A DNA stretch of 47,895 nucleotides from Acidimicrobiales bacterium (GTDB taxonomy: Bacteria; Actinomycetota; Acidimicrobiia; Acidimicrobiales; RAAP-2), in NCBI GenBank assembly GCA_015478655.1, contig JADMIJ010000024.1:1-47895 (forward strand). The letters are read 5' to 3'. This document shows, in pieces, positions 1 through 47,895 of this stretch. The translations under genes and the position numbers were made by a program. Positions within the stretch are counted from its first letter, which is position 1; each line of letters begins with the position of its first letter. The notes under the pieces are model-generated. The model had not been told where the DNA came from. It saw only the letters and a program-made list of their open reading frames with translations, and ran no database searches.

Positions 1-196
1 AACTCGTGCTCACGAAACGTGTCGCCGTCGTGCTCATCCAGCGTGGCGGCCAACAACCCCATACAACGGCAACTACTGAACTCACCCCAACGACGGAGTA
101 TCCGAGATCCTTGGCACCTGCCCCAGGCAGCAGGAAGTACAAGCCGGTCGCGCAGAGACCAGCAATACCGAAGACCTTCCAGGCTTTCAGTGTCAC
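1..196 (-). CDS. N-terminal fragment of a membrane protein, cut by the window edge
   Basis: The start is GTG at 194-196, preceded by a strong Shine-Dalgarno GAGGAGG (complement of 201-207). About 65 codons remain before the window edge. The first 47 residues form two hydrophobic segments with an LPG turn between them (GLYFLLPG, then VVGVSSVVAVVWG). This resembles the N-terminal membrane segment of actinobacterial sensor and diguanylate-cyclase (GGDEF/EAL) proteins; I am recalling that likeness, not computing it. After residue 47 the frame turns into a low-quality, Arg/Thr/Ser-rich stretch, while another frame reads a more protein-like acidic sequence. A frameshift near position 55-65, or a degenerate gene, is therefore possible. 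The product cannot be named from this fragment. Confidence 0.4.
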   Translation of the reverse strand, partial: MTLKAWKVFGIAGLCATGLYFLLPGAGAKDLGYSVVGVSSVVAVVWGCWPPRWMSTTATRFVSTS

Positions 197-573
197 GAAA
201 CCTCCTCGCCGTCTAACCCCATTTGCTTTTATCGGCATCGGAAACGCTCAACATGAGATCCGTTGCCGGATCGGTCAAGGCTGGCCGGCTAGAGTGAGAC
301 GGTTCCGAACTCGCCGTGCTCTCAACCGGGCTCTCCCATGTTGTTGCGTGCGCAACCATATGGTTCCCCTGATCGCCCTCTTGCACAAGAGCGTGCAGCC
401 CAATGCCGAAGATCGTCCAGGTCTGATCTGCTCCATGTGGTCCGGTAGGGCCCACAATCCCCACCATCTGGGTGTCGACTCGGTCCCGGGACGAACATCG
501 CTCAGCCAGAGCCCCGACCGCATTCAAGAACTGTGGGGCCGTCAAGGGCTCCTTTGGTCGGTAGCAGGCGGAG
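197..573. other. Intergenic stretch with no convincing gene
   Basis: This region is visibly less GC-rich than its surroundings. A minus-strand open frame of 129 codons (213-602) covers it, but it has no recognisable domain, overlaps the neighbouring gene's end and has no clear ribosome site, so I do not call it. On the minus strand, TTGACC (273-278) and CATGTT (250-255) stand 17 bp apart and could be a promoter for the edge gene starting at 196. A perfect inverted repeat lies exactly between them. Confidence 0.4.
257..272. repeat. Perfect inverted repeat GATCCG-TTGC-CGGATC
   Basis: A 6-bp perfect palindrome with a 4-base loop. It occupies most of the 17-bp spacer of the candidate minus-strand promoter (TTGACC at 273-278, CATGTT at 250-255). 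A position between -35 and -10 would suit a repressor or activator operator. It could also be chance, since 6-bp arms are not rare. Confidence 0.35.
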
Positions 574-1383
574 TCAAGCTTGGCGGGCGGCAAAGGCCCC
601 ATCGGCCCTGGCCCGGCTCAGGTACGGAGCATCGGGCGGCAACGATCCCGTGTCCTGCAATCGCTCCGCAGCCTCGACCAAGGCCCCATAGGCGATCCGG
701 GCCAGCGAGCTCCCGACCGAAATCCGTCGGACGCCGGCCGCGGCCAGCTGCGGTGCCGAGGGCCCGCCCGGGACGAGGAGCACGTTGGCGGGGGCGGAGG
801 TCTCCTCGACGACCCGACCGATGGCTGACAACTCCTTCAGACCGGGGGCATAGACGACGTGGGCTCCGGCTGCCGCGTAGGCCGCCAGCCGCGTGACCGT
901 GTCGTCCAGATCGTCCTTGCCACGCAGGTGATTCTCGGCCCGTGCCGTCAACGTAAGCCCCACTCGGTCCGCGGCGTCGGCAGCCACGGCCACCCGATCG
1001 ACGGCGACCGTCGCCGGCTCGATCGCTTGGGCATCGGGGTTCCAGTCCTCAATGGAGCACCCTGCGGCCCCTGCCTCCGCCAGCAGCTCCACCGTCTCCG
1101 CGACCCCTCCCGGGCTGTCGGGGAAGCACCGTTCGGCATCGACGTTGACCGGGAGGTCGGTGGCCCGGCACAGAGCCCGAACATGGTCCACCAGCTCATG
1201 TCGACTCACCGTCATGTCCTGTCGTCCCAGCGACGCCGCCAATCCCCCGCTGGTAGTCGCGAGCGCCTCGAAGCCGAGCGAAGTCAGGAGTCGACAGGAC
1301 CCGAGGTCGTGCGGGTTGGGCATGATGAACGTCCCGTGAAGGTGGAGCGTGCGAAATCGGGCTCTGATGTGGTCGATGTCCAT
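574..1383 (-). CDS. Isocitrate lyase/PEP mutase superfamily protein
   Basis: A 269-residue protein starting at ATG 1381-1383. It belongs to the PEP mutase/isocitrate lyase superfamily (PF13714 type), TIM-barrel enzymes that make or break C-C or P-C bonds next to a carboxylate. Seen in the sequence: LPVNVDAE (residues 77-84), with the Asp that usually binds Mg2+; AGAAGCSIEDWNP (104-116), the family's IED motif; and a TARAE segment (146-150). The KKCGH loop of true isocitrate lyase is absent, so a catabolic lyase or phosphonopyruvate-type activity is more likely than glyoxylate-shunt isocitrate lyase. The substrate is unknown. The frame stays open for 55 codons upstream, but that part is Arg-rich and unlike the family, and the chosen ATG sits 6 bp after a CATGAT element. 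It is divergent from the flavin oxidoreductase. Confidence 0.85.
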   Translation of the reverse strand: MDIDHIRARFRTLHLHGTFIMPNPHDLGSCRLLTSLGFEALATTSGGLAASLGRQDMTVSRHELVDHVRALCRATDLPVNVDAERCFPDSPGGVAETVELLAEAGAAGCSIEDWNPDAQAIEPATVAVDRVAVAADAADRVGLTLTARAENHLRGKDDLDDTVTRLAAYAAAGAHVVYAPGLKELSAIGRVVEETSAPANVLLVPGGPSAPQLAAAGVRRISVGSSLARIAYGALVEAAERLQDTGSLPPDAPYLSRARADGAFAARQA

Positions 1384-1389
1384 ACGTCG

Positions 1390-1395
1390 ATCATG
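1390..1395 (-). promoter_or_regulatory. Candidate -10 element (CATGAT) for the PEP mutase-like gene
   Basis: CATGAT on the minus strand ends 6 bp before the ATG at 1383, the same spacing seen before several other starts in the window. This is consistent with a leaderless transcript. No clear -35 is visible. Confidence 0.3.
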
Positions 1396-1506
1396 AACGG
1401 TGGGGGTCGGACGGACAAGTGGACCCGCACACCGAGCGGGTGGCCGTCGGTGACCTGGCCGGCACCGACGCCCGCCGGCTCCGACCCCTCGACCCGCAAC
1501 CCAAAT

Positions 1507-1512
1507 TAGATT
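1507..1512 (+). promoter_or_regulatory. Candidate -10 element (TAGATT), leaderless start
   Basis: TAGATT is followed by exactly 7 bp and then the ATG at 1520. No Shine-Dalgarno sequence fits in this space, so the mRNA probably begins at or next to the start codon. Confidence 0.5.
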
Positions 1513-1519
1513 CGCGCTC

Positions 1520-2416
1520 ATGCGTCTGAGCACGGTGATCCTCCCCATCTATCGCTGGGCCGAGGGCCGGGAGATCTGGCGGCAGGCCGAGGAGCTGGGA
1601 TTCCACGCCGGATTCACCTTTGACCACCTCTCGTGGCGCAGCTTCCGCGACCGACCGTGGTTCGGCGCCATCCCGACGCTGGTTGCCGCGGCCACCGCCA
1701 CCAGGCGTCTCCGAATCGGGACCATGGTGACGTCGCCGAACTTCCGGCATCCGGTCACGCTGGCCAAGGAGCTGATGACACTGGACGACGTCTCTGCCGG
1801 GCGCCTCACGGTGGGCATCGGCTCAGGCGGCACCGGATTCGACGCCACCGTCCTGGGTCAGGCGCCGTGGTCGCCCCGGGAGCGGGCCGACCGGTTCGGC
1901 GAGTTCCTTCCGCTGCTGCACACGCTGCTCTCCGAGGCATCGACCACCGAGGAGGGCACCCACTATTCCGCCCATGAGGCCCGCATGGTCCCCGGCGGCG
2001 TGCAGCAGCCGAGGATGCCCTTCGTGGTGGCCGCCACCGGCCCGCGGGCCTTCCGGCTGGCGGCCGAGTTCGGACAAGGGTGGGTGACCTACGGGGATCC
2101 CCTCGATGCGGCCGGTATGCCGGCATCCCAGGCACCCGCAGTGGTGCGAGCCCAACTGGACGGGCTCGAAGCCGCCTGCGCCCAGCGGGGGCGGGGTTTG
2201 GATTCGATCGACAAGGTGCTGCTCCAGGGCTCGACGGCCGAACGGCCACTGGCCTCGGTCGACGCCTTCGTGGACTGGGCCGGGCGCTATCAGGCGCTGG
2301 GCATCACCGATCTGGTCGTCCACTGGCCGGTGCCCGACTCGGTCTTCGCCACTGACCCCGACGTCTTCGAGAAGATCGCCACCGAAGGCCTCCCACAGCT
2401 GCGCCGACATCGCTGA
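1520..2416 (+). CDS. LLM-class flavin-dependent oxidoreductase
   Basis: A 298-residue luciferase-like monooxygenase family protein (TIM barrel using FMN or coenzyme F420). Seen: the N-terminal strand MRLSTVILPIYRW; GFTFDHLSWR (31-40); ATATRRLRIGTMVTSPNFRHPVTLAKE (about 54-80), the typical second conserved block; then LDDVSAGRLTVGIGSGG (87-103), the cofactor-binding block of the family. The C-terminal half (VVAATGPRAFRLAAEFGQGW) is also typical. In actinobacteria many members use F420 rather than FMN, but nothing in this sequence decides between them. It is divergent from the PEP mutase-like gene and followed at 79 bp by a VOC gene with its own promoter-like element. The substrate cannot be assigned. 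Confidence 0.88.
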   Translation: MRLSTVILPIYRWAEGREIWRQAEELGFHAGFTFDHLSWRSFRDRPWFGAIPTLVAAATATRRLRIGTMVTSPNFRHPVTLAKELMTLDDVSAGRLTVGIGSGGTGFDATVLGQAPWSPRERADRFGEFLPLLHTLLSEASTTEEGTHYSAHEARMVPGGVQQPRMPFVVAATGPRAFRLAAEFGQGWVTYGDPLDAAGMPASQAPAVVRAQLDGLEAACAQRGRGLDSIDKVLLQGSTAERPLASVDAFVDWAGRYQALGITDLVVHWPVPDSVFATDPDVFEKIATEGLPQLRRHR

Positions 2417-2482
2417 GCGGCGGGGTGGATCCCCGTGGGCATCGGTGGCCGCTCGCCCGTTGCGCAGCCATGGCGGAGGGGC

Positions 2483-2488
2483 CAGAAT
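2483..2488 (+). promoter_or_regulatory. Candidate -10 element (CAGAAT), leaderless start
   Basis: CAGAAT is followed by 7 bp and the ATG at 2496. Same geometry as the element at 1507-1512. The first base departs from TANNNT. Confidence 0.35.
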
Positions 2489-2495
2489 CCCTCCC

Positions 2496-2849
2496 ATGGA
2501 ACCACTGGCCATTCACCACGTCGCCATCAATGTGTCGGAAGTGGGCGAGGGCGTGGCGTTCTACACCGGCGTGCTCGGGGGCACCCTGCGCACCGACCGA
2601 CCTGACTTCGGGATCGCCGGGGCCTGGATCGACCTGGGCGGCCAACAGGTCCACCTGGTCGAGGCCCCGGTCCCCCACAACCTGGGCCAGCACTTCGCCA
2701 TCCGCGTGGGCGATCTCGACGCCGTCGTGCGTGAATTGCGCTCGAAGCACATCGAGGTCGCCGACCCCATGAGCACCGGGGCCAACCGCCAGACGTTCAT
2801 CAACGACCCGGCCGGCAACGCCATCGAGTTGCACCAGGTCGGCGCGTGA
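2496..2849 (+). CDS. VOC (glyoxalase/dioxygenase) superfamily protein
   Basis: A small protein of 117 residues made of two beta-alpha-beta-beta-beta modules. Seen: LAIHHVAINVSEV (4-16) with the first metal-ligand His; AFYTGVLGG (21-29), the usual helix; QHFAIRVGDLDAVVRELR (65-82), the second module with His66; and DPAGNAIELHQ (104-114) with the C-terminal Glu111. The His/His/Glu set is that of metal-dependent glyoxalase-fold enzymes. Length and layout fit lactoylglutathione lyase-like or methylmalonyl-epimerase-like proteins, but the substrate is not visible. The frame is open far upstream through the previous gene; the ATG is chosen because the fold begins there and a -10-like element lies 7 bp before it. 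It converges with the frameshifted gene ending at 2869. Confidence 0.85.
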   Translation: MEPLAIHHVAINVSEVGEGVAFYTGVLGGTLRTDRPDFGIAGAWIDLGGQQVHLVEAPVPHNLGQHFAIRVGDLDAVVRELRSKHIEVADPMSTGANRQTFINDPAGNAIELHQVGA

Positions 2850-2868
2850 GTCCCGTCGACGACGTGAT

Positions 2869-3400
2869 CTAGAAGTCCCAACGGGTGGCGCCACCCGGTT
2901 CAACGGTGAGGAGGGCGGTCGCCGACCGTGCCATAAGGCGGTAGACGAACCACGGGGGCGGACCAGCCGAGGGGGCGCTGAACTCGGCGGTCAGGGGCCA
3001 GACCGGCGTCGTCGACGCCAGCGGGCCAGCCCTTCTCGGCCCATCGCTCAGCCATGGCGGCAACCGTTGCGCGGTCCGTCACCCGGCGGGCCTCGCCGTC
3101 CACCGCCAGGTCGAACTCGCCGGTGGCCACGCTCAACGCGCAGCGCGCATCGCGGGCCAGGTTCTTCCCCTTGCGTGTCCCGGCGCCGCTCTCGAACCAG
3201 AATGCACCCTCAACCCAGAGGGCGCCGATGCCGGTAACGTGCGGGCTCCCGTCCGGGTTGATGGTGGCCAGCCAACAGGTGTGCCGGTTCGGGCCCTCCG
3301 TCTCCGGGGCCTGGCTCACTCCCTGATCGAGCCGCGTCTCGATACGGTCCCAGTCGATCAGGGGGGCGTCATACAGGTCGGCGAGGTTGGTTGCCTTCAC
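2869..3400 (-). pseudogene. Pyridoxamine 5'-phosphate oxidase-like flavoprotein, broken by a +1 frameshift
   Basis: The first frame gives about 133 residues of a split-barrel flavoprotein (PNPOx-like): a CWLATINPDGSPHVTGIGALW block, GTRKGKNLARDARCALSV and WAEKGWPAGVDDAG. It then degenerates into Arg/Pro-rich sequence. The next frame supplies the expected C-terminus, LTAEFSAPSAGPPPW through VEPGGATRWDF and a TAG at 2869. The two join cleanly if one C is removed from the C4 run (complement of 2994-2997), giving a 176-residue protein reading VDDAGLALTAEFSAP. This is either a one-base sequencing error in a homopolymer or a recent pseudogene. The family reduces or oxidises small molecules with FMN or F420; the substrate is unknown. 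The ATG start is at 3398-3400. Confidence 0.75.
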
Positions 3401-3455
3401 GATGGTCTGACGTCACGCCCCCGCAGAAGTCATCGGTGGTTGCCGCGGAATCCGC

Positions 3456-4952
3456 TCAGCGCATCACCCGACGCACCCCGACCCCGGTGGCCAGCTCGGG
3501 GGGGACCAGGTCGATGTAGGTCGGGACGGGAATGGCGTCCAACTCCTCGACGCCGTCCCCGGGCCGTGGCTCGGCATCGGTGGTGGAGTACTCGCCGGTC
3601 GACGAGCGTGTGACGATCTGTGGCCGCTTGCGCTTGCCCACGCCCTCGGCGGCGCGCATCTCGTTGCAGATCTTGTACGCCACCACCGCGGCGATGACGG
3701 GGGCGATGACCACCGCGATCCTGAAGAACCACAGCACGGCCACCAGTGGCACCTGGAAGAAGTTGGCCAGCACATCGTCGGAGGAGGCGAAGAACACCAT
3801 GAACAGGAGGGTCAGCATGGCCACCCCGACCGCCGTCCGCAGCGGTCGGTCGCGGGGCCGGTCGAGCAGGTTGTGGTACGCCAGGTCCTTGGTGTGTCTG
3901 GACTCGATGAACGGCCACACGATGAAGATGTTGAAGATCAGGCCGGGGAAGATCACCGCGGGCAGGAAGACCTCCAGCGCGATGGTGTGCCCCCATCCGA
4001 CCCACTCCCAGCTGGGCATGATGCGCAGCGCACCGTCCAGCCAGCCCATGTACCAGTCCGGCTGCACGGCGTAGGAGATCTGGTACGGCTGGTACTGGCC
4101 GAACTGCCAGATCGGGTTGATCTGGGCCAGCCCCCCCAGCAGGAAGAGCACCGCCGTGGTCATGAACAGGAAACCGGTCGTCTTGGCGATGAAGGTCGGG
4201 AACATGGGCGTGCCGACCACGTTGTGCTCGGTCTTGCCCTTGCCCCCGAACTGGGTGTGCTTCTGTTTGACCAGCAGGCCGAGGTGGGCCGCCAGCAGCC
4301 CGATGATCAGCAGCGGCACGATGAGCACGTGGAGGATGTAGAACCTGGGGATGATGATCCCGTTGCCCGGGTAGTTGCCGCCGAACAAGAAGGTGCCCAG
4401 GTAGCTTCCGACCAGGGGGATCGACTCGATGATCGAGTAGGCGATCCGGATACCGGTCCCGGACACCAGGTCATCGGGGAGCGAGTAGCCGAGGAATCCG
4501 TTGACGATGCCCAGGATGAGCATGCTCACCCCGACGATCCAGTTGAACTCGCGGGGCTTGCGGAAGGCGCCGGTGAAGAACACCCGGGCCATGTGCACAG
4601 CGATCGAGCCGAGGAAGATGTTGGCGGCCCAGTGGTGAGCCTGCCGCATGAGCAGGCCCGACTTGACGTCGAAGGAGAGTCCTACCGACGAGGCATAGGC
4701 CTCTGATACCCGCTGCCCCCGAAGGGGGATGTAGGACCCGTGGTAGACGATCTCGTGGGCGGACGGGATGTAGTACAGCGAGACGAACACACCGGTGGCC
4801 AACAGGACCACGAAGGAGTAGAGGGCGATCTCGCCCAGCATGAACGACCAGTGGTCGGGGAAGATCTTGTCGAGGAAGGTCCGTCCGCCCTTGGCGATCC
4901 CCAGGCGGTCGTCGAGCCACCTCAGCGATCGGTCGATCGTCTTGTCGATCAT
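3456..4952 (-). CDS. qcrB: Cytochrome bc complex, cytochrome b subunit
   Basis: A 498-residue membrane subunit of menaquinol:cytochrome c reductase (complex III), which oxidises menaquinol and passes electrons to the Rieske protein and cytochrome c while moving protons. Seen: an N-terminal cytochrome b core with haem ligands in helix B (H106 or H107, and H120) and helix D (H208 and H223), and then the C-terminal subunit-IV-like part fused in one chain. The quinol-site motif is PDWY (298-301) where mitochondria have PEWY; the Asp form is common in actinobacteria. A hydrophilic tail of about 60 residues follows the last helix. It overlaps qcrA by 4 bp (ATGA) as the last gene of ctaE-qcrC-qcrA-qcrB. 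Confidence 0.96.
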   Translation of the reverse strand: MIDKTIDRSLRWLDDRLGIAKGGRTFLDKIFPDHWSFMLGEIALYSFVVLLATGVFVSLYYIPSAHEIVYHGSYIPLRGQRVSEAYASSVGLSFDVKSGLLMRQAHHWAANIFLGSIAVHMARVFFTGAFRKPREFNWIVGVSMLILGIVNGFLGYSLPDDLVSGTGIRIAYSIIESIPLVGSYLGTFLFGGNYPGNGIIIPRFYILHVLIVPLLIIGLLAAHLGLLVKQKHTQFGGKGKTEHNVVGTPMFPTFIAKTTGFLFMTTAVLFLLGGLAQINPIWQFGQYQPYQISYAVQPDWYMGWLDGALRIMPSWEWVGWGHTIALEVFLPAVIFPGLIFNIFIVWPFIESRHTKDLAYHNLLDRPRDRPLRTAVGVAMLTLLFMVFFASSDDVLANFFQVPLVAVLWFFRIAVVIAPVIAAVVAYKICNEMRAAEGVGKRKRPQIVTRSSTGEYSTTDAEPRPGDGVEELDAIPVPTYIDLVPPELATGVGVRRVMR

Positions 4953-5890
4953 GGTCGCTCCCAGAATCCGGGGCCCACGGCCTGGTTGAAGCCGCTCTGC
5001 GATCGCAGATTACCGGCCGAGTCGGCGGTCAACGGCAACTGGGGCAGCGGACGGGGGGCCGGCCCGAACTCGGGAATGGCGCCCGACAGCACATTGAAGA
5101 TCGACTGGTGGCAGGGGCACACGAGCTGCTGGGTCTGCTCCTGGTAGAGGCCGACGGGGCACCCCAGGTGGGTGCACATCTTCGAGTACGCCACGTAGCC
5201 CTGCACCCCCCAGTCGGTACGCCCGGGAGGGTTGATGACCAGCGGAGGGTCGAGGGGGCCCAGTTGCGCCAACCGGATGAGGATGACCTGGTCCTGCGAC
5301 GACCCTGTGTAACCCCTGGGGAACACGGTCAGCACGCCACCGACCGCGAGATCGTCAACGTGGATCGGCCGTCCGTCCACCGTGACCAGTTGCGAGTTCT
5401 TCGTCCAGTTGGTCTCGAACAACGTGTTGCCCGGCTTGGGGCCGAGGGACCGGAGCAACGGGAACAGGAGCACGATCCCCATGGCCGTCGACCCCAGGGC
5501 GAAGAGCCCGCCCAGCAGTTTGCGCCGCCTGAGCACCATGCCGCCCCGTTCGGTCACGGCTGCGGTCATCGCCTCGCGCTCGGCCTCGGTGGAGTGGAAC
5601 TCGTGCCGCTCCTCCTCGAACGGGCCCTGGGGCATCAGGTACTTGCCCCAGGCGGTGACCCCGAAGCCCAGGGCCAGGAGGCCGCCCCCCAGCGTCACGG
5701 CCTCCCACTGGGCGCTGTCGCCCACCCAGTAGGCCACGCCGAACCCGATGAATCCGAGGAACCCCACCACCATGGCCACGGCCGCCACCGCCTGGGCCCG
5801 CTCGGGGTGCTTGGCATAGGGCTGCAGATGGGGGTCGTCCAGAGCTGCCGGTGGCAGCGGTCCCTCCAGACGGGGGGCGTCGTCGCTCAC
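4949..5890 (-). CDS. qcrA: Cytochrome bc complex, Rieske iron-sulfur subunit
   Basis: A 313-residue Rieske subunit. Three hydrophobic helices lie at about 35-56, 66-82 and 126-147, the extended actinobacterial architecture rather than a single anchor. The [2Fe-2S] site is complete: C239 and H241 in CTHLGC, C258 and H261 in CPCH, with C244 and C260 as the disulfide pair. It transfers electrons from menaquinol at the cytochrome b site to the diheme cytochrome c. It overlaps qcrC upstream and qcrB downstream by 4 bp each, so translation is probably coupled to keep subunit amounts equal. Confidence 0.96.
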   Translation of the reverse strand: MSDDAPRLEGPLPPAALDDPHLQPYAKHPERAQAVAAVAMVVGFLGFIGFGVAYWVGDSAQWEAVTLGGGLLALGFGVTAWGKYLMPQGPFEEERHEFHSTEAEREAMTAAVTERGGMVLRRRKLLGGLFALGSTAMGIVLLFPLLRSLGPKPGNTLFETNWTKNSQLVTVDGRPIHVDDLAVGGVLTVFPRGYTGSSQDQVILIRLAQLGPLDPPLVINPPGRTDWGVQGYVAYSKMCTHLGCPVGLYQEQTQQLVCPCHQSIFNVLSGAIPEFGPAPRPLPQLPLTADSAGNLRSQSGFNQAVGPGFWERP

Positions 5891-6798
5891 GTGCGGTCTC
5901 CGATCCAGAAGCAGACGAGCATCAATGCGCCCACACCGATTAGGAGGGCGACGAAGCCCTCCCCCACCGGCCCGATCCCGCCCAGGCCGAAGCCACCCCG
6001 GTTGTCCTGGTGCTGGATGACCCCGTCCACGTAGGCGGCGATGTCGCGGGCCTCGGTGTTGGTGATGTTCCCCACACTGAAGTGGGGCATGTTTCCCGGC
6101 CCCGATCGGATGGCCTCGACCGCCTGGACCGGTGTGGCCAGGTGCAGGCTGGGGGCGTAGGCCCCACCGGGCAGGGCGTCACCAGCTCCCGTGATGGTGT
6201 GGCAGGCCGCGCAGTTGAGCGTGAACAGCGCGTTCCCCGCCTCGAGGTCGGCATTGTTGGTGTTGACGATGGGCACCTGGGTCCCCTGGCCGGGGGTCAG
6301 CGACTGCACCCAGGCGGCGATCTCGAGGGTCTGCAGCCGGTTGAACCGCGGCGGCTTGCGGGTGGCCTGCACGCTCGAGTTGGCCAGGGGCATCCGACCG
6401 GTGGAGACCCAGAAGTCGACCGTCCCGGCCCCGAGGCCCTGGAGGTTGGGCGCCCGGCCCGTCCCCAGAGCGGCAGGGCCGTGGCAGCTGGCGCAGTTGG
6501 CGGCGAACAGCGCTTCACCGGGGGCGATGAACGCCTGGGGCAGCTGGGCGTAGAACAGTCCGGTCTGGTTGGACGGCGCCGCGTAGTTGAGTGCGCCCGA
6601 CACGCTCTGGGTCGGCTGGGCGATGGGGGTGGTCGTGGTGGCCGTTGTGGTCAGCACGGGGAGGGTGGTGGTTGGGGCCGCGTCGGCCAGGGTGGCGCTG
6701 GGCGAGAAGGCGATCAGTCCGACGATGGCGACGCACCCCACCAGGGCCGCCGGTGCCGCATAGCGGGCACGAAACAGTCTGCGCATCCGGTGTCGCAC
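5887..6798 (-). CDS. qcrC: Cytochrome bc complex, diheme cytochrome c subunit
   Basis: A 303-residue membrane-anchored cytochrome with two CXXCH haem c sites, CASCH (102-106) and CAACH (196-200). M136 (TGRMPLAN) and M237 (GNMPHF) are the likely axial methionines. The N-terminus has a basic segment plus a hydrophobic helix (about 13-40), a Thr-rich linker follows, and a second helix near the C-terminus (281-299) re-anchors the protein. This fused diheme form replaces cytochrome c1 and soluble cytochrome c in actinobacterial bcc-aa3 supercomplexes. The gene starts directly after the ctaE stop codon and overlaps qcrA by 4 bp. Confidence 0.95.
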   Translation of the reverse strand: MRHRMRRLFRARYAAPAALVGCVAIVGLIAFSPSATLADAAPTTTLPVLTTTATTTTPIAQPTQSVSGALNYAAPSNQTGLFYAQLPQAFIAPGEALFAANCASCHGPAALGTGRAPNLQGLGAGTVDFWVSTGRMPLANSSVQATRKPPRFNRLQTLEIAAWVQSLTPGQGTQVPIVNTNNADLEAGNALFTLNCAACHTITGAGDALPGGAYAPSLHLATPVQAVEAIRSGPGNMPHFSVGNITNTEARDIAAYVDGVIQHQDNRGGFGLGGIGPVGEGFVALLIGVGALMLVCFWIGDRT

Positions 6799-7410
6799 CT
6801 ACTTGAGGAGGAAGAGGCAGCTGTAGAGGCCGACCCAGACGATGTCGACGAAGTGCCAGTAGTAGCTCACACCCTGGAACACCGGGGTCTCGCCGGGGTC
6901 ACCCTTCGGGCCTTGCAGCCGGCCGAGCAGGAAGCCCATGGCCACCAGCCCGAGGAAGACGTGCAGGCCGTGGAGCCCGGTCATGATGTAGAAGAGTGAT
7001 CCGAAGGCGGTGTGGGTGGGGTTGGTGGCGAAGTCGTGTGACAGGGTGATCCACTCGTAGAACTGGTTGCCCACGAACATCGCGCCCAGGATGATGGTGA
7101 TCACCACCCACGTCTTGGCGCTGCGCCGATCTCCCCGCTCCTGGTCCCAGACGGCCTTCTGCATGGTGAAGCTCGAAGACAGCAGGACGAGGGTGAAGAT
7201 GCCGGCCTGCAGGGTGTCGAGCTTGGCGCCGGCCGGCGGCCACACCGAGGCATGGGCGCGGATGGTGAAGAACGAGGCGAACAGCGAGCTGAAGAACATC
7301 ACCTCGGAGCCCAGCCAGATGATCACCCCCACCGCCAGCATCGAGGGCCGGTCGGGGCGGTGGCGCTGGCGGGGAGTGACCGTCGGTTCGACGGCGAGGG
7401 CCTGAGTCAC
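6799..7410 (-). CDS. ctaE: Cytochrome c oxidase subunit III
   Basis: A 203-residue subunit III of the aa3-type oxidase with five predicted membrane helices, the short form lacking the first two helices of the mitochondrial protein. Seen: GVIIWLGSEVMFFSSLFASFF (about 28-48) with the conserved Glu, the HGLHVFLG segment, and the closing SYYWHFVDIVWVGLYSCLF. The start is GTG at 7408-7410, with TAAAAA only 6 bp upstream and no ribosome site, so the message is probably leaderless. It heads the operon with qcrC-qcrA-qcrB, which fits a bcc-aa3 supercomplex. Subunits I and II are not in this window. Confidence 0.94.
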   Translation of the reverse strand: MTQALAVEPTVTPRQRHRPDRPSMLAVGVIIWLGSEVMFFSSLFASFFTIRAHASVWPPAGAKLDTLQAGIFTLVLLSSSFTMQKAVWDQERGDRRSAKTWVVITIILGAMFVGNQFYEWITLSHDFATNPTHTAFGSLFYIMTGLHGLHVFLGLVAMGFLLGRLQGPKGDPGETPVFQGVSYYWHFVDIVWVGLYSCLFLLK

Positions 7411-7416
7411 GCCGTA

Positions 7417-7422
7417 TTTTTA
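7417..7422 (-). promoter_or_regulatory. Candidate -10 element (TAAAAA) for ctaE-qcrCAB
   Basis: On the minus strand CTAAAAATACGGC runs directly into the GTG start of ctaE, leaving 6 bp between TAAAAA and the start. It is a conspicuous A/T run in GC-rich DNA. The nuo operon has a comparable element at 44529-44534. Confidence 0.45.
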
Positions 7423-7508
7423 GTCGATCGGGAGCGCCCAGGGCCAACTCATCGCGCCGGCACCCCAGGGTGGCCGACGAGGCACCCGACAGGCACGAAC
7501 AGGCTGGA

Positions 7509-9845
7509 TCAGATGCCCGCCAACGCCGCCGGTGCCGGCGTCAGGTGCACCACGCTGAGCCGCTGGGTCGGCCTGGTCAGGGCCACGTAGAGGGTGCGCA
7601 GGCCGCGGGCCGTCTCCCCGGCGATGACCCCCGGCTCCACCACCACCACCGAGTCGAACTCGAGCCCGTTGGCGGCATCGGCGGCCAGCAGGACCAGCGG
7701 CTCGGACAGGCCTCCCTTGCGCATGTCGCGGGCGTCCACCACCGGCTGGCCGGCCGCCGCCAGCGCCTCCGACAGCAGCGGGATCAAGGCTTCGGGAGCC
7801 AGGATGGCCACCCGGCCCGTCTGCACCGCGGCCACTTCCTCGCCGGCCACCTCGGCCACCGTTCGCGCCAGATCCGCCGGGGTGGCGTCCTGTCGCGACC
7901 CGTGTGCGTCCCGCACTGCGATCATCCGCGGCTCCTCGCCGGTGCGCCGCACCGGCCGCGGCGGGGTCAGTTCGGGAGCGGCCACTGCCAACACCCGACT
8001 GGCCACGGCCAATACCTCGGCCGGAGTCCGGTAGCTCACCGTCAGCTCGACGCTCCGGACCGGCCGCCGGCGGGGAAGGTGATCGGTGAGGTCGGCCCAC
8101 GAACGCGGGGCCCAAGGGGCCGTGGCCTGGGCGATATCGCCGACCACGGTCATCGATCCCGACAGCGAGCGTCGGGTCAGCATGCGCAGCTGCATCGGGG
8201 AGAGGTCCTGCACCTCGTCCACCACGATGTGGCCGTACTTGCGCACGCCGTCGTCGCCGTTGCCGTTACGCGGCCCGAGGAGGTGGCGGGCCTCGTCCAC
8301 CAGGGCGGCGTCGGCCGGTGTCCAGGCCACATCCTCGAAGGAGGCCGAGCGTGTTCTGCGCAACAACGCCTGCTCGTCGGCAGAGAGCACCCCGCGGCAG
8401 GCGGCGGCGATCAAGGGCGGCGCGCCGAACAGGTCATGGAGCAGCTCGTGGGGGGACAGCCGGGGCCACATCCGGTCGAGTGCCTCGGCCAGCTCGGGCA
8501 CGCGTCGCACCTTGCGGGAGAAGTCCTCGAAATCGAACTCGTCCTCGGACAGGTCCGAGGGGTCCTCGTAGCCGGGGAAGGCGGTGACTGACGCCGGGAC
8601 GCCGACGCCCAGTGTCTGCTGGGTCTGGCGGGCCCGGCCGGCCAGCAACTGGGCCACGGACTGCTCGACCAGCCGGCGCCGGGCGTTGTGGGTACCGGGC
8701 CGGCGTCGGACGACGTCGACGATCCTCCGGCTGTCCTCGATGGTGAGCCGGAGGAAAAGGGCGCCGTAAGGAATGGCCACGTCCTCGACCAACGCCCGCT
8801 GCCGGGTCCGCACGGCGCGGGCCACTACCTTGGCCATGCGTGCGTCCCCCTTCAGACGGGCCGTCTCTACCGGGCCGATCTCCTTGATCCGGATCTCCGA
8901 CACCAGTCCGGACACGGTGGACAGGGTGACTCCGGTCTCCCCCAGCGAGGGGAGGACTTGCTCGATGTAGCGGAGAAAGAGCGGATTGGGCCCGACCACC
9001 AGCACGCCCTGGCGCTCGAGGGGGAACCGGTGGGTGTAGAGGAGATAGGCGGCCCGGTGCAGCGCCACCGCCGTCTTCCCCGTACCAGGGCCCCCTTGGA
9101 CCACCAGAACCCCGCTCAACGGGGCCCGGATGATCTCGTCCTGCTCGCGTTGGATCGTGGAGACGATGTCGGTCATGCGGCCCGAGCGGGCCCGGTCGAG
9201 GGCCGCCAACAGTGCGGCCGGGCCGCCGATGGGGAGGTCGCTGACGATCAGCTCGCCGCTGCCGTCACCGGGTGTCCCCTCGTCGTGGGCTCCCCCGGCG
9301 TCGGTGCCGACGGCGGAACCGGGGACACCGAAGCGCTCGTCTTCGAGGCCGACGACACGGCGCCCCTCGAGTGCCAGGTGGCGGCGGAGGACGAGCCCCT
9401 GGGGGTCCCGCCCGGTGGCCCGGTAGAACGGCTCGGCGATCGGCGCCCGCCAGTCCACCACCAGCGGATCGTGATCGGCGCTGTGAATGGCCAGGCGACC
9501 GATGTGGAACGTCTCCGTACTCGGCTCCGCGCCCGGGTCGGCGCTCCGTCCATCGGCGTGGGTGACGTTCGGCGCATCGCCGTTGCGCCTCTCGGTCGGA
9601 CCCTCGTGCAACCGGTCGATCCGGCCGAAGGTGAGCGCCTGATCCCCGATGTCGAGCTGTTCGAGCCGGGCCAGGCTGGTCCGCACGATCACGTCCCGCT
9701 CGGTCCGGGACTGGAATGTCCCCCCCTTCCCGAGGTCGAGCACCCCTTCGAGCATGGAGTTGGCATCACTCCGCATGGCGTCCAGGCGTGCGTAGGCCAG
9801 GTCCACGAACTCCTGCTCAGCCTGTTGCTCCGATCCCACCCCCAC
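7509..9845 (-). CDS. HelD-type UvrD/Rep-family helicase (HelR-like)
   Basis: A 778-residue SF1 helicase-like ATPase of the HelD family, which binds RNA polymerase and releases it from stalled complexes; related actinobacterial proteins (HelR) protect against rifamycins. Seen: an N-terminal helical arm beginning at EQQAEQEFVDLAYARL; DPLVVDWRAPIAEPFY (126-141), a HelD hallmark; Walker A GGPGTGKT (251-258); an acidic insertion DLSEDEFDFEDF; Walker B VVDEVQDLSP (541-550); VVGDIAQAT (567-575); and a motif VI-like TLYVALTRPTQRL (751-763). The start is GTG 9845. An in-frame GTG two codons later (9839) has the better-placed GGAGG. It is not co-transcribed with the divergent hem genes, and lies 98 bp before ctaE, which has its own promoter-like site. 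A role in antibiotic tolerance is inference. Confidence 0.88.
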   Translation of the reverse strand: MGVGSEQQAEQEFVDLAYARLDAMRSDANSMLEGVLDLGKGGTFQSRTERDVIVRTSLARLEQLDIGDQALTFGRIDRLHEGPTERRNGDAPNVTHADGRSADPGAEPSTETFHIGRLAIHSADHDPLVVDWRAPIAEPFYRATGRDPQGLVLRRHLALEGRRVVGLEDERFGVPGSAVGTDAGGAHDEGTPGDGSGELIVSDLPIGGPAALLAALDRARSGRMTDIVSTIQREQDEIIRAPLSGVLVVQGGPGTGKTAVALHRAAYLLYTHRFPLERQGVLVVGPNPLFLRYIEQVLPSLGETGVTLSTVSGLVSEIRIKEIGPVETARLKGDARMAKVVARAVRTRQRALVEDVAIPYGALFLRLTIEDSRRIVDVVRRRPGTHNARRRLVEQSVAQLLAGRARQTQQTLGVGVPASVTAFPGYEDPSDLSEDEFDFEDFSRKVRRVPELAEALDRMWPRLSPHELLHDLFGAPPLIAAACRGVLSADEQALLRRTRSASFEDVAWTPADAALVDEARHLLGPRNGNGDDGVRKYGHIVVDEVQDLSPMQLRMLTRRSLSGSMTVVGDIAQATAPWAPRSWADLTDHLPRRRPVRSVELTVSYRTPAEVLAVASRVLAVAAPELTPPRPVRRTGEEPRMIAVRDAHGSRQDATPADLARTVAEVAGEEVAAVQTGRVAILAPEALIPLLSEALAAAGQPVVDARDMRKGGLSEPLVLLAADAANGLEFDSVVVVEPGVIAGETARGLRTLYVALTRPTQRLSVVHLTPAPAALAGI

Positions 9846-9950
9846 CTCCGTTCTGCCTACCCATCCGGCTCAGGGGAACCCTTGATTGTATGCCCGGGAC
9901 GGCTGGGGCGCGACCAGGATCACCGGCCGGGATGGCCGCGTGCTCTCTCG

Positions 9951-9956
9951 TAGACT
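9951..9956 (+). promoter_or_regulatory. Candidate -10 element (TAGACT) of the hem operon
   Basis: TAGACT is followed by 6 bp and GTG at 9963, which opens a 20-codon reading frame before hemE. The spacing suggests transcription begins at that GTG, so the short frame would be read as a leaderless leader peptide. Confidence 0.45.
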
Positions 9957-9962
9957 TGGGCC

Positions 9963-10025
9963 GTGACCGAAGCCGCTGCTCCCATCGCCGGGCCCCACTC
10001 CCACCGCGCTCCGGCCGGCCGGTAG
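9963..10025 (+). CDS. Possible 20-residue leader peptide upstream of hemE
   Basis: GTG ACC GAA opens a frame of 20 codons ending in TAG at 10023-10025. It begins 6 bp after TAGACT and ends 20 bp before the hemE ATG (5 bp before an alternative hemE GTG at 10031). The peptide is rich in Ala, Pro, Gly and His (PHSHRAP). It is out of frame with hemE. It may be a translated leader allowing coupling or attenuation, or simply chance. Confidence 0.3.
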   Translation: MTEAAAPIAGPHSHRAPAGR

Positions 10026-10045
10026 GTCCTGTGGGGCATCAGGAC

Positions 10046-11119
10046 ATGGGCGCGCCGGAACCCGGCCGTTTCGACTCCTCGCCGTTCATCCGGGCGTGCC
10101 GCCGGCTGACCGTGGACCGGGTCCCGGTCTGGTTCATGCGCCAGGCCGGGCGCTCGCTGCCCGAGTACCGGGCCGCCCGGGGCCCGGGGAGCATCCTCGA
10201 GGCCATCGCCCAACCCGAGCTGGTGGCAGCCCTCACCCGACAACCGGTGGACCGCTACGGGACCGACGCCGCCATCTTCTTCTCCGACATCGTGGTCCCC
10301 GCGGCGGCCGTCGGATTCGGTGTGGACGTGGCCCCGGGCACCGGCCCGGTGGTGGCCGACCCCTTCCGTGCCAAGCGGGACCTCCAGCGCCTGCGCCCGA
10401 TCGAGCCGGCAATCGACACTCCTTACGTCATCGATGCCGTGGGCATCCTCATCGATGAGCTCAAGGTGCCACTCATCGGCTTTGCCGGCGGACCGTTCAC
10501 CGTGGCCAGCTACCTGGTGGAGGGAGGCCCGTCCAAGAACTTTTCCCGGGTGAAGGCCCTCATGCACGGAGAGCCGCAGATCTGGCACGACCTGATGGAT
10601 CGGCTGACCGACCTGGCCCTGGCCTCGTTGCGGTCCCAGCTGGACGCCGGTGCCTCCGCCGTGCAGGTCTTCGACAGCTGGGCCGGCATCCTCGCCCCCC
10701 ACCACTACCGGGAGCTGGTGCTTCCCGCCACCGTCCGGCTCTTCGCCGGACTGGCCGAATCCCACCCGGGCACTCCCACCATTCTCTTCGGGGTGGGCAC
10801 CGGCGAGCTGTTGACCTCCATGGCCACCGCCGGATGCAGCGTGGTCGGCGTCGACTGGCGGGTCCCGATCGACGAGGCGAGACGACGAGTGGGCCCGGGT
10901 GTCGCCGTGCAGGGCAACCTCGACCCGGCCCTGTGCCTCAGCACCTGGGAGGTGGCCGCGGCAGAGACCCGCGACGTCCTCGACCGGGCCGGCACCGCTC
11001 CAGGGCACATCTTCAATCTGGGCCACGGTGTCCTTCCCGACACCGATCCGGACATCCTCGGGCGGGTGGTCGAGCTGGTCCACGCCGAGGCTCGGTCCGG
11101 CGTCGAGGTCGCCTCATGA
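10046..11119 (+). CDS. hemE: Uroporphyrinogen decarboxylase
   Basis: A 357-residue enzyme that removes four acetate carboxyls from uroporphyrinogen III to give coproporphyrinogen III in the cytoplasm. Seen: PVWFMRQAGRSLPEYR (27-42), the family signature with the substrate-binding Arg residues; FFSDIVVP (78-85) with the catalytic Asp81; GFAGGPFTVASYLVEGG in the middle; and the closing GHIFNLGHGVLPDTDP block. ATG 10046 is used; GTG 10031, five codons earlier, is also possible, and neither has a strong ribosome site. The frame is open further upstream but unlike HemE. It is first in hemE-hemH-hemY-lnt and overlaps hemH by 4 bp. Confidence 0.95.
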   Translation: MGAPEPGRFDSSPFIRACRRLTVDRVPVWFMRQAGRSLPEYRAARGPGSILEAIAQPELVAALTRQPVDRYGTDAAIFFSDIVVPAAAVGFGVDVAPGTGPVVADPFRAKRDLQRLRPIEPAIDTPYVIDAVGILIDELKVPLIGFAGGPFTVASYLVEGGPSKNFSRVKALMHGEPQIWHDLMDRLTDLALASLRSQLDAGASAVQVFDSWAGILAPHHYRELVLPATVRLFAGLAESHPGTPTILFGVGTGELLTSMATAGCSVVGVDWRVPIDEARRRVGPGVAVQGNLDPALCLSTWEVAAAETRDVLDRAGTAPGHIFNLGHGVLPDTDPDILGRVVELVHAEARSGVEVAS

Positions 11120-12120
11120 CCGCAGGGGGGCACCGGCTGGCCCGCCCACCCACCGGCGTGCTGGTCATGGCGCACGGGACGCCCGCCGACCCCGCCGGCG
11201 TCGAGCCCTTCTACACGGCCATCCGCCACGGCCGTCCTCCGCCCCCCGAGCTGGTGGCGGAGCTGGTCGGGCGCTACGAGGCCATCGGCGGGACCTCGCC
11301 GTTGGCTGAGCGGACCCGTGCCCAGGTGGAGGGACTGGCCCGCTCGCTGGAAGCGGCGGCCCCCGGTGAGTACATGGTGCGCTTCGGGGCCAAGTACACC
11401 ACCCCCACCATCGAGGACGGCGTGGCGGAGCTGTCCGGCATCGGGGTCATCCGGGCCGTCGGCCTCGTCCTCACCCCCCATGAGTCTTCACTGGGCTCGG
11501 GTGAGTACTTCCGACGGGCCTCCCAAGCCTCTCGGGCGACCACACCGCCACTCGAGCTCACCTCGGTCCCCTCGTGGCATCGGGCCGAGGGGTTCCCGGA
11601 GCTCCTGGCCGACCGGACGGCGGCCGCCCTGGCCACGCTCACGCCGAGCCAACGACTCCGCCCGGCGGTGTTCTTCACCGCCCACAGCCTCCCGGAGGCG
11701 GCGGTGGCCGGAGGCGACCCCTACCCCGGGCAGGTCCAAGAGTCAGCTGCCGACATCGCCGGACTCCTGGCCCTTGACGATGAGCCCGGACTGAGCTGGG
11801 GGGTGGCCTGGCAGAGCGCCGGGCGCACCGCAGACCCGTGGATCGGACCCGACCTCCTCCTCGAGATACCCCGGGTGGCTGCCCAGGGCGCCACCTCGGT
11901 GGTGGTCTGTCCGGTCGGGTTCGTCTCCGACCACCTCGAAGTCCTCTACGACCTCGACGTCGAGGCAGCCCGGGTGGCGCGCTCGGCCGGGGTGGCCTTC
12001 GCCCGAACCGCCTCGCTCAACGACGAGCCGCGCTTCTTGGAGGTGCTCGCCGGCGTCGTTCGCCAGGCGGCGGCACCGGACGCGGTGCCCTCGGTCGCCC
12101 GGTCGACGTTGCCGGCGTGA
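11116..12120 (+). CDS. hemH: Ferrochelatase (probably coproporphyrin III ferrochelatase)
   Basis: A 334-residue ferrochelatase inserting Fe2+ into the porphyrin ring. Seen: GVLVMAHGTP (14-23) at the N-terminus, FTAHSLPEA (187-195) with the metal-site His190, and CPVGFVSDHLEVLYDLD (265-281) with Glu275, the family signature. Actinobacteria use the coproporphyrin-dependent haem route, in which this enzyme acts before the final HemQ decarboxylation; that assignment is by lineage, and hemQ is not in the window. The protein has a single cysteine (C265), so it cannot hold the [2Fe-2S] cluster reported in some actinobacterial ferrochelatases. It overlaps hemE (ATGA) and hemY (GTGA) by 4 bp each. Confidence 0.93.
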   Translation: MTAGGHRLARPPTGVLVMAHGTPADPAGVEPFYTAIRHGRPPPPELVAELVGRYEAIGGTSPLAERTRAQVEGLARSLEAAAPGEYMVRFGAKYTTPTIEDGVAELSGIGVIRAVGLVLTPHESSLGSGEYFRRASQASRATTPPLELTSVPSWHRAEGFPELLADRTAAALATLTPSQRLRPAVFFTAHSLPEAAVAGGDPYPGQVQESAADIAGLLALDDEPGLSWGVAWQSAGRTADPWIGPDLLLEIPRVAAQGATSVVVCPVGFVSDHLEVLYDLDVEAARVARSAGVAFARTASLNDEPRFLEVLAGVVRQAAAPDAVPSVARSTLPA

Positions 12121-13724
12121 GGCCGTCGTCGCCACCCACCATTGCCATCGTGGGAGGCGGGATCGCCGGGCTGGCCGCGGCATGGGAGCTGGTGAAGGAC
12201 GCGGACGGGGGCGACCACACACCGGTGGAGGTCCACCTCCTCGAAGCCGGTGACCGGGTCGGAGGCAAGCTCCGGTCGGCCGACTTCGCCGGACGGCGGG
12301 TCGACCTGGCGGCCGATGCCTTCCTGGCCCGTCGGCCCGAGGCCACGGCGCTCTGCCACGAGCTCGGTCTCACCGAGGACCTGGTCCCGGTGGGCGCCTC
12401 CGGTGCCTCCGTCTGGGCTCGGGGTCAGCTCCGACGGCTCCCGGCGGGCTTGAACCTGGGCGTCCCCACCCGGTGGTTGCCCCTGTTCCGCTCAGGAATC
12501 CTGAGCCCCGGCGAGTCGCTCCGGGCTGCGAGGGACCTGGTCGCGCCGCATCGGGGTGACCAGACGGCAGATGACGACCGGTCGGTCGGAGCCATCGTGG
12601 GCGAACGCCTCGGCCGCCCGATCGTCGAACGGCTGGTGGATCCGCTCGTCGGGGGCATCAACGCCGGGAGGGTGGATGACCTCAGCGCCGCGGTGACCTT
12701 TCCCCAGCTGTTGGCCGCCTCCCGGCAGTCCGGGAGCCTGATGCGCCGGCTGGCACAACCCCCTGCCGGCGCCGACGGATTGTCTCCCCCCGAGCCCGGC
12801 CCATTGTTCTGGTCGTTGTCGGGGAGCACGGCGAGCCTGGCCGACTCGTTGGCCGAGGCTCTGTCCCGACGCGGGGTCACCATCCACACCGGCGTGTCGG
12901 TGCGGTCCGTCGAGCCCCACCCCGACGGCCCGTCCGGCGCGCCGCAATGGGAGCTGGCCCTGCAGGGCACCGATGGCTCGGAGCAGGAGACGGCCGGCCG
13001 GCCTCACGATCCGCCATCCCTGCGGGCGGACCGTGTCATCCTCGCCGTGCCGGCCGGCGAGGCTGCCGTCCTGGTGGGCCCGCATGCGCCGGAGGCCGCG
13101 GTCCTGCTCGACTCCATTGCCTACGCCTCGGTGGCGGTGGTCACCCTGTCGGTCCCGAGGCGGGCCATCCGAGCCCCACTTCGAGGAACCGGCTTTTTGG
13201 TGCCGCTGGCCTCTCCCATCGCCGGCGGTCCGGCCCTGATCACGGGATGCACCTACCTGGCGCGGAAATGGCCGCACCTGGCGGGGGCGGATGACGAGCT
13301 GCTGCGCGTGTCGGTGGGGAGATCCGGGGATTCCCGGCACCGCGACCTGAGTGACGACGAGCTGACCGCCTCGGCCTTCGGCGAGTTGACCGAGCTCCTC
13401 GACATCCGGGACGTCCCCCTCGATTCATTGGTGACCCGGTGGGACGAGGCCTTCCCCCAGTACGCCGTCGACCATGCCACCAGCGTGGGACGCATCGAAC
13501 GGGCTGTGGCCGCCCTCGGGAGTGTGGCCGTGGCCGGCGCCGCCTATGGAGGGGTGGGGATCCCGGCCTGCATCGGCAGCGGCCGGGCGGCGGCGCGTCG
13601 GATGCTCGACTCCCTCTCCCTCGACTCCCTCTCCCTCTCCCCCGGATCCGGCTCCCCCGGATCCGGTGCGAGCGGATCCGATGCGAGCGGTGACGAGCCC
13701 GCCCCCCCGGAGCTCGGGAAATGA
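12117..13724 (+). CDS. hemY: Protoporphyrinogen/coproporphyrinogen III oxidase (FAD)
   Basis: A 535-residue FAD enzyme oxidising coproporphyrinogen III (or protoporphyrinogen IX) to the porphyrin. Seen: the dinucleotide fold IAIVGGGIAGLAAAWEL (9-25), the Glu of HLLEAGDRVGGKLRS, FADAFLARRPEA-type substrate-domain sequence, PLVGGINAGRVDDLSA in the middle, and the C-terminal FAD contact VAVAGAAYGGVGIPACIGSG. The start is GTG overlapping the hemH stop. The last 35 residues are a Ser/Leu/Gly/Asp repeat encoded by tandem 15-bp units and are not part of the enzyme fold. In actinobacteria the soluble coproporphyrinogen oxidase form (CgoX) is expected. It overlaps lnt by 4 bp. Confidence 0.92.
   Translation: MRPSSPPTIAIVGGGIAGLAAAWELVKDADGGDHTPVEVHLLEAGDRVGGKLRSADFAGRRVDLAADAFLARRPEATALCHELGLTEDLVPVGASGASVWARGQLRRLPAGLNLGVPTRWLPLFRSGILSPGESLRAARDLVAPHRGDQTADDDRSVGAIVGERLGRPIVERLVDPLVGGINAGRVDDLSAAVTFPQLLAASRQSGSLMRRLAQPPAGADGLSPPEPGPLFWSLSGSTASLADSLAEALSRRGVTIHTGVSVRSVEPHPDGPSGAPQWELALQGTDGSEQETAGRPHDPPSLRADRVILAVPAGEAAVLVGPHAPEAAVLLDSIAYASVAVVTLSVPRRAIRAPLRGTGFLVPLASPIAGGPALITGCTYLARKWPHLAGADDELLRVSVGRSGDSRHRDLSDDELTASAFGELTELLDIRDVPLDSLVTRWDEAFPQYAVDHATSVGRIERAVAALGSVAVAGAAYGGVGIPACIGSGRAAARRMLDSLSLDSLSLSPGSGSPGSGASGSDASGDEPAPPELGK
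13605..13696 (+). repeat. 15-bp tandem repeats at the 3' end of hemY
   Basis: Two copies of CTCGACTCCCTCTCC (13605-13619, 13620-13634), two of CTCCCCCGGATCCGG (13637-13651, 13652-13666) and two diverged TGCGAGCGG units (13667-13681, 13682-13696). Because units are 15 bp, copy changes keep the hemY frame and only alter a low-complexity tail (LDSLS, PGSGS, SGSDA). Confidence 0.7.
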
Positions 13725-15451
13725 GACCGGAGTCGCCGCCGCTGACGCCCGCTCCTGCGCCGGTCACCGACGGTTCGCAGGTTCCGCCCTGGCGACCGTC
13801 GCGGGTCACCATGACCCGGCGCCGGTCCGACACGGGGGTGCCCGGACGAGGGATGGTGGCGATCCCCGCCCTGGCCTCGGGCGCCGGCCTGGCTCTCTCC
13901 CTCCCCCCATGGGGGTGGTGGCTCCTGGCCTTCCCCAGCGCCGGACTGCTCTGGTGGCGACTGGGTGGCCTGCGCCCCCGGACCAGGTTGTGGGCCGGTT
14001 GGCTGGCCGGCCTCGGTTGCTACGTACCCGGCCTCATGTGGGCGCGGTCATTCACCATCCCCGGCGCCATGGTCCTGATCGCCGTGGAGGCGTCGTTTGT
14101 GGCGGTGGCATGCCTGCTCGTCCCCCCGGGGCCCGCCGCGGCCCGCGCCCTGGCGTTCCCGGCGGCCATGACCCTGGCGGAAGCGGCGCGGACCTCCTGG
14201 CCGTTCGGCGGGCTGCCCATCGGCGGCGTCTTCCTGGGGCAGGCGGGAGGGCCCGTGCTCGGCGTGGCCCGGCTGGGCGGCCCGCTGGCGTTGACGGCGG
14301 CGGTCTACGTCGGCGGGGTGGGACTGGGGGCGCTGGTGGGAGCGGGACTGCGGGCCTGGCGCGACGGTGCCCGAGTGCGATGGTTCGGGCAGAACGTTCC
14401 GGCCGGAGGACCCGCACCCGGGGAACGGACCGGCGCGGTGGTGGCCGGCGCGGTCGCAGGACTCGGGACGCTGGTTCTGGTCGGGGCCATCGCCATCGGC
14501 GCGCTGGTGGGCGTCTCGATCGGTGCCGACCACGCACCCGATGGAGGCCCGTCGATCGGTTCCCTCTCCACCGCCGCGGTGCAAGGGGGAGGGGTGCGGG
14601 GATTCCGCAAGTCCCAGGTCGACCCCCGGGTGGTGCTGGCCGCCCAGGTGTCGGCCACCGCTCGCCTGCAGCAGCTCGACCACGGCACCGCCCCCCAGCT
14701 GGTGCTGTGGCCAGAGGATGTGGTGTCCCTCGACACGGCCCTCTCGGACTCCTCGGAGGAGGCCGTGCTCTCCAACCTGGCCCGCACTCTGCACACCACC
14801 TTGGTGGTGGGGATCACCGAGACCATCGCCGCCACCACCTTCCTCAACGAAGTGGTGGCGTGGGGTCCCGACGGGGCCCTCGTCTCGCGCTACGAGAAGG
14901 TCCACCGCGTCCCCTTCGGCGAGTACGTGCCGTACCGCAGTGTGTTCGCCCACCTGGGCGACCTGACCGCCGTCCCCCTCGACGCCGTGCCGGGTACGGG
15001 AACCGGCCTGTTGCCCACGCCGGCCGCCCCCCTCGGGACGTTGATCTCCTACGAGGTGTTCTATGCCGACCGGGGACGTGCGTCGGTGCGCGACGGCGCG
15101 CAGCTGTTGATCGTCCCCACCAATACCTCGTCGTATGCCACGGCCCAGGTCCCCACCCAGGAGATCGCCGCCTCAAGGGTCCAGGCCGTCCAGCAGGGGC
15201 GCGATCTCCTCCAGGCGGCGCCCACCGGGTACAGCGCGACCATCACCAATCGCGGCACGTTGCTGCAGCGCTCGGTGCTTGGCAGACAGCAGGTCATCCT
15301 CGCCACGGTCTCCCGGCGCGGCGGGTGGACCCTGTACGTCCGCTACGGGGACACGCCTCCCCTGGGTCTGGCGGCGGTGGCCCTGGCGGGCGGGTGGTTC
15401 CTCGCCGGAAGGCGGGACCGTCGCCGAGGGACGCCCGCCCCAGTGGTGTGA
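13721..15451 (+). CDS. lnt: Apolipoprotein N-acyltransferase with Ser in place of the catalytic Cys
   Basis: A 576-residue membrane protein: several N-terminal helices, then a periplasmic carbon-nitrogen-hydrolase domain and a last helix, as in Lnt, which adds the third acyl chain to lipoproteins. The catalytic triad positions are E332 (LWPED), K393 (RYEKVHRVPFGEYVP) and, where a Cys is expected before YE, S443 (LISYEVFYAD). The acyl-thioester Cys is thus missing. The rest of the nitrilase fold (NTSSYATAQVPTQEIAASR, VQVAPTGYSA-like) is intact. It may be an active Ser variant, a non-acylating homologue, or an actinobacterial subfamily with another task. It overlaps hemY by 4 bp as the last gene of the hem operon. 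Confidence 0.82.
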   Translation: MRPESPPLTPAPAPVTDGSQVPPWRPSRVTMTRRRSDTGVPGRGMVAIPALASGAGLALSLPPWGWWLLAFPSAGLLWWRLGGLRPRTRLWAGWLAGLGCYVPGLMWARSFTIPGAMVLIAVEASFVAVACLLVPPGPAAARALAFPAAMTLAEAARTSWPFGGLPIGGVFLGQAGGPVLGVARLGGPLALTAAVYVGGVGLGALVGAGLRAWRDGARVRWFGQNVPAGGPAPGERTGAVVAGAVAGLGTLVLVGAIAIGALVGVSIGADHAPDGGPSIGSLSTAAVQGGGVRGFRKSQVDPRVVLAAQVSATARLQQLDHGTAPQLVLWPEDVVSLDTALSDSSEEAVLSNLARTLHTTLVVGITETIAATTFLNEVVAWGPDGALVSRYEKVHRVPFGEYVPYRSVFAHLGDLTAVPLDAVPGTGTGLLPTPAAPLGTLISYEVFYADRGRASVRDGAQLLIVPTNTSSYATAQVPTQEIAASRVQAVQQGRDLLQAAPTGYSATITNRGTLLQRSVLGRQQVILATVSRRGGWTLYVRYGDTPPLGLAAVALAGGWFLAGRRDRRRGTPAPVV

Positions 15452-15479
15452 GCGGCCGGTCGCCCCCGGGTCATCGCCG

Positions 15480-15910
15480 TCACCCGAGGACGCGTCGGAA
15501 ATAGGTGGCCGACGGCTCATACCCGAGGCTGGTGTAGAAGCCGGCGGCGCGTCGGGTGGCCAGGGCGATGAGCTTGGAGCCCCTGTCCGCGGCGCGGCGT
15601 TCGAACTCCCCCATGAGCATGCTTCCGAGTCCGGCCTGTCGTTGGCCCTGACGGACCATGATCTCCTCCACCCAGGCCACCGTTCCGTTGGCGAAGAAGG
15701 TGAGGGCTCGAAACCGAGCAGGTAGCCCTGCACTGATCCCCGCAGCTCGACGACCAGCACGCAGGCACTCGGGTCGGCGATGAGCGCCCGGTAGTGCTGG
15801 TGGAAATCGGCCGGCCCGGGGACGAACGAGGTGGCAAATCGACGGGCCAGGTCGAACACCGAATCGGCGTCGACCTCCTGCGCGGCTCGGACGACCGGTT
15901 CGTCGGGCAC
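15480..15910 (-). pseudogene. GNAT N-acetyltransferase, broken by a -1 frameshift
   Basis: Starting at GTG 15908-15910 (AGGA about 9 bp upstream), the first frame gives residues 1-68 of a GNAT domain: VPDEPVVRAAQEVDADSVFD through VVELRGSVQGYLLGFE. The next frame continues with ALTFFANGTVAWVEEIMV, the acetyl-CoA loop RQGQRQAGLGSMLM and the C-terminal RRAAGFYTSLGYEPSATYF. The frames join at a CCC run (around 15714-15722) if one base is restored, giving about 143 residues. Either a sequencing error or a young pseudogene. It follows acsA and the HAD gene on the same strand, so regulation of Acs by lysine acetylation, as with AcuA or Pat enzymes elsewhere, is a possible but unproven role. Confidence 0.7.
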
Positions 15911-15978
15911 CCAGACATCCTGGCAGAGCGCCCGGACCGGACCCGGTGCGGTGCCCGTGTTACCCGTGGTAGCCCGCG

Positions 15979-16476
15979 TTACTCGTAGTACCCCGAGTGG
16001 ATGTACACGCACGGGATCCTCTCGCCATGGAACATGGCGAAGTTGTTGGGGTCGTCTTCGAAGGCCAACCTCAGGTCGAACCCGTAGGACCGCAGCTCCT
16101 CGACGCTGTCCCGCTTGAACCAGGTCACCTGCGAGTAGTCGCCGCGGGACCGCATGACCAGCAAGTCCCATCGGAGCCCGTAGCGGTCCAGCCAGGCCAG
16201 TGTCTGGGGTTGCACCCGCATGGGCCGACCGGTGAGGAGGATGACCTGCAGGCGCGAGTCCAGCAGCTCGAGGACCCGGGCGAGCTCCTCGATGACCGGG
16301 TCGTCGCCGCAGGCGTCGAAGAACCGGTCCCAGTCGCGTCGGCCCCGCTCGAGGAAGTGCTGGCGCCCGACGGCGTCCGACAGCACACCGTCGACATCGA
16401 AGATCACCGCCTCACCGGGCGCATGCAGGGGCGCCTGACGCCAGGCCCAGTTGGACGGACCTGTGACCGTGCTCAC
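15979..16476 (-). CDS. HAD-superfamily phosphatase (polynucleotide-kinase 3'-phosphatase-like)
   Basis: A 165-residue HAD-fold protein. Seen: motif [10 protein letters not shown] (26-34) with nucleophile D27 and acid/base D29, motif II LLTGRP (80-85), a Lys at about 121 (FKRDS) and motif [11 protein letters not shown] (138-145). There is no cap domain, as in the 3'-phosphatase part of phage T4 polynucleotide kinase or in small NIF-like phosphatases. The substrate is unknown. Its ATG overlaps the acsA stop by 4 bp, so it is co-transcribed with acetyl-CoA synthetase, which does not by itself suggest a function. Confidence 0.8.
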
Positions 16477-18509
16477 TCGTCGGTCGGCGAGGTCGCGGCC
16501 AGGCGCCGGATCTCGTCGACCACGGCGGGGTCCGCCAAGGTGGTGGTGTCCCCGAGCATTCGGCCATCGGCCACATCGCGCAGCAGGCGACGCATGATTT
16601 TGCCGCTCCGGGTCTTCGGCAGCTCGTCGGTGAAGACAACGGTCCGGGGCCGGGCGATGGGTCCGATCCTCGTGGCCACGTGGGCCCGCAGCTCCTGGCC
16701 CCGCTCGTCGGTGGGCCCGCCGGCATCCGCCCGCAGGGTGACGAAGGCCACGATGGCCTGGCCCGACGTCGGGTCACTGGCACCCACCACGGCGGACTCG
16801 GCCACGGCCGGGTGGTCGACGAGGGCCGACTCCACTTCGGTGGTCGAGATGCGGTGGCCTGAGATGTTCATGACGTCATCCACGCGGCCGAGAAGCCAGA
16901 GATAGCCGTCTTCGTCCGTCTTGGCGCCGTCCCCGGCGAAGTACCGGCCCGGAAACCGGCTCCAGTAGGTCTGCCGGTACCGCTCCGGATCACCGTAGAG
17001 GCCCCGCAACATCGCCGGCCAGGGCCGGGTCAGGGTGAGGTAGCCGCCACCCTTGTCCACCTTCGCCCCCTGTTCGTCCACCACCTCGGCGGCGATCCCC
17101 GGGAGCGGATGGGTGGCCGAGCCCGGCTTGGTGGTGGTGATCCCGGGAAGGGGAGCGATCATCATGGCGCCGGTCTCCGTCTGCCACCAGGTGTCCACCA
17201 CCGGACAGCGACCCCCACCGATGTGGGTCGAGTACCACATCCACGCCTCCGGGTTGATGGGCTCCCCCACCGAGCCGAGCACCCGCAGCGACGTGAGGTT
17301 GTGCCGACCCGGGTACTCCGTGCCCCACTTCATGAAGGTCCGGATGGCGGTGGGCGCGGCATAGAGAATGGTGACGCCGTACCGCTCGATGACCGACCAC
17401 CAGCGGTCCCGATCGGGGTAGTCGGGTGTCCCCTCGTACATCACCGAGGTGGCCCCGTTGGCCAGCGGCCCGTAGACGATGTAGCTGTGACCGGTCACCC
17501 AGCCGATGTCGGCCGCACACCAGTAGACGTCGCGCTCGGGGTGGAGATCGAAGACCACCCGGTGGGTGTAGGCCACCTGCGTCAGGTACCCGCCTGTGGT
17601 GTGCATGATGCCCTTGGGGGCGGCCGTGGTGCCCGAGGTGTAGAGGATGAAGAGAAGGTCTTCGGCGGCCATGTGCTCGGGTTCGCACCGGTCCGAGGGA
17701 CGTCCGCCGGCGGCCCCGTCGTCGCCGCTCAGCAACTCGTGCCACCAGTGGTCGCGTCCCGGGGTCATGGAGGGCGCTCCGGCGCCGTCCCCCCCGATCC
17801 GCTGCGCCACCACGACGTGGCCCACGCACGGCGTTGCCGACACGGCGGTGTCCACGTTGGCCTTCAGGGCCACCGGCGCGCCGCGGCGCCAGCCACCGTC
17901 GGCGGTCAGCACCACCCGGGCCTGGGCATCGAGGATCCGGTCCCGCAAGGCGTCGGACGAGAAGCCGCCGAAGACGACGGAATGGACGGCCCCGATCCGG
18001 GTGCAGGCCAACATGGCCACGGTCAGCTCGGGGATCATGGGCATGTAGACGGCCACCCGGTCGCCGCGCTCCACCCCCAGCCCGCGCAGGACGTTTGCGA
18101 ACCGGGACACGTCGGCCAGGAGCTGGCTGTAGGTGATGGTGCGGGTGTCGCCCGGCTCCCCCTCCCAATGGAAGGCAACCTTGTCGCCGTGCCCGGCGGC
18201 CACATGGCGATCGAGGCAGTTGTAGGAGACGTTGAGGGTTCCTCCGTCGAACCACCGGGCGAAGGGAAGGTCCCACTCGAGCACCGAGTCCCAGGTTCGG
18301 AACCAGTCGAGGGCGCCGGCCTGCTCGGCCCAGAACTCCGGGCCCTCGGCCGCGGCCCGCTCGTAGACGCCGGGGTCGGCCAGCACGGCTTGCCTGGCGA
18401 ACTCCTCGGAGGGGGGGAACACCCTGCTCTCGGAGTAGTAGTCCTCGATGGTGGCCTCGGAGGCGACCGTGGACCCTCCGACCAGGTGTTCTGTTGCCTC
18501 GTCCGGCAT
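16473..18509 (-). CDS. acsA: Acetyl-CoA synthetase (acetate--CoA ligase, AMP-forming)
   Basis: A 678-residue enzyme making acetyl-CoA from acetate, ATP and CoA through acetyl-AMP. Seen: an N-terminal Acs domain ([16 protein letters not shown], 87-102); P-loop-like [11 protein letters not shown] (290-300); [14 protein letters not shown] (336-349); [10 protein letters not shown] (441-450), including the residues that restrict the pocket to small acids; the hinge [13 protein letters not shown] (541-553); and [14 protein letters not shown] (631-644), whose K637 is the catalytic Lys that is acetylated in other bacteria to switch the enzyme off. A Shine-Dalgarno AAGGGGGAG lies 5-6 bp before the ATG. 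Divergent from the MprF-like fusion; heads an operon with the HAD and GNAT genes. Confidence 0.96.
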
Positions 18510-18581
18510 GGCTCCCCCTTCTTCACTCCTGGCGGCAGAGAACTCCCTCCGACGCGCCTCAGCCTAATAGCGGCAGGACTC

Positions 18582-18587
18582 TACGAT
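18582..18587 (+). promoter_or_regulatory. Candidate -10 element (TACGAT) for the MprF-like fusion gene
   Basis: TACGAT lies 9 bp before the GTG at 18597. The sequence between contains GGAGGGG, so the transcript could start just upstream with a short ribosome site, or be leaderless. Confidence 0.35.
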
Positions 18588-18596
18588 GGAGGGGCT

Positions 18597-21500
18597 GTGA
18601 CCGTGACAACGCAATCGTCGGAGGGGCTCAGGCCTGACGGTCTGACATCAGGCGTCGAGCTCACCGCCTTCTCCCCTGAGCCCGGTGCGACCCGTGTCGA
18701 GGTACCGCTGGGCCGTCGGGTCATGGTGGTCAGTGACCTGCTCCTCACCCCCGACGCCACGCCGACGTCGTCGGCGGTCACCGCCGAGGTGGCCCGCGCC
18801 CTCGACACTTGGGACGGTCCCGGGATCCTCATCATCGCCGGCAACCTCTTCGACTTCACCGACACCGGATCACCGTTGTCCCAGGCCCAGCGGTCCCTGG
18901 GCGCCCACCCGGCGCTGGCCGACGCACTGGCCCGCTTCGCCACCATCGACGAGCGGCGGGTCATCCGCCAGACCGGCACCCACGAGCCCGGCTACGACAC
19001 GGACCCCGAGACCATCGAGGCCATGGCCCACCGGGGCGTCGAGCAGCTCGGACCGGTCGATCTCCACCTCCACACCGCCACCGGTGTGCGGGTGGTGCGG
19101 GTCGAACCTGGCGAGCACGCCTACGCCTCGGGCTGCAGCGGGCCGGAGACGGAATTCGACCCGGCGGCCGACGCCAAGCCCGGGGCCGTCGGGCACTCCT
19201 CGGCCGGGAGGGCCTGGCGATCGCTGGCGGCGCGGTCGACCGACGACGCCCTCTGGCTGGTCGGGCTCAGTCGCCTGAGCGACCCGTCGGCCCTGTCGCG
19301 ATTCGTGGTCTCGCGCACCCTGTACCGGCGGCTCGGGCGCTACGCGTGGTGGCTGCTGGTTCCGTTCGTGGTGGCCGGCCTGCTGCGGGTGGCGGTCACC
19401 CCGTGGGTGCTCGGCCACATCGGGTCGGGCCTGCCGGCCCGGGCCATTCGAAACGCCCACCGGGCCGACCTCGGCGATCAGATCGTCATCGCCCTCCTGG
19501 TCGCCCTGGTCGTGCTGGCTGTCCTGGCGCTGGTGCTGGGGCTGCTCAGCCGGCGCATGTGGTCCATCCTCGGGGGAGGATCCTTGGAGACGGTCCAGTC
19601 AGAGGCGACGGCCAACGACACCGCCCGGGACGCTGGTCGCCGCCTGGTGGGGCGGGGCTACGCCGGCCTGATCACGGCGGCTACGTTCCAGTCGGAGCTC
19701 ACCCACCTCGGTGTGGGCTTCTACGCCAATGTCGGGGCCACCGCCGAAGTGGTGGAAGAACACCGGGGCCGGCTGGGGCTTCCCCCGGTGTTCCTGAACA
19801 ACCAACGGGTGAGCTGGGTCGAGCTGGAGACCGGCGCCGAGCTGCACGTCCGGATGCTGTTGGCCCGCAACGAGCTCCGGTCACCGAGCCTGCTTGAACG
19901 TCTGATCACCCGGGGGAGGAGCATTCGGAGCCTCCACCCGGCCCTGGTGGCCTCATACCCCATGGGCGCATCGTGGCCCGCGGCCCCCGACTTCCACCTC
20001 GTCCACCGGCGGACCCGGAGACGACGGCGCCTGGCCTCGGCGGCCATCCTCGTGGCCGGGGTCATCGACCTCCTGGATGCGGTCACCCCGCCCCTGCGCG
20101 GGCGCTTGCACGTGGTACTCCAGTACCTGCCCCTACGGGCCAGTGTGGCCGCCGGAGCCCTCATCGCCATGGCCGGCCTCGCCCTGGTGGCGCTCGGCCG
20201 GGGCATCCTGCGCGGACAGCGGCGGGCCTGGCGGGTGGCGGTCACCCTGCTGGCGGGCACCATCATCCTCCACCTCATCGCCGGGGCCGACATCGAAGAG
20301 TCGGCGGTGGCGCTGGGGGTGCTGGTACTGCTGGTCGTCAGCCGGGGGGACTTCCAGGCGGCCTCGGACTCGTCGTCGCTCCGATCGGCGCTCCTGGCCA
20401 TCGGCATCGGGGTGATCGGCATCACGCTGGTGACCACGGTCTCGATCGAGGCCTTCACCCATATGGGACACCACCGATCGCACATCCCATGGTGGACCGC
20501 CCTGTGGGCGGTGTCCGAACGGCTGGTCGGCATCAAGACCATCCCCCTCCCCGAACGGGCCGACCGCTTTCTCGCCCCCACCCTGTTGGCCCTCGGCCTG
20601 TCCCTGGTGGCCGTGGTCCTGTTCCTCTTCACCCGACCGGTGGTGGACCGCCGGCTCACCTCGGGTCGGGCGGCCGAGTTCCGGGCCCGCGACATCGTCC
20701 GCCGCCACGGCGCCTCGACGCTCGACTACTTCGCCCTCCGTTCCGACAAGAAGTGGTTCTTCCACCGGGACAGCCTGGTGGCCTATGCGGTCTACGGGGG
20801 AGTCTGCCTGGTCTCCCCTGATCCCATCGGACCCCGGAACGAACGCGAGCAGGTGTGGGGATCCTTCCGCCGCTTCGCCGACAGCCACGGTTGGGTGACT
20901 TCGGTCATGGGTGCCGGCGAGGACTGGCTCTCGATCTACCGGGACTCGGGGATGCACAACATCTACCTCGGGGACGAGGCCGTGGTGAAGGTCCAGCCCT
21001 TCACCCTGGCCGGCGGTGACATGAAGGGCCTGCGCCAGGCATTCAACCGGATCAAGAAACGCGGCTACACGGCTGCGTTCTACGATCCCGCCCACCTCGA
21101 CCCGGCACTCTCCCAGGAGTTGACGGCCCTGATGGCAATGAGCCGACAGGGCGAGCACGAGCGAGGGTTCTCCATGATGTTGGGGCGGGTGTTCGACCCG
21201 AGGGACACCGGCCTCCTGTTGTGCGTGGTCCGTTGCCCGAACGGCGCTGCCTCCGCCATGTGCCAGTTCGTGCCGGCTCCGGGGATCAACGGCTATTCCC
21301 TCGATCTGATGCGCCGTGACCCGGGTGACCACCCCAACGGGCTCTTGGACTTCGCGTTGTGCTCGACCATCGAGCACCTGCGCGCCGACGGCTACCAGGG
21401 CCTGAGCCTCAACTTCGCCGCCCTCCGCTCGACACTTTCCGGCGACAAGGGTGAGGGCACGGTGCAGCGGGCAGAGCGGTGGTTCCTGAAGCGATTGTCC

Positions 21501-21857
21501 AACTTCGCCCAGATCGAGTCGTTGTGGCGGTTCAACGCCAAGTACGAGCCCGAATGGCTCCCCCGCTACGTGGTGTTCGACAGCGCCGAGCATCTCGTGC
21601 CGGTCGTCATGGCCATCCTGCGGGCCGAGTCCCTGTGGGAGATCCCGGTCCTCGGGAGGTTGTTGGCCGCCGGCGCGGAAAAGCGCATGGTGGCCGCCCA
21701 GCAGGAGACCGAAGAGTTCATCGCCGCATCATTCGGCCAGTGGGATGACAACGGCGAGCGCGTCGAATCGGCGAGCGTCAATGGCGGCCACACCGATGAC
21801 GGCCCGGTCAGGGGTCGCCCACCGACGGTGTCGGGCTCGTCGGGCCCTGCGGCCTGA
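18597..21857 (+). CDS. Pseudo-metallophosphoesterase fused to MprF-type lysyltransferase domain (DUF2156)
   Basis: A 1086-residue multidomain membrane protein. Residues 40-230 and 345-410 look like the two halves of a calcineurin-like phosphoesterase, split by two membrane helices (about 250-275 and 297-317). Every metal motif is altered: SDLLL (46-50) where DLH is expected, GNLFDF (82-87) for GD, GTHE (127-130) for GNHD and AATF (361-364) for GHTH. About six further helices follow (478-680), then a C-terminal domain (690-1015) of the MprF/DUF2156 type with YFALRSDKKWFFH, VSPDPIGP, QPFTLAGGDMKGLRQAFNR and RAERWFLKRLSNFAQIESLWRFN. Known MprF proteins move an amino acid from aminoacyl-tRNA to phosphatidylglycerol and flip the product, lowering surface charge. 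Here the dead phosphoesterase may sense or scaffold. Start GTG 18597; the frame is open upstream but runs antisense to acsA. Confidence 0.8.
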   Translation: MTVTTQSSEGLRPDGLTSGVELTAFSPEPGATRVEVPLGRRVMVVSDLLLTPDATPTSSAVTAEVARALDTWDGPGILIIAGNLFDFTDTGSPLSQAQRSLGAHPALADALARFATIDERRVIRQTGTHEPGYDTDPETIEAMAHRGVEQLGPVDLHLHTATGVRVVRVEPGEHAYASGCSGPETEFDPAADAKPGAVGHSSAGRAWRSLAARSTDDALWLVGLSRLSDPSALSRFVVSRTLYRRLGRYAWWLLVPFVVAGLLRVAVTPWVLGHIGSGLPARAIRNAHRADLGDQIVIALLVALVVLAVLALVLGLLSRRMWSILGGGSLETVQSEATANDTARDAGRRLVGRGYAGLITAATFQSELTHLGVGFYANVGATAEVVEEHRGRLGLPPVFLNNQRVSWVELETGAELHVRMLLARNELRSPSLLERLITRGRSIRSLHPALVASYPMGASWPAAPDFHLVHRRTRRRRRLASAAILVAGVIDLLDAVTPPLRGRLHVVLQYLPLRASVAAGALIAMAGLALVALGRGILRGQRRAWRVAVTLLAGTIILHLIAGADIEESAVALGVLVLLVVSRGDFQAASDSSSLRSALLAIGIGVIGITLVTTVSIEAFTHMGHHRSHIPWWTALWAVSERLVGIKTIPLPERADRFLAPTLLALGLSLVAVVLFLFTRPVVDRRLTSGRAAEFRARDIVRRHGASTLDYFALRSDKKWFFHRDSLVAYAVYGGVCLVSPDPIGPRNEREQVWGSFRRFADSHGWVTSVMGAGEDWLSIYRDSGMHNIYLGDEAVVKVQPFTLAGGDMKGLRQAFNRIKKRGYTAAFYDPAHLDPALSQELTALMAMSRQGEHERGFSMMLGRVFDPRDTGLLLCVVRCPNGAASAMCQFVPAPGINGYSLDLMRRDPGDHPNGLLDFALCSTIEHLRADGYQGLSLNFAALRSTLSGDKGEGTVQRAERWFLKRLSNFAQIESLWRFNAKYEPEWLPRYVVFDSAEHLVPVVMAILRAESLWEIPVLGRLLAAGAEKRMVAAQQETEEFIAASFGQWDDNGERVESASVNGGHTDDGPVRGRPPTVSGSSGPAA

Positions 21858-21904
21858 GCCGTCCACCCGGCGGGCGATGGCCCGATCATCCTTGCCGTCA
21901 GCGG

Positions 21905-21918
21905 CCCACTCCTGTGGG
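21905..21918. terminator. Possible hairpin between convergent genes
   Basis: CCCAC-TCCT-GTGGG, a perfect 5-bp stem with a 4-base loop, in the 69-bp gap between two convergent stop codons (21857 and 21927). No T-run follows on either strand, so intrinsic termination is doubtful. Confidence 0.25.
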
Positions 21919-21926
21919 GGTGACAC

Positions 21927-22820
21927 CTACGGCGCAGGAAGGCCGATCGGGTTGGGGAACGGGATGACCCCGGCGGCCGCCACCGACCGGACCAACGGCC
22001 GCAGGCTCTCGAGCACGGCCAGCTGTTCCTCGTCCTCGAGGACGGCGTAGGGACGGCCGGCCAGCTCGTCGGTCAACTGCTCGACCCAGCGACGGAGTTC
22101 GGCGCCCGCTGGGGAGATCTGCCCGCCCGCCACCAGCCCGCGATCCTCCAGCCGGCCGCGGGCAGCTTCCCACTCGTCGGGCGACCACCCCCGGCTGTCG
22201 CGAAAGAGGGCGCCGGGGATGCCCTCCGACAGCGCGAACAGGACCAGGGCCTCACATCCGTCCAGTCCGCCGGCAGTCAGGGCGGCGACATGGCCGTCGC
22301 CGCGGTGCTCTCGGAGGCTGGTACAGGCCTGCCATAGTTCCTCGACCGGAGCGCCGGGCCCGCCGGCCTCGTCGACCTCACCGAGGGCGCGATTGGCGCT
22401 GAACAGCACACGACCCGAGCCGTCAGCGGCGCCCACCACACGATCCAGCCATGGGAGGAGCGCTTCCGCGCGCTGATCCACCGACGGGTCCATGCGGCGC
22501 AATGCCGCCGCGGCCCCGGTGCGGCGGGCCCGCAGAATGGAGGAAGGGTCGGCATACGTCCACGCATCGGGGATGGCTCGGCGCACCTGCGTCTCGTGGA
22601 AGTTGAAGAAGGTGGCCGAGACGGTCGCCGGGCCCACCGCGCCCAGTGGTACAGCCCGGGCCGCGAAGTAGCCCATCCAGAATCCGCGCAGCCCGACGGC
22701 GGTCAGCGCCTGGCGGCACTCCGGGGCGAAGTAGGTCACGGCGTGGAGCGGCTCGACGCACCTCCACCACGTCCGTGCATCCGGCCGGTCCGGATGCGGG
22801 CGGTCCTGCGGCGCCGTCAT
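21927..22820 (-). CDS. SCO6745-family protein
   Basis: A 297-residue protein resembling the actinobacterial SCO6745 family, a group of all-helical proteins of unknown role. Seen: an N-terminal ARTWWRCVEPLHAVTYFAPECR (about 15-36), GFWMGYFAARAVPLGAVGP (45-63), the helix with FNFHETQVRRAIPDAW (72-87), and a C-terminal half that reads like a winged-helix module (LRRWVEQLTDELAGRPYA). I infer the family from these segments. The enzyme or regulator role is unknown. The ATG 22818-22820 overlaps the stop of the preceding membrane-protein gene by 4 bp, so both are probably made from one mRNA. Confidence 0.7.
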   Translation of the reverse strand: MTAPQDRPHPDRPDARTWWRCVEPLHAVTYFAPECRQALTAVGLRGFWMGYFAARAVPLGAVGPATVSATFFNFHETQVRRAIPDAWTYADPSSILRARRTGAAAALRRMDPSVDQRAEALLPWLDRVVGAADGSGRVLFSANRALGEVDEAGGPGAPVEELWQACTSLREHRGDGHVAALTAGGLDGCEALVLFALSEGIPGALFRDSRGWSPDEWEAARGRLEDRGLVAGGQISPAGAELRRWVEQLTDELAGRPYAVLEDEEQLAVLESLRPLVRSVAAAGVIPFPNPIGLPAP

Positions 22821-24163
22821 TCCGTCCTGGAGGCGCCCCCGGGGTCCAGCCCCGTCGTGACCTCGGGCTCGTCGGTAGCACCGGCGTCGCCGGTTCCCTC
22901 TCCGGGGCCCGTGTGGGCGGGGACCGGGTGCTGCCCGGCATAGAGGCCGACGATCCCGGCCAGCGCCAGGGCCACCAGGACCACGATCACCGCCACCATC
23001 GCCGTCGGCTCGTTCCACACCGCCAGGATCAGCAGTCCCGCTCCGAGCGCACCCCACTGGAGCGCCTTCCGATGGGCCACGACAAAGTCGTGTACGGGTC
23101 CCCCGGTCATCCAGCCCGGCCTCTTCCTGGTGCCCAGCCACGCCCTGACCCGCCGGTTGCCGACCAGTGCGCCGCCGATGGCGACGATGGCGGCCACGAT
23201 GGCCAGTGTGCGGACGGAGTCGAGCAGGAGCGCACTGACGGCGTCGATCACCGCCGCCGCCGCCGGCTTCGATTGGGAAGGGTCCAACGAGTTGAGGACC
23301 TGGTTACGCCCCAGCGACGCCACCACCAGCACCAGGGCCATGGAGAGGGCGAGCCCGGTGGCGGCACGCACCAGCCCCCGCCGACGGTCCCGGTTCAACA
23401 GCACCGATCCGGCAAAGCACAGGAGGGTCACGATGGGCAGCACCAGCGCCAGATGATTGAGGAACCGGGTGAGACGCTGGGCCTTGGCCACCTGGGTCGA
23501 GCGGAACAGCACCAACTGGGGCCCCTTGTTCGACGGGACCTTGTCGAACACGGTGATGCCCTTGGCGTCGAGGGCCTTCTTGGCCTGGGACTCGACCTGG
23601 GACAGGTCCAGGGTGACCTGGCCGTTGCTCGACTGCAGTGCGCCCTCCTTCGACCCGGTCAAGAGGGCCACCACCTGCTTGTGGGTCGACCGGTTGGCGG
23701 CGATCCAGAGCGTATGGAAATGGGGGGACTGGACCAATTTGAGTGTGATCTGCTCCGTCACATTCTGCAGTCCCGCGGTGATCGGAGTGGCCAGAAATCC
23801 GGCCTTGGCGGGCAGCGCCTGCTTGACCTGTTGATTGACATTGGTCCGCGCGATCAACCGCTGGCTGACCCGGTGGGCCACCGCAGACTGGATGGCCGGG
23901 TCGTCGGCCAAGGGGGCGACGGTGCTCACGTAGGCATCGGTGTTCAGCAGCTCGTTGCGTACGAACACCACGAACACCGACACCACGGCGAGGATGCAGG
24001 CCAGTACGACGAGCAGCCACGAGGAGAGCCGCCTCCATCGACTGCCGCGCTGCTGCTTCCGGGTCAGGGCCTCCGACTGGCGAAGCGCCTCGTTCTCCTC
24101 ACGAAGCTCATCCACCGTCCGCTGGAGTCCCTCCACATCATCGCCCTCCCCCTCGGCGGTCAC
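22817..24163 (-). CDS. Integral membrane protein of unknown function with N-terminal coiled coil
   Basis: A 448-residue protein starting at GTG 24161-24163 (AAAGGG about 10 bp upstream). Residues 8-40 are a charged heptad-like helix (ELREENEALRQSEAL), residues 48-70 are a membrane helix, and residues 75-235 are an extracytoplasmic domain with the block NTDAYVSTVAPLADDPAIQ. Three or more helices follow (about 237-257, 265-285, 318-338, 372-405). A hydrophilic tail ends it. This layout is common in actinobacterial membrane proteins with no assigned role. I see no catalytic motif. It is coupled by a 4-bp overlap to the SCO6745-like gene. Confidence 0.75.
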   Translation of the reverse strand: MTAEGEGDDVEGLQRTVDELREENEALRQSEALTRKQQRGSRWRRLSSWLLVVLACILAVVSVFVVFVRNELLNTDAYVSTVAPLADDPAIQSAVAHRVSQRLIARTNVNQQVKQALPAKAGFLATPITAGLQNVTEQITLKLVQSPHFHTLWIAANRSTHKQVVALLTGSKEGALQSSNGQVTLDLSQVESQAKKALDAKGITVFDKVPSNKGPQLVLFRSTQVAKAQRLTRFLNHLALVLPIVTLLCFAGSVLLNRDRRRGLVRAATGLALSMALVLVVASLGRNQVLNSLDPSQSKPAAAAVIDAVSALLLDSVRTLAIVAAIVAIGGALVGNRRVRAWLGTRKRPGWMTGGPVHDFVVAHRKALQWGALGAGLLILAVWNEPTAMVAVIVVLVALALAGIVGLYAGQHPVPAHTGPGEGTGDAGATDEPEVTTGLDPGGASRTE

Positions 24164-24370
24164 ACCCGTGCATCCCTTTCATCGCCACAGGGGACCGTCG
24201 GTGGTGGCCGAGGACACCGGGCGGCCGCGGGCCCGACGTCGGCGGGTGTGGATCGAGGGGCAGGGTGCGCCGGTGCCGTGCGGCGGCCGTCCCGGTGGAT
24301 GCACCCCTCCGGGACGACTGCGGGCCCGCCGCTGCGCCGTGACTCTGCTGACACTCCCGCTCCGATCCGC

Positions 24371-24766
24371 TTAGGTGAGCAGCTTGGCCTTCTGCGCCTC
24401 GAACTCGGCATCGGTGAGGACGCCCTTGGACTTGAGGTCAGCCAGCTTGGCCAGTTCATCGGCGCTGCCCCCGGTCGTCCCGGCGGCCTGCTTCACGTAG
24501 GAATCGAACGCCTTCTGCTGCTGGGCGGCGGCGGCGGCGGCGCGCTCGTGCATCTTCCCACCCCGGGCGATCAGGTAGACGAGGACTCCGAGGTACGGAA
24601 CGATGATGACGAAGAGGACCCAGAGGGCCTTGGCCAACCCGCCCATGTCGTGGCTCCGGAAGATGTCGGCGAAGATGACGATGAGAAGCCAGATCCAGAG
24701 GAAGAAGATGAAGAACTCCAACATCGTCCAAAAGATGCTCAGCAAGGGATAGGTGTACGCAAGCAT
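24371..24766 (-). CDS. Small membrane protein with PLDc_N-like helices and SHOCT domain
   Basis: A 131-residue protein. Two membrane helices (about 7-35 and 44-66) form a PLDc_N-like hairpin ending in VPYLGVLVYLIARG; a KMHERAAAAAAQQQKAFDSYVKQ linker follows. The final 30 residues are a SHOCT motif (ELAKLADLKSKGVLTDAEFEAQKAKLL), a short helical element found at the C-termini of many proteins and thought to mediate oligomerisation. The ATG at 24764-24766 has AAGGAG 9 bp upstream. The gene stands alone, 207 bp from the next gene on its strand. Confidence 0.85.
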   Translation of the reverse strand: MLAYTYPLLSIFWTMLEFFIFFLWIWLLIVIFADIFRSHDMGGLAKALWVLFVIIVPYLGVLVYLIARGGKMHERAAAAAAQQQKAFDSYVKQAAGTTGGSADELAKLADLKSKGVLTDAEFEAQKAKLLT

Positions 24767-25122
24767 GTTCACGCCGCTCCTTCGTTGTGGATGACGAAAC
24801 ACCCTACCCCTTCGATCTTGCTCTTTCCCGGACTCGCCGCCCTCCGGCCAGGACTTACGCCTGATCCGAGACTCGTCACCGCCCCATGCCATGACTGCCG
24901 GGAACCCCCCTCGCGGCGCCAAAGCCACCTAGTGTCCACGGAAGTGAGATCCACGGACGTCGGGGAATCGGTGCGTATCGCTGGCACATCACACGTTCGC
25001 TGCCGGCCATCGGCGTCGACACAGGCGGCTCCGCCCGATGGGCCGGGATGGATGGTCAGGGTCGGTTCGCAGCACTTCGCGGGATCGATGCGGGTCCCGG
25101 CGCATCGGCCGGCGGCCCGGGA
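24767..25122. other. Gap between the SHOCT gene and the ClC gene
   Basis: No domain-bearing gene. The plus strand holds TAGTGT (24930-24935) and, 8 bp later, a GTG (24944) that opens a 60-codon frame whose TGA overlaps the ClC ATG as ATGA at 25123-25126. This could be a translated leader or an alternative transcript start; its peptide has no recognisable fold. TAGGGT-like sequence also lies upstream of the SHOCT gene on the minus strand. Confidence 0.35.
24930..24935 (+). promoter_or_regulatory. Candidate -10 element (TAGTGT) upstream of the ClC gene
   Basis: TAGTGT is followed by 8 bp and a GTG that opens a short frame reaching the ClC start codon. It fits the -10/start spacing seen before other genes here. 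Confidence 0.3.
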
Positions 25123-26556
25123 ATGACCTCGGCAGCCCCCGGCGCCGGCGGTGCCCCAGGAGAACTCCCTGATCCGATGGCCCTGCTCCGGAGCCGGAGC
25201 TACATCCAGCTCCTCATCCTGGCCGCCGTCATCGGCGTACCGGTCTCCGCCCTGGCCTACGGGTTCCTGAAGCTGGTCGCCGTGCTCCAGACGTGGTTGT
25301 TCGGCACCCTGCCCAAGCAGCTCGGATTCCAGGGAGTGCCGGCCTGGTGGCCGCTCCCGCTGCTGGCGGTGGCAGGCCTTCTGGTCAGCTCGGTCATCAG
25401 GTATCTCCCCGGAAAGGGAGGGCATTCCCCGGCCGACGGCTTCAAGGCGGGTGGGACGCCCGACCCCATCGATCTGCCCGGCGTCCTACTGGCCGCCCTC
25501 GCCACCCTGAGCCTGGGCGTGGTCCTCGGACCCGAGGCCCCGTTGATCGCCATGGGAGGCGGGCTCGGCGTGCTGGCCGTGCACCTGGCCAAGCGCGATG
25601 CGCCACCCACCGCGGCGGCCGTGATGGCCGCGGCCGGCAGCTTCGCCGCCATCAGCACGCTGTTCGGGTCGCCGATCGCCGGTGCCTTCCTGCTGATGGA
25701 GGCGGTGGGGCTCGGAGGACCAATGCTCGGGCTGGTCCTGGTCCCCGGCCTTCTGGCTGCCGGGGTGGGGACCCTCGTGTTCATCGGGCTCGACTCGCTG
25801 ACGGGCTTCGGGACCTTCTCCCTGGCCCTCCCCGGACTCCCTCTCTTCCACCACCCGACGGGAGCCATGTTCCTGTGGGCGCTGGCCTTCGGCCTGGTCG
25901 CCTCGGTGGCGGGCACCGGCATCCGCCTCCTGGCCCTGGCGGTGCGACCCCTCGTGGAGCGCCGGATGATCCTGTTCACCCCGCTGGTCGGCCTGGCCGT
26001 GGCCGGGCTGGCCATCGGGTTCGCCGAGGCAACCGGGAGGAGCTCGTCGACCGTCCTGTTCTCCGGGCAGTCGGCCCTGCCCGGGCTGGTGCAGCACGCG
26101 GCTGGTTGGACCGTCGGGGCCCTTCTGCTCCTCATCGTGTGCAAGGCGTTGGCCTACGGGATCTCGCTGTCCAGCTTCCGCGGGGGACCGGTGTTCCCGT
26201 CGCTCTTCATCGGCGCCGCCGGCGGGATTGCCGCCTCCCACCTCCCGGGCCTCTCCCTGGTGCCGGGCCTGGCCATGGGGATCGGGGCCATGTGCGCGGT
26301 GATGCTCAAGCTCCCGCTGACATCGACACTGCTGGCCACGCTCTTGCTGTACAGCGACGGATTGGCCGTCATGCCCCTGGTCATCGTGGCCGTGGTCGTG
26401 GCGTACGCCGCCACTGCGTGGATGCCCCAGACCGTGGCCGACCTGCGGCGAAAGACGGCTGTCGAACCGGCCGTCGCCGGCACCGGACCGTCCCACGCCC
26501 CGGCCGTCACCGCCGCGGATCCCGGCAACCCAGCGAGATCGACAGACCGTGGATGA
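25123..26556 (+). CDS. ClC-family chloride channel/antiporter
   Basis: A 477-residue protein (if ATG 25123 is used; ATG 25048 would add 25 residues) with about ten hydrophobic segments. ClC proteins are dimers moving Cl- passively or in exchange for H+. Seen: GKGGHSPADG (97-106) at the position of the Ser-containing anion loop, GPEAP (136-140) at the gating-Glu loop (E138), and SFRGGPVFPSLFIGAAGG at the third anion-binding loop. The gating Glu is kept, so transport coupling is possible. A hydrophilic tail of about 40 residues has no CBS domain. The start has no clear ribosome site. Confidence 0.88.
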   Translation: MTSAAPGAGGAPGELPDPMALLRSRSYIQLLILAAVIGVPVSALAYGFLKLVAVLQTWLFGTLPKQLGFQGVPAWWPLPLLAVAGLLVSSVIRYLPGKGGHSPADGFKAGGTPDPIDLPGVLLAALATLSLGVVLGPEAPLIAMGGGLGVLAVHLAKRDAPPTAAAVMAAAGSFAAISTLFGSPIAGAFLLMEAVGLGGPMLGLVLVPGLLAAGVGTLVFIGLDSLTGFGTFSLALPGLPLFHHPTGAMFLWALAFGLVASVAGTGIRLLALAVRPLVERRMILFTPLVGLAVAGLAIGFAEATGRSSSTVLFSGQSALPGLVQHAAGWTVGALLLLIVCKALAYGISLSSFRGGPVFPSLFIGAAGGIAASHLPGLSLVPGLAMGIGAMCAVMLKLPLTSTLLATLLLYSDGLAVMPLVIVAVVVAYAATAWMPQTVADLRRKTAVEPAVAGTGPSHAPAVTAADPGNPARSTDRG

Positions 26557-26744
26557 GAAACAGCACCACTGGTCCCGCGCATCGTCAACGGCGCGCCGAT
26601 GGTAGGCCGCGACCTGATCCAGGCCATCGTCGTGCTCCCTGATCCTCGGGTTCTGGCTGCCGGGCAACAACCACTGTCTGATCGTGTCGAAATGACTGCT
26701 CCCGCCGCCACGCCCGCCAGCGGGGACCACAGCTGGAGGCGTCC

Positions 26745-27887
26745 GTGATCGTGGCCAAGATCGCCGCCGTCATCGTCGGCACCGTGGTGGTGCTGGCCGT
26801 GCTGGTCTCCGCGCTGGAAACGGTGGTCCTCCCCCGCGGCTTCACCCGCATCGGCCGCTTCTCCTTCGCGGTGGCGGACCGGGTCCTCATCCACCGCTGG
26901 GGCAGCCGCCAGCGTGAGGACAACCTCCGCGCCCTCTACGCGCCCATCGCCCTGGTGAGCCTGCCCCTGCTGTGGATGCTGTGCGTCACCCTCGGCTTCT
27001 CCCTGATCTTCTGGGGGATCAGCCACGACACCGCCCAACGGGCTTTCGAGATCAGCGGCTCCTCGCTGTTGACCCTGGGGTTCGCCGAGCCATCAGGAAC
27101 CGGCCGGATCGCGTTGTCATTCGTGGAGGCCACTATCGGGCTCGGCCTTGTCGCCCTGCTGATCAGCTACCTACCCACCATCTACGCCGCCCACCACGGG
27201 AGAGGCAACGGGATCAGCCGGCTGCGCCCCTTTGCCGGCACGCCGGCCGCACCGGTTTCCCTACTGGCCAACCTGCAGCGGTCGAGGTCACTGGACAATC
27301 CCGAGCTCTGGCAGGCCATGGGCACCTGGTTACTCGAGCTCGAACAGACCCACACGTCCTTTCCCGCCCTCGCCTACTTCCCCGAGACATCACCTGACCA
27401 GTCGTGGGTGGCGTCCGTGGGCTCCGTCCTCGACGGGAGCGCGTTGCTGCTCTCGGCTTCGGACGCCACCAGCGGGAACCGCGAGGGCATCGGGGGCCCC
27501 ATGCTGGTCCTGGCCAACGGGATACCGGCCCTGGTGCGGATCGGGAGGGCCGCCGGCCTGCCCATCGAGCCGCCCGCGCTGCTGGTCGACCTCATGGCCT
27601 CGTGGTCCCAACCGGCCCCGAGTGTGTCCATCCGGCGCCAGGAGTACATGGCGGCCCTCGACCAGCTCGGATCGGTGATCGATGTGCCCGAAGGGGAACG
27701 GGATGAGTGCTGGCAACGGTTCGCGTGGATCCGTTCCGGCTACGACCTCGCCCTCCGGGGCCTGGCCGGGCTCACCCGCGCTCCCCCCTCGCCGTGGACC
27801 ACCGACCGACCGGCCGAGGTCGGCCGTCCCCGGGTCCTGGTCCGCCGTCCCATCCGGGTGGATTGGACGATTAGCGATTCGGGATGA
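26745..27887 (+). CDS. Potassium-channel-like membrane protein with altered selectivity filter
   Basis: A 380-residue protein starting at GTG 26745 (GGAGG about 7 bp upstream). Three hydrophobic segments: 4-28, 66-92 and 122-148. Between the last two is a pore-helix-like SSLLTLGFAEPSG (106-118), comparable to an Ion_trans_2 pore, but the filter reads TLGF rather than TVGYG. The remaining 230 residues are cytoplasmic-looking, with conserved-looking helical blocks (NPELWQAMGTWLLELEQTH). This may be a divergent cation channel or a non-conducting sensor. It lies 188 bp after the ClC gene on the same strand, so coordinated ion handling is possible. Confidence 0.65.
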   Translation: MIVAKIAAVIVGTVVVLAVLVSALETVVLPRGFTRIGRFSFAVADRVLIHRWGSRQREDNLRALYAPIALVSLPLLWMLCVTLGFSLIFWGISHDTAQRAFEISGSSLLTLGFAEPSGTGRIALSFVEATIGLGLVALLISYLPTIYAAHHGRGNGISRLRPFAGTPAAPVSLLANLQRSRSLDNPELWQAMGTWLLELEQTHTSFPALAYFPETSPDQSWVASVGSVLDGSALLLSASDATSGNREGIGGPMLVLANGIPALVRIGRAAGLPIEPPALLVDLMASWSQPAPSVSIRRQEYMAALDQLGSVIDVPEGERDECWQRFAWIRSGYDLALRGLAGLTRAPPSPWTTDRPAEVGRPRVLVRRPIRVDWTISDSG

Positions 27888-27908
27888 CAGACACTGGGAA
27901 CGAAGGGA

Positions 27909-29300
27909 TCAGACCCCGCTGATGGCGTGGACCTGGCCGGCGGCGATGGCCCGGCCCAGGGCGGCGAAGTCGCGTTCGTTCTGGTCGGCGTAGGACCAGG
28001 CAAAGCGGCACATGGCCTGGTCGAACCGGTCACCGCGGCCGAGGTAGGAACCCATGGCGATCGCATCCCCCGACCGGGCATGGGCGCGGGCCAGGGTCCA
28101 GCCGCACATCTGGGCATAGATGCCGAAGACCTCGGGCGTCACCTGCTCCACGTCGAAGGATGCCTTCCAGTCCCAGAGCTGGCGCACGTAGAAGTCACGG
28201 GCCACGCCGTCCTCCCCGAGAAACCGGTCCCAGCCGAGGAAGATGTCGCTGGCGCCCTGCATGAGGCGCTGGCCCTCGACCACCCGCTGCCCGTGATGGG
28301 AGAACTCACTCGTGCCGAGGAAGGGTTCGCCCACTGCCGACTCCGCCTCTTTCACCTGGAGGAAGAGAGGGTCGGCGAGGTCCCGCCCCACGAACAGGGC
28401 GACCCAGCACCGGGTGCCGACGCTGCCGACGCCGACCACCTTGCGGGCCAGGTCGACGAACTCGTACTTGTCGAGCAGCCGCTGGCGGTCACCGGACAGG
28501 GTGTGGCGGTACTCCGACATGGCGTCGTAGAGGTTTCCAACGGTCTGCTTCGAGTACACATCGGTGAACACATCATCGGCCGGCACCATGAGCGGCGGGT
28601 TGTGAACGAACCGCAGCTCCCCGTCGACTTGCGAGGTCAGCTTGCCCAGGGCGGCCAGATGATCCTTCGACTGCGCCTTGGTCACCCGTCGCTGAAAGGT
28701 CTCGGCGACCTTGTGGCCGGCCTGCGCGCCCCACCGGGCGGCGATGGTGGCGGCGTCCAACCGCGAGTACCAGATCTCGAGGTCGCGCATGGTGGCGAAC
28801 TCCCGCATGGCCGTGCGGTAGGAGCACGCACCCTGCGCCACGATGGACGAGCGCACCCCCTGGTCGAGGTGGCGGCTGCGGGAGGCGATCTCCAGACTGG
28901 CGGCCAGGCGCTTCAGATCCCATTCGAACGGCCCCGGGACGGTCTCGTCGAAGTCGTTGACGTCGAAGATCAGGTCGCGTTCGGGCGAGGCGAAGCCGCC
29001 GAAGTTGGAGAGATGGGCGTCCCCGCACAGCTGCACTTCCAGGCCGGTCTGCTCCATGTGGGCCAGATCGGCGGCCATCACGGCCGCCGCTCCTCGAAAG
29101 AAGGCGAAGGCCGAGGCGGCCATCCTCCCGTAGCGGATGGGCACCAGTTCCGGGACCCGGGTGGTGGCCTGAAGGGCCAGGATCTCGAGCGGATCCGTGC
29201 GCGTGGCCGGCGGCTCCCACTCCCCGTGCCCGGCCCGGGGCACCCTGCCCCGGATCCGGCGCCCGAAGGACGATCGCTCTGCTGGCGTCCCCCGTCTCAT
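27909..29300 (-). CDS. DUF2252-family protein
   Basis: A 463-residue protein of the DUF2252 family, which has a protein-kinase-like/APH-like fold but no proven reaction. Seen: RVPELVPIRYGRMAASAFAFFRG (48-70), CGDAHLSNFGGF (92-103) resembling the catalytic GDxHxxN loop of kinase-like phosphotransferases, VNDFDETVPGPFEWDLKRLAAS (114-135), and the C-terminal GWTLARAHARSGD with QMCRFAWSYADQNERDF-like sequence. The ATG at 29298-29300 is used. The LapA-domain gene ends 24 bp upstream on the same strand, so they are probably co-transcribed. It converges with the channel-like gene. Confidence 0.88.
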   Translation of the reverse strand: MRRGTPAERSSFGRRIRGRVPRAGHGEWEPPATRTDPLEILALQATTRVPELVPIRYGRMAASAFAFFRGAAAVMAADLAHMEQTGLEVQLCGDAHLSNFGGFASPERDLIFDVNDFDETVPGPFEWDLKRLAASLEIASRSRHLDQGVRSSIVAQGACSYRTAMREFATMRDLEIWYSRLDAATIAARWGAQAGHKVAETFQRRVTKAQSKDHLAALGKLTSQVDGELRFVHNPPLMVPADDVFTDVYSKQTVGNLYDAMSEYRHTLSGDRQRLLDKYEFVDLARKVVGVGSVGTRCWVALFVGRDLADPLFLQVKEAESAVGEPFLGTSEFSHHGQRVVEGQRLMQGASDIFLGWDRFLGEDGVARDFYVRQLWDWKASFDVEQVTPEVFGIYAQMCGWTLARAHARSGDAIAMGSYLGRGDRFDQAMCRFAWSYADQNERDFAALGRAIAAGQVHAISGV

Positions 29301-29324
29301 GGCGCCATCATCGCGCCGACTCGG

Positions 29325-29609
29325 TTAGGCCCGGTCGGCTGCCGCCTTCCGCCGCCGGCGCACCAGGATGAACAGACGGTCGGCGCCTGCGCCGAGGAGG
29401 GCGGCGATGAGCAGCACCCAGATGAGGCTGAGCTGGGTGTTGAAGAACACGAACCCGACCTTGACGGTCTGGCTGTTGTCGAGCACGAACGCGATGAGGA
29501 GGATCACCGCCAGCCCGGCCACGACGATCCGGACGATCTCGCGGGTCTCGCGCTTGTGGCCGGGGCTCCGGCCCGAGCCGTGGCTCGACATGCCCTCGGG
29601 GTTGGCCAT
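29325..29609 (-). CDS. LapA-domain (DUF1049) small membrane protein
   Basis: A 94-residue protein with a basic N-terminus (GRSPGHKRETREIVRIV), two membrane helices (about 28-45 and 58-80) and the intervening LDNSQTVKVGFVFFNTQLSLIWVLLIAALLGAG, the LapA/DUF1049 signature. A basic tail (RRRRK) follows. AAGGAG lies 6 bp before the ATG at 29607-29609. A hairpin and a TACTGT -10-like element sit upstream. In proteobacteria LapA helps lipopolysaccharide assembly; actinobacteria lack that, so the role here is unknown. Confidence 0.82.
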   Translation of the reverse strand: MANPEGMSSHGSGRSPGHKRETREIVRIVVAGLAVILLIAFVLDNSQTVKVGFVFFNTQLSLIWVLLIAALLGAGADRLFILVRRRRKAAADRA

Positions 29610-29623
29610 GGGTCGCTCCTTCG

Positions 29624-29639
29624 GTTGGCGGATGCCAAC
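29624..29639. repeat. Inverted repeat GTTGGC-GGAT-GCCAAC before the LapA-domain gene
   Basis: A perfect 6-bp stem with a 4-base loop, 2 bp upstream of the Shine-Dalgarno (29616-29621, minus strand). In the RNA it would form a hairpin next to the ribosome site; in DNA it could be an operator downstream of TACTGT (29653-29658). Confidence 0.4.
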
Positions 29640-29652
29640 ATCCGCGGGAACG

Positions 29653-29658
29653 ACAGTA
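29653..29658 (-). promoter_or_regulatory. Candidate -10 element (TACTGT) for the LapA-domain gene
   Basis: TACTGT on the minus strand lies about 43 bp before the ATG at 29609, leaving a short 5' leader that contains the hairpin and a good ribosome site. Confidence 0.3.
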
Positions 29659-29737
29659 CCCGGCACACCACAAGGGGGCAGGGATCGGGCCCGGGTCACA
29701 GGCAGGGTCGGATCGGCCCCTGCGCTCAAGTGAAGGA

Positions 29738-29779
29738 CGTCAGGGGAAGTGCGTCGGCGGAAGAGCGTCAGGGGAAGAG
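29738..29779 (-). repeat. Three 14-bp tandem repeats spanning the nuoN stop codon
   Basis: Three imperfect copies, 29766-29779, 29752-29765 and 29738-29751 on the minus strand: CTCTTCCCCTGACG, CTCTTCCGCCGACG and CACTTCCCCTGACG. The first contains the nuoN TGA (29768-29770). The other copies lie just after it, so the end of nuoN appears to have been duplicated. Confidence 0.7.
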
Positions 29780-31480
29780 CAGAGTCGCCTGGTGGGCGAA
29801 GTCCAGGATCGGACCGGGAATGATCCCGAAGACCACGGTGAACCCCACCGACAAGCCGATGGCCAACCAGGTCAACCTCGGAACGGCCACCGGTCCCCGC
29901 TCGGTGACCGAATCCAGCGGAGGGGCATCGGTGAGCACCCGGAGGCTGGACACCGGGTCGCCGGTGTCCCTGCTGGTCGGGGATCCCCGCCCGTCGCCGG
30001 CACGGTCGTCGGCACGGTCGCCGGCCCAACCCCCGTCGCCGGGAGTGTCGTCTGGCCTGCCAACGCCGGCAGCGCTGTCGGCCCCGTCGGCGACATCTCC
30101 GACCGGGCCCACCGGTGAGAACATGGTGACCGCCACCCGCAGGTAGAAGAAGGCGGCGACGGCCGCCGACACCATGGCGATGGCCGCCAGAACGTAGGCG
30201 CGGGTGGCCTCTGCTGCCGCCACCACCTCGAACTTGGCCAGGAACCCGGTGGTGAACGGCACCCCGGCCTGCCCTAGCAACAGCACGGCGAAGGCCAGCG
30301 CCAGCAGCGGCTGCCGTCGGGCCAGGCCCCGGTAGTCCGAGATCTGATGACCCGTGTCCCCCGGCCGGGACATCACGGTGATCACCGCGAACGAGCCGAT
30401 CACCAGGAACATGTAGGTGATGATGTAGTAGAGCGATGCGGCCACGCCCCGGGTGGTGGCTGCCTCCACGCCGAGGAGGATGAAGCCGGCGTGGTTGATG
30501 GACGAGTACGCCATCATCCGCTTCACGTCCCGCTGCATCAAGGCCACCGTGGCCCCGACCACCAGGCTGAGAATGGCCAGTCCCCAGATGATGGGTTGCC
30601 AGTCGGTCCGCGCCGTGGCGAACGTGGACACGAACACCCGGAGCAGGGCGGCGAACGCCCCGGCCTTGGCCACGGCGGCCATGAAGCCGGTGACCGGAGA
30701 CGGGGATCCCTGATAGACGTCGGGCGACCACATGTGGAAGGGCACGGCGGCGATCTTGAAGCCGAAGCCCACCAACAGGAGCGCCAGCCCACCCAGCAGG
30801 ACGCCGTTGGAGGCGATCACGTTCCGGGACAGGTAGTCGGCGATCTGGGGCAGGTTGGTCGATCCCGTCGCGCCATAGGTCAGGGCGATCCCGTAGACGA
30901 ACACCGCGGAGGAGAAGGCCCCGAGCACGAAGTACTTGAGGGCCGCCTCGCCCGACTCCGCCCGCTTGTGGTTGAAGGCGGCCAGCACGTAGAGGGCGAT
31001 GGAGAGGATCTCGAGGCCCAGGAAGACCACGATGAGATCGTTGGCCGCCCCCATCATCATCGCCCCCGATGCCGACATCATGGCCAGCACGTGGAACTCG
31101 GGCCCTTCCACACCCTCGCGACGGAGGTACCCATCCCCGATCAACGCGGTGAGCAGCATGGCCATGGCCACCACGATCTGGATGAACACGTCGAATCCGT
31201 CGAAGGCGATGGCGCCCGCCACCGTCACCTGGGCACCGTGAGTGCTGATCTGGTCCCACTGGAACAGCCCGGCGACGAGGGCGGCCACCGACACGGCGGC
31301 GGTGATCCACGTTCCCACGCCGACGGTCAGGATCTTGCGGAACAACGAGGACGCCACCATCAGCGCCAACGCGCCACCGATCATGATCAGCATGGGCAGG
31401 ATGCTCAGGTAGTCGACATGGGGGACGTGGGTGGTCGGGGTCGCCGGAGAGCTGGCGGCCAGCAGGCCGAGGGGGGACAT
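29768..31480 (-). CDS. nuoN: NADH-quinone oxidoreductase subunit N
   Basis: A 570-residue antiporter-like membrane subunit of complex I, part of the proton-pumping arm. Seen: an N-terminal helix, GLEILSIALYVLAAFNHKR with the key Glu, ALKYFVLGAFSSAVFVYG, the discontinuous-helix region with FKIAAVPFHMWSPDVYQG, and MMAYSSINHAGFILLG. An unusual hydrophilic, Asp/Gly/Pro-rich insertion of about 75 residues (roughly 455-530) sits before the last helix. The ATG overlaps the nuoM stop as TGATG. It is the last gene of the operon. Confidence 0.94.
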   Translation of the reverse strand: MSPLGLLAASSPATPTTHVPHVDYLSILPMLIMIGGALALMVASSLFRKILTVGVGTWITAAVSVAALVAGLFQWDQISTHGAQVTVAGAIAFDGFDVFIQIVVAMAMLLTALIGDGYLRREGVEGPEFHVLAMMSASGAMMMGAANDLIVVFLGLEILSIALYVLAAFNHKRAESGEAALKYFVLGAFSSAVFVYGIALTYGATGSTNLPQIADYLSRNVIASNGVLLGGLALLLVGFGFKIAAVPFHMWSPDVYQGSPSPVTGFMAAVAKAGAFAALLRVFVSTFATARTDWQPIIWGLAILSLVVGATVALMQRDVKRMMAYSSINHAGFILLGVEAATTRGVAASLYYIITYMFLVIGSFAVITVMSRPGDTGHQISDYRGLARRQPLLALAFAVLLLGQAGVPFTTGFLAKFEVVAAAEATRAYVLAAIAMVSAAVAAFFYLRVAVTMFSPVGPVGDVADGADSAAGVGRPDDTPGDGGWAGDRADDRAGDGRGSPTSRDTGDPVSSLRVLTDAPPLDSVTERGPVAVPRLTWLAIGLSVGFTVVFGIIPGPILDFAHQATLLFP

Positions 31481-33114
31481 CAGGGGGTCCCTCCCGTCGG
31501 CGTGGTGCTCGCCCGCGACGGACCGGCCGGCCGGTTCGATCCGGCCAACGCCGACCCGGAGAGCCGGTGCGAGGACGGCGTCGACGCCGATCCGGCGTGG
31601 AGCCCGGCGGGGAGCGGGGTGTGGGTGACCTGGTCAACGTGGATGACCAGCCGATCGACGGATGGGCCGATCCGGTCGATCACGGGCTTGGGGAACACGC
31701 CCAGCGCCACGATGAGGATGATCAGCGGAGCCACGATGAGCCGCTCGTTCCACCCCAGGTCCGGAGTCTTGGCGTCCTCGTCGCTCGGTTCGCCGTGGAA
31801 CGCCTGCTGGTAGGCCCACAGCAGGTAGACGGCGGCCACCACCACCCCGGTGGTGGCGACCACTGCCCACCACCGATGGGCCACGAACGTCCCGATGAGC
31901 ACGAGGAACTCGCCCACGAACCCGTTGAGACCGGGTAGGCCGATGGAGGCCATCATGGCCACGGTGAACAGCCCGGCCAGCACGGGGGCCGGCGATTGCA
32001 GCCCTCGAAGCCCGGACACCTGCCAGGTCTTGCGGCGTTGGTAGATCCATCCGACCAGGATGAACATGGTGGCCATGATCAGGCCGTGATTGACCATCTG
32101 GAGCACTCCGCCGGTCAGGCCCTGGCTGTTGAGGGCAAAGGTCCCCAACACGATGAACCCGACCTGGGCCAGTGACGAGTAGGCCAGCAGTCGCTTCAGG
32201 TCGCGTTGGGCGCAGGCCACCAACGCCCCGTAGACGATCCCGATCACGGCCAGGGTCAGCAACAGGGGTGCCAAGGTGCGGGTGGCCTGAGGGAAGAGGT
32301 TCAGGTCGAAGCGGATGATCCCGTAGGTTCCGAGTTTGGCCATCACCGCGGCCAACAGGACCGCCCCGGCGGTGGGGGCCTCGGCATAGGCATCGGGCGA
32401 CCAGGTGTGGAAGGGGAAGACCGGCGTCTTCACGGCGAAGGCGGCCGTGAAGGCCAGGAAGAGCAGCGTCCCCTCGGTCCCGGAGAGATGGGTGTGCATC
32501 AGGGCCGGCAGCTCGAAGGTCAGCGTCCCCGTCTGGGACTGATGGATGAACGCCACCGCCAGGATGCCGACCAGGAGGAAGGCCGAGCCGGCGAAGGTGT
32601 AGATGAAGAATTTGATGGCGGCATAGCCCCGGCGGGCATAGCCCCAGCCACCGATGACGAAGTACGCAGGGACCAGCGTCAGCTCGAAGAAGAGGAAGAA
32701 CAGCACGAGGTCGAGGGAGACGAAGCTTCCGAGGCAGGCCGCCTCGAGGAGGAGGAGCCACGCCACGAACGAACGGGGATCGCGCCGGACCCGGGCCCCG
32801 AGCATGGTCAACGGGAACAGGAGAGCCGTCATGAGGAGGAGGAAGAGCGAGATGCCGTCGATCCCCACGGACCAGCGGATGCCCAGGTCCTTGGCCCAGA
32901 CGTGATCGGAGACCAGCTGGTAGCCGCCGTCTCCGGTCTTGAATTGGAAGGCGATCGCCACCGCCACGGCCAGGGTGACCACCACCACGACCAGGCCCAA
33001 CATCTCGTGGAACCACCGGCTCACGGCCTGGCGCGGCACCAGCGCCACCACGGCGGCGCCGATGGCCGGCACCAGTACCAGCACGGTGAGGTAGGGGAAC
33101 TGGGTCGTCGACAT
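31480..33114 (-). CDS. nuoM: NADH-quinone oxidoreductase subunit M
   Basis: A 544-residue antiporter-like subunit. Seen: SVGIDGISLFLLLMTALLFP, FFLFFELTLVPAYFVIGGWGY with the proton-path Glu, KTPVFPFHTWSPDAYAEAPTAG with the core Lys and His, KRLLAYSSLAQVGFI and LPGLNGFVGEFLVL, all diagnostic of NuoM rather than NuoL. The C-terminal 45 residues are a Ser/Thr/Pro-rich tail. It should be preceded by nuoL but follows nuoK after only 93 bp. Its ATG overlaps the stop of a 29-codon frame as TGATG. Confidence 0.95.
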   Translation of the reverse strand: MSTTQFPYLTVLVLVPAIGAAVVALVPRQAVSRWFHEMLGLVVVVVTLAVAVAIAFQFKTGDGGYQLVSDHVWAKDLGIRWSVGIDGISLFLLLMTALLFPLTMLGARVRRDPRSFVAWLLLLEAACLGSFVSLDLVLFFLFFELTLVPAYFVIGGWGYARRGYAAIKFFIYTFAGSAFLLVGILAVAFIHQSQTGTLTFELPALMHTHLSGTEGTLLFLAFTAAFAVKTPVFPFHTWSPDAYAEAPTAGAVLLAAVMAKLGTYGIIRFDLNLFPQATRTLAPLLLTLAVIGIVYGALVACAQRDLKRLLAYSSLAQVGFIVLGTFALNSQGLTGGVLQMVNHGLIMATMFILVGWIYQRRKTWQVSGLRGLQSPAPVLAGLFTVAMMASIGLPGLNGFVGEFLVLIGTFVAHRWWAVVATTGVVVAAVYLLWAYQQAFHGEPSDEDAKTPDLGWNERLIVAPLIILIVALGVFPKPVIDRIGPSVDRLVIHVDQVTHTPLPAGLHAGSASTPSSHRLSGSALAGSNRPAGPSRASTTPTGGTP

Positions 33115-33203
33115 CAGGTCCTGACCGCTCCCGAGGCGGGGCTGTCAGCCACGGAGAGGCAGGTGGCGGCGCAGGTCGCGGCGAGACACTTCAGGGGCGG
33201 CAT
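33114..33203 (-). CDS. Possible 29-residue peptide in the place of nuoL
   Basis: ATG (33201-33203) to TGA (33114-33116), 29 codons filling nearly the whole nuoK-nuoM gap, with the TGA overlapping the nuoM ATG. The peptide (MPPLKCLAATCAATCLSVAD, then a short tail) has four-residue-spaced Cys but no resemblance to NuoL that I can see. It may help translational coupling to nuoM, or be a deletion scar. Codon-level evidence that it is translated is lacking. Confidence 0.25.
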   Translation of the reverse strand: MPPLKCLAATCAATCLSVADSPASGAVRT

Positions 33204-33207
33204 GCGG

Positions 33208-33513
33208 TCAGCCCTTCATCAAGTGGAGGTCGTCGGCGTTGGCAGTGGACCGGCGGCGGAAGATGGCGACGACGATTCCCAGCCCGACGACCACCTCGGC
33301 GGCGGCCACCACCAACACGAAGAACACCAGGACCTGTCCACCGATGTCGTGCAGCATGCGGGCGAAGGTCACGAAGGTGAGGTTGGCCGCGTTGAGCATG
33401 AGCTCCACGCACATGAACATGACCAGTACGTTGCGCCGGACCAGGACGCCGATGGCGCCGATAGAGAACAGGACCACTCCGAGGGCCAGGTACCAGTCGG
33501 GATTGATGGTCAC
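33208..33513 (-). CDS. nuoK: NADH-quinone oxidoreductase subunit K
   Basis: A 101-residue subunit with three membrane helices, the usual length. Seen: [42 protein letters not shown] with the conserved Glu of helix 2, and [25 protein letters not shown] with the second conserved Glu. The start is GTG overlapping the nuoJ stop (GTGA). It couples quinone reduction to the antiporter arm. Confidence 0.95.
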
Positions 33514-34271
33514 GGCTGGGTCTCCTGGTGTGAGCCCGACAGGCCCGCTCGACCCGTGGAAGACGGCACCGGTGCGGCCGCTCCGCCCGTGGTCGCGTCG
33601 GCGCGCCCCCCGGGCACGGCGGCCTCGTCCGCCGTCGGCTCCAGGTCGTCCGCGTCATCGGCGATGGGCTCCCCCTCTTGGGGGCTCGCCGCAGGTCCGG
33701 TCGTGGGGGGCCGGCGGGACAGCACCACCGCACCCACCACGGCGATCACCAGCAGGGCGGCGGTGGCCTCGAAGGGGAAGAGGTAGGTCGTGTACACGGA
33801 TCGTCCCAGCAGGGCCACGTTGGACTGCCCGGTGTCCGGTCCGGCCACGTGTGGGGCACCGGTGGTCCACCGTGACACCTGCCCCAGCAACAGGAGGCCG
33901 GTGGTAGCCAGCGCGATGAGCGCCACGGCCAGGGGCCGCTGGCCCCGGAGGGGCTCGGCGGCGATGTTCTCCTCACGGTCCACGCCGAGGAACATGATGA
34001 CGAACAAGAAGAGCACCACGATGGCGCCGGCGTACACGATCACCTGCACCGCAGCCAGGAAGTCCGCCCGCTGCAGGACGAAGAGCACGGCCACCCCGAA
34101 CAGCGTCATCACCAACATCAGGGCGGCATGCACGGGGTTGCGGGCCACCACGACCCCGATGGCACCGGCGAGCACAATGGCGGCGGCGACGGCGAACGTG
34201 CCGACGTCCACCCACGACGCATGGCCGGATGTCGAGGCTGCGGCGACCACCACTCCCATCGAGCCGAGCAT
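33510..34271 (-). CDS. nuoJ: NADH-quinone oxidoreductase subunit J
   Basis: A 253-residue membrane subunit with five helices in residues 20-185, including [52 protein letters not shown], the conserved pi-bulge helix region. A hydrophilic tail of about 65 residues, rich in Asp, Ala and Pro, follows (from about 188). The ATG overlaps the nuoI stop as TGATG, and its stop overlaps nuoK. Confidence 0.93.
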
Positions 34272-35188
34272 CAGGGGCCGCTCGATTCGGCGGTCTGGCC
34301 GGGGGCGGTCAGCTCCGACCGATCCGGTCGGGGCGCTGCGGTTCCGGGTTCGTCCCGCTCCGAATTGCCGGCCTCGACCGCGGTGGCGTAGTCGTCGTCC
34401 GCCTGGGCCCGGTGCTTCTTGCCAGCGCCCGGGGCGAACCGCTCCGCCTTCTCCAGCATCCTCCCGATCGCCCCCCGCGGGCCCCGCTTGGCGGCCGGCA
34501 GGTCTCCGGGACGAAGATGGCGCTCGAGAGTGTGCCGCAACTGCTGGCTTCCGGTGGTGGCGTCGTCTCGGTGGGTGGACTGGCCTGCCTCGGGGGACCG
34601 AACCCCGAATCCCAGTTCACCCGACCACTGCACCTGCCCCTCGAACTCGGCGCTGCCCGAGGGCGAGGTGGCCCGCATCCATCCTGAGGTGTAGAGGTCG
34701 TCGCCCTCACGCCAGTCCTCCCACGGCAGGTGCCTGGGTTTCCCGTCGTCGTCGACCAACAGCTCCTCTTTGGTGTAGATGGCGTCGTTGCGGTTGGTGA
34801 AGGAGAACTCCATGAGCTTCGACTCGGTGATGGCCTCGGTCGGGCAGGCCTCCACGCACAGGTCGCAGTGAATGCACCGGAGGAAGTTGATCTCGTAGAC
34901 GTACCCGTAGCGCTCGCCGGGCGACACGGGGTGGTCAGGGGGGTTGTCGAGGCCCCGCACGTAGATGCAGTCGGCAGGGCACACGCCGGCGCACAACTCG
35001 CACCCGATGCACTTCTCCATGCCGTCCTCGTAGCGGTTGAGGACGTGGCGGCCGTGCTGACGCGGCTGCTTGGGCCGCTTCTCCTCGGGGTACTGGCGGG
35101 TGACCGGCGGCCGACCCAGGTGTTCGAGGGTCAGCTTGAACCCGCCCAGGAAGTTCTGCCGTTGGCGCGGCGGCTCGGGGACAGCCAT
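34271..35188 (-). CDS. nuoI: NADH-quinone oxidoreductase subunit I with long C-terminal extension
   Basis: A 305-residue protein whose first 180 residues are NuoI, carrying clusters N6a and N6b: C60, C63, C66, C70 (CIGCELCAGVC) and C105, C108, C111, C115 (CIHCDLCVEAC). HHVLNRYEDGMEK-like and FSFTNRNDAIYTKEELL blocks are typical. A further 125 hydrophilic residues (about 180-305) have no recognised fold. Typical NuoI is 160-200 residues. The ATG 35186-35188 overlaps the nuoH stop. Confidence 0.93.
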   Translation of the reverse strand: MAVPEPPRQRQNFLGGFKLTLEHLGRPPVTRQYPEEKRPKQPRQHGRHVLNRYEDGMEKCIGCELCAGVCPADCIYVRGLDNPPDHPVSPGERYGYVYEINFLRCIHCDLCVEACPTEAITESKLMEFSFTNRNDAIYTKEELLVDDDGKPRHLPWEDWREGDDLYTSGWMRATSPSGSAEFEGQVQWSGELGFGVRSPEAGQSTHRDDATTGSQQLRHTLERHLRPGDLPAAKRGPRGAIGRMLEKAERFAPGAGKKHRAQADDDYATAVEAGNSERDEPGTAAPRPDRSELTAPGQTAESSGP

Positions 35189-36537
35189 CAGCTGCCACCT
35201 CCTTCGGTTGACGGGGAGACCGGTCGCTCGGACCCGGCGGCCGTGGCATCGGATGGCGACATGGCGGACGGTGGAGTGGCGGACGGTGAACTGGCAGCCA
35301 GCGAGGTGGCGGTCCCCGACGGCCGGGTCCACAACCGGACACCCACCGCAGGCACGATGGCCCTGGTCTCCTCACGTTCGGCGCCGATGGACAGCGAGCG
35401 GGTGATCACCACGGCGGCGGCGATCACCGCCGCCGCCATCCCGAGGCCCCACCATCCGTCGACCACGAAGCCGGCCACGATGAGCAGCCACCCGAGCGAC
35501 AGGGGGATGAGCTTCTTCCACCCCAGGTCCATGAGCTGGTCGTAGCGCAGCCGGGGCAGGGCGGCCCGCAACCAGACGAACACGAAGAGGAAGGCGATGG
35601 TCTTGCCGAGGAACCACAGGATGGGCCACAGCCACTCGAGGTGGGCCACGTGGGGAACCGGACCGTCGGGACCGCCGAAGAAGAGGGTGACGGTGATGGC
35701 CGACATGGTGATGGTGTTCATGAATTCGGCCAGGAAGAACAGGGCGAACCGGATCGAGGAGTACTCGGTGACGAAGCCCCCGACCAGCTCGGAGTCCGCC
35801 TCCACCAGGTCGAACGGGGGCCGGTTGGTCTCCGCCACCACGGCGATGAAGAAGATGACGAAGGGGACCACGGCCAACCGGATGGCGTTCCACTGCCACA
35901 GGTGGCCGGCCTGGGCATTCACGATGCTTCGGGTGCTCAGCGAGCCGGAGATGAGCACCACCGTCACCACCGTCATGCCCAGGGCGGCCTCGTACGAGAT
36001 CATCTGGGCCGAGGCCCGCACCGAGCCCAGCAGCGGGTACTTCGAGCCGGACGACCAACCGGCCAGCATGATCCCGTAGACACCGATCGAGGACATGGCC
36101 AACAGGAAAAGGATGCCCATGGGCGGATCGGCCAACTGGAGCTCGAAGGTGTGGCCGGCGACGGTCACCTCGCCGCCGATGGGCACGATGGCGAAGGCGA
36201 GGAAGGCCGGGATGATGGTGAGGTACGGCGCCAGCTTGAAGACGAACCGGTCCGCCTGGTCGGGAAGCAGGTCTTCCTTGAAGAACAGCTTGATGCCGTC
36301 GGCCAGGGTCTGGGCGATGCCGAACGGCCCGGCCCGGTTGGGGCCGATGCGGCTCTGCATGTCCGAGATGACCTTGCGCTCGAACCAGATCATCAACATC
36401 ACCGACACCATCAGGGCGGCGAACACCACCAGCACCTTGATGAGCACGATGAGCAGCACCACCCAGCCGGCGCCGTTGCTGTAGAGGGGGTCACCGGTGG
36501 CCAACAGGGGGTAGAGGGCCGACACCAGCGCGCTCAC
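35188..36537 (-). CDS. nuoH: NADH-quinone oxidoreductase subunit H
   Basis: A 449-residue membrane subunit forming the quinone-channel floor. Seen: [24 protein letters not shown] with the conserved ERK and [53 protein letters not shown] with the acidic loop, and [23 protein letters not shown]. About 50 residues of Ser/Ala/Thr/Pro-rich tail extend beyond the last helix. The start is GTG overlapping the nuoG stop. Confidence 0.95.
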
Positions 36538-39291
36538 GGGGACTCCATCCGCAGTTCGACCACCGGGGCGCCAACCTCGATGAGATCGGCGATCGTGCCC
36601 TGGTCCAGCGGGACGTTGAAGTCGGCGGCCACCGCCCGGCGCGGCAACGAGGCGTCGGCCACGGCCGTCAGCACTGCCGAGGCGCTGGCCGTGCGGATCC
36701 GGACCGAGCCGCCTGCGGGTATCCCGAGTTCGTCGAGGTCGAGGGGATGCACGCGTAGCGGGGCCGTGCCGACGAGACCGGCCAGCGCCGGCACCGCGCT
36801 CACCGCCTCACCGAGGTCGTAGAGCGAGCGGGCGGCCACCAGGCGCATGGAGTAGCGGTCGCTCGGGGGGACGGACGGCACGGCCAGATCGACGGGGCCG
36901 GCGAGCACGGCCGGCCGCACCGGGTCGCCGTCGTGGGCGTTGGACCCCGCCCCCGACAGGGCGGCGTGCCCCGCGGTCGGGGTCCCGGCCAGTCCGGCTC
37001 GCGGCGGTGCCCCCTGGCGCTCCACCGACTCCACGCCCGGGAAGGCGATCGGGTCCAGCGGGGCTGCCGGCGCGCGGCGGCTGATCGACACCCCACTGGT
37101 CGGCACCGGGGCCACCACTCCGTCGGCGGCCCCGGGCGAGTCCAGCACGGCCCGGGAGATGCCCCGGTAGGCCGGTGCCAGGCGCTCCACCTCGTCCCAG
37201 ACGGCGGCCACCGATTCGAGCCCCAGGTCGCCGTCGAGATGCATGGCCAGCTCGGAGGCGATCATCCAGTCCGGCCACGACTGCCCGGGGCTCACCAACT
37301 TCTGGCCCAGCCGGCTGATGCGCCCCTCGATGTTGGTGGTGGTCCCGGGCCGCTCGTGAGCCTCGGCAGCGGGGAGCACCACGTCGGCGCGCTCGGTGAC
37401 GGGCCCCGGCGATGACGCCACCGACACCACGAAGTCGGCGCCCTCGAGAGCGCGCTCAGCCAGGCGGCGATCCGGAAAATCGGTGAGAGGGTCGGCCCCG
37501 AGCACCACCAGCGCCCGTAGGCGGGGGCCGTCCGCCGGCTCGTCCGCCGCCGCCGCCGCCGCCAGCATGGCCGCCGTGTCGCGCCCCCGCTCCGCCGGCA
37601 CCGATCCCCAGGCGTGAGCGAACCACTCCCGCCCGGCGTCGAGGGTCACCCGCCCGGGCAGCAGGCCCGGGGCCATGCCCATGTCGAGGGCCCCGTGGAC
37701 ATTGCCCCTCCGCAACGCGGGCAGGAAGCGGGCGGCGGGCAAGGCGCGAGCCAGCACCTGGGCGGCCTCGGCCACCAGCACGCCGTCCTCGGCCAGCGAG
37801 GGACGGCCGACGATCACGACCACGTCTCCGGCGCCGGCCAGGCGGCGAGCCGTGACCAGAGCATCCGGGTCGGCCGGGGCCGGGGCGACGGCGGCGTCAT
37901 CGACCACAGCCCGGGCCAGGTCGACGGCCCCGCCAGGGCCGTAGCGAAGGGAGGCCTCGGCGTAGGGCGTGAGCGCGGTGGCTCGGGGTGAGAGCTCGAC
38001 CAGCGACAGGCCCCGGTCGACAATGGCCGAACGCAGCCGGAGGAAGAGGATCGGAAGCTCCTCGCGCAGGTCGCCGGCGAGGACGATCACCGTGTCGGCG
38101 GCAGCCGTCTGGTCGATGGTGGCCCGCGGCAGGCCGAGGGCCACCTCGGCGGGAAGCCCGTCCCCCATCTGGGCGTCGACCGAATCGGTGCCCAGGACCC
38201 CCTTGGCCAGCTTGGCCCAGGCGTAGGCGCCTTCGTTGGTCAGGCGCGCCCCTCCGATCACGCCGACGGCCTCGGCGCCGTCCTTGGACGTGGCGGCCTT
38301 CAGGCCGCTGGCCGCGGCACGGAGGGCCTCGTACCACGAGACCGGCACCAGGGCGCCGTCCTTGCGGACGAGGGGCTCGGTCAGTCGGTCCTCCGCGTTG
38401 ACCGCCTCGAAGGCGAAACGGCCCTTGTCGCACAGCCATCCGTGGTTGACCGGGTCGGCATCGATGCCGAGTAGGCGGGTGGCCCGGTTGGACGAGGACT
38501 GCACCGCCACCCGGCACCCCACCGCACAGGTCGTGCAGGTCGACTCGACCTGGTCCAAGTCCCACGGGCGGGCGGCGAACCGGTAGGGCACGGCGGTGAG
38601 CGCTCCGACCGGGCAGATCTGCACGGTGTTGCCCGAGAAGTACGAGGTGAAGGGGAGCTCGGGGAACGTGTTCACCTCGAGAGCCTCCGCCCGCCCGATG
38701 AAGTCGATCTGGGCCTCGCCCGCCACCTCGTCGGCGAAGCGCGTGCACCGGCTGCACTGGATGCAGCGCTCCCGGTCGAGCAGCACCAGCTCGGAGATGG
38801 CGATTGGCTTCTCGAAGTGACGCTTCTCCTCGACGAAACGCGACTCGCCCGGGCCGTAGGCCAGGGTCTGATCCTGGAGGGGGCACTCCCCGCCCTTGTC
38901 GCACACCGGGCAGTCGAGCGGGTGGTTGATCAGCAGGAATTCGAGGACGCCGTCCTGAGCCTTCTTGACCTTGTCGGAGTCGGTGACCACGGACGCTCCC
39001 GCCTGCGCCTCGATGAAGCAGCTGGGCTGCAGGGAGGCGCCCCGGGGTGAGCTGACCTCGACCAGGCACATCCGGCAGACACCCACCGACTTCATCCGGG
39101 GGTGATAGCAGAACCGGGGGATGAAGGTGCCCGCCCGCTCGGCCGCGGCGATGAGCATCTCCCCCTTGCGGGCGGTGACCTCGCGCCCGTCGAGGGTGAA
39201 GGTCACCGTCTCGACCGGCGCGCCCTCGACGCCGGTGGCCGCCGACGGGCCGGTGTCGGGGGAAGAGCTGCCGGGGGAAGCCGTCGTCCGC

Positions 39292-39299
<8 letters not shown>
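36534..39299 (-). CDS. nuoG: NADH-quinone oxidoreductase subunit G
   Basis: A 921-residue peripheral-arm subunit. Clusters visible: N1b (C64, C75, C78, C94), N5 (H126, C130, C133, C139), N4 (C179, C182, C185, C229), and the optional N7 set C255, C258, C262, C290 that many bacteria have lost. A molybdopterin-oxidoreductase-like domain without cofactor duties follows. The start ATG at 39297-39299 overlaps nuoF by 8 bp. The frame is open upstream through nuoF and is ignored. Confidence 0.95.
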
Positions 39300-40595
<1,296 letters not shown>

Positions 40596-40596
<1 letters not shown>

Positions 40597-41318
40597 TAGG
40601 AGCTTCCCCTGGCGCCGTCAGGGGCAGTCTTGGCGGCCTCCGCCGCTTCAGTCCGTCGGGCCTGGGCCTCGGCCATGGCCGCCCGCTCCGCCGCCACAAG
40701 GGAGGGATCCGCCTGCAGCCCGGTGCTGCGACGCACCCGGACCAAGGTGCCGTGGTGGGGGATGTCCTCCGAGCGGGCCCCCGTGCGCAGCTCGGAGATC
40801 AGCTGATCGAACGAGGCCGGGGTCTGGGCGCCGACGAAGCGGTGGTTCACCTGCACGCACGGCGCCTGGTCGCAGTCCGCCAGGCACTCGGCCTCTTCGA
40901 GCGTGACGCTCCCGTCCCCCGTGGTGCCGCCGGCGTTCACCCCCAGGGATGCCTCGGCGTGCTCCAGCAGCTCTGCCGCCCCGTTGAGCAGGCAGGCGAT
41001 ATTGGTGCACACCGCCACCACATGGCGGCCCACCGGCTCGGTGTGCAACATGTCGTAGAACGAGGCGGTGCCGAGCACTTCGGCCGGGGTGACGCCGACC
41101 AGCCCGGCGATGTCCCTCATGGCCTCGGGCGTGAGCCATCCGTCCTGTTGCTGGGCCAGGTGGCAGAGGGGGATGAACGCGGACCGGGGTTCCGGGTACA
41201 GGGAGATGACCTGGCGGGCCTGATCCAACGTGTCCGTCGACAGATGGCGGATCGCCAACGCGTCGGAGCCGCGGTCACGCCGGGGGCTCCCGATGGGGGT
41301 GCCGGCCTCCGCACTCAT
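40596..41318 (-). CDS. nuoE: NADH-quinone oxidoreductase subunit E
   Basis: A 240-residue thioredoxin-fold subunit with the [2Fe-2S] cluster N1a on C104, C109 (CTNIAC) and C145, C149 (CLADC). LYPEPRSAFIPLCHLAQQQDGWLTPEAM at the N-terminus and GTASFYDMLHTEPVG in the middle are typical. The tail of about 60 residues is Ala/Arg/Glu-rich and beyond the family's usual end. The ATG 41316-41318 overlaps the nuoD stop by 4 bp. Confidence 0.94.
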
Positions 41319-42760
41319 CGATCCACCTCCCCCATCACCGGGTCGATCGTCGAGCAGACCGCCACGGCGTCGGCCACCAGCCCGCCGCGCATCATGAGGG
41401 GGAGGCCCTGCAGATTGACGAAGCTCGGCCCCCGGATGTGCATCCGGTAGGGCTTGGGCGATCCGTCCGACACCAGATAGCAACCGAGCTCGCCCCTGGG
41501 GGACTCGACGGCCACGTAGACCTCGCCCTCGGGGACCTTGAAGCCCTCGGTGAACACCTTGAAGTGGTGAATGAGCGCTTCCATCGATTCGTCGATCCGG
41601 GCCCGCGGCGGCGGCGTCACCTTCTTGTCCTGCACCCGGTAGTCGCCGGCCGGCATCTTCTCCACGATCTGCCGGATGATCCTCACCGACTCGCGGATCT
41701 CGTTCAGTCGGATCGAGTAGCGGTCGAAGTTGTCGCCATAGGTCCCGACGATCACGTCGAACTCCACCTCGTCGTAGCGGAGGTAGGGCATGGACCGGCG
41801 GAGATCCCACGGCACTCCCGTCGACCGCAGGACCGGACCGGTGAGACTGAGTGCCAGCGCCTCCTCGGCCGAGAGGGCGCCCACCGCCTCCTGCCGTTGG
41901 CGGAACACCGGCTGCCCGGTGAGCAGCTCGTCGTACTCGTCGGTCCGCGACATCACCGTGTCGCAGATGACGGTGACGTCGTCCTCCCATCCATCGGGCA
42001 GGTCGGCGGCGGTTCCTCCCGGCCGGATGAAGTTGTGGTTCATCCGGAGCCCCGTGGCCTTCTCGAAGAAGGCCAGGACCATCTCGCGCTCGCGGAACCC
42101 GTAGATCATCATCGACGTCGATCCGAGGTCCATCCCGTTGGTGGCCATCCACATGAGGTGGGAGGACACCCGGTTCAGCTCGACCAGCAACATGCGGATC
42201 CAGTCCGAACGCGGAGGCATCTCCACCCCCAGGAGCGCTTCGACGGCCAGCGACAGCACCAACTCGTTGTGGAGCGGGGCCAGGTAGTCCATGCGTGTGA
42301 CGTTGGTCGATCCCTGGACGTAGGTGAGCTCCTCCGCCGTCTTCTCCATGCCCGTGTGCAAGTAGCCGATGACCGGTTTGGTCCTGAGCACCGTCTCACC
42401 GTCGAGCTCGAGCATCAGGCGGAGCACGCCGTGGGTGGAGGGGTGCTGGGGCCCCATGTTGATGATCATGGTCTCGTCGTCGGACCGCTCGATGTCGATG
42501 TCCGACGGGTCGACGGCCACGCCCTCGGGGAGCCGGAGGACGGCTCCGACCTCGCGGCGCAGCTCCCCCGCATCGGTCTCCGAGCGGCCCGACAGCTCCT
42601 GGACGCCCTCCGAGGTCTCGGCCCTGAGTCCCTTGGCCTCGCCCCCGGCGCCGCGGCTCAGGAATTCGTCGCCCGAGACAGGCGGATCCAGCACGGTGTC
42701 GGGATGGGGCTCGGACGCAGCGGCATCGCCGGCCCGGGGAGTTGCCGTCACATCGCTCAT
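41315..42760 (-). CDS. nuoD: NADH-quinone oxidoreductase subunit D
   Basis: A 481-residue quinone-binding subunit. Seen: GPQHPSTHGVLRL, the catalytic His loop; GYLHTGMEKTAEELTYVQ; DYLAPLHNELVLSLAVE; MNHNFIRPGG; and the closing DPVMGEVDR. The first 95 residues, before MIINMGPQHP, are a hydrophilic extension rather longer than usual. The ATG 42758-42760 overlaps the nuoC stop by 4 bp. Confidence 0.95.
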   Translation of the reverse strand: MSDVTATPRAGDAAASEPHPDTVLDPPVSGDEFLSRGAGGEAKGLRAETSEGVQELSGRSETDAGELRREVGAVLRLPEGVAVDPSDIDIERSDDETMIINMGPQHPSTHGVLRLMLELDGETVLRTKPVIGYLHTGMEKTAEELTYVQGSTNVTRMDYLAPLHNELVLSLAVEALLGVEMPPRSDWIRMLLVELNRVSSHLMWMATNGMDLGSTSMMIYGFREREMVLAFFEKATGLRMNHNFIRPGGTAADLPDGWEDDVTVICDTVMSRTDEYDELLTGQPVFRQRQEAVGALSAEEALALSLTGPVLRSTGVPWDLRRSMPYLRYDEVEFDVIVGTYGDNFDRYSIRLNEIRESVRIIRQIVEKMPAGDYRVQDKKVTPPPRARIDESMEALIHHFKVFTEGFKVPEGEVYVAVESPRGELGCYLVSDGSPKPYRMHIRGPSFVNLQGLPLMMRGGLVADAVAVCSTIDPVMGEVDR

Positions 42761-43284
42761 CGCGGCCCGGGTGCTTCCTTGAACTGGACCGGCACGCGAC
42801 CAACCCCGTAGTCCTTGCGGAGGGGATGGCCCTCCCAGTCCTCGGGCATGAGGATCCGGGTCATGTCCGGGTGGCCGTCGAAGACCACGCCGAATAGGTC
42901 GTACGCCTCCCGCTCCATGGCCTCGACACCCGGATACTGGTCGAAGAGCGACGGGGCCACACAATCGGCTTCGGGGACCTGTACCCGTATCCGCACCCGA
43001 CGGGCCTGACTGAGCGAGAGCAGGTTCACCACCACTTCGAACCGCTCGGGATCGACCCCCTCGGGGAGGCGGCGGTCCGGATGGGCGAGGTAATCAACGG
43101 CACACAGGTCGGCGCACATCTCGAACCCGCTCTGGCGGTACTCCCTCACGACGGCCACGTACTGCTGGCGGGTGGGGAAGACGACCTCCTGTGGAGGTCG
43201 GCCGGGTACCCGCGAGGAGCCTCCGCCCGCCTCGCTCACGTCCCGGGGCGCGTCGGCCACCTCGGCTCCGCCGGCCACGGTCAC
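42757..43284 (-). CDS. nuoC: NADH-quinone oxidoreductase subunit C
   Basis: A 175-residue subunit with the 30-kDa signature [38 protein letters not shown] at residues 124-161 (quoted in parts: [17 protein letters not shown], then [18 protein letters not shown]). The N-terminal domain has the [14 protein letters not shown] segment. The start is GTG overlapping the nuoB stop (GTGA). Confidence 0.95.
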
Positions 43285-43934
43285 AACGGCTCACCCACGC
43301 TGCGGGCGATCACCGGGTTGCGCTTGGGGGTGCCCAGGTGCACGGCATCTGGTCGGTCCGGGGTCCACCCCGACGTCGTCTCGTCACCACCGGTGCGGCC
43401 GTCGTCGGTATCGCCGCCCTGATCGTCGGCCAGGCTGACGGCGCCCGCGTCCAGGGCGGGCCCACGGTGGGTGATGTCGTTGGTCCGCACCTTCTCGTGG
43501 AGGGTGAGGATGGCGTGCATGAGGGTCTCGGGGGTCGGGGGGCACCCTGGGGCGTACACATCGACCGGCACGATCTGATCCACGCCCTGGACGATGGCGT
43601 AGTTGTTGAACATGCCGCCGGTGCTGGCGCAGACGCCCATCGACAGCACCCACTTGGGCTCCATCATCTGGTCGTAGACCTGGCGGAGCACGGGCGCCAT
43701 CTTCTGCGACACCCGACCGGCGACGATCATGAGGTCGGCCTGCCTCGGCGAGGCACGGAAGACCTCCATCCCGAAACGGGCCAGGTCGAAGTCGGCGGCG
43801 CCCACCGACATCATCTCGATGGCGCAGCATGCCAACCCGAAGGTGGCCGGCCACATCGAGTAGGTCCGCGCCCACTTGACCAGATCCTCCAGCCGTCCGG
43901 TGAGGAAATTGTGCTGAAGATCCTCCAGACCCAT
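43281..43934 (-). CDS. nuoB: NADH-quinone oxidoreductase subunit B
   Basis: A 217-residue subunit carrying the terminal cluster N2 on C36, C37 (ACCAIEMM), C102 (GVCASTGG) and C131 ([10 protein letters not shown]). A hydrophilic tail of about 60 residues (157-217) extends beyond the usual C-terminus. The start ATG is 18 bp after the nuoA stop, one of the few real gaps in the operon. Confidence 0.96.
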
Positions 43935-43952
43935 GGTCGGCCGCCTTCCGTT

Positions 43953-44519
43953 CTAAGCGGCTCGGCCGGGTCCGGTCGGCGCTGGGGCCGGCTCTCCGGT
44001 CGTCGGGGCGTCGGGATCGGTGATGACGGGCGCAGCGGGATCGGTCGGCGACGAGGCGCCCGTGTGACGGGTCGATCCGCCGGGACCCCCCGGTCCGGCG
44101 CTGATGCGGGCGATGGTCGACTCGGAGGTGCGCGACGGCATGGCGCCCACCAGCCGTTTGGCCGGGCCCCAGCTGAGCGCACCGTTACTGATCAGGAACA
44201 TGAACGAGATGAAGACCACCAAGGCGAAGACCAGCACCTCCACCAGGCCGAACGAGCGGAGCTGGCGGAAGATCACCGCCCATGGGTACAGGAAGACGAT
44301 CTCGATGTCGAAGATGATGAAGATCATGGCGATCAGGTAGAAGCGCACCGGGAACCGGGTCGGCGGCTCGATGCCGGGGACGATGCCGCACTCGTACGGA
44401 GCGGTCTTTGCCGCCGTGGGCCGCTTCTTCGGGGCCAGGAGCCCCGAGGCCACGAACGAGAGGGCTGCGAACAGGAAGCCGAGGATCAGGAGGACCAGAA
44501 TTGGCAGGTAATCGTCCAC
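43953..44519 (-). CDS. nuoA: NADH-quinone oxidoreductase subunit A
   Basis: A 188-residue first subunit of the operon. Helices at 6-28, 58-80 and 90-112; YECG (42-45) in the quinone-site loop and FDIEIVFLYPW (70-80) with the conserved acidic pair. The remaining 60 residues (130-188) are a Pro/Thr/Gly/Ala tail not found in typical NuoA (120-140 residues). The start is GTG 44517-44519 with no ribosome site and TAAAAA 9 bp upstream. Confidence 0.95.
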   Translation of the reverse strand: MDDYLPILVLLILGFLFAALSFVASGLLAPKKRPTAAKTAPYECGIVPGIEPPTRFPVRFYLIAMIFIIFDIEIVFLYPWAVIFRQLRSFGLVEVLVFALVVFISFMFLISNGALSWGPAKRLVGAMPSRTSESTIARISAGPGGPGGSTRHTGASSPTDPAAPVITDPDAPTTGEPAPAPTGPGRAA

Positions 44520-44528
44520 AGGAACTTG

Positions 44529-44534
44529 TTTTTA
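44529..44534 (-). promoter_or_regulatory. Candidate -10 element (TAAAAA) of the nuo operon
   Basis: TAAAAACAAGTTCCT on the minus strand leads straight into the nuoA GTG, leaving 9 bp after TAAAAA. Together with ctaE (7417-7422) this suggests a shared respiratory-operon promoter type. Confidence 0.4.
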
Positions 44535-44629
44535 CCACGCAGTCCTGCGAGTAAGCACATCGGAGGAGGCCCGGATACCCGGTCATGGGGAGGCTCCGCC
44601 CGCTATGCCCGGCGCCCTCGAACCGCACC

Positions 44630-44635
44630 TAGCAT
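44630..44635 (+). promoter_or_regulatory. Candidate -10 element (TAGCAT), leaderless start
   Basis: TAGCAT is followed by 7 bp and the GTG at 44643. No ribosome site is present in the space, so a leaderless mRNA is likely. Confidence 0.5.
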
Positions 44636-44642
44636 TGGGCCC

Positions 44643-45995
44643 GTGAGCTCCCCCACCACCTCTCGCCCCGTTGGGCCCCTGGAGGCCCCGGGCACGGTGC
44701 CCGCCGCCGGTGATCCCGACCGACTCCACGATGTACTGGTGGTCGGAGGCGGTCCCTCGGGCTCCTCCTGTGCCTACTGGCTGGCCGAGGCGGGCTGGGA
44801 CGTGGCCCTGGTGGAGAAGAAGGTCTTCCCACGCGAGAAGACGTGCGGCGACGGGCTGACGCCCCGATCGGTGCGCCAGATCGCCGACATGGGCATCGAA
44901 GGAGCGCTGGCCGGCGCCCACCGCTACACCGGCCTGCGGGCCCACGCCTTCGGCAAGGTGCTCGACCTACCCTGGCCCGAGCACCCGACCTTTCCCTCCT
45001 ACGGCTATGTCATCACCCGGCACGACCTCGATGCCATCGTCAACGAGCGGGCCGTGAAGGCCGGGGCCACCGTGTGGCAGGGAACCGAGGCCATCGAACC
45101 AATCCTCGAGGACCGCGGCTCGCCGGTCGGACCCGGTCGGCTGGCCAGCTGCGTGGGCGCGGTGGTGCAGGAGAAGTCCACAGGCGCCACGCGCTCCGTG
45201 CGCGCCAAGTACGTGGTGGTGGCCGACGGGGCCAACTCGCGATTCGGCCGGGCCCTGGGGACGGCCAGAGATCGCGGCCAACCGATGGGGATGGCACTGC
45301 GCGGGTACTACACCTCGCCCGGACACGACCAGCCGTTCATCGAATCCCATCTCGACATCCGCGACGGCGACGGCGAGGTCGTTCCCGGGTACGGGTGGAT
45401 CTTCCCGCTGGGAGACGGGCGGGTCAACGTCGGCGTGGGCCTGCTGTCGACCGACCGGCGCTGGAAGGGCGTGAACACCTCCACCCTGATGGACCACTTC
45501 GTGGCCGGGGCACCCGGCGAGTGGGAGCTCTCGCCGTCAACCTGTCTCGGCCCGCCCACCGGAGGCAAGTTGCCCATGGGACTGGCCGTCGGTCCCAGGG
45601 TCGGGGCCACCACCTTGGTGGTGGGTGATGCCGCCGCGTCGATCAACCCCTTCAACGGCGAGGGCATCGCCTACGGCTATGAGACCGGCCGGATGGCGGC
45701 GGCGGCAGTGGGCGAAGCGCTCTGTGGCGACGGCGCCGAGGCGCTGCAGAGGTACGAGGCGCGTCTTGAGGACGCCTACGGGCTCTACTTCCGGGTGGCT
45801 CGGGCCTTCATCCGGGTCATCAGCCGTCCTGAGTTGATGAGGCTGTGCGTGGGGACGGGCATGCGCTCCGAGTCCCTGATGAGCTGGATCCTGCGGATCA
45901 TGGCCAACCTGCTCCGACCGGACGAGACCGGTCCGGCCGAAGCCGCCTACCGTGCGCTCGCCCTCATCGCCCGCATGGCACCCGAGGGCGCCTGA
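44643..45995 (+). CDS. Geranylgeranyl reductase-family FAD protein (menaquinone side-chain reductase candidate)
   Basis: A 450-residue FAD-dependent reductase. Seen: the dinucleotide fold VLVVGGGPSGSSCAYWLAEA (31-50), KKVFPREKTCGDGLTPR (59-75) typical of the geranylgeranyl reductase family, VVVADGANSRFGRALG, and the second FAD contact VVGDAAASINPFNGEGIAYG (about 328-347). The family saturates isoprenoid chains; in actinobacteria a member (MenJ) reduces one double bond of menaquinone. The divergent nuoA next door makes that substrate a fair guess but is not proof. A long upstream open frame runs antisense to nuoA-nuoC and is not used. Confidence 0.88.
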   Translation: MSSPTTSRPVGPLEAPGTVPAAGDPDRLHDVLVVGGGPSGSSCAYWLAEAGWDVALVEKKVFPREKTCGDGLTPRSVRQIADMGIEGALAGAHRYTGLRAHAFGKVLDLPWPEHPTFPSYGYVITRHDLDAIVNERAVKAGATVWQGTEAIEPILEDRGSPVGPGRLASCVGAVVQEKSTGATRSVRAKYVVVADGANSRFGRALGTARDRGQPMGMALRGYYTSPGHDQPFIESHLDIRDGDGEVVPGYGWIFPLGDGRVNVGVGLLSTDRRWKGVNTSTLMDHFVAGAPGEWELSPSTCLGPPTGGKLPMGLAVGPRVGATTLVVGDAAASINPFNGEGIAYGYETGRMAAAAVGEALCGDGAEALQRYEARLEDAYGLYFRVARAFIRVISRPELMRLCVGTGMRSESLMSWILRIMANLLRPDETGPAEAAYRALALIARMAPEGA

Positions 45996-46043
45996 CCGAG
46001 GGCGTGGCCATCCGGCCGGGGCCGCCCGCCGACATCGGGGACC

Positions 46044-47895
46044 TCAGTTGTTGCGGGCCGCGGCAATCCGCCCGGCGATGGCGTTGTAGGCGGAGTCGAA
46101 GGCGTCAGAGGGAACAGCCGGGCCACCGGTGGTGGGCTCCAACCGGGACTCAATTCTTCCGCCCACCATGAACGCTTCACCGACGACCTGATTCGCCTGA
46201 TTGGGGATGGTCAGGTTGGTCAGGTAGCCGAACGACTTGACCCCCGCCGGCGCGGCCAAGGACACCACTTGGACTGTGGCCGTGGCACCGGGCACCGCAG
46301 CCGACACCAGCGCCGTCTGGTACTCGCCGAAGCAGTTGACGAAGTTCGGATTGGCGAACGGGAGGGTCAACGACTGCGCCCTGGCCGCCGTGCCCATCAC
46401 CGCGGTGGCGGAGTACATCTGGATGTTGGCGTCCGAGGGACTCTGGAACTTCGGTGATCGGGCCGAGTCGGTCTGACCGGGTATGACGGACCCACCGAAC
46501 AAGCCGGCCACGGTGGCGTAGTCCACCCCCACGCAGGACGCCAGCAGCCGGTCGGCTCTGACTTGCGCGGCCGCCGGCGCGACGGGTGGCCGGGCCACCT
46601 GTCCGGTGGCGGTGCTGGTACTCCATCCGGTCGGGAGATCGGTCAGCCTCAAGTTGATGGACGCGGCGAGGGCGGCGTCGGCAGCGACCGGCGAGGGGCT
46701 GGAGGTGGGCGTCAGCGTCGGGGCCGTCGTGGCCGTCGTGGTGGTGTTTTTGGGCCTGACGAGGATGTACACGATGCCCCCGATCACGAGGACGAGAATC
46801 AGCGACAGGATGAGCACGGTCCGGTTGTTCCTCGATGCCGGCTTGTGGTCGGGCTCGAGAGGTCCCGCCTCGTCCCCTGGGCCGGCGGGCGGTTGGCCAC
46901 CGCCCGCCCAGTCGGCCGGGAGGGCAGCCAGGGGATCGCTGGCGGGCCAAGGGGCGTCGGCCTCGGGTTGAGGCCGGGGCGCGTCGAGTGTGGTGCCCAG
47001 GTCCGGTGCCGCCGCTCCTGGCGCGCCGAGCGTTCCGGTCGTGGCTGCAGCGGTGGTGGCTGCGGCCGCCGCCGCCGCTGCGGCTGCCTTGGCCCGCCGG
47101 CGCCCACGCCAGGTTGTGGGCGGCGGGCTCGGGACCGGCGGGTAGGGATCCGTTGGGGTGTACGCCTCGTCCCACCGTGCTTCGCCCGTGAGCGGATCAA
47201 TGGCTGGCCTCCATACGGCCGCACCCTGGGTGCTGAACGCTCCCACACCCTCAGGAGGAGGCGGGAGGGGCGGCGCCGGGGAACCCGGGTCGATCGGCTT
47301 CGCCGCGGGTGGTGGGGGCGCATACTCGGCGTGCGGCGGCGGAGGCGGAGGCTGTTGCAATGGCTGCTGTTGCAGGGGCGGTGGCGGCTGCTGCATCGGC
47401 GGCATAGCCGGTGGCACCTGCGCCAGGGGAGGCGGCGGTGCTTGCGGAGCCTGGGGTGGCGGTGGTGGTGGGGCCGGGGCACCGGGAGGGGCGGTGAACG
47501 CCGCGTCCGATGAGCGGTTCCGGCGTCTCCCCCGGCCCTTCTTGGTGGCTGGCTCGCTCCCGGCGACCTCCGCCTGTCCCAGCGGAGGATTGTCCCAGGC
47601 CGTTCCCTCGGGCATCGGGTCGAGCGCCGTCTGCCAGATCGGGGTCCCTGGCCCGGGCGGGGGCGGGGGCGGCGCCCCGGTGGACGGGAGCGGTGGGGAC
47701 GGAGCCGTCACCGGCGGCGAGGGTGGTGCGGATGCCGTTGTCATTGGCGGCGGGGGCGGCGGCGGAGGAGATGGGGCCGGTGGGGGCGGCGGAGGTGGCG
47801 ATGGAGCAGAAACGGGCGCTGCGGCCACGGGCGGGTGGGGCGCGGCCATGGGGGGGATCGGAGGGGCGGGCGTGGGCGGTGGCAGCGGTGGAGGG
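46044..47895 (-). CDS. Proline-rich single-pass membrane protein, N-terminus beyond the window
   Basis: At least 616 codons, with the frame still open at the window edge and no stop before it, so the true start is probably outside. The first 350 residues are cytoplasmic-type low complexity: proline tracts, an Ala run and a Lys/Arg patch (KKGRGRRRNR). They contain two related blocks, IWQTALDPMPEGTAWDNP and VWRPAIDPLTGEARWDEA. A membrane helix (TVLILSLILVLVIGGIVYIL) is followed by a Thr-rich linker and an extracellular domain of about 200 residues with three Cys (ASCVGVDYA, NCFGEYQ). Similar layouts occur in actinobacterial cell-surface sensors; function unknown. Confidence 0.7.
   Translation of the reverse strand, partial: PPPLPPPTPAPPIPPMAAPHPPVAAAPVSAPSPPPPPPPAPSPPPPPPPPMTTASAPPSPPVTAPSPPLPSTGAPPPPPPGPGTPIWQTALDPMPEGTAWDNPPLGQAEVAGSEPATKKGRGRRRNRSSDAAFTAPPGAPAPPPPPPQAPQAPPPPLAQVPPAMPPMQQPPPPLQQQPLQQPPPPPPHAEYAPPPPAAKPIDPGSPAPPLPPPPEGVGAFSTQGAAVWRPAIDPLTGEARWDEAYTPTDPYPPVPSPPPTTWRGRRRAKAAAAAAAAAATTAAATTGTLGAPGAAAPDLGTTLDAPRPQPEADAPWPASDPLAALPADWAGGGQPPAGPGDEAGPLEPDHKPASRNNRTVLILSLILVLVIGGIVYILVRPKNTTTTATTAPTLTPTSSPSPVAADAALAASINLRLTDLPTGWSTSTATGQVARPPVAPAAAQVRADRLLASCVGVDYATVAGLFGGSVIPGQTDSARSPKFQSPSDANIQMYSATAVMGTAARAQSLTLPFANPNFVNCFGEYQTALVSAAVPGATATVQVVSLAAPAGVKSFGYLTNLTIPNQANQVVGEAFMVGGRIESRLEPTTGGPAVPSDAFDSAYNAIAGRIAAARNN

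Follow-up and report, generated by a model that had tools for sequence, protein, structure and literature searches.

The gene studied here occupies positions 18597..21857 (stop codon included) on the forward strand of the window, the whole stretch of 47,895 nucleotides that was analysed, and its translation, with frame and stop confirmed, gives 1,086 residues. A Shine-Dalgarno-like GGAGGGG, read directly from the same strand at 18588..18594, lies 8 bases upstream of an in-frame GTG at 18603 and 2 bases upstream of the GTG at 18597. Because of this spacing, the GTG at 18603 (1,084 amino acids) is the likelier start of the fusion gene over the possible GTG at 18597. The 1,086-residue product consists of a split metallophosphoesterase (MPE)-derived domain with an inner hairpin of two helices, six more helices, and a full LPG_synthase_C domain. 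Residues 28–1030 align with 23 relatives from other records, and this alignment of the whole architecture rules out an assembly or frame artefact.

The synthase half and the membrane helices

The LPG_synthase_C domain (PF09924), an MprF-type aminoacyl-lipid synthase, lies at residues 700–993 (20694..21575, forward strand) and was matched over profile positions 3–297 of 298 (Pfam E 2e-68, 231.1 bits against a curated cut-off of 27.5). This confirmed the fusion to a DUF2156/MprF C-terminal domain that had been proposed from the sequence. It is the sole PF09924 copy found in the draft genome. The NCBIfam LysX model matched residues 471–1042 (E 9.7e-89, 298.7 bits, under its 742-bit cut-off) and was covered only at positions 13–597 of 1102, and the NCBIfam MprF model matched residues 478–1009 (E 1.4e-77, 261.8 bits, under its 600-bit cut-off). 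By phmmer, residues 482–996 align with solved phosphatidylglycerol lysyltransferase chains (best E 2.5e-33). The product is probably a membrane-bound enzyme for the aminoacylation of membrane lipids. The flippase module PF03706 was not found in the window protein at E values up to 1 and occurs in six places elsewhere in the genome. A lysyl-tRNA synthetase domain gave no Pfam match in the protein, which ends soon after the synthase.

The synthase is preceded by six membrane helices of the LysX/MprF synthase type at residues about 478–685 (20028..20651, forward strand), as indicated by the NCBIfam matches, PF16995 (E 2.4e-4, under cut-off) and the structure model. Two further helices form a hairpin at about residues 248–327 (19338..19577, forward strand) inside the phosphoesterase fold, as judged from model and hydropathy. 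The original prediction of about eight helices therefore agrees with the low-confidence full-length model (pLDDT 65.6, pTM 0.46), which is too poor for interdomain contacts. The same helix regions were marked by hydropathy, where segments overlap within the group of six and a weak additional one lies at 992–1019.

Phosphoesterase ancestry and loss of the metal ligands

The N-terminal half is homologous to the calcineurin-like metallophosphoesterase superfamily, on the basis of profile comparison, fold search and fused relatives with intact motifs. In profile–profile alignment with hhalign, the N-terminal domain matched free-standing intact MPEs with 99.5% probability (E 9.3e-23, 393 columns). 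Both parts of the split domain also matched the MPE profile when taken alone: residues 28–200 with 98.2% (E 3.5e-14) and residues 337–478 with 88.2% (E 2.9e-6). The N half spans residues 31–172 (18687..19112), where it is supported by hhalign and by the strands and helices of the model, and the C half spans residues 340–455 (19614..19961), placed by hhalign; both are on the forward strand. A structure model of the domain (pLDDT 75.6, pTM 0.76) had LpxH (5k8k) as its top PDB match in Foldseek (E 5.9e-4, probability 1.00), followed at ranks 2–11 by Mre11, Vps29, 5'-nucleotidase and GpdQ (E 0.006–0.016); LpxH alone was below E 0.001, and the alignments have high rmsd owing to the hairpin. The earlier claim that residues 1–410 are phosphoesterase-related was upheld by the hhalign and LpxH matches and by the intact-motif fused relatives.

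Family searches of the N-terminus were empty. Neither PF00149 nor PF12850 was matched in the window protein by Pfam search, Pfam Metallophos was absent from 24/24 N-domains at a limit of E 10, a search in which HMMER filters discard most weak matches, and the LpxH model PRK05340 was not among the NCBIfam matches of the window protein. A profile search of PDB sequences with the N-terminus found no phosphoesterase, the best match being a 105-residue chain around the hairpin (E 0.007). Taken alone, the empty family and PDB-sequence searches would have led to a wrong rejection of the phosphoesterase reading. They are also what favours the view that the protein is no phosphoesterase and the motif likeness is chance, a view with practically no probability left and rejected here, as it is opposed by the hhalign match with its column-shuffled controls (probability ≤4.7% in 10/10), by the Foldseek match to LpxH, by the PF00149 matches of intact relatives and by the fused proteins that retain metal ligands.

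The seven MPE ligands of LpxH are given in the excerpted text of PMC5016852 as Asp8, His10, Asp41, Asn79, His114, His195 and His197. At these sites the window protein has D47, L49, N83, T128, P171, A362 and F364; it keeps 1/7 metal ligands (Asp47), has 6/7 replaced, and lacks the seven-ligand, five-motif pattern of an MPE. By alignment and hhalign, motif I reads DLL for DxH (18735..18743; Asp47 kept, His replaced by Leu49), motif II GN for GD (18840..18845; Asp replaced by Asn83), motif III GTHE for GNHD (18975..18986; Asn replaced by Thr128, His129 kept), motif IV PGE at residues 171–173 for HGH, HGD or HGN (19107..19115; His replaced by Pro171), and motif V AATF for GHTH (19677..19688; both His gone), all on the forward strand. 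The strings named in the original prediction are all present (SDLLL 46–50, GNLFDF 82–87, GTHE 127–130, AATF 361–364, GVGFYANVGA 372–381). Its four changed motifs were found as described, a fifth, with PGE where HGH/HGD is expected, was overlooked, and its statement that all metal motifs are lost holds for six of the seven ligands and fails for Asp47. Since Asp47 and His129 are retained, residual metal binding by the domain is conceivable and may occur through these two residues. The hairpin occupies the slot of LpxH's helical insertion, according to the boundaries given in the same excerpt of PMC5016852.

Relatives and genomic distribution

Among 58 fused proteins, 7 ligands are kept in 5, 3–5 in 3, and 0–2 in 50, the window protein being one of the 50. 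All seven were found in the fused relatives L045, L047, L050, L068 and L069, and also in two free-standing relatives. PF00149 was above cut-off in the intact relatives L062, L045, L050, L068, L069, L071 and L074, and L045 matched the LpxH model PRK05340 with E 3.2e-5 (23.2 bits, far below the 134-bit cut-off). Orthologues with intact motifs had been named beforehand as evidence against a dead phosphoesterase; they do occur, as the five distant fused relatives, and are read as supporting the ancestry. Ligand loss is accordingly a feature of some members of the family and not of the fusion as such. From these alignments, catalysis was probably ancestral in the fusion and eroded later.

On an MPE tree rooted on free-standing MPEs, the 50 eroded rows form a clade to which the intact rows do not belong. 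At least three loss changes are required on this tree, or one without L070 and L062. That all eroded rows share one origin was not rejected (p 0.28, for a test group that takes in the partial rows L022 and L073). A tree of the synthase part needs a minimum of one change and has a poor root. All trees are quick ones, those of the MPE part being built with the motif columns included. The synthase tree, with its poor root, places L026, a 598-residue synthase, among the fused rows; no match to the MPE-derived domain was found in its 13.7 kb locus.

The class sample comprised 296 genomes, mostly drafts, of which 72 have PF09924 and 37 the MPE-derived domain. A search for the same fusion in related genomes had been suggested, and the fusion proved to be conserved: domain and synthase share one open frame in 36/37 domain-bearing class genomes. 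Thirty-six of the 72 genomes with PF09924 carry the MPE-derived module in the same chain and 36 are without a domain match, which together with L026 speaks against a need for the domain in every relative. A stand-alone active copy, suggested in addition, was not seen in the window's own genome (about 93% complete), where the profile matches the window alone and two other PF00149 places do not match the window family.

A neighbouring gene on the reverse strand (15979..16476) encodes a HAD-type phosphatase (PF25109, E 7.8e-10) and is given for context only. Such a gene lies on the same contig within about 3 kb of the domain match in 22/37 domain-bearing genomes; these 22 matches are eroded, although in G102, where the domain match beside the HAD gene is cut by the contig end, coverage of the domain is only partial. 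In 8/37 the gene is distant or on another contig, three of these having intact sites (G197, G212, G225), and in 7/37, including G110 (intact sites), it was not found. The adjacency counts as a lead and not as evidence, because the gene is common across the class (102/296 genomes, made up of 30/37 with the domain and 72/259 others) and adjacency tracks one part of the tree.

Possible role of the domain and known systems

No description of a fusion between an MPE-derived domain and a synthase was found in the literature searched. MprF-type synthases bear on the charge of the membrane and on how well cells resist cationic peptides; the N-terminal partner in MprF is a flippase. For the window protein, we consider it about evenly balanced whether, as the preferred reading has it, a synthase of the MprF/LysX kind is held, and perhaps gated, at the cytosolic membrane face by a dead LpxH-like pseudoenzyme platform. 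The N-terminal half would descend from an LpxH-like, membrane-anchored metallophosphoesterase whose two-metal site has since been lost, and presumably no longer hydrolyses phosphoesters. Anchored by the hairpin, it might sit on the cytosolic membrane face in the place of the MprF flippase subdomain and position the synthase on the membrane. Vps29 provides a precedent for a phosphoesterase fold retained as a protein scaffold. The old substrate pocket, in its new fixed form, may dock a lipid head group, and aminoacylation would then depend on the lipid present. In the window clade of 16, 6/7 former ligand sites are the same in 15 or more rows, as against 108/261 domain columns (P about 0.02, a weak enrichment by a statistic that ignores the relatedness of the rows). 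In MprF, the synthase domain touches the flippase subdomain on its cytosolic side, as described in the excerpted part of PMC8131360.

The ancestral fusion is tentatively seen as a two-step enzyme, which is possible rather than probable: a cytosolic, membrane-anchored LpxH-like phosphoesterase would have produced the lipid acceptor, for instance by removing a phosphorylated head group from a lipid, and the synthase in the same chain would have taken it, until the window lineage lost step one and the domain became a lipid head-group gate. If true, this would provide a natural series showing how a pseudoenzyme is born, its graded stages still alive, and a new means of controlling aminoacyl-lipids without a flippase module. 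The series from seven to zero ligands in one architecture lets the role of a catalytic domain after loss of catalysis be tested, and the phosphoesterase substrate of the intact fused relatives would reveal the lipid chemistry involved.

Instead of a platform, the domain might be a regulatory sensor, its dead pocket binding either the phosphorylated head group of a lipid or a nucleotide in solution and thereby switching the synthase on or off, much as the original prediction had put forward. The motif loops are fixed in a new form, with D47, L49, N83, H129, E130, P171 and A362 invariant in the window clade of 16. LpxH holds lipid X in a crevice between its catalytic and insertion domains (excerpt of PMC5016852). 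However, pocket residues differ among eroded clades, for instance DLNTPAF and DSNSAGP, with no single shared ligand site evident, and the sensor is rather doubtful.

The same wide differences at the ligand sites, together with the absence of the whole domain from L026 and a variable linker (dN/dS up to 0.47), would suit a relic in decay, a useless domain that persists merely through fusion. Against this, purifying selection acts on the dead domain: in 10 pairs of eroded relatives, dN/dS is 0.16–0.32 for the N half and 0.07–0.21 for the C half, with 0.03–0.20 for the synthase, and both the 24 aligned rows and the clade of 16 show invariant residues along the whole domain. Decay of the domain is therefore unlikely. 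It is also very improbable that the domain has remained catalytically active through a site on Asp47 and His129 that is non-canonical or holds a single metal. Asp47 is present in 37/50 fused rows with 0–2 ligands and His129 in 16/16 of the window clade, but the 6/7 ligands gone include the bridging Asp as well as each of the three His residues that bind metal in motifs IV and V.

Like MprF, a bifunctional lysyl-phosphatidylglycerol synthase/flippase, the window protein has a six-helix region and an LPG_synthase_C domain; unlike MprF, it is without the flippase subdomain, in whose place stand the MPE-derived domain and the membrane hairpin. Vps29, a subunit of the eukaryotic retromer found in the Foldseek list for the window domain, likewise uses the phosphoesterase fold as a scaffold; it is not known to have enzyme activity, a membrane hairpin or a fused enzyme. 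LysX2 of M. tuberculosis is another MprF-like protein of unusual architecture, whereas its MprF-like domain is extracytoplasmic and the excerpted text of PMC8974105 mentions no MPE domain.

LpxH, a UDP-2,3-diacylglucosamine diphosphatase, is the closest solved fold to the window's MPE-derived domain, and both proteins have an insertion that follows the equivalent of His114 and precedes that of His195 (excerpt of PMC5016852). They differ in that the metal site is gone in the window protein and its insertion is a membrane hairpin, whereas that of LpxH is a soluble lid. In species of Corynebacterium and Mycobacterium, Lys-DAG is made by LysX, according to the excerpted text of PMC10580965. LysX, a lysyl-diacylglycerol synthase of Actinobacteria, is the best NCBIfam match of the window protein, over residues 471–1042, whereas the window protein lacks the lysyl-tRNA synthetase domain and carries an MPE-derived N-terminus.

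Descent of the N-terminal domain

The gene at 18597–21857 (+) of the window encodes 1,086 residues in a draft genome of 4.47 Mb, with an in-frame GTG at 18603 as an alternative start that has a better ribosome-site spacing than the one at 18597. An LPG_synthase_C domain (PF09924, E 2e-68) is present in full length at residues 700–993, and likeness to LysX and MprF spans residues 471–1042 with scores below both NCBIfam cut-offs. No other PF09924 gene was found in this draft genome, and the nearest named relatives of the protein come from Acidimicrobiales metagenome-assembled genomes.

For residues 1–416, no Pfam or NCBIfam family model calls a phosphoesterase. The N-terminus is a phosphoesterase by descent, as the original prediction had claimed. 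The window protein was aligned with 23 relatives to give an N-terminal profile (A2, 24 rows, each keeping at most two of the seven metal ligands of LpxH), which matched 43 of 396 genomes of the phylum sample and, among them, many free-standing proteins, mostly open frames of about 440–520 residues (best E 4.9e-11). Twelve of 14 such proteins fetched (L074–L087) were built into a second alignment (A3), leaving out L082 (the same as L081) and L083 (little covered); L074, the sole one of these outliers scanned with Pfam, matched PF00149 at E 3.7e-12. Profile–profile comparison of A2 with A3 reached a probability of 99.5% across 393 columns, with E 9.3e-23, and separately gave E 3.5e-14 for the N-terminal half, 2.9e-6 for the C-terminal half, and 1.4e-5 for the hairpin, against at most 4.7% probability for ten column-shuffled profiles and 0.4% for the synthase domain. 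An AlphaFold model from the A2 rows (pLDDT 75.6, pTM 0.76) matched LpxH best in the PDB (E 5.9e-4, probability 1.00), the only match passing E 0.001; ranks 2–11 were Mre11, Vps29, 5'-nucleotidase, and GpdQ (E 0.006–0.016), and rank 12 was unrelated.

The four strings originally read as altered motifs were placed on intact ones, SDLLL opposite SDxHI, AGNLFDF opposite AGDFFDF, GTHE opposite GNHD, and AATF opposite GHTH; in addition, VEPGE lies opposite CEHGN. Of the seven ligands, named for LpxH in PMC5016852, the window protein keeps the first aspartate (D47), and the other six sites are L49, N83, T128, P171, A362, and F364. The proposed loss of all metal motifs thus holds for six of seven ligand sites, but D47 and also His129 of the GNHD motif are retained.

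Distribution and graded erosion

Among 296 genomes sampled from the class, taken as Acidimicrobiia on the strength of the nearest named relatives, A2 matched 37 and PF09924 was present in 72. The same fusion was found in related genomes, with domain and synthase in one open frame in 36 of the 37 (the exception being G110), and therefore the fusion is present in half of the synthase-bearing genomes and absent from the other half. Among the papers listed by full-text searches, judged by titles and in part by the starts of abstracts, no description of an MprF-type synthase/phosphoesterase fusion was found, in a collection outside which most subscription papers and bioRxiv preprints lie. Each module is already known; what seems to be new is their combination, together with the series of erosion stages.

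Erosion of the metal site is graded across relatives. Ligands were tabulated for 58 fused proteins including that of the window, after removal of duplicates (L033, L035, L072) and partly covered domains (L022, L065, L073); a gap was scored as lost (one each in L051 and L055), and near-duplicates across collections may remain. Fifty of the 58 keep none to two ligands, L070, L048, and L057 keep five, three, and four, and five keep all seven (L045, L047, L050, L068, L069). Fused relatives with intact motifs, a result named as refuting in the original prediction, therefore exist; they are read here as support for the ancestry. In a domain tree rooted on the free-standing family, none falls in the 50-row clade (SH-aLRT 97) that holds the window protein. 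All rows of this clade are eroded or partly covered, and every intact row lies outside it. One to three losses of the metal site fit these data.

All seven ligands are also present in two nearby free-standing members, L062 (genome G110) and L071 (genome G341). Since neither genome has a PF09924 match, the phosphoesterase in these two presumably acts with no synthase of this type beside it. PF00149 scored over its cut-off in all six intact members scanned (L045, L050, L068, L069, L062, L071) and under it in L070 and L048, with no match in L057. All 13 rows of the outlying free-standing family carry the motifs when read directly, including a GD motif in L079 that the pattern had missed.

L062 (6728–8626, minus strand) also has a hydrophobic hairpin and lies in a single-contig genome; it is a good candidate for finding the ancestral substrate.

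Selection and gene neighbourhood

The eroded domain is kept by selection. In ten pairwise comparisons of close relatives, dN/dS was 0.16–0.32 in its N-terminal half, 0.07–0.21 in its C-terminal half, and 0.07–0.24 in the hairpin, beside 0.11–0.28 for the six helices, 0.03–0.20 for the synthase, and 0.14–0.47 for the freer linker. The former ligand sites show the pattern D-L-N-(T/S)-P-A-F in one clade of 16 rows; five of them are invariant, as are 89 of the domain's 261 columns (P 0.05), and a sixth is the same in 15 of 16, a level reached by 108 of the 261 (P 0.02), both P values being uncorrected for relatedness. Counted against retention is L026 (5923–7716, plus strand), a synthase in a 598-residue frame with no match to the domain in its 13.7 kb locus. 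It groups among fused rows in a poorly rooted synthase tree, and the whole module may have been lost in its lineage.

A small HAD-type phosphatase gene (15979–16476, minus strand; PF25109, E 7.8e-10) contains the strings DVDGV and LLTGRP, which we take to be HAD motifs. In 22 of the 37 class genomes, such a gene lies within about 3 kb of the domain match and is often directly divergent from it; it is not adjacent to the intact-site domain in G197, G212, and G225 and was not found in G110, where the site is also intact. Its position suggests perhaps a functional partner, or just shared gene order. Similar open frames were also seen, across the 37 loci compared, for an apolipoprotein N-acyltransferase-like gene upstream (13721–15451, plus strand; LNT_N and CN_hydrolase; 18 loci), a 448-residue frame that matches no Pfam family at E 0.01 (22817–24163, minus strand; 12 loci), and a 185-residue PLDc_N and SHOCT protein (24371–24928, minus strand; nine loci).

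Proposed topology and comparison with MprF, LysX, and LpxH

To use aminoacyl-tRNA, the synthase would lie on the cytosolic side, as reported for MprF in PMC8131360. Since six helices precede the synthase and two form the hairpin, both halves of the phosphoesterase-derived module would be on that same side. Lysines and arginines in the 15 residues preceding the first, second, and third helices (five, three, and six) agree modestly with this topology. The lipid acceptor may be phosphatidylglycerol or, by likeness to LysX (PMC10580965), diacylglycerol.

In MprF, the synthase domain is described as touching the cytosolic surfaces of both membrane subdomains, including the flippase (PMC8131360). 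The phosphoesterase-derived module is proposed to take over this positioning of the synthase, and docking of a lipid head group may persist in it; the module's role could be either sensing or support alone. The membrane hairpin is flanked by the equivalents of His114 and His195 of LpxH, in the slot where LpxH has instead a helical insertion between the two parts of its catalytic domain (1–118 and 174–240; PMC5016852).
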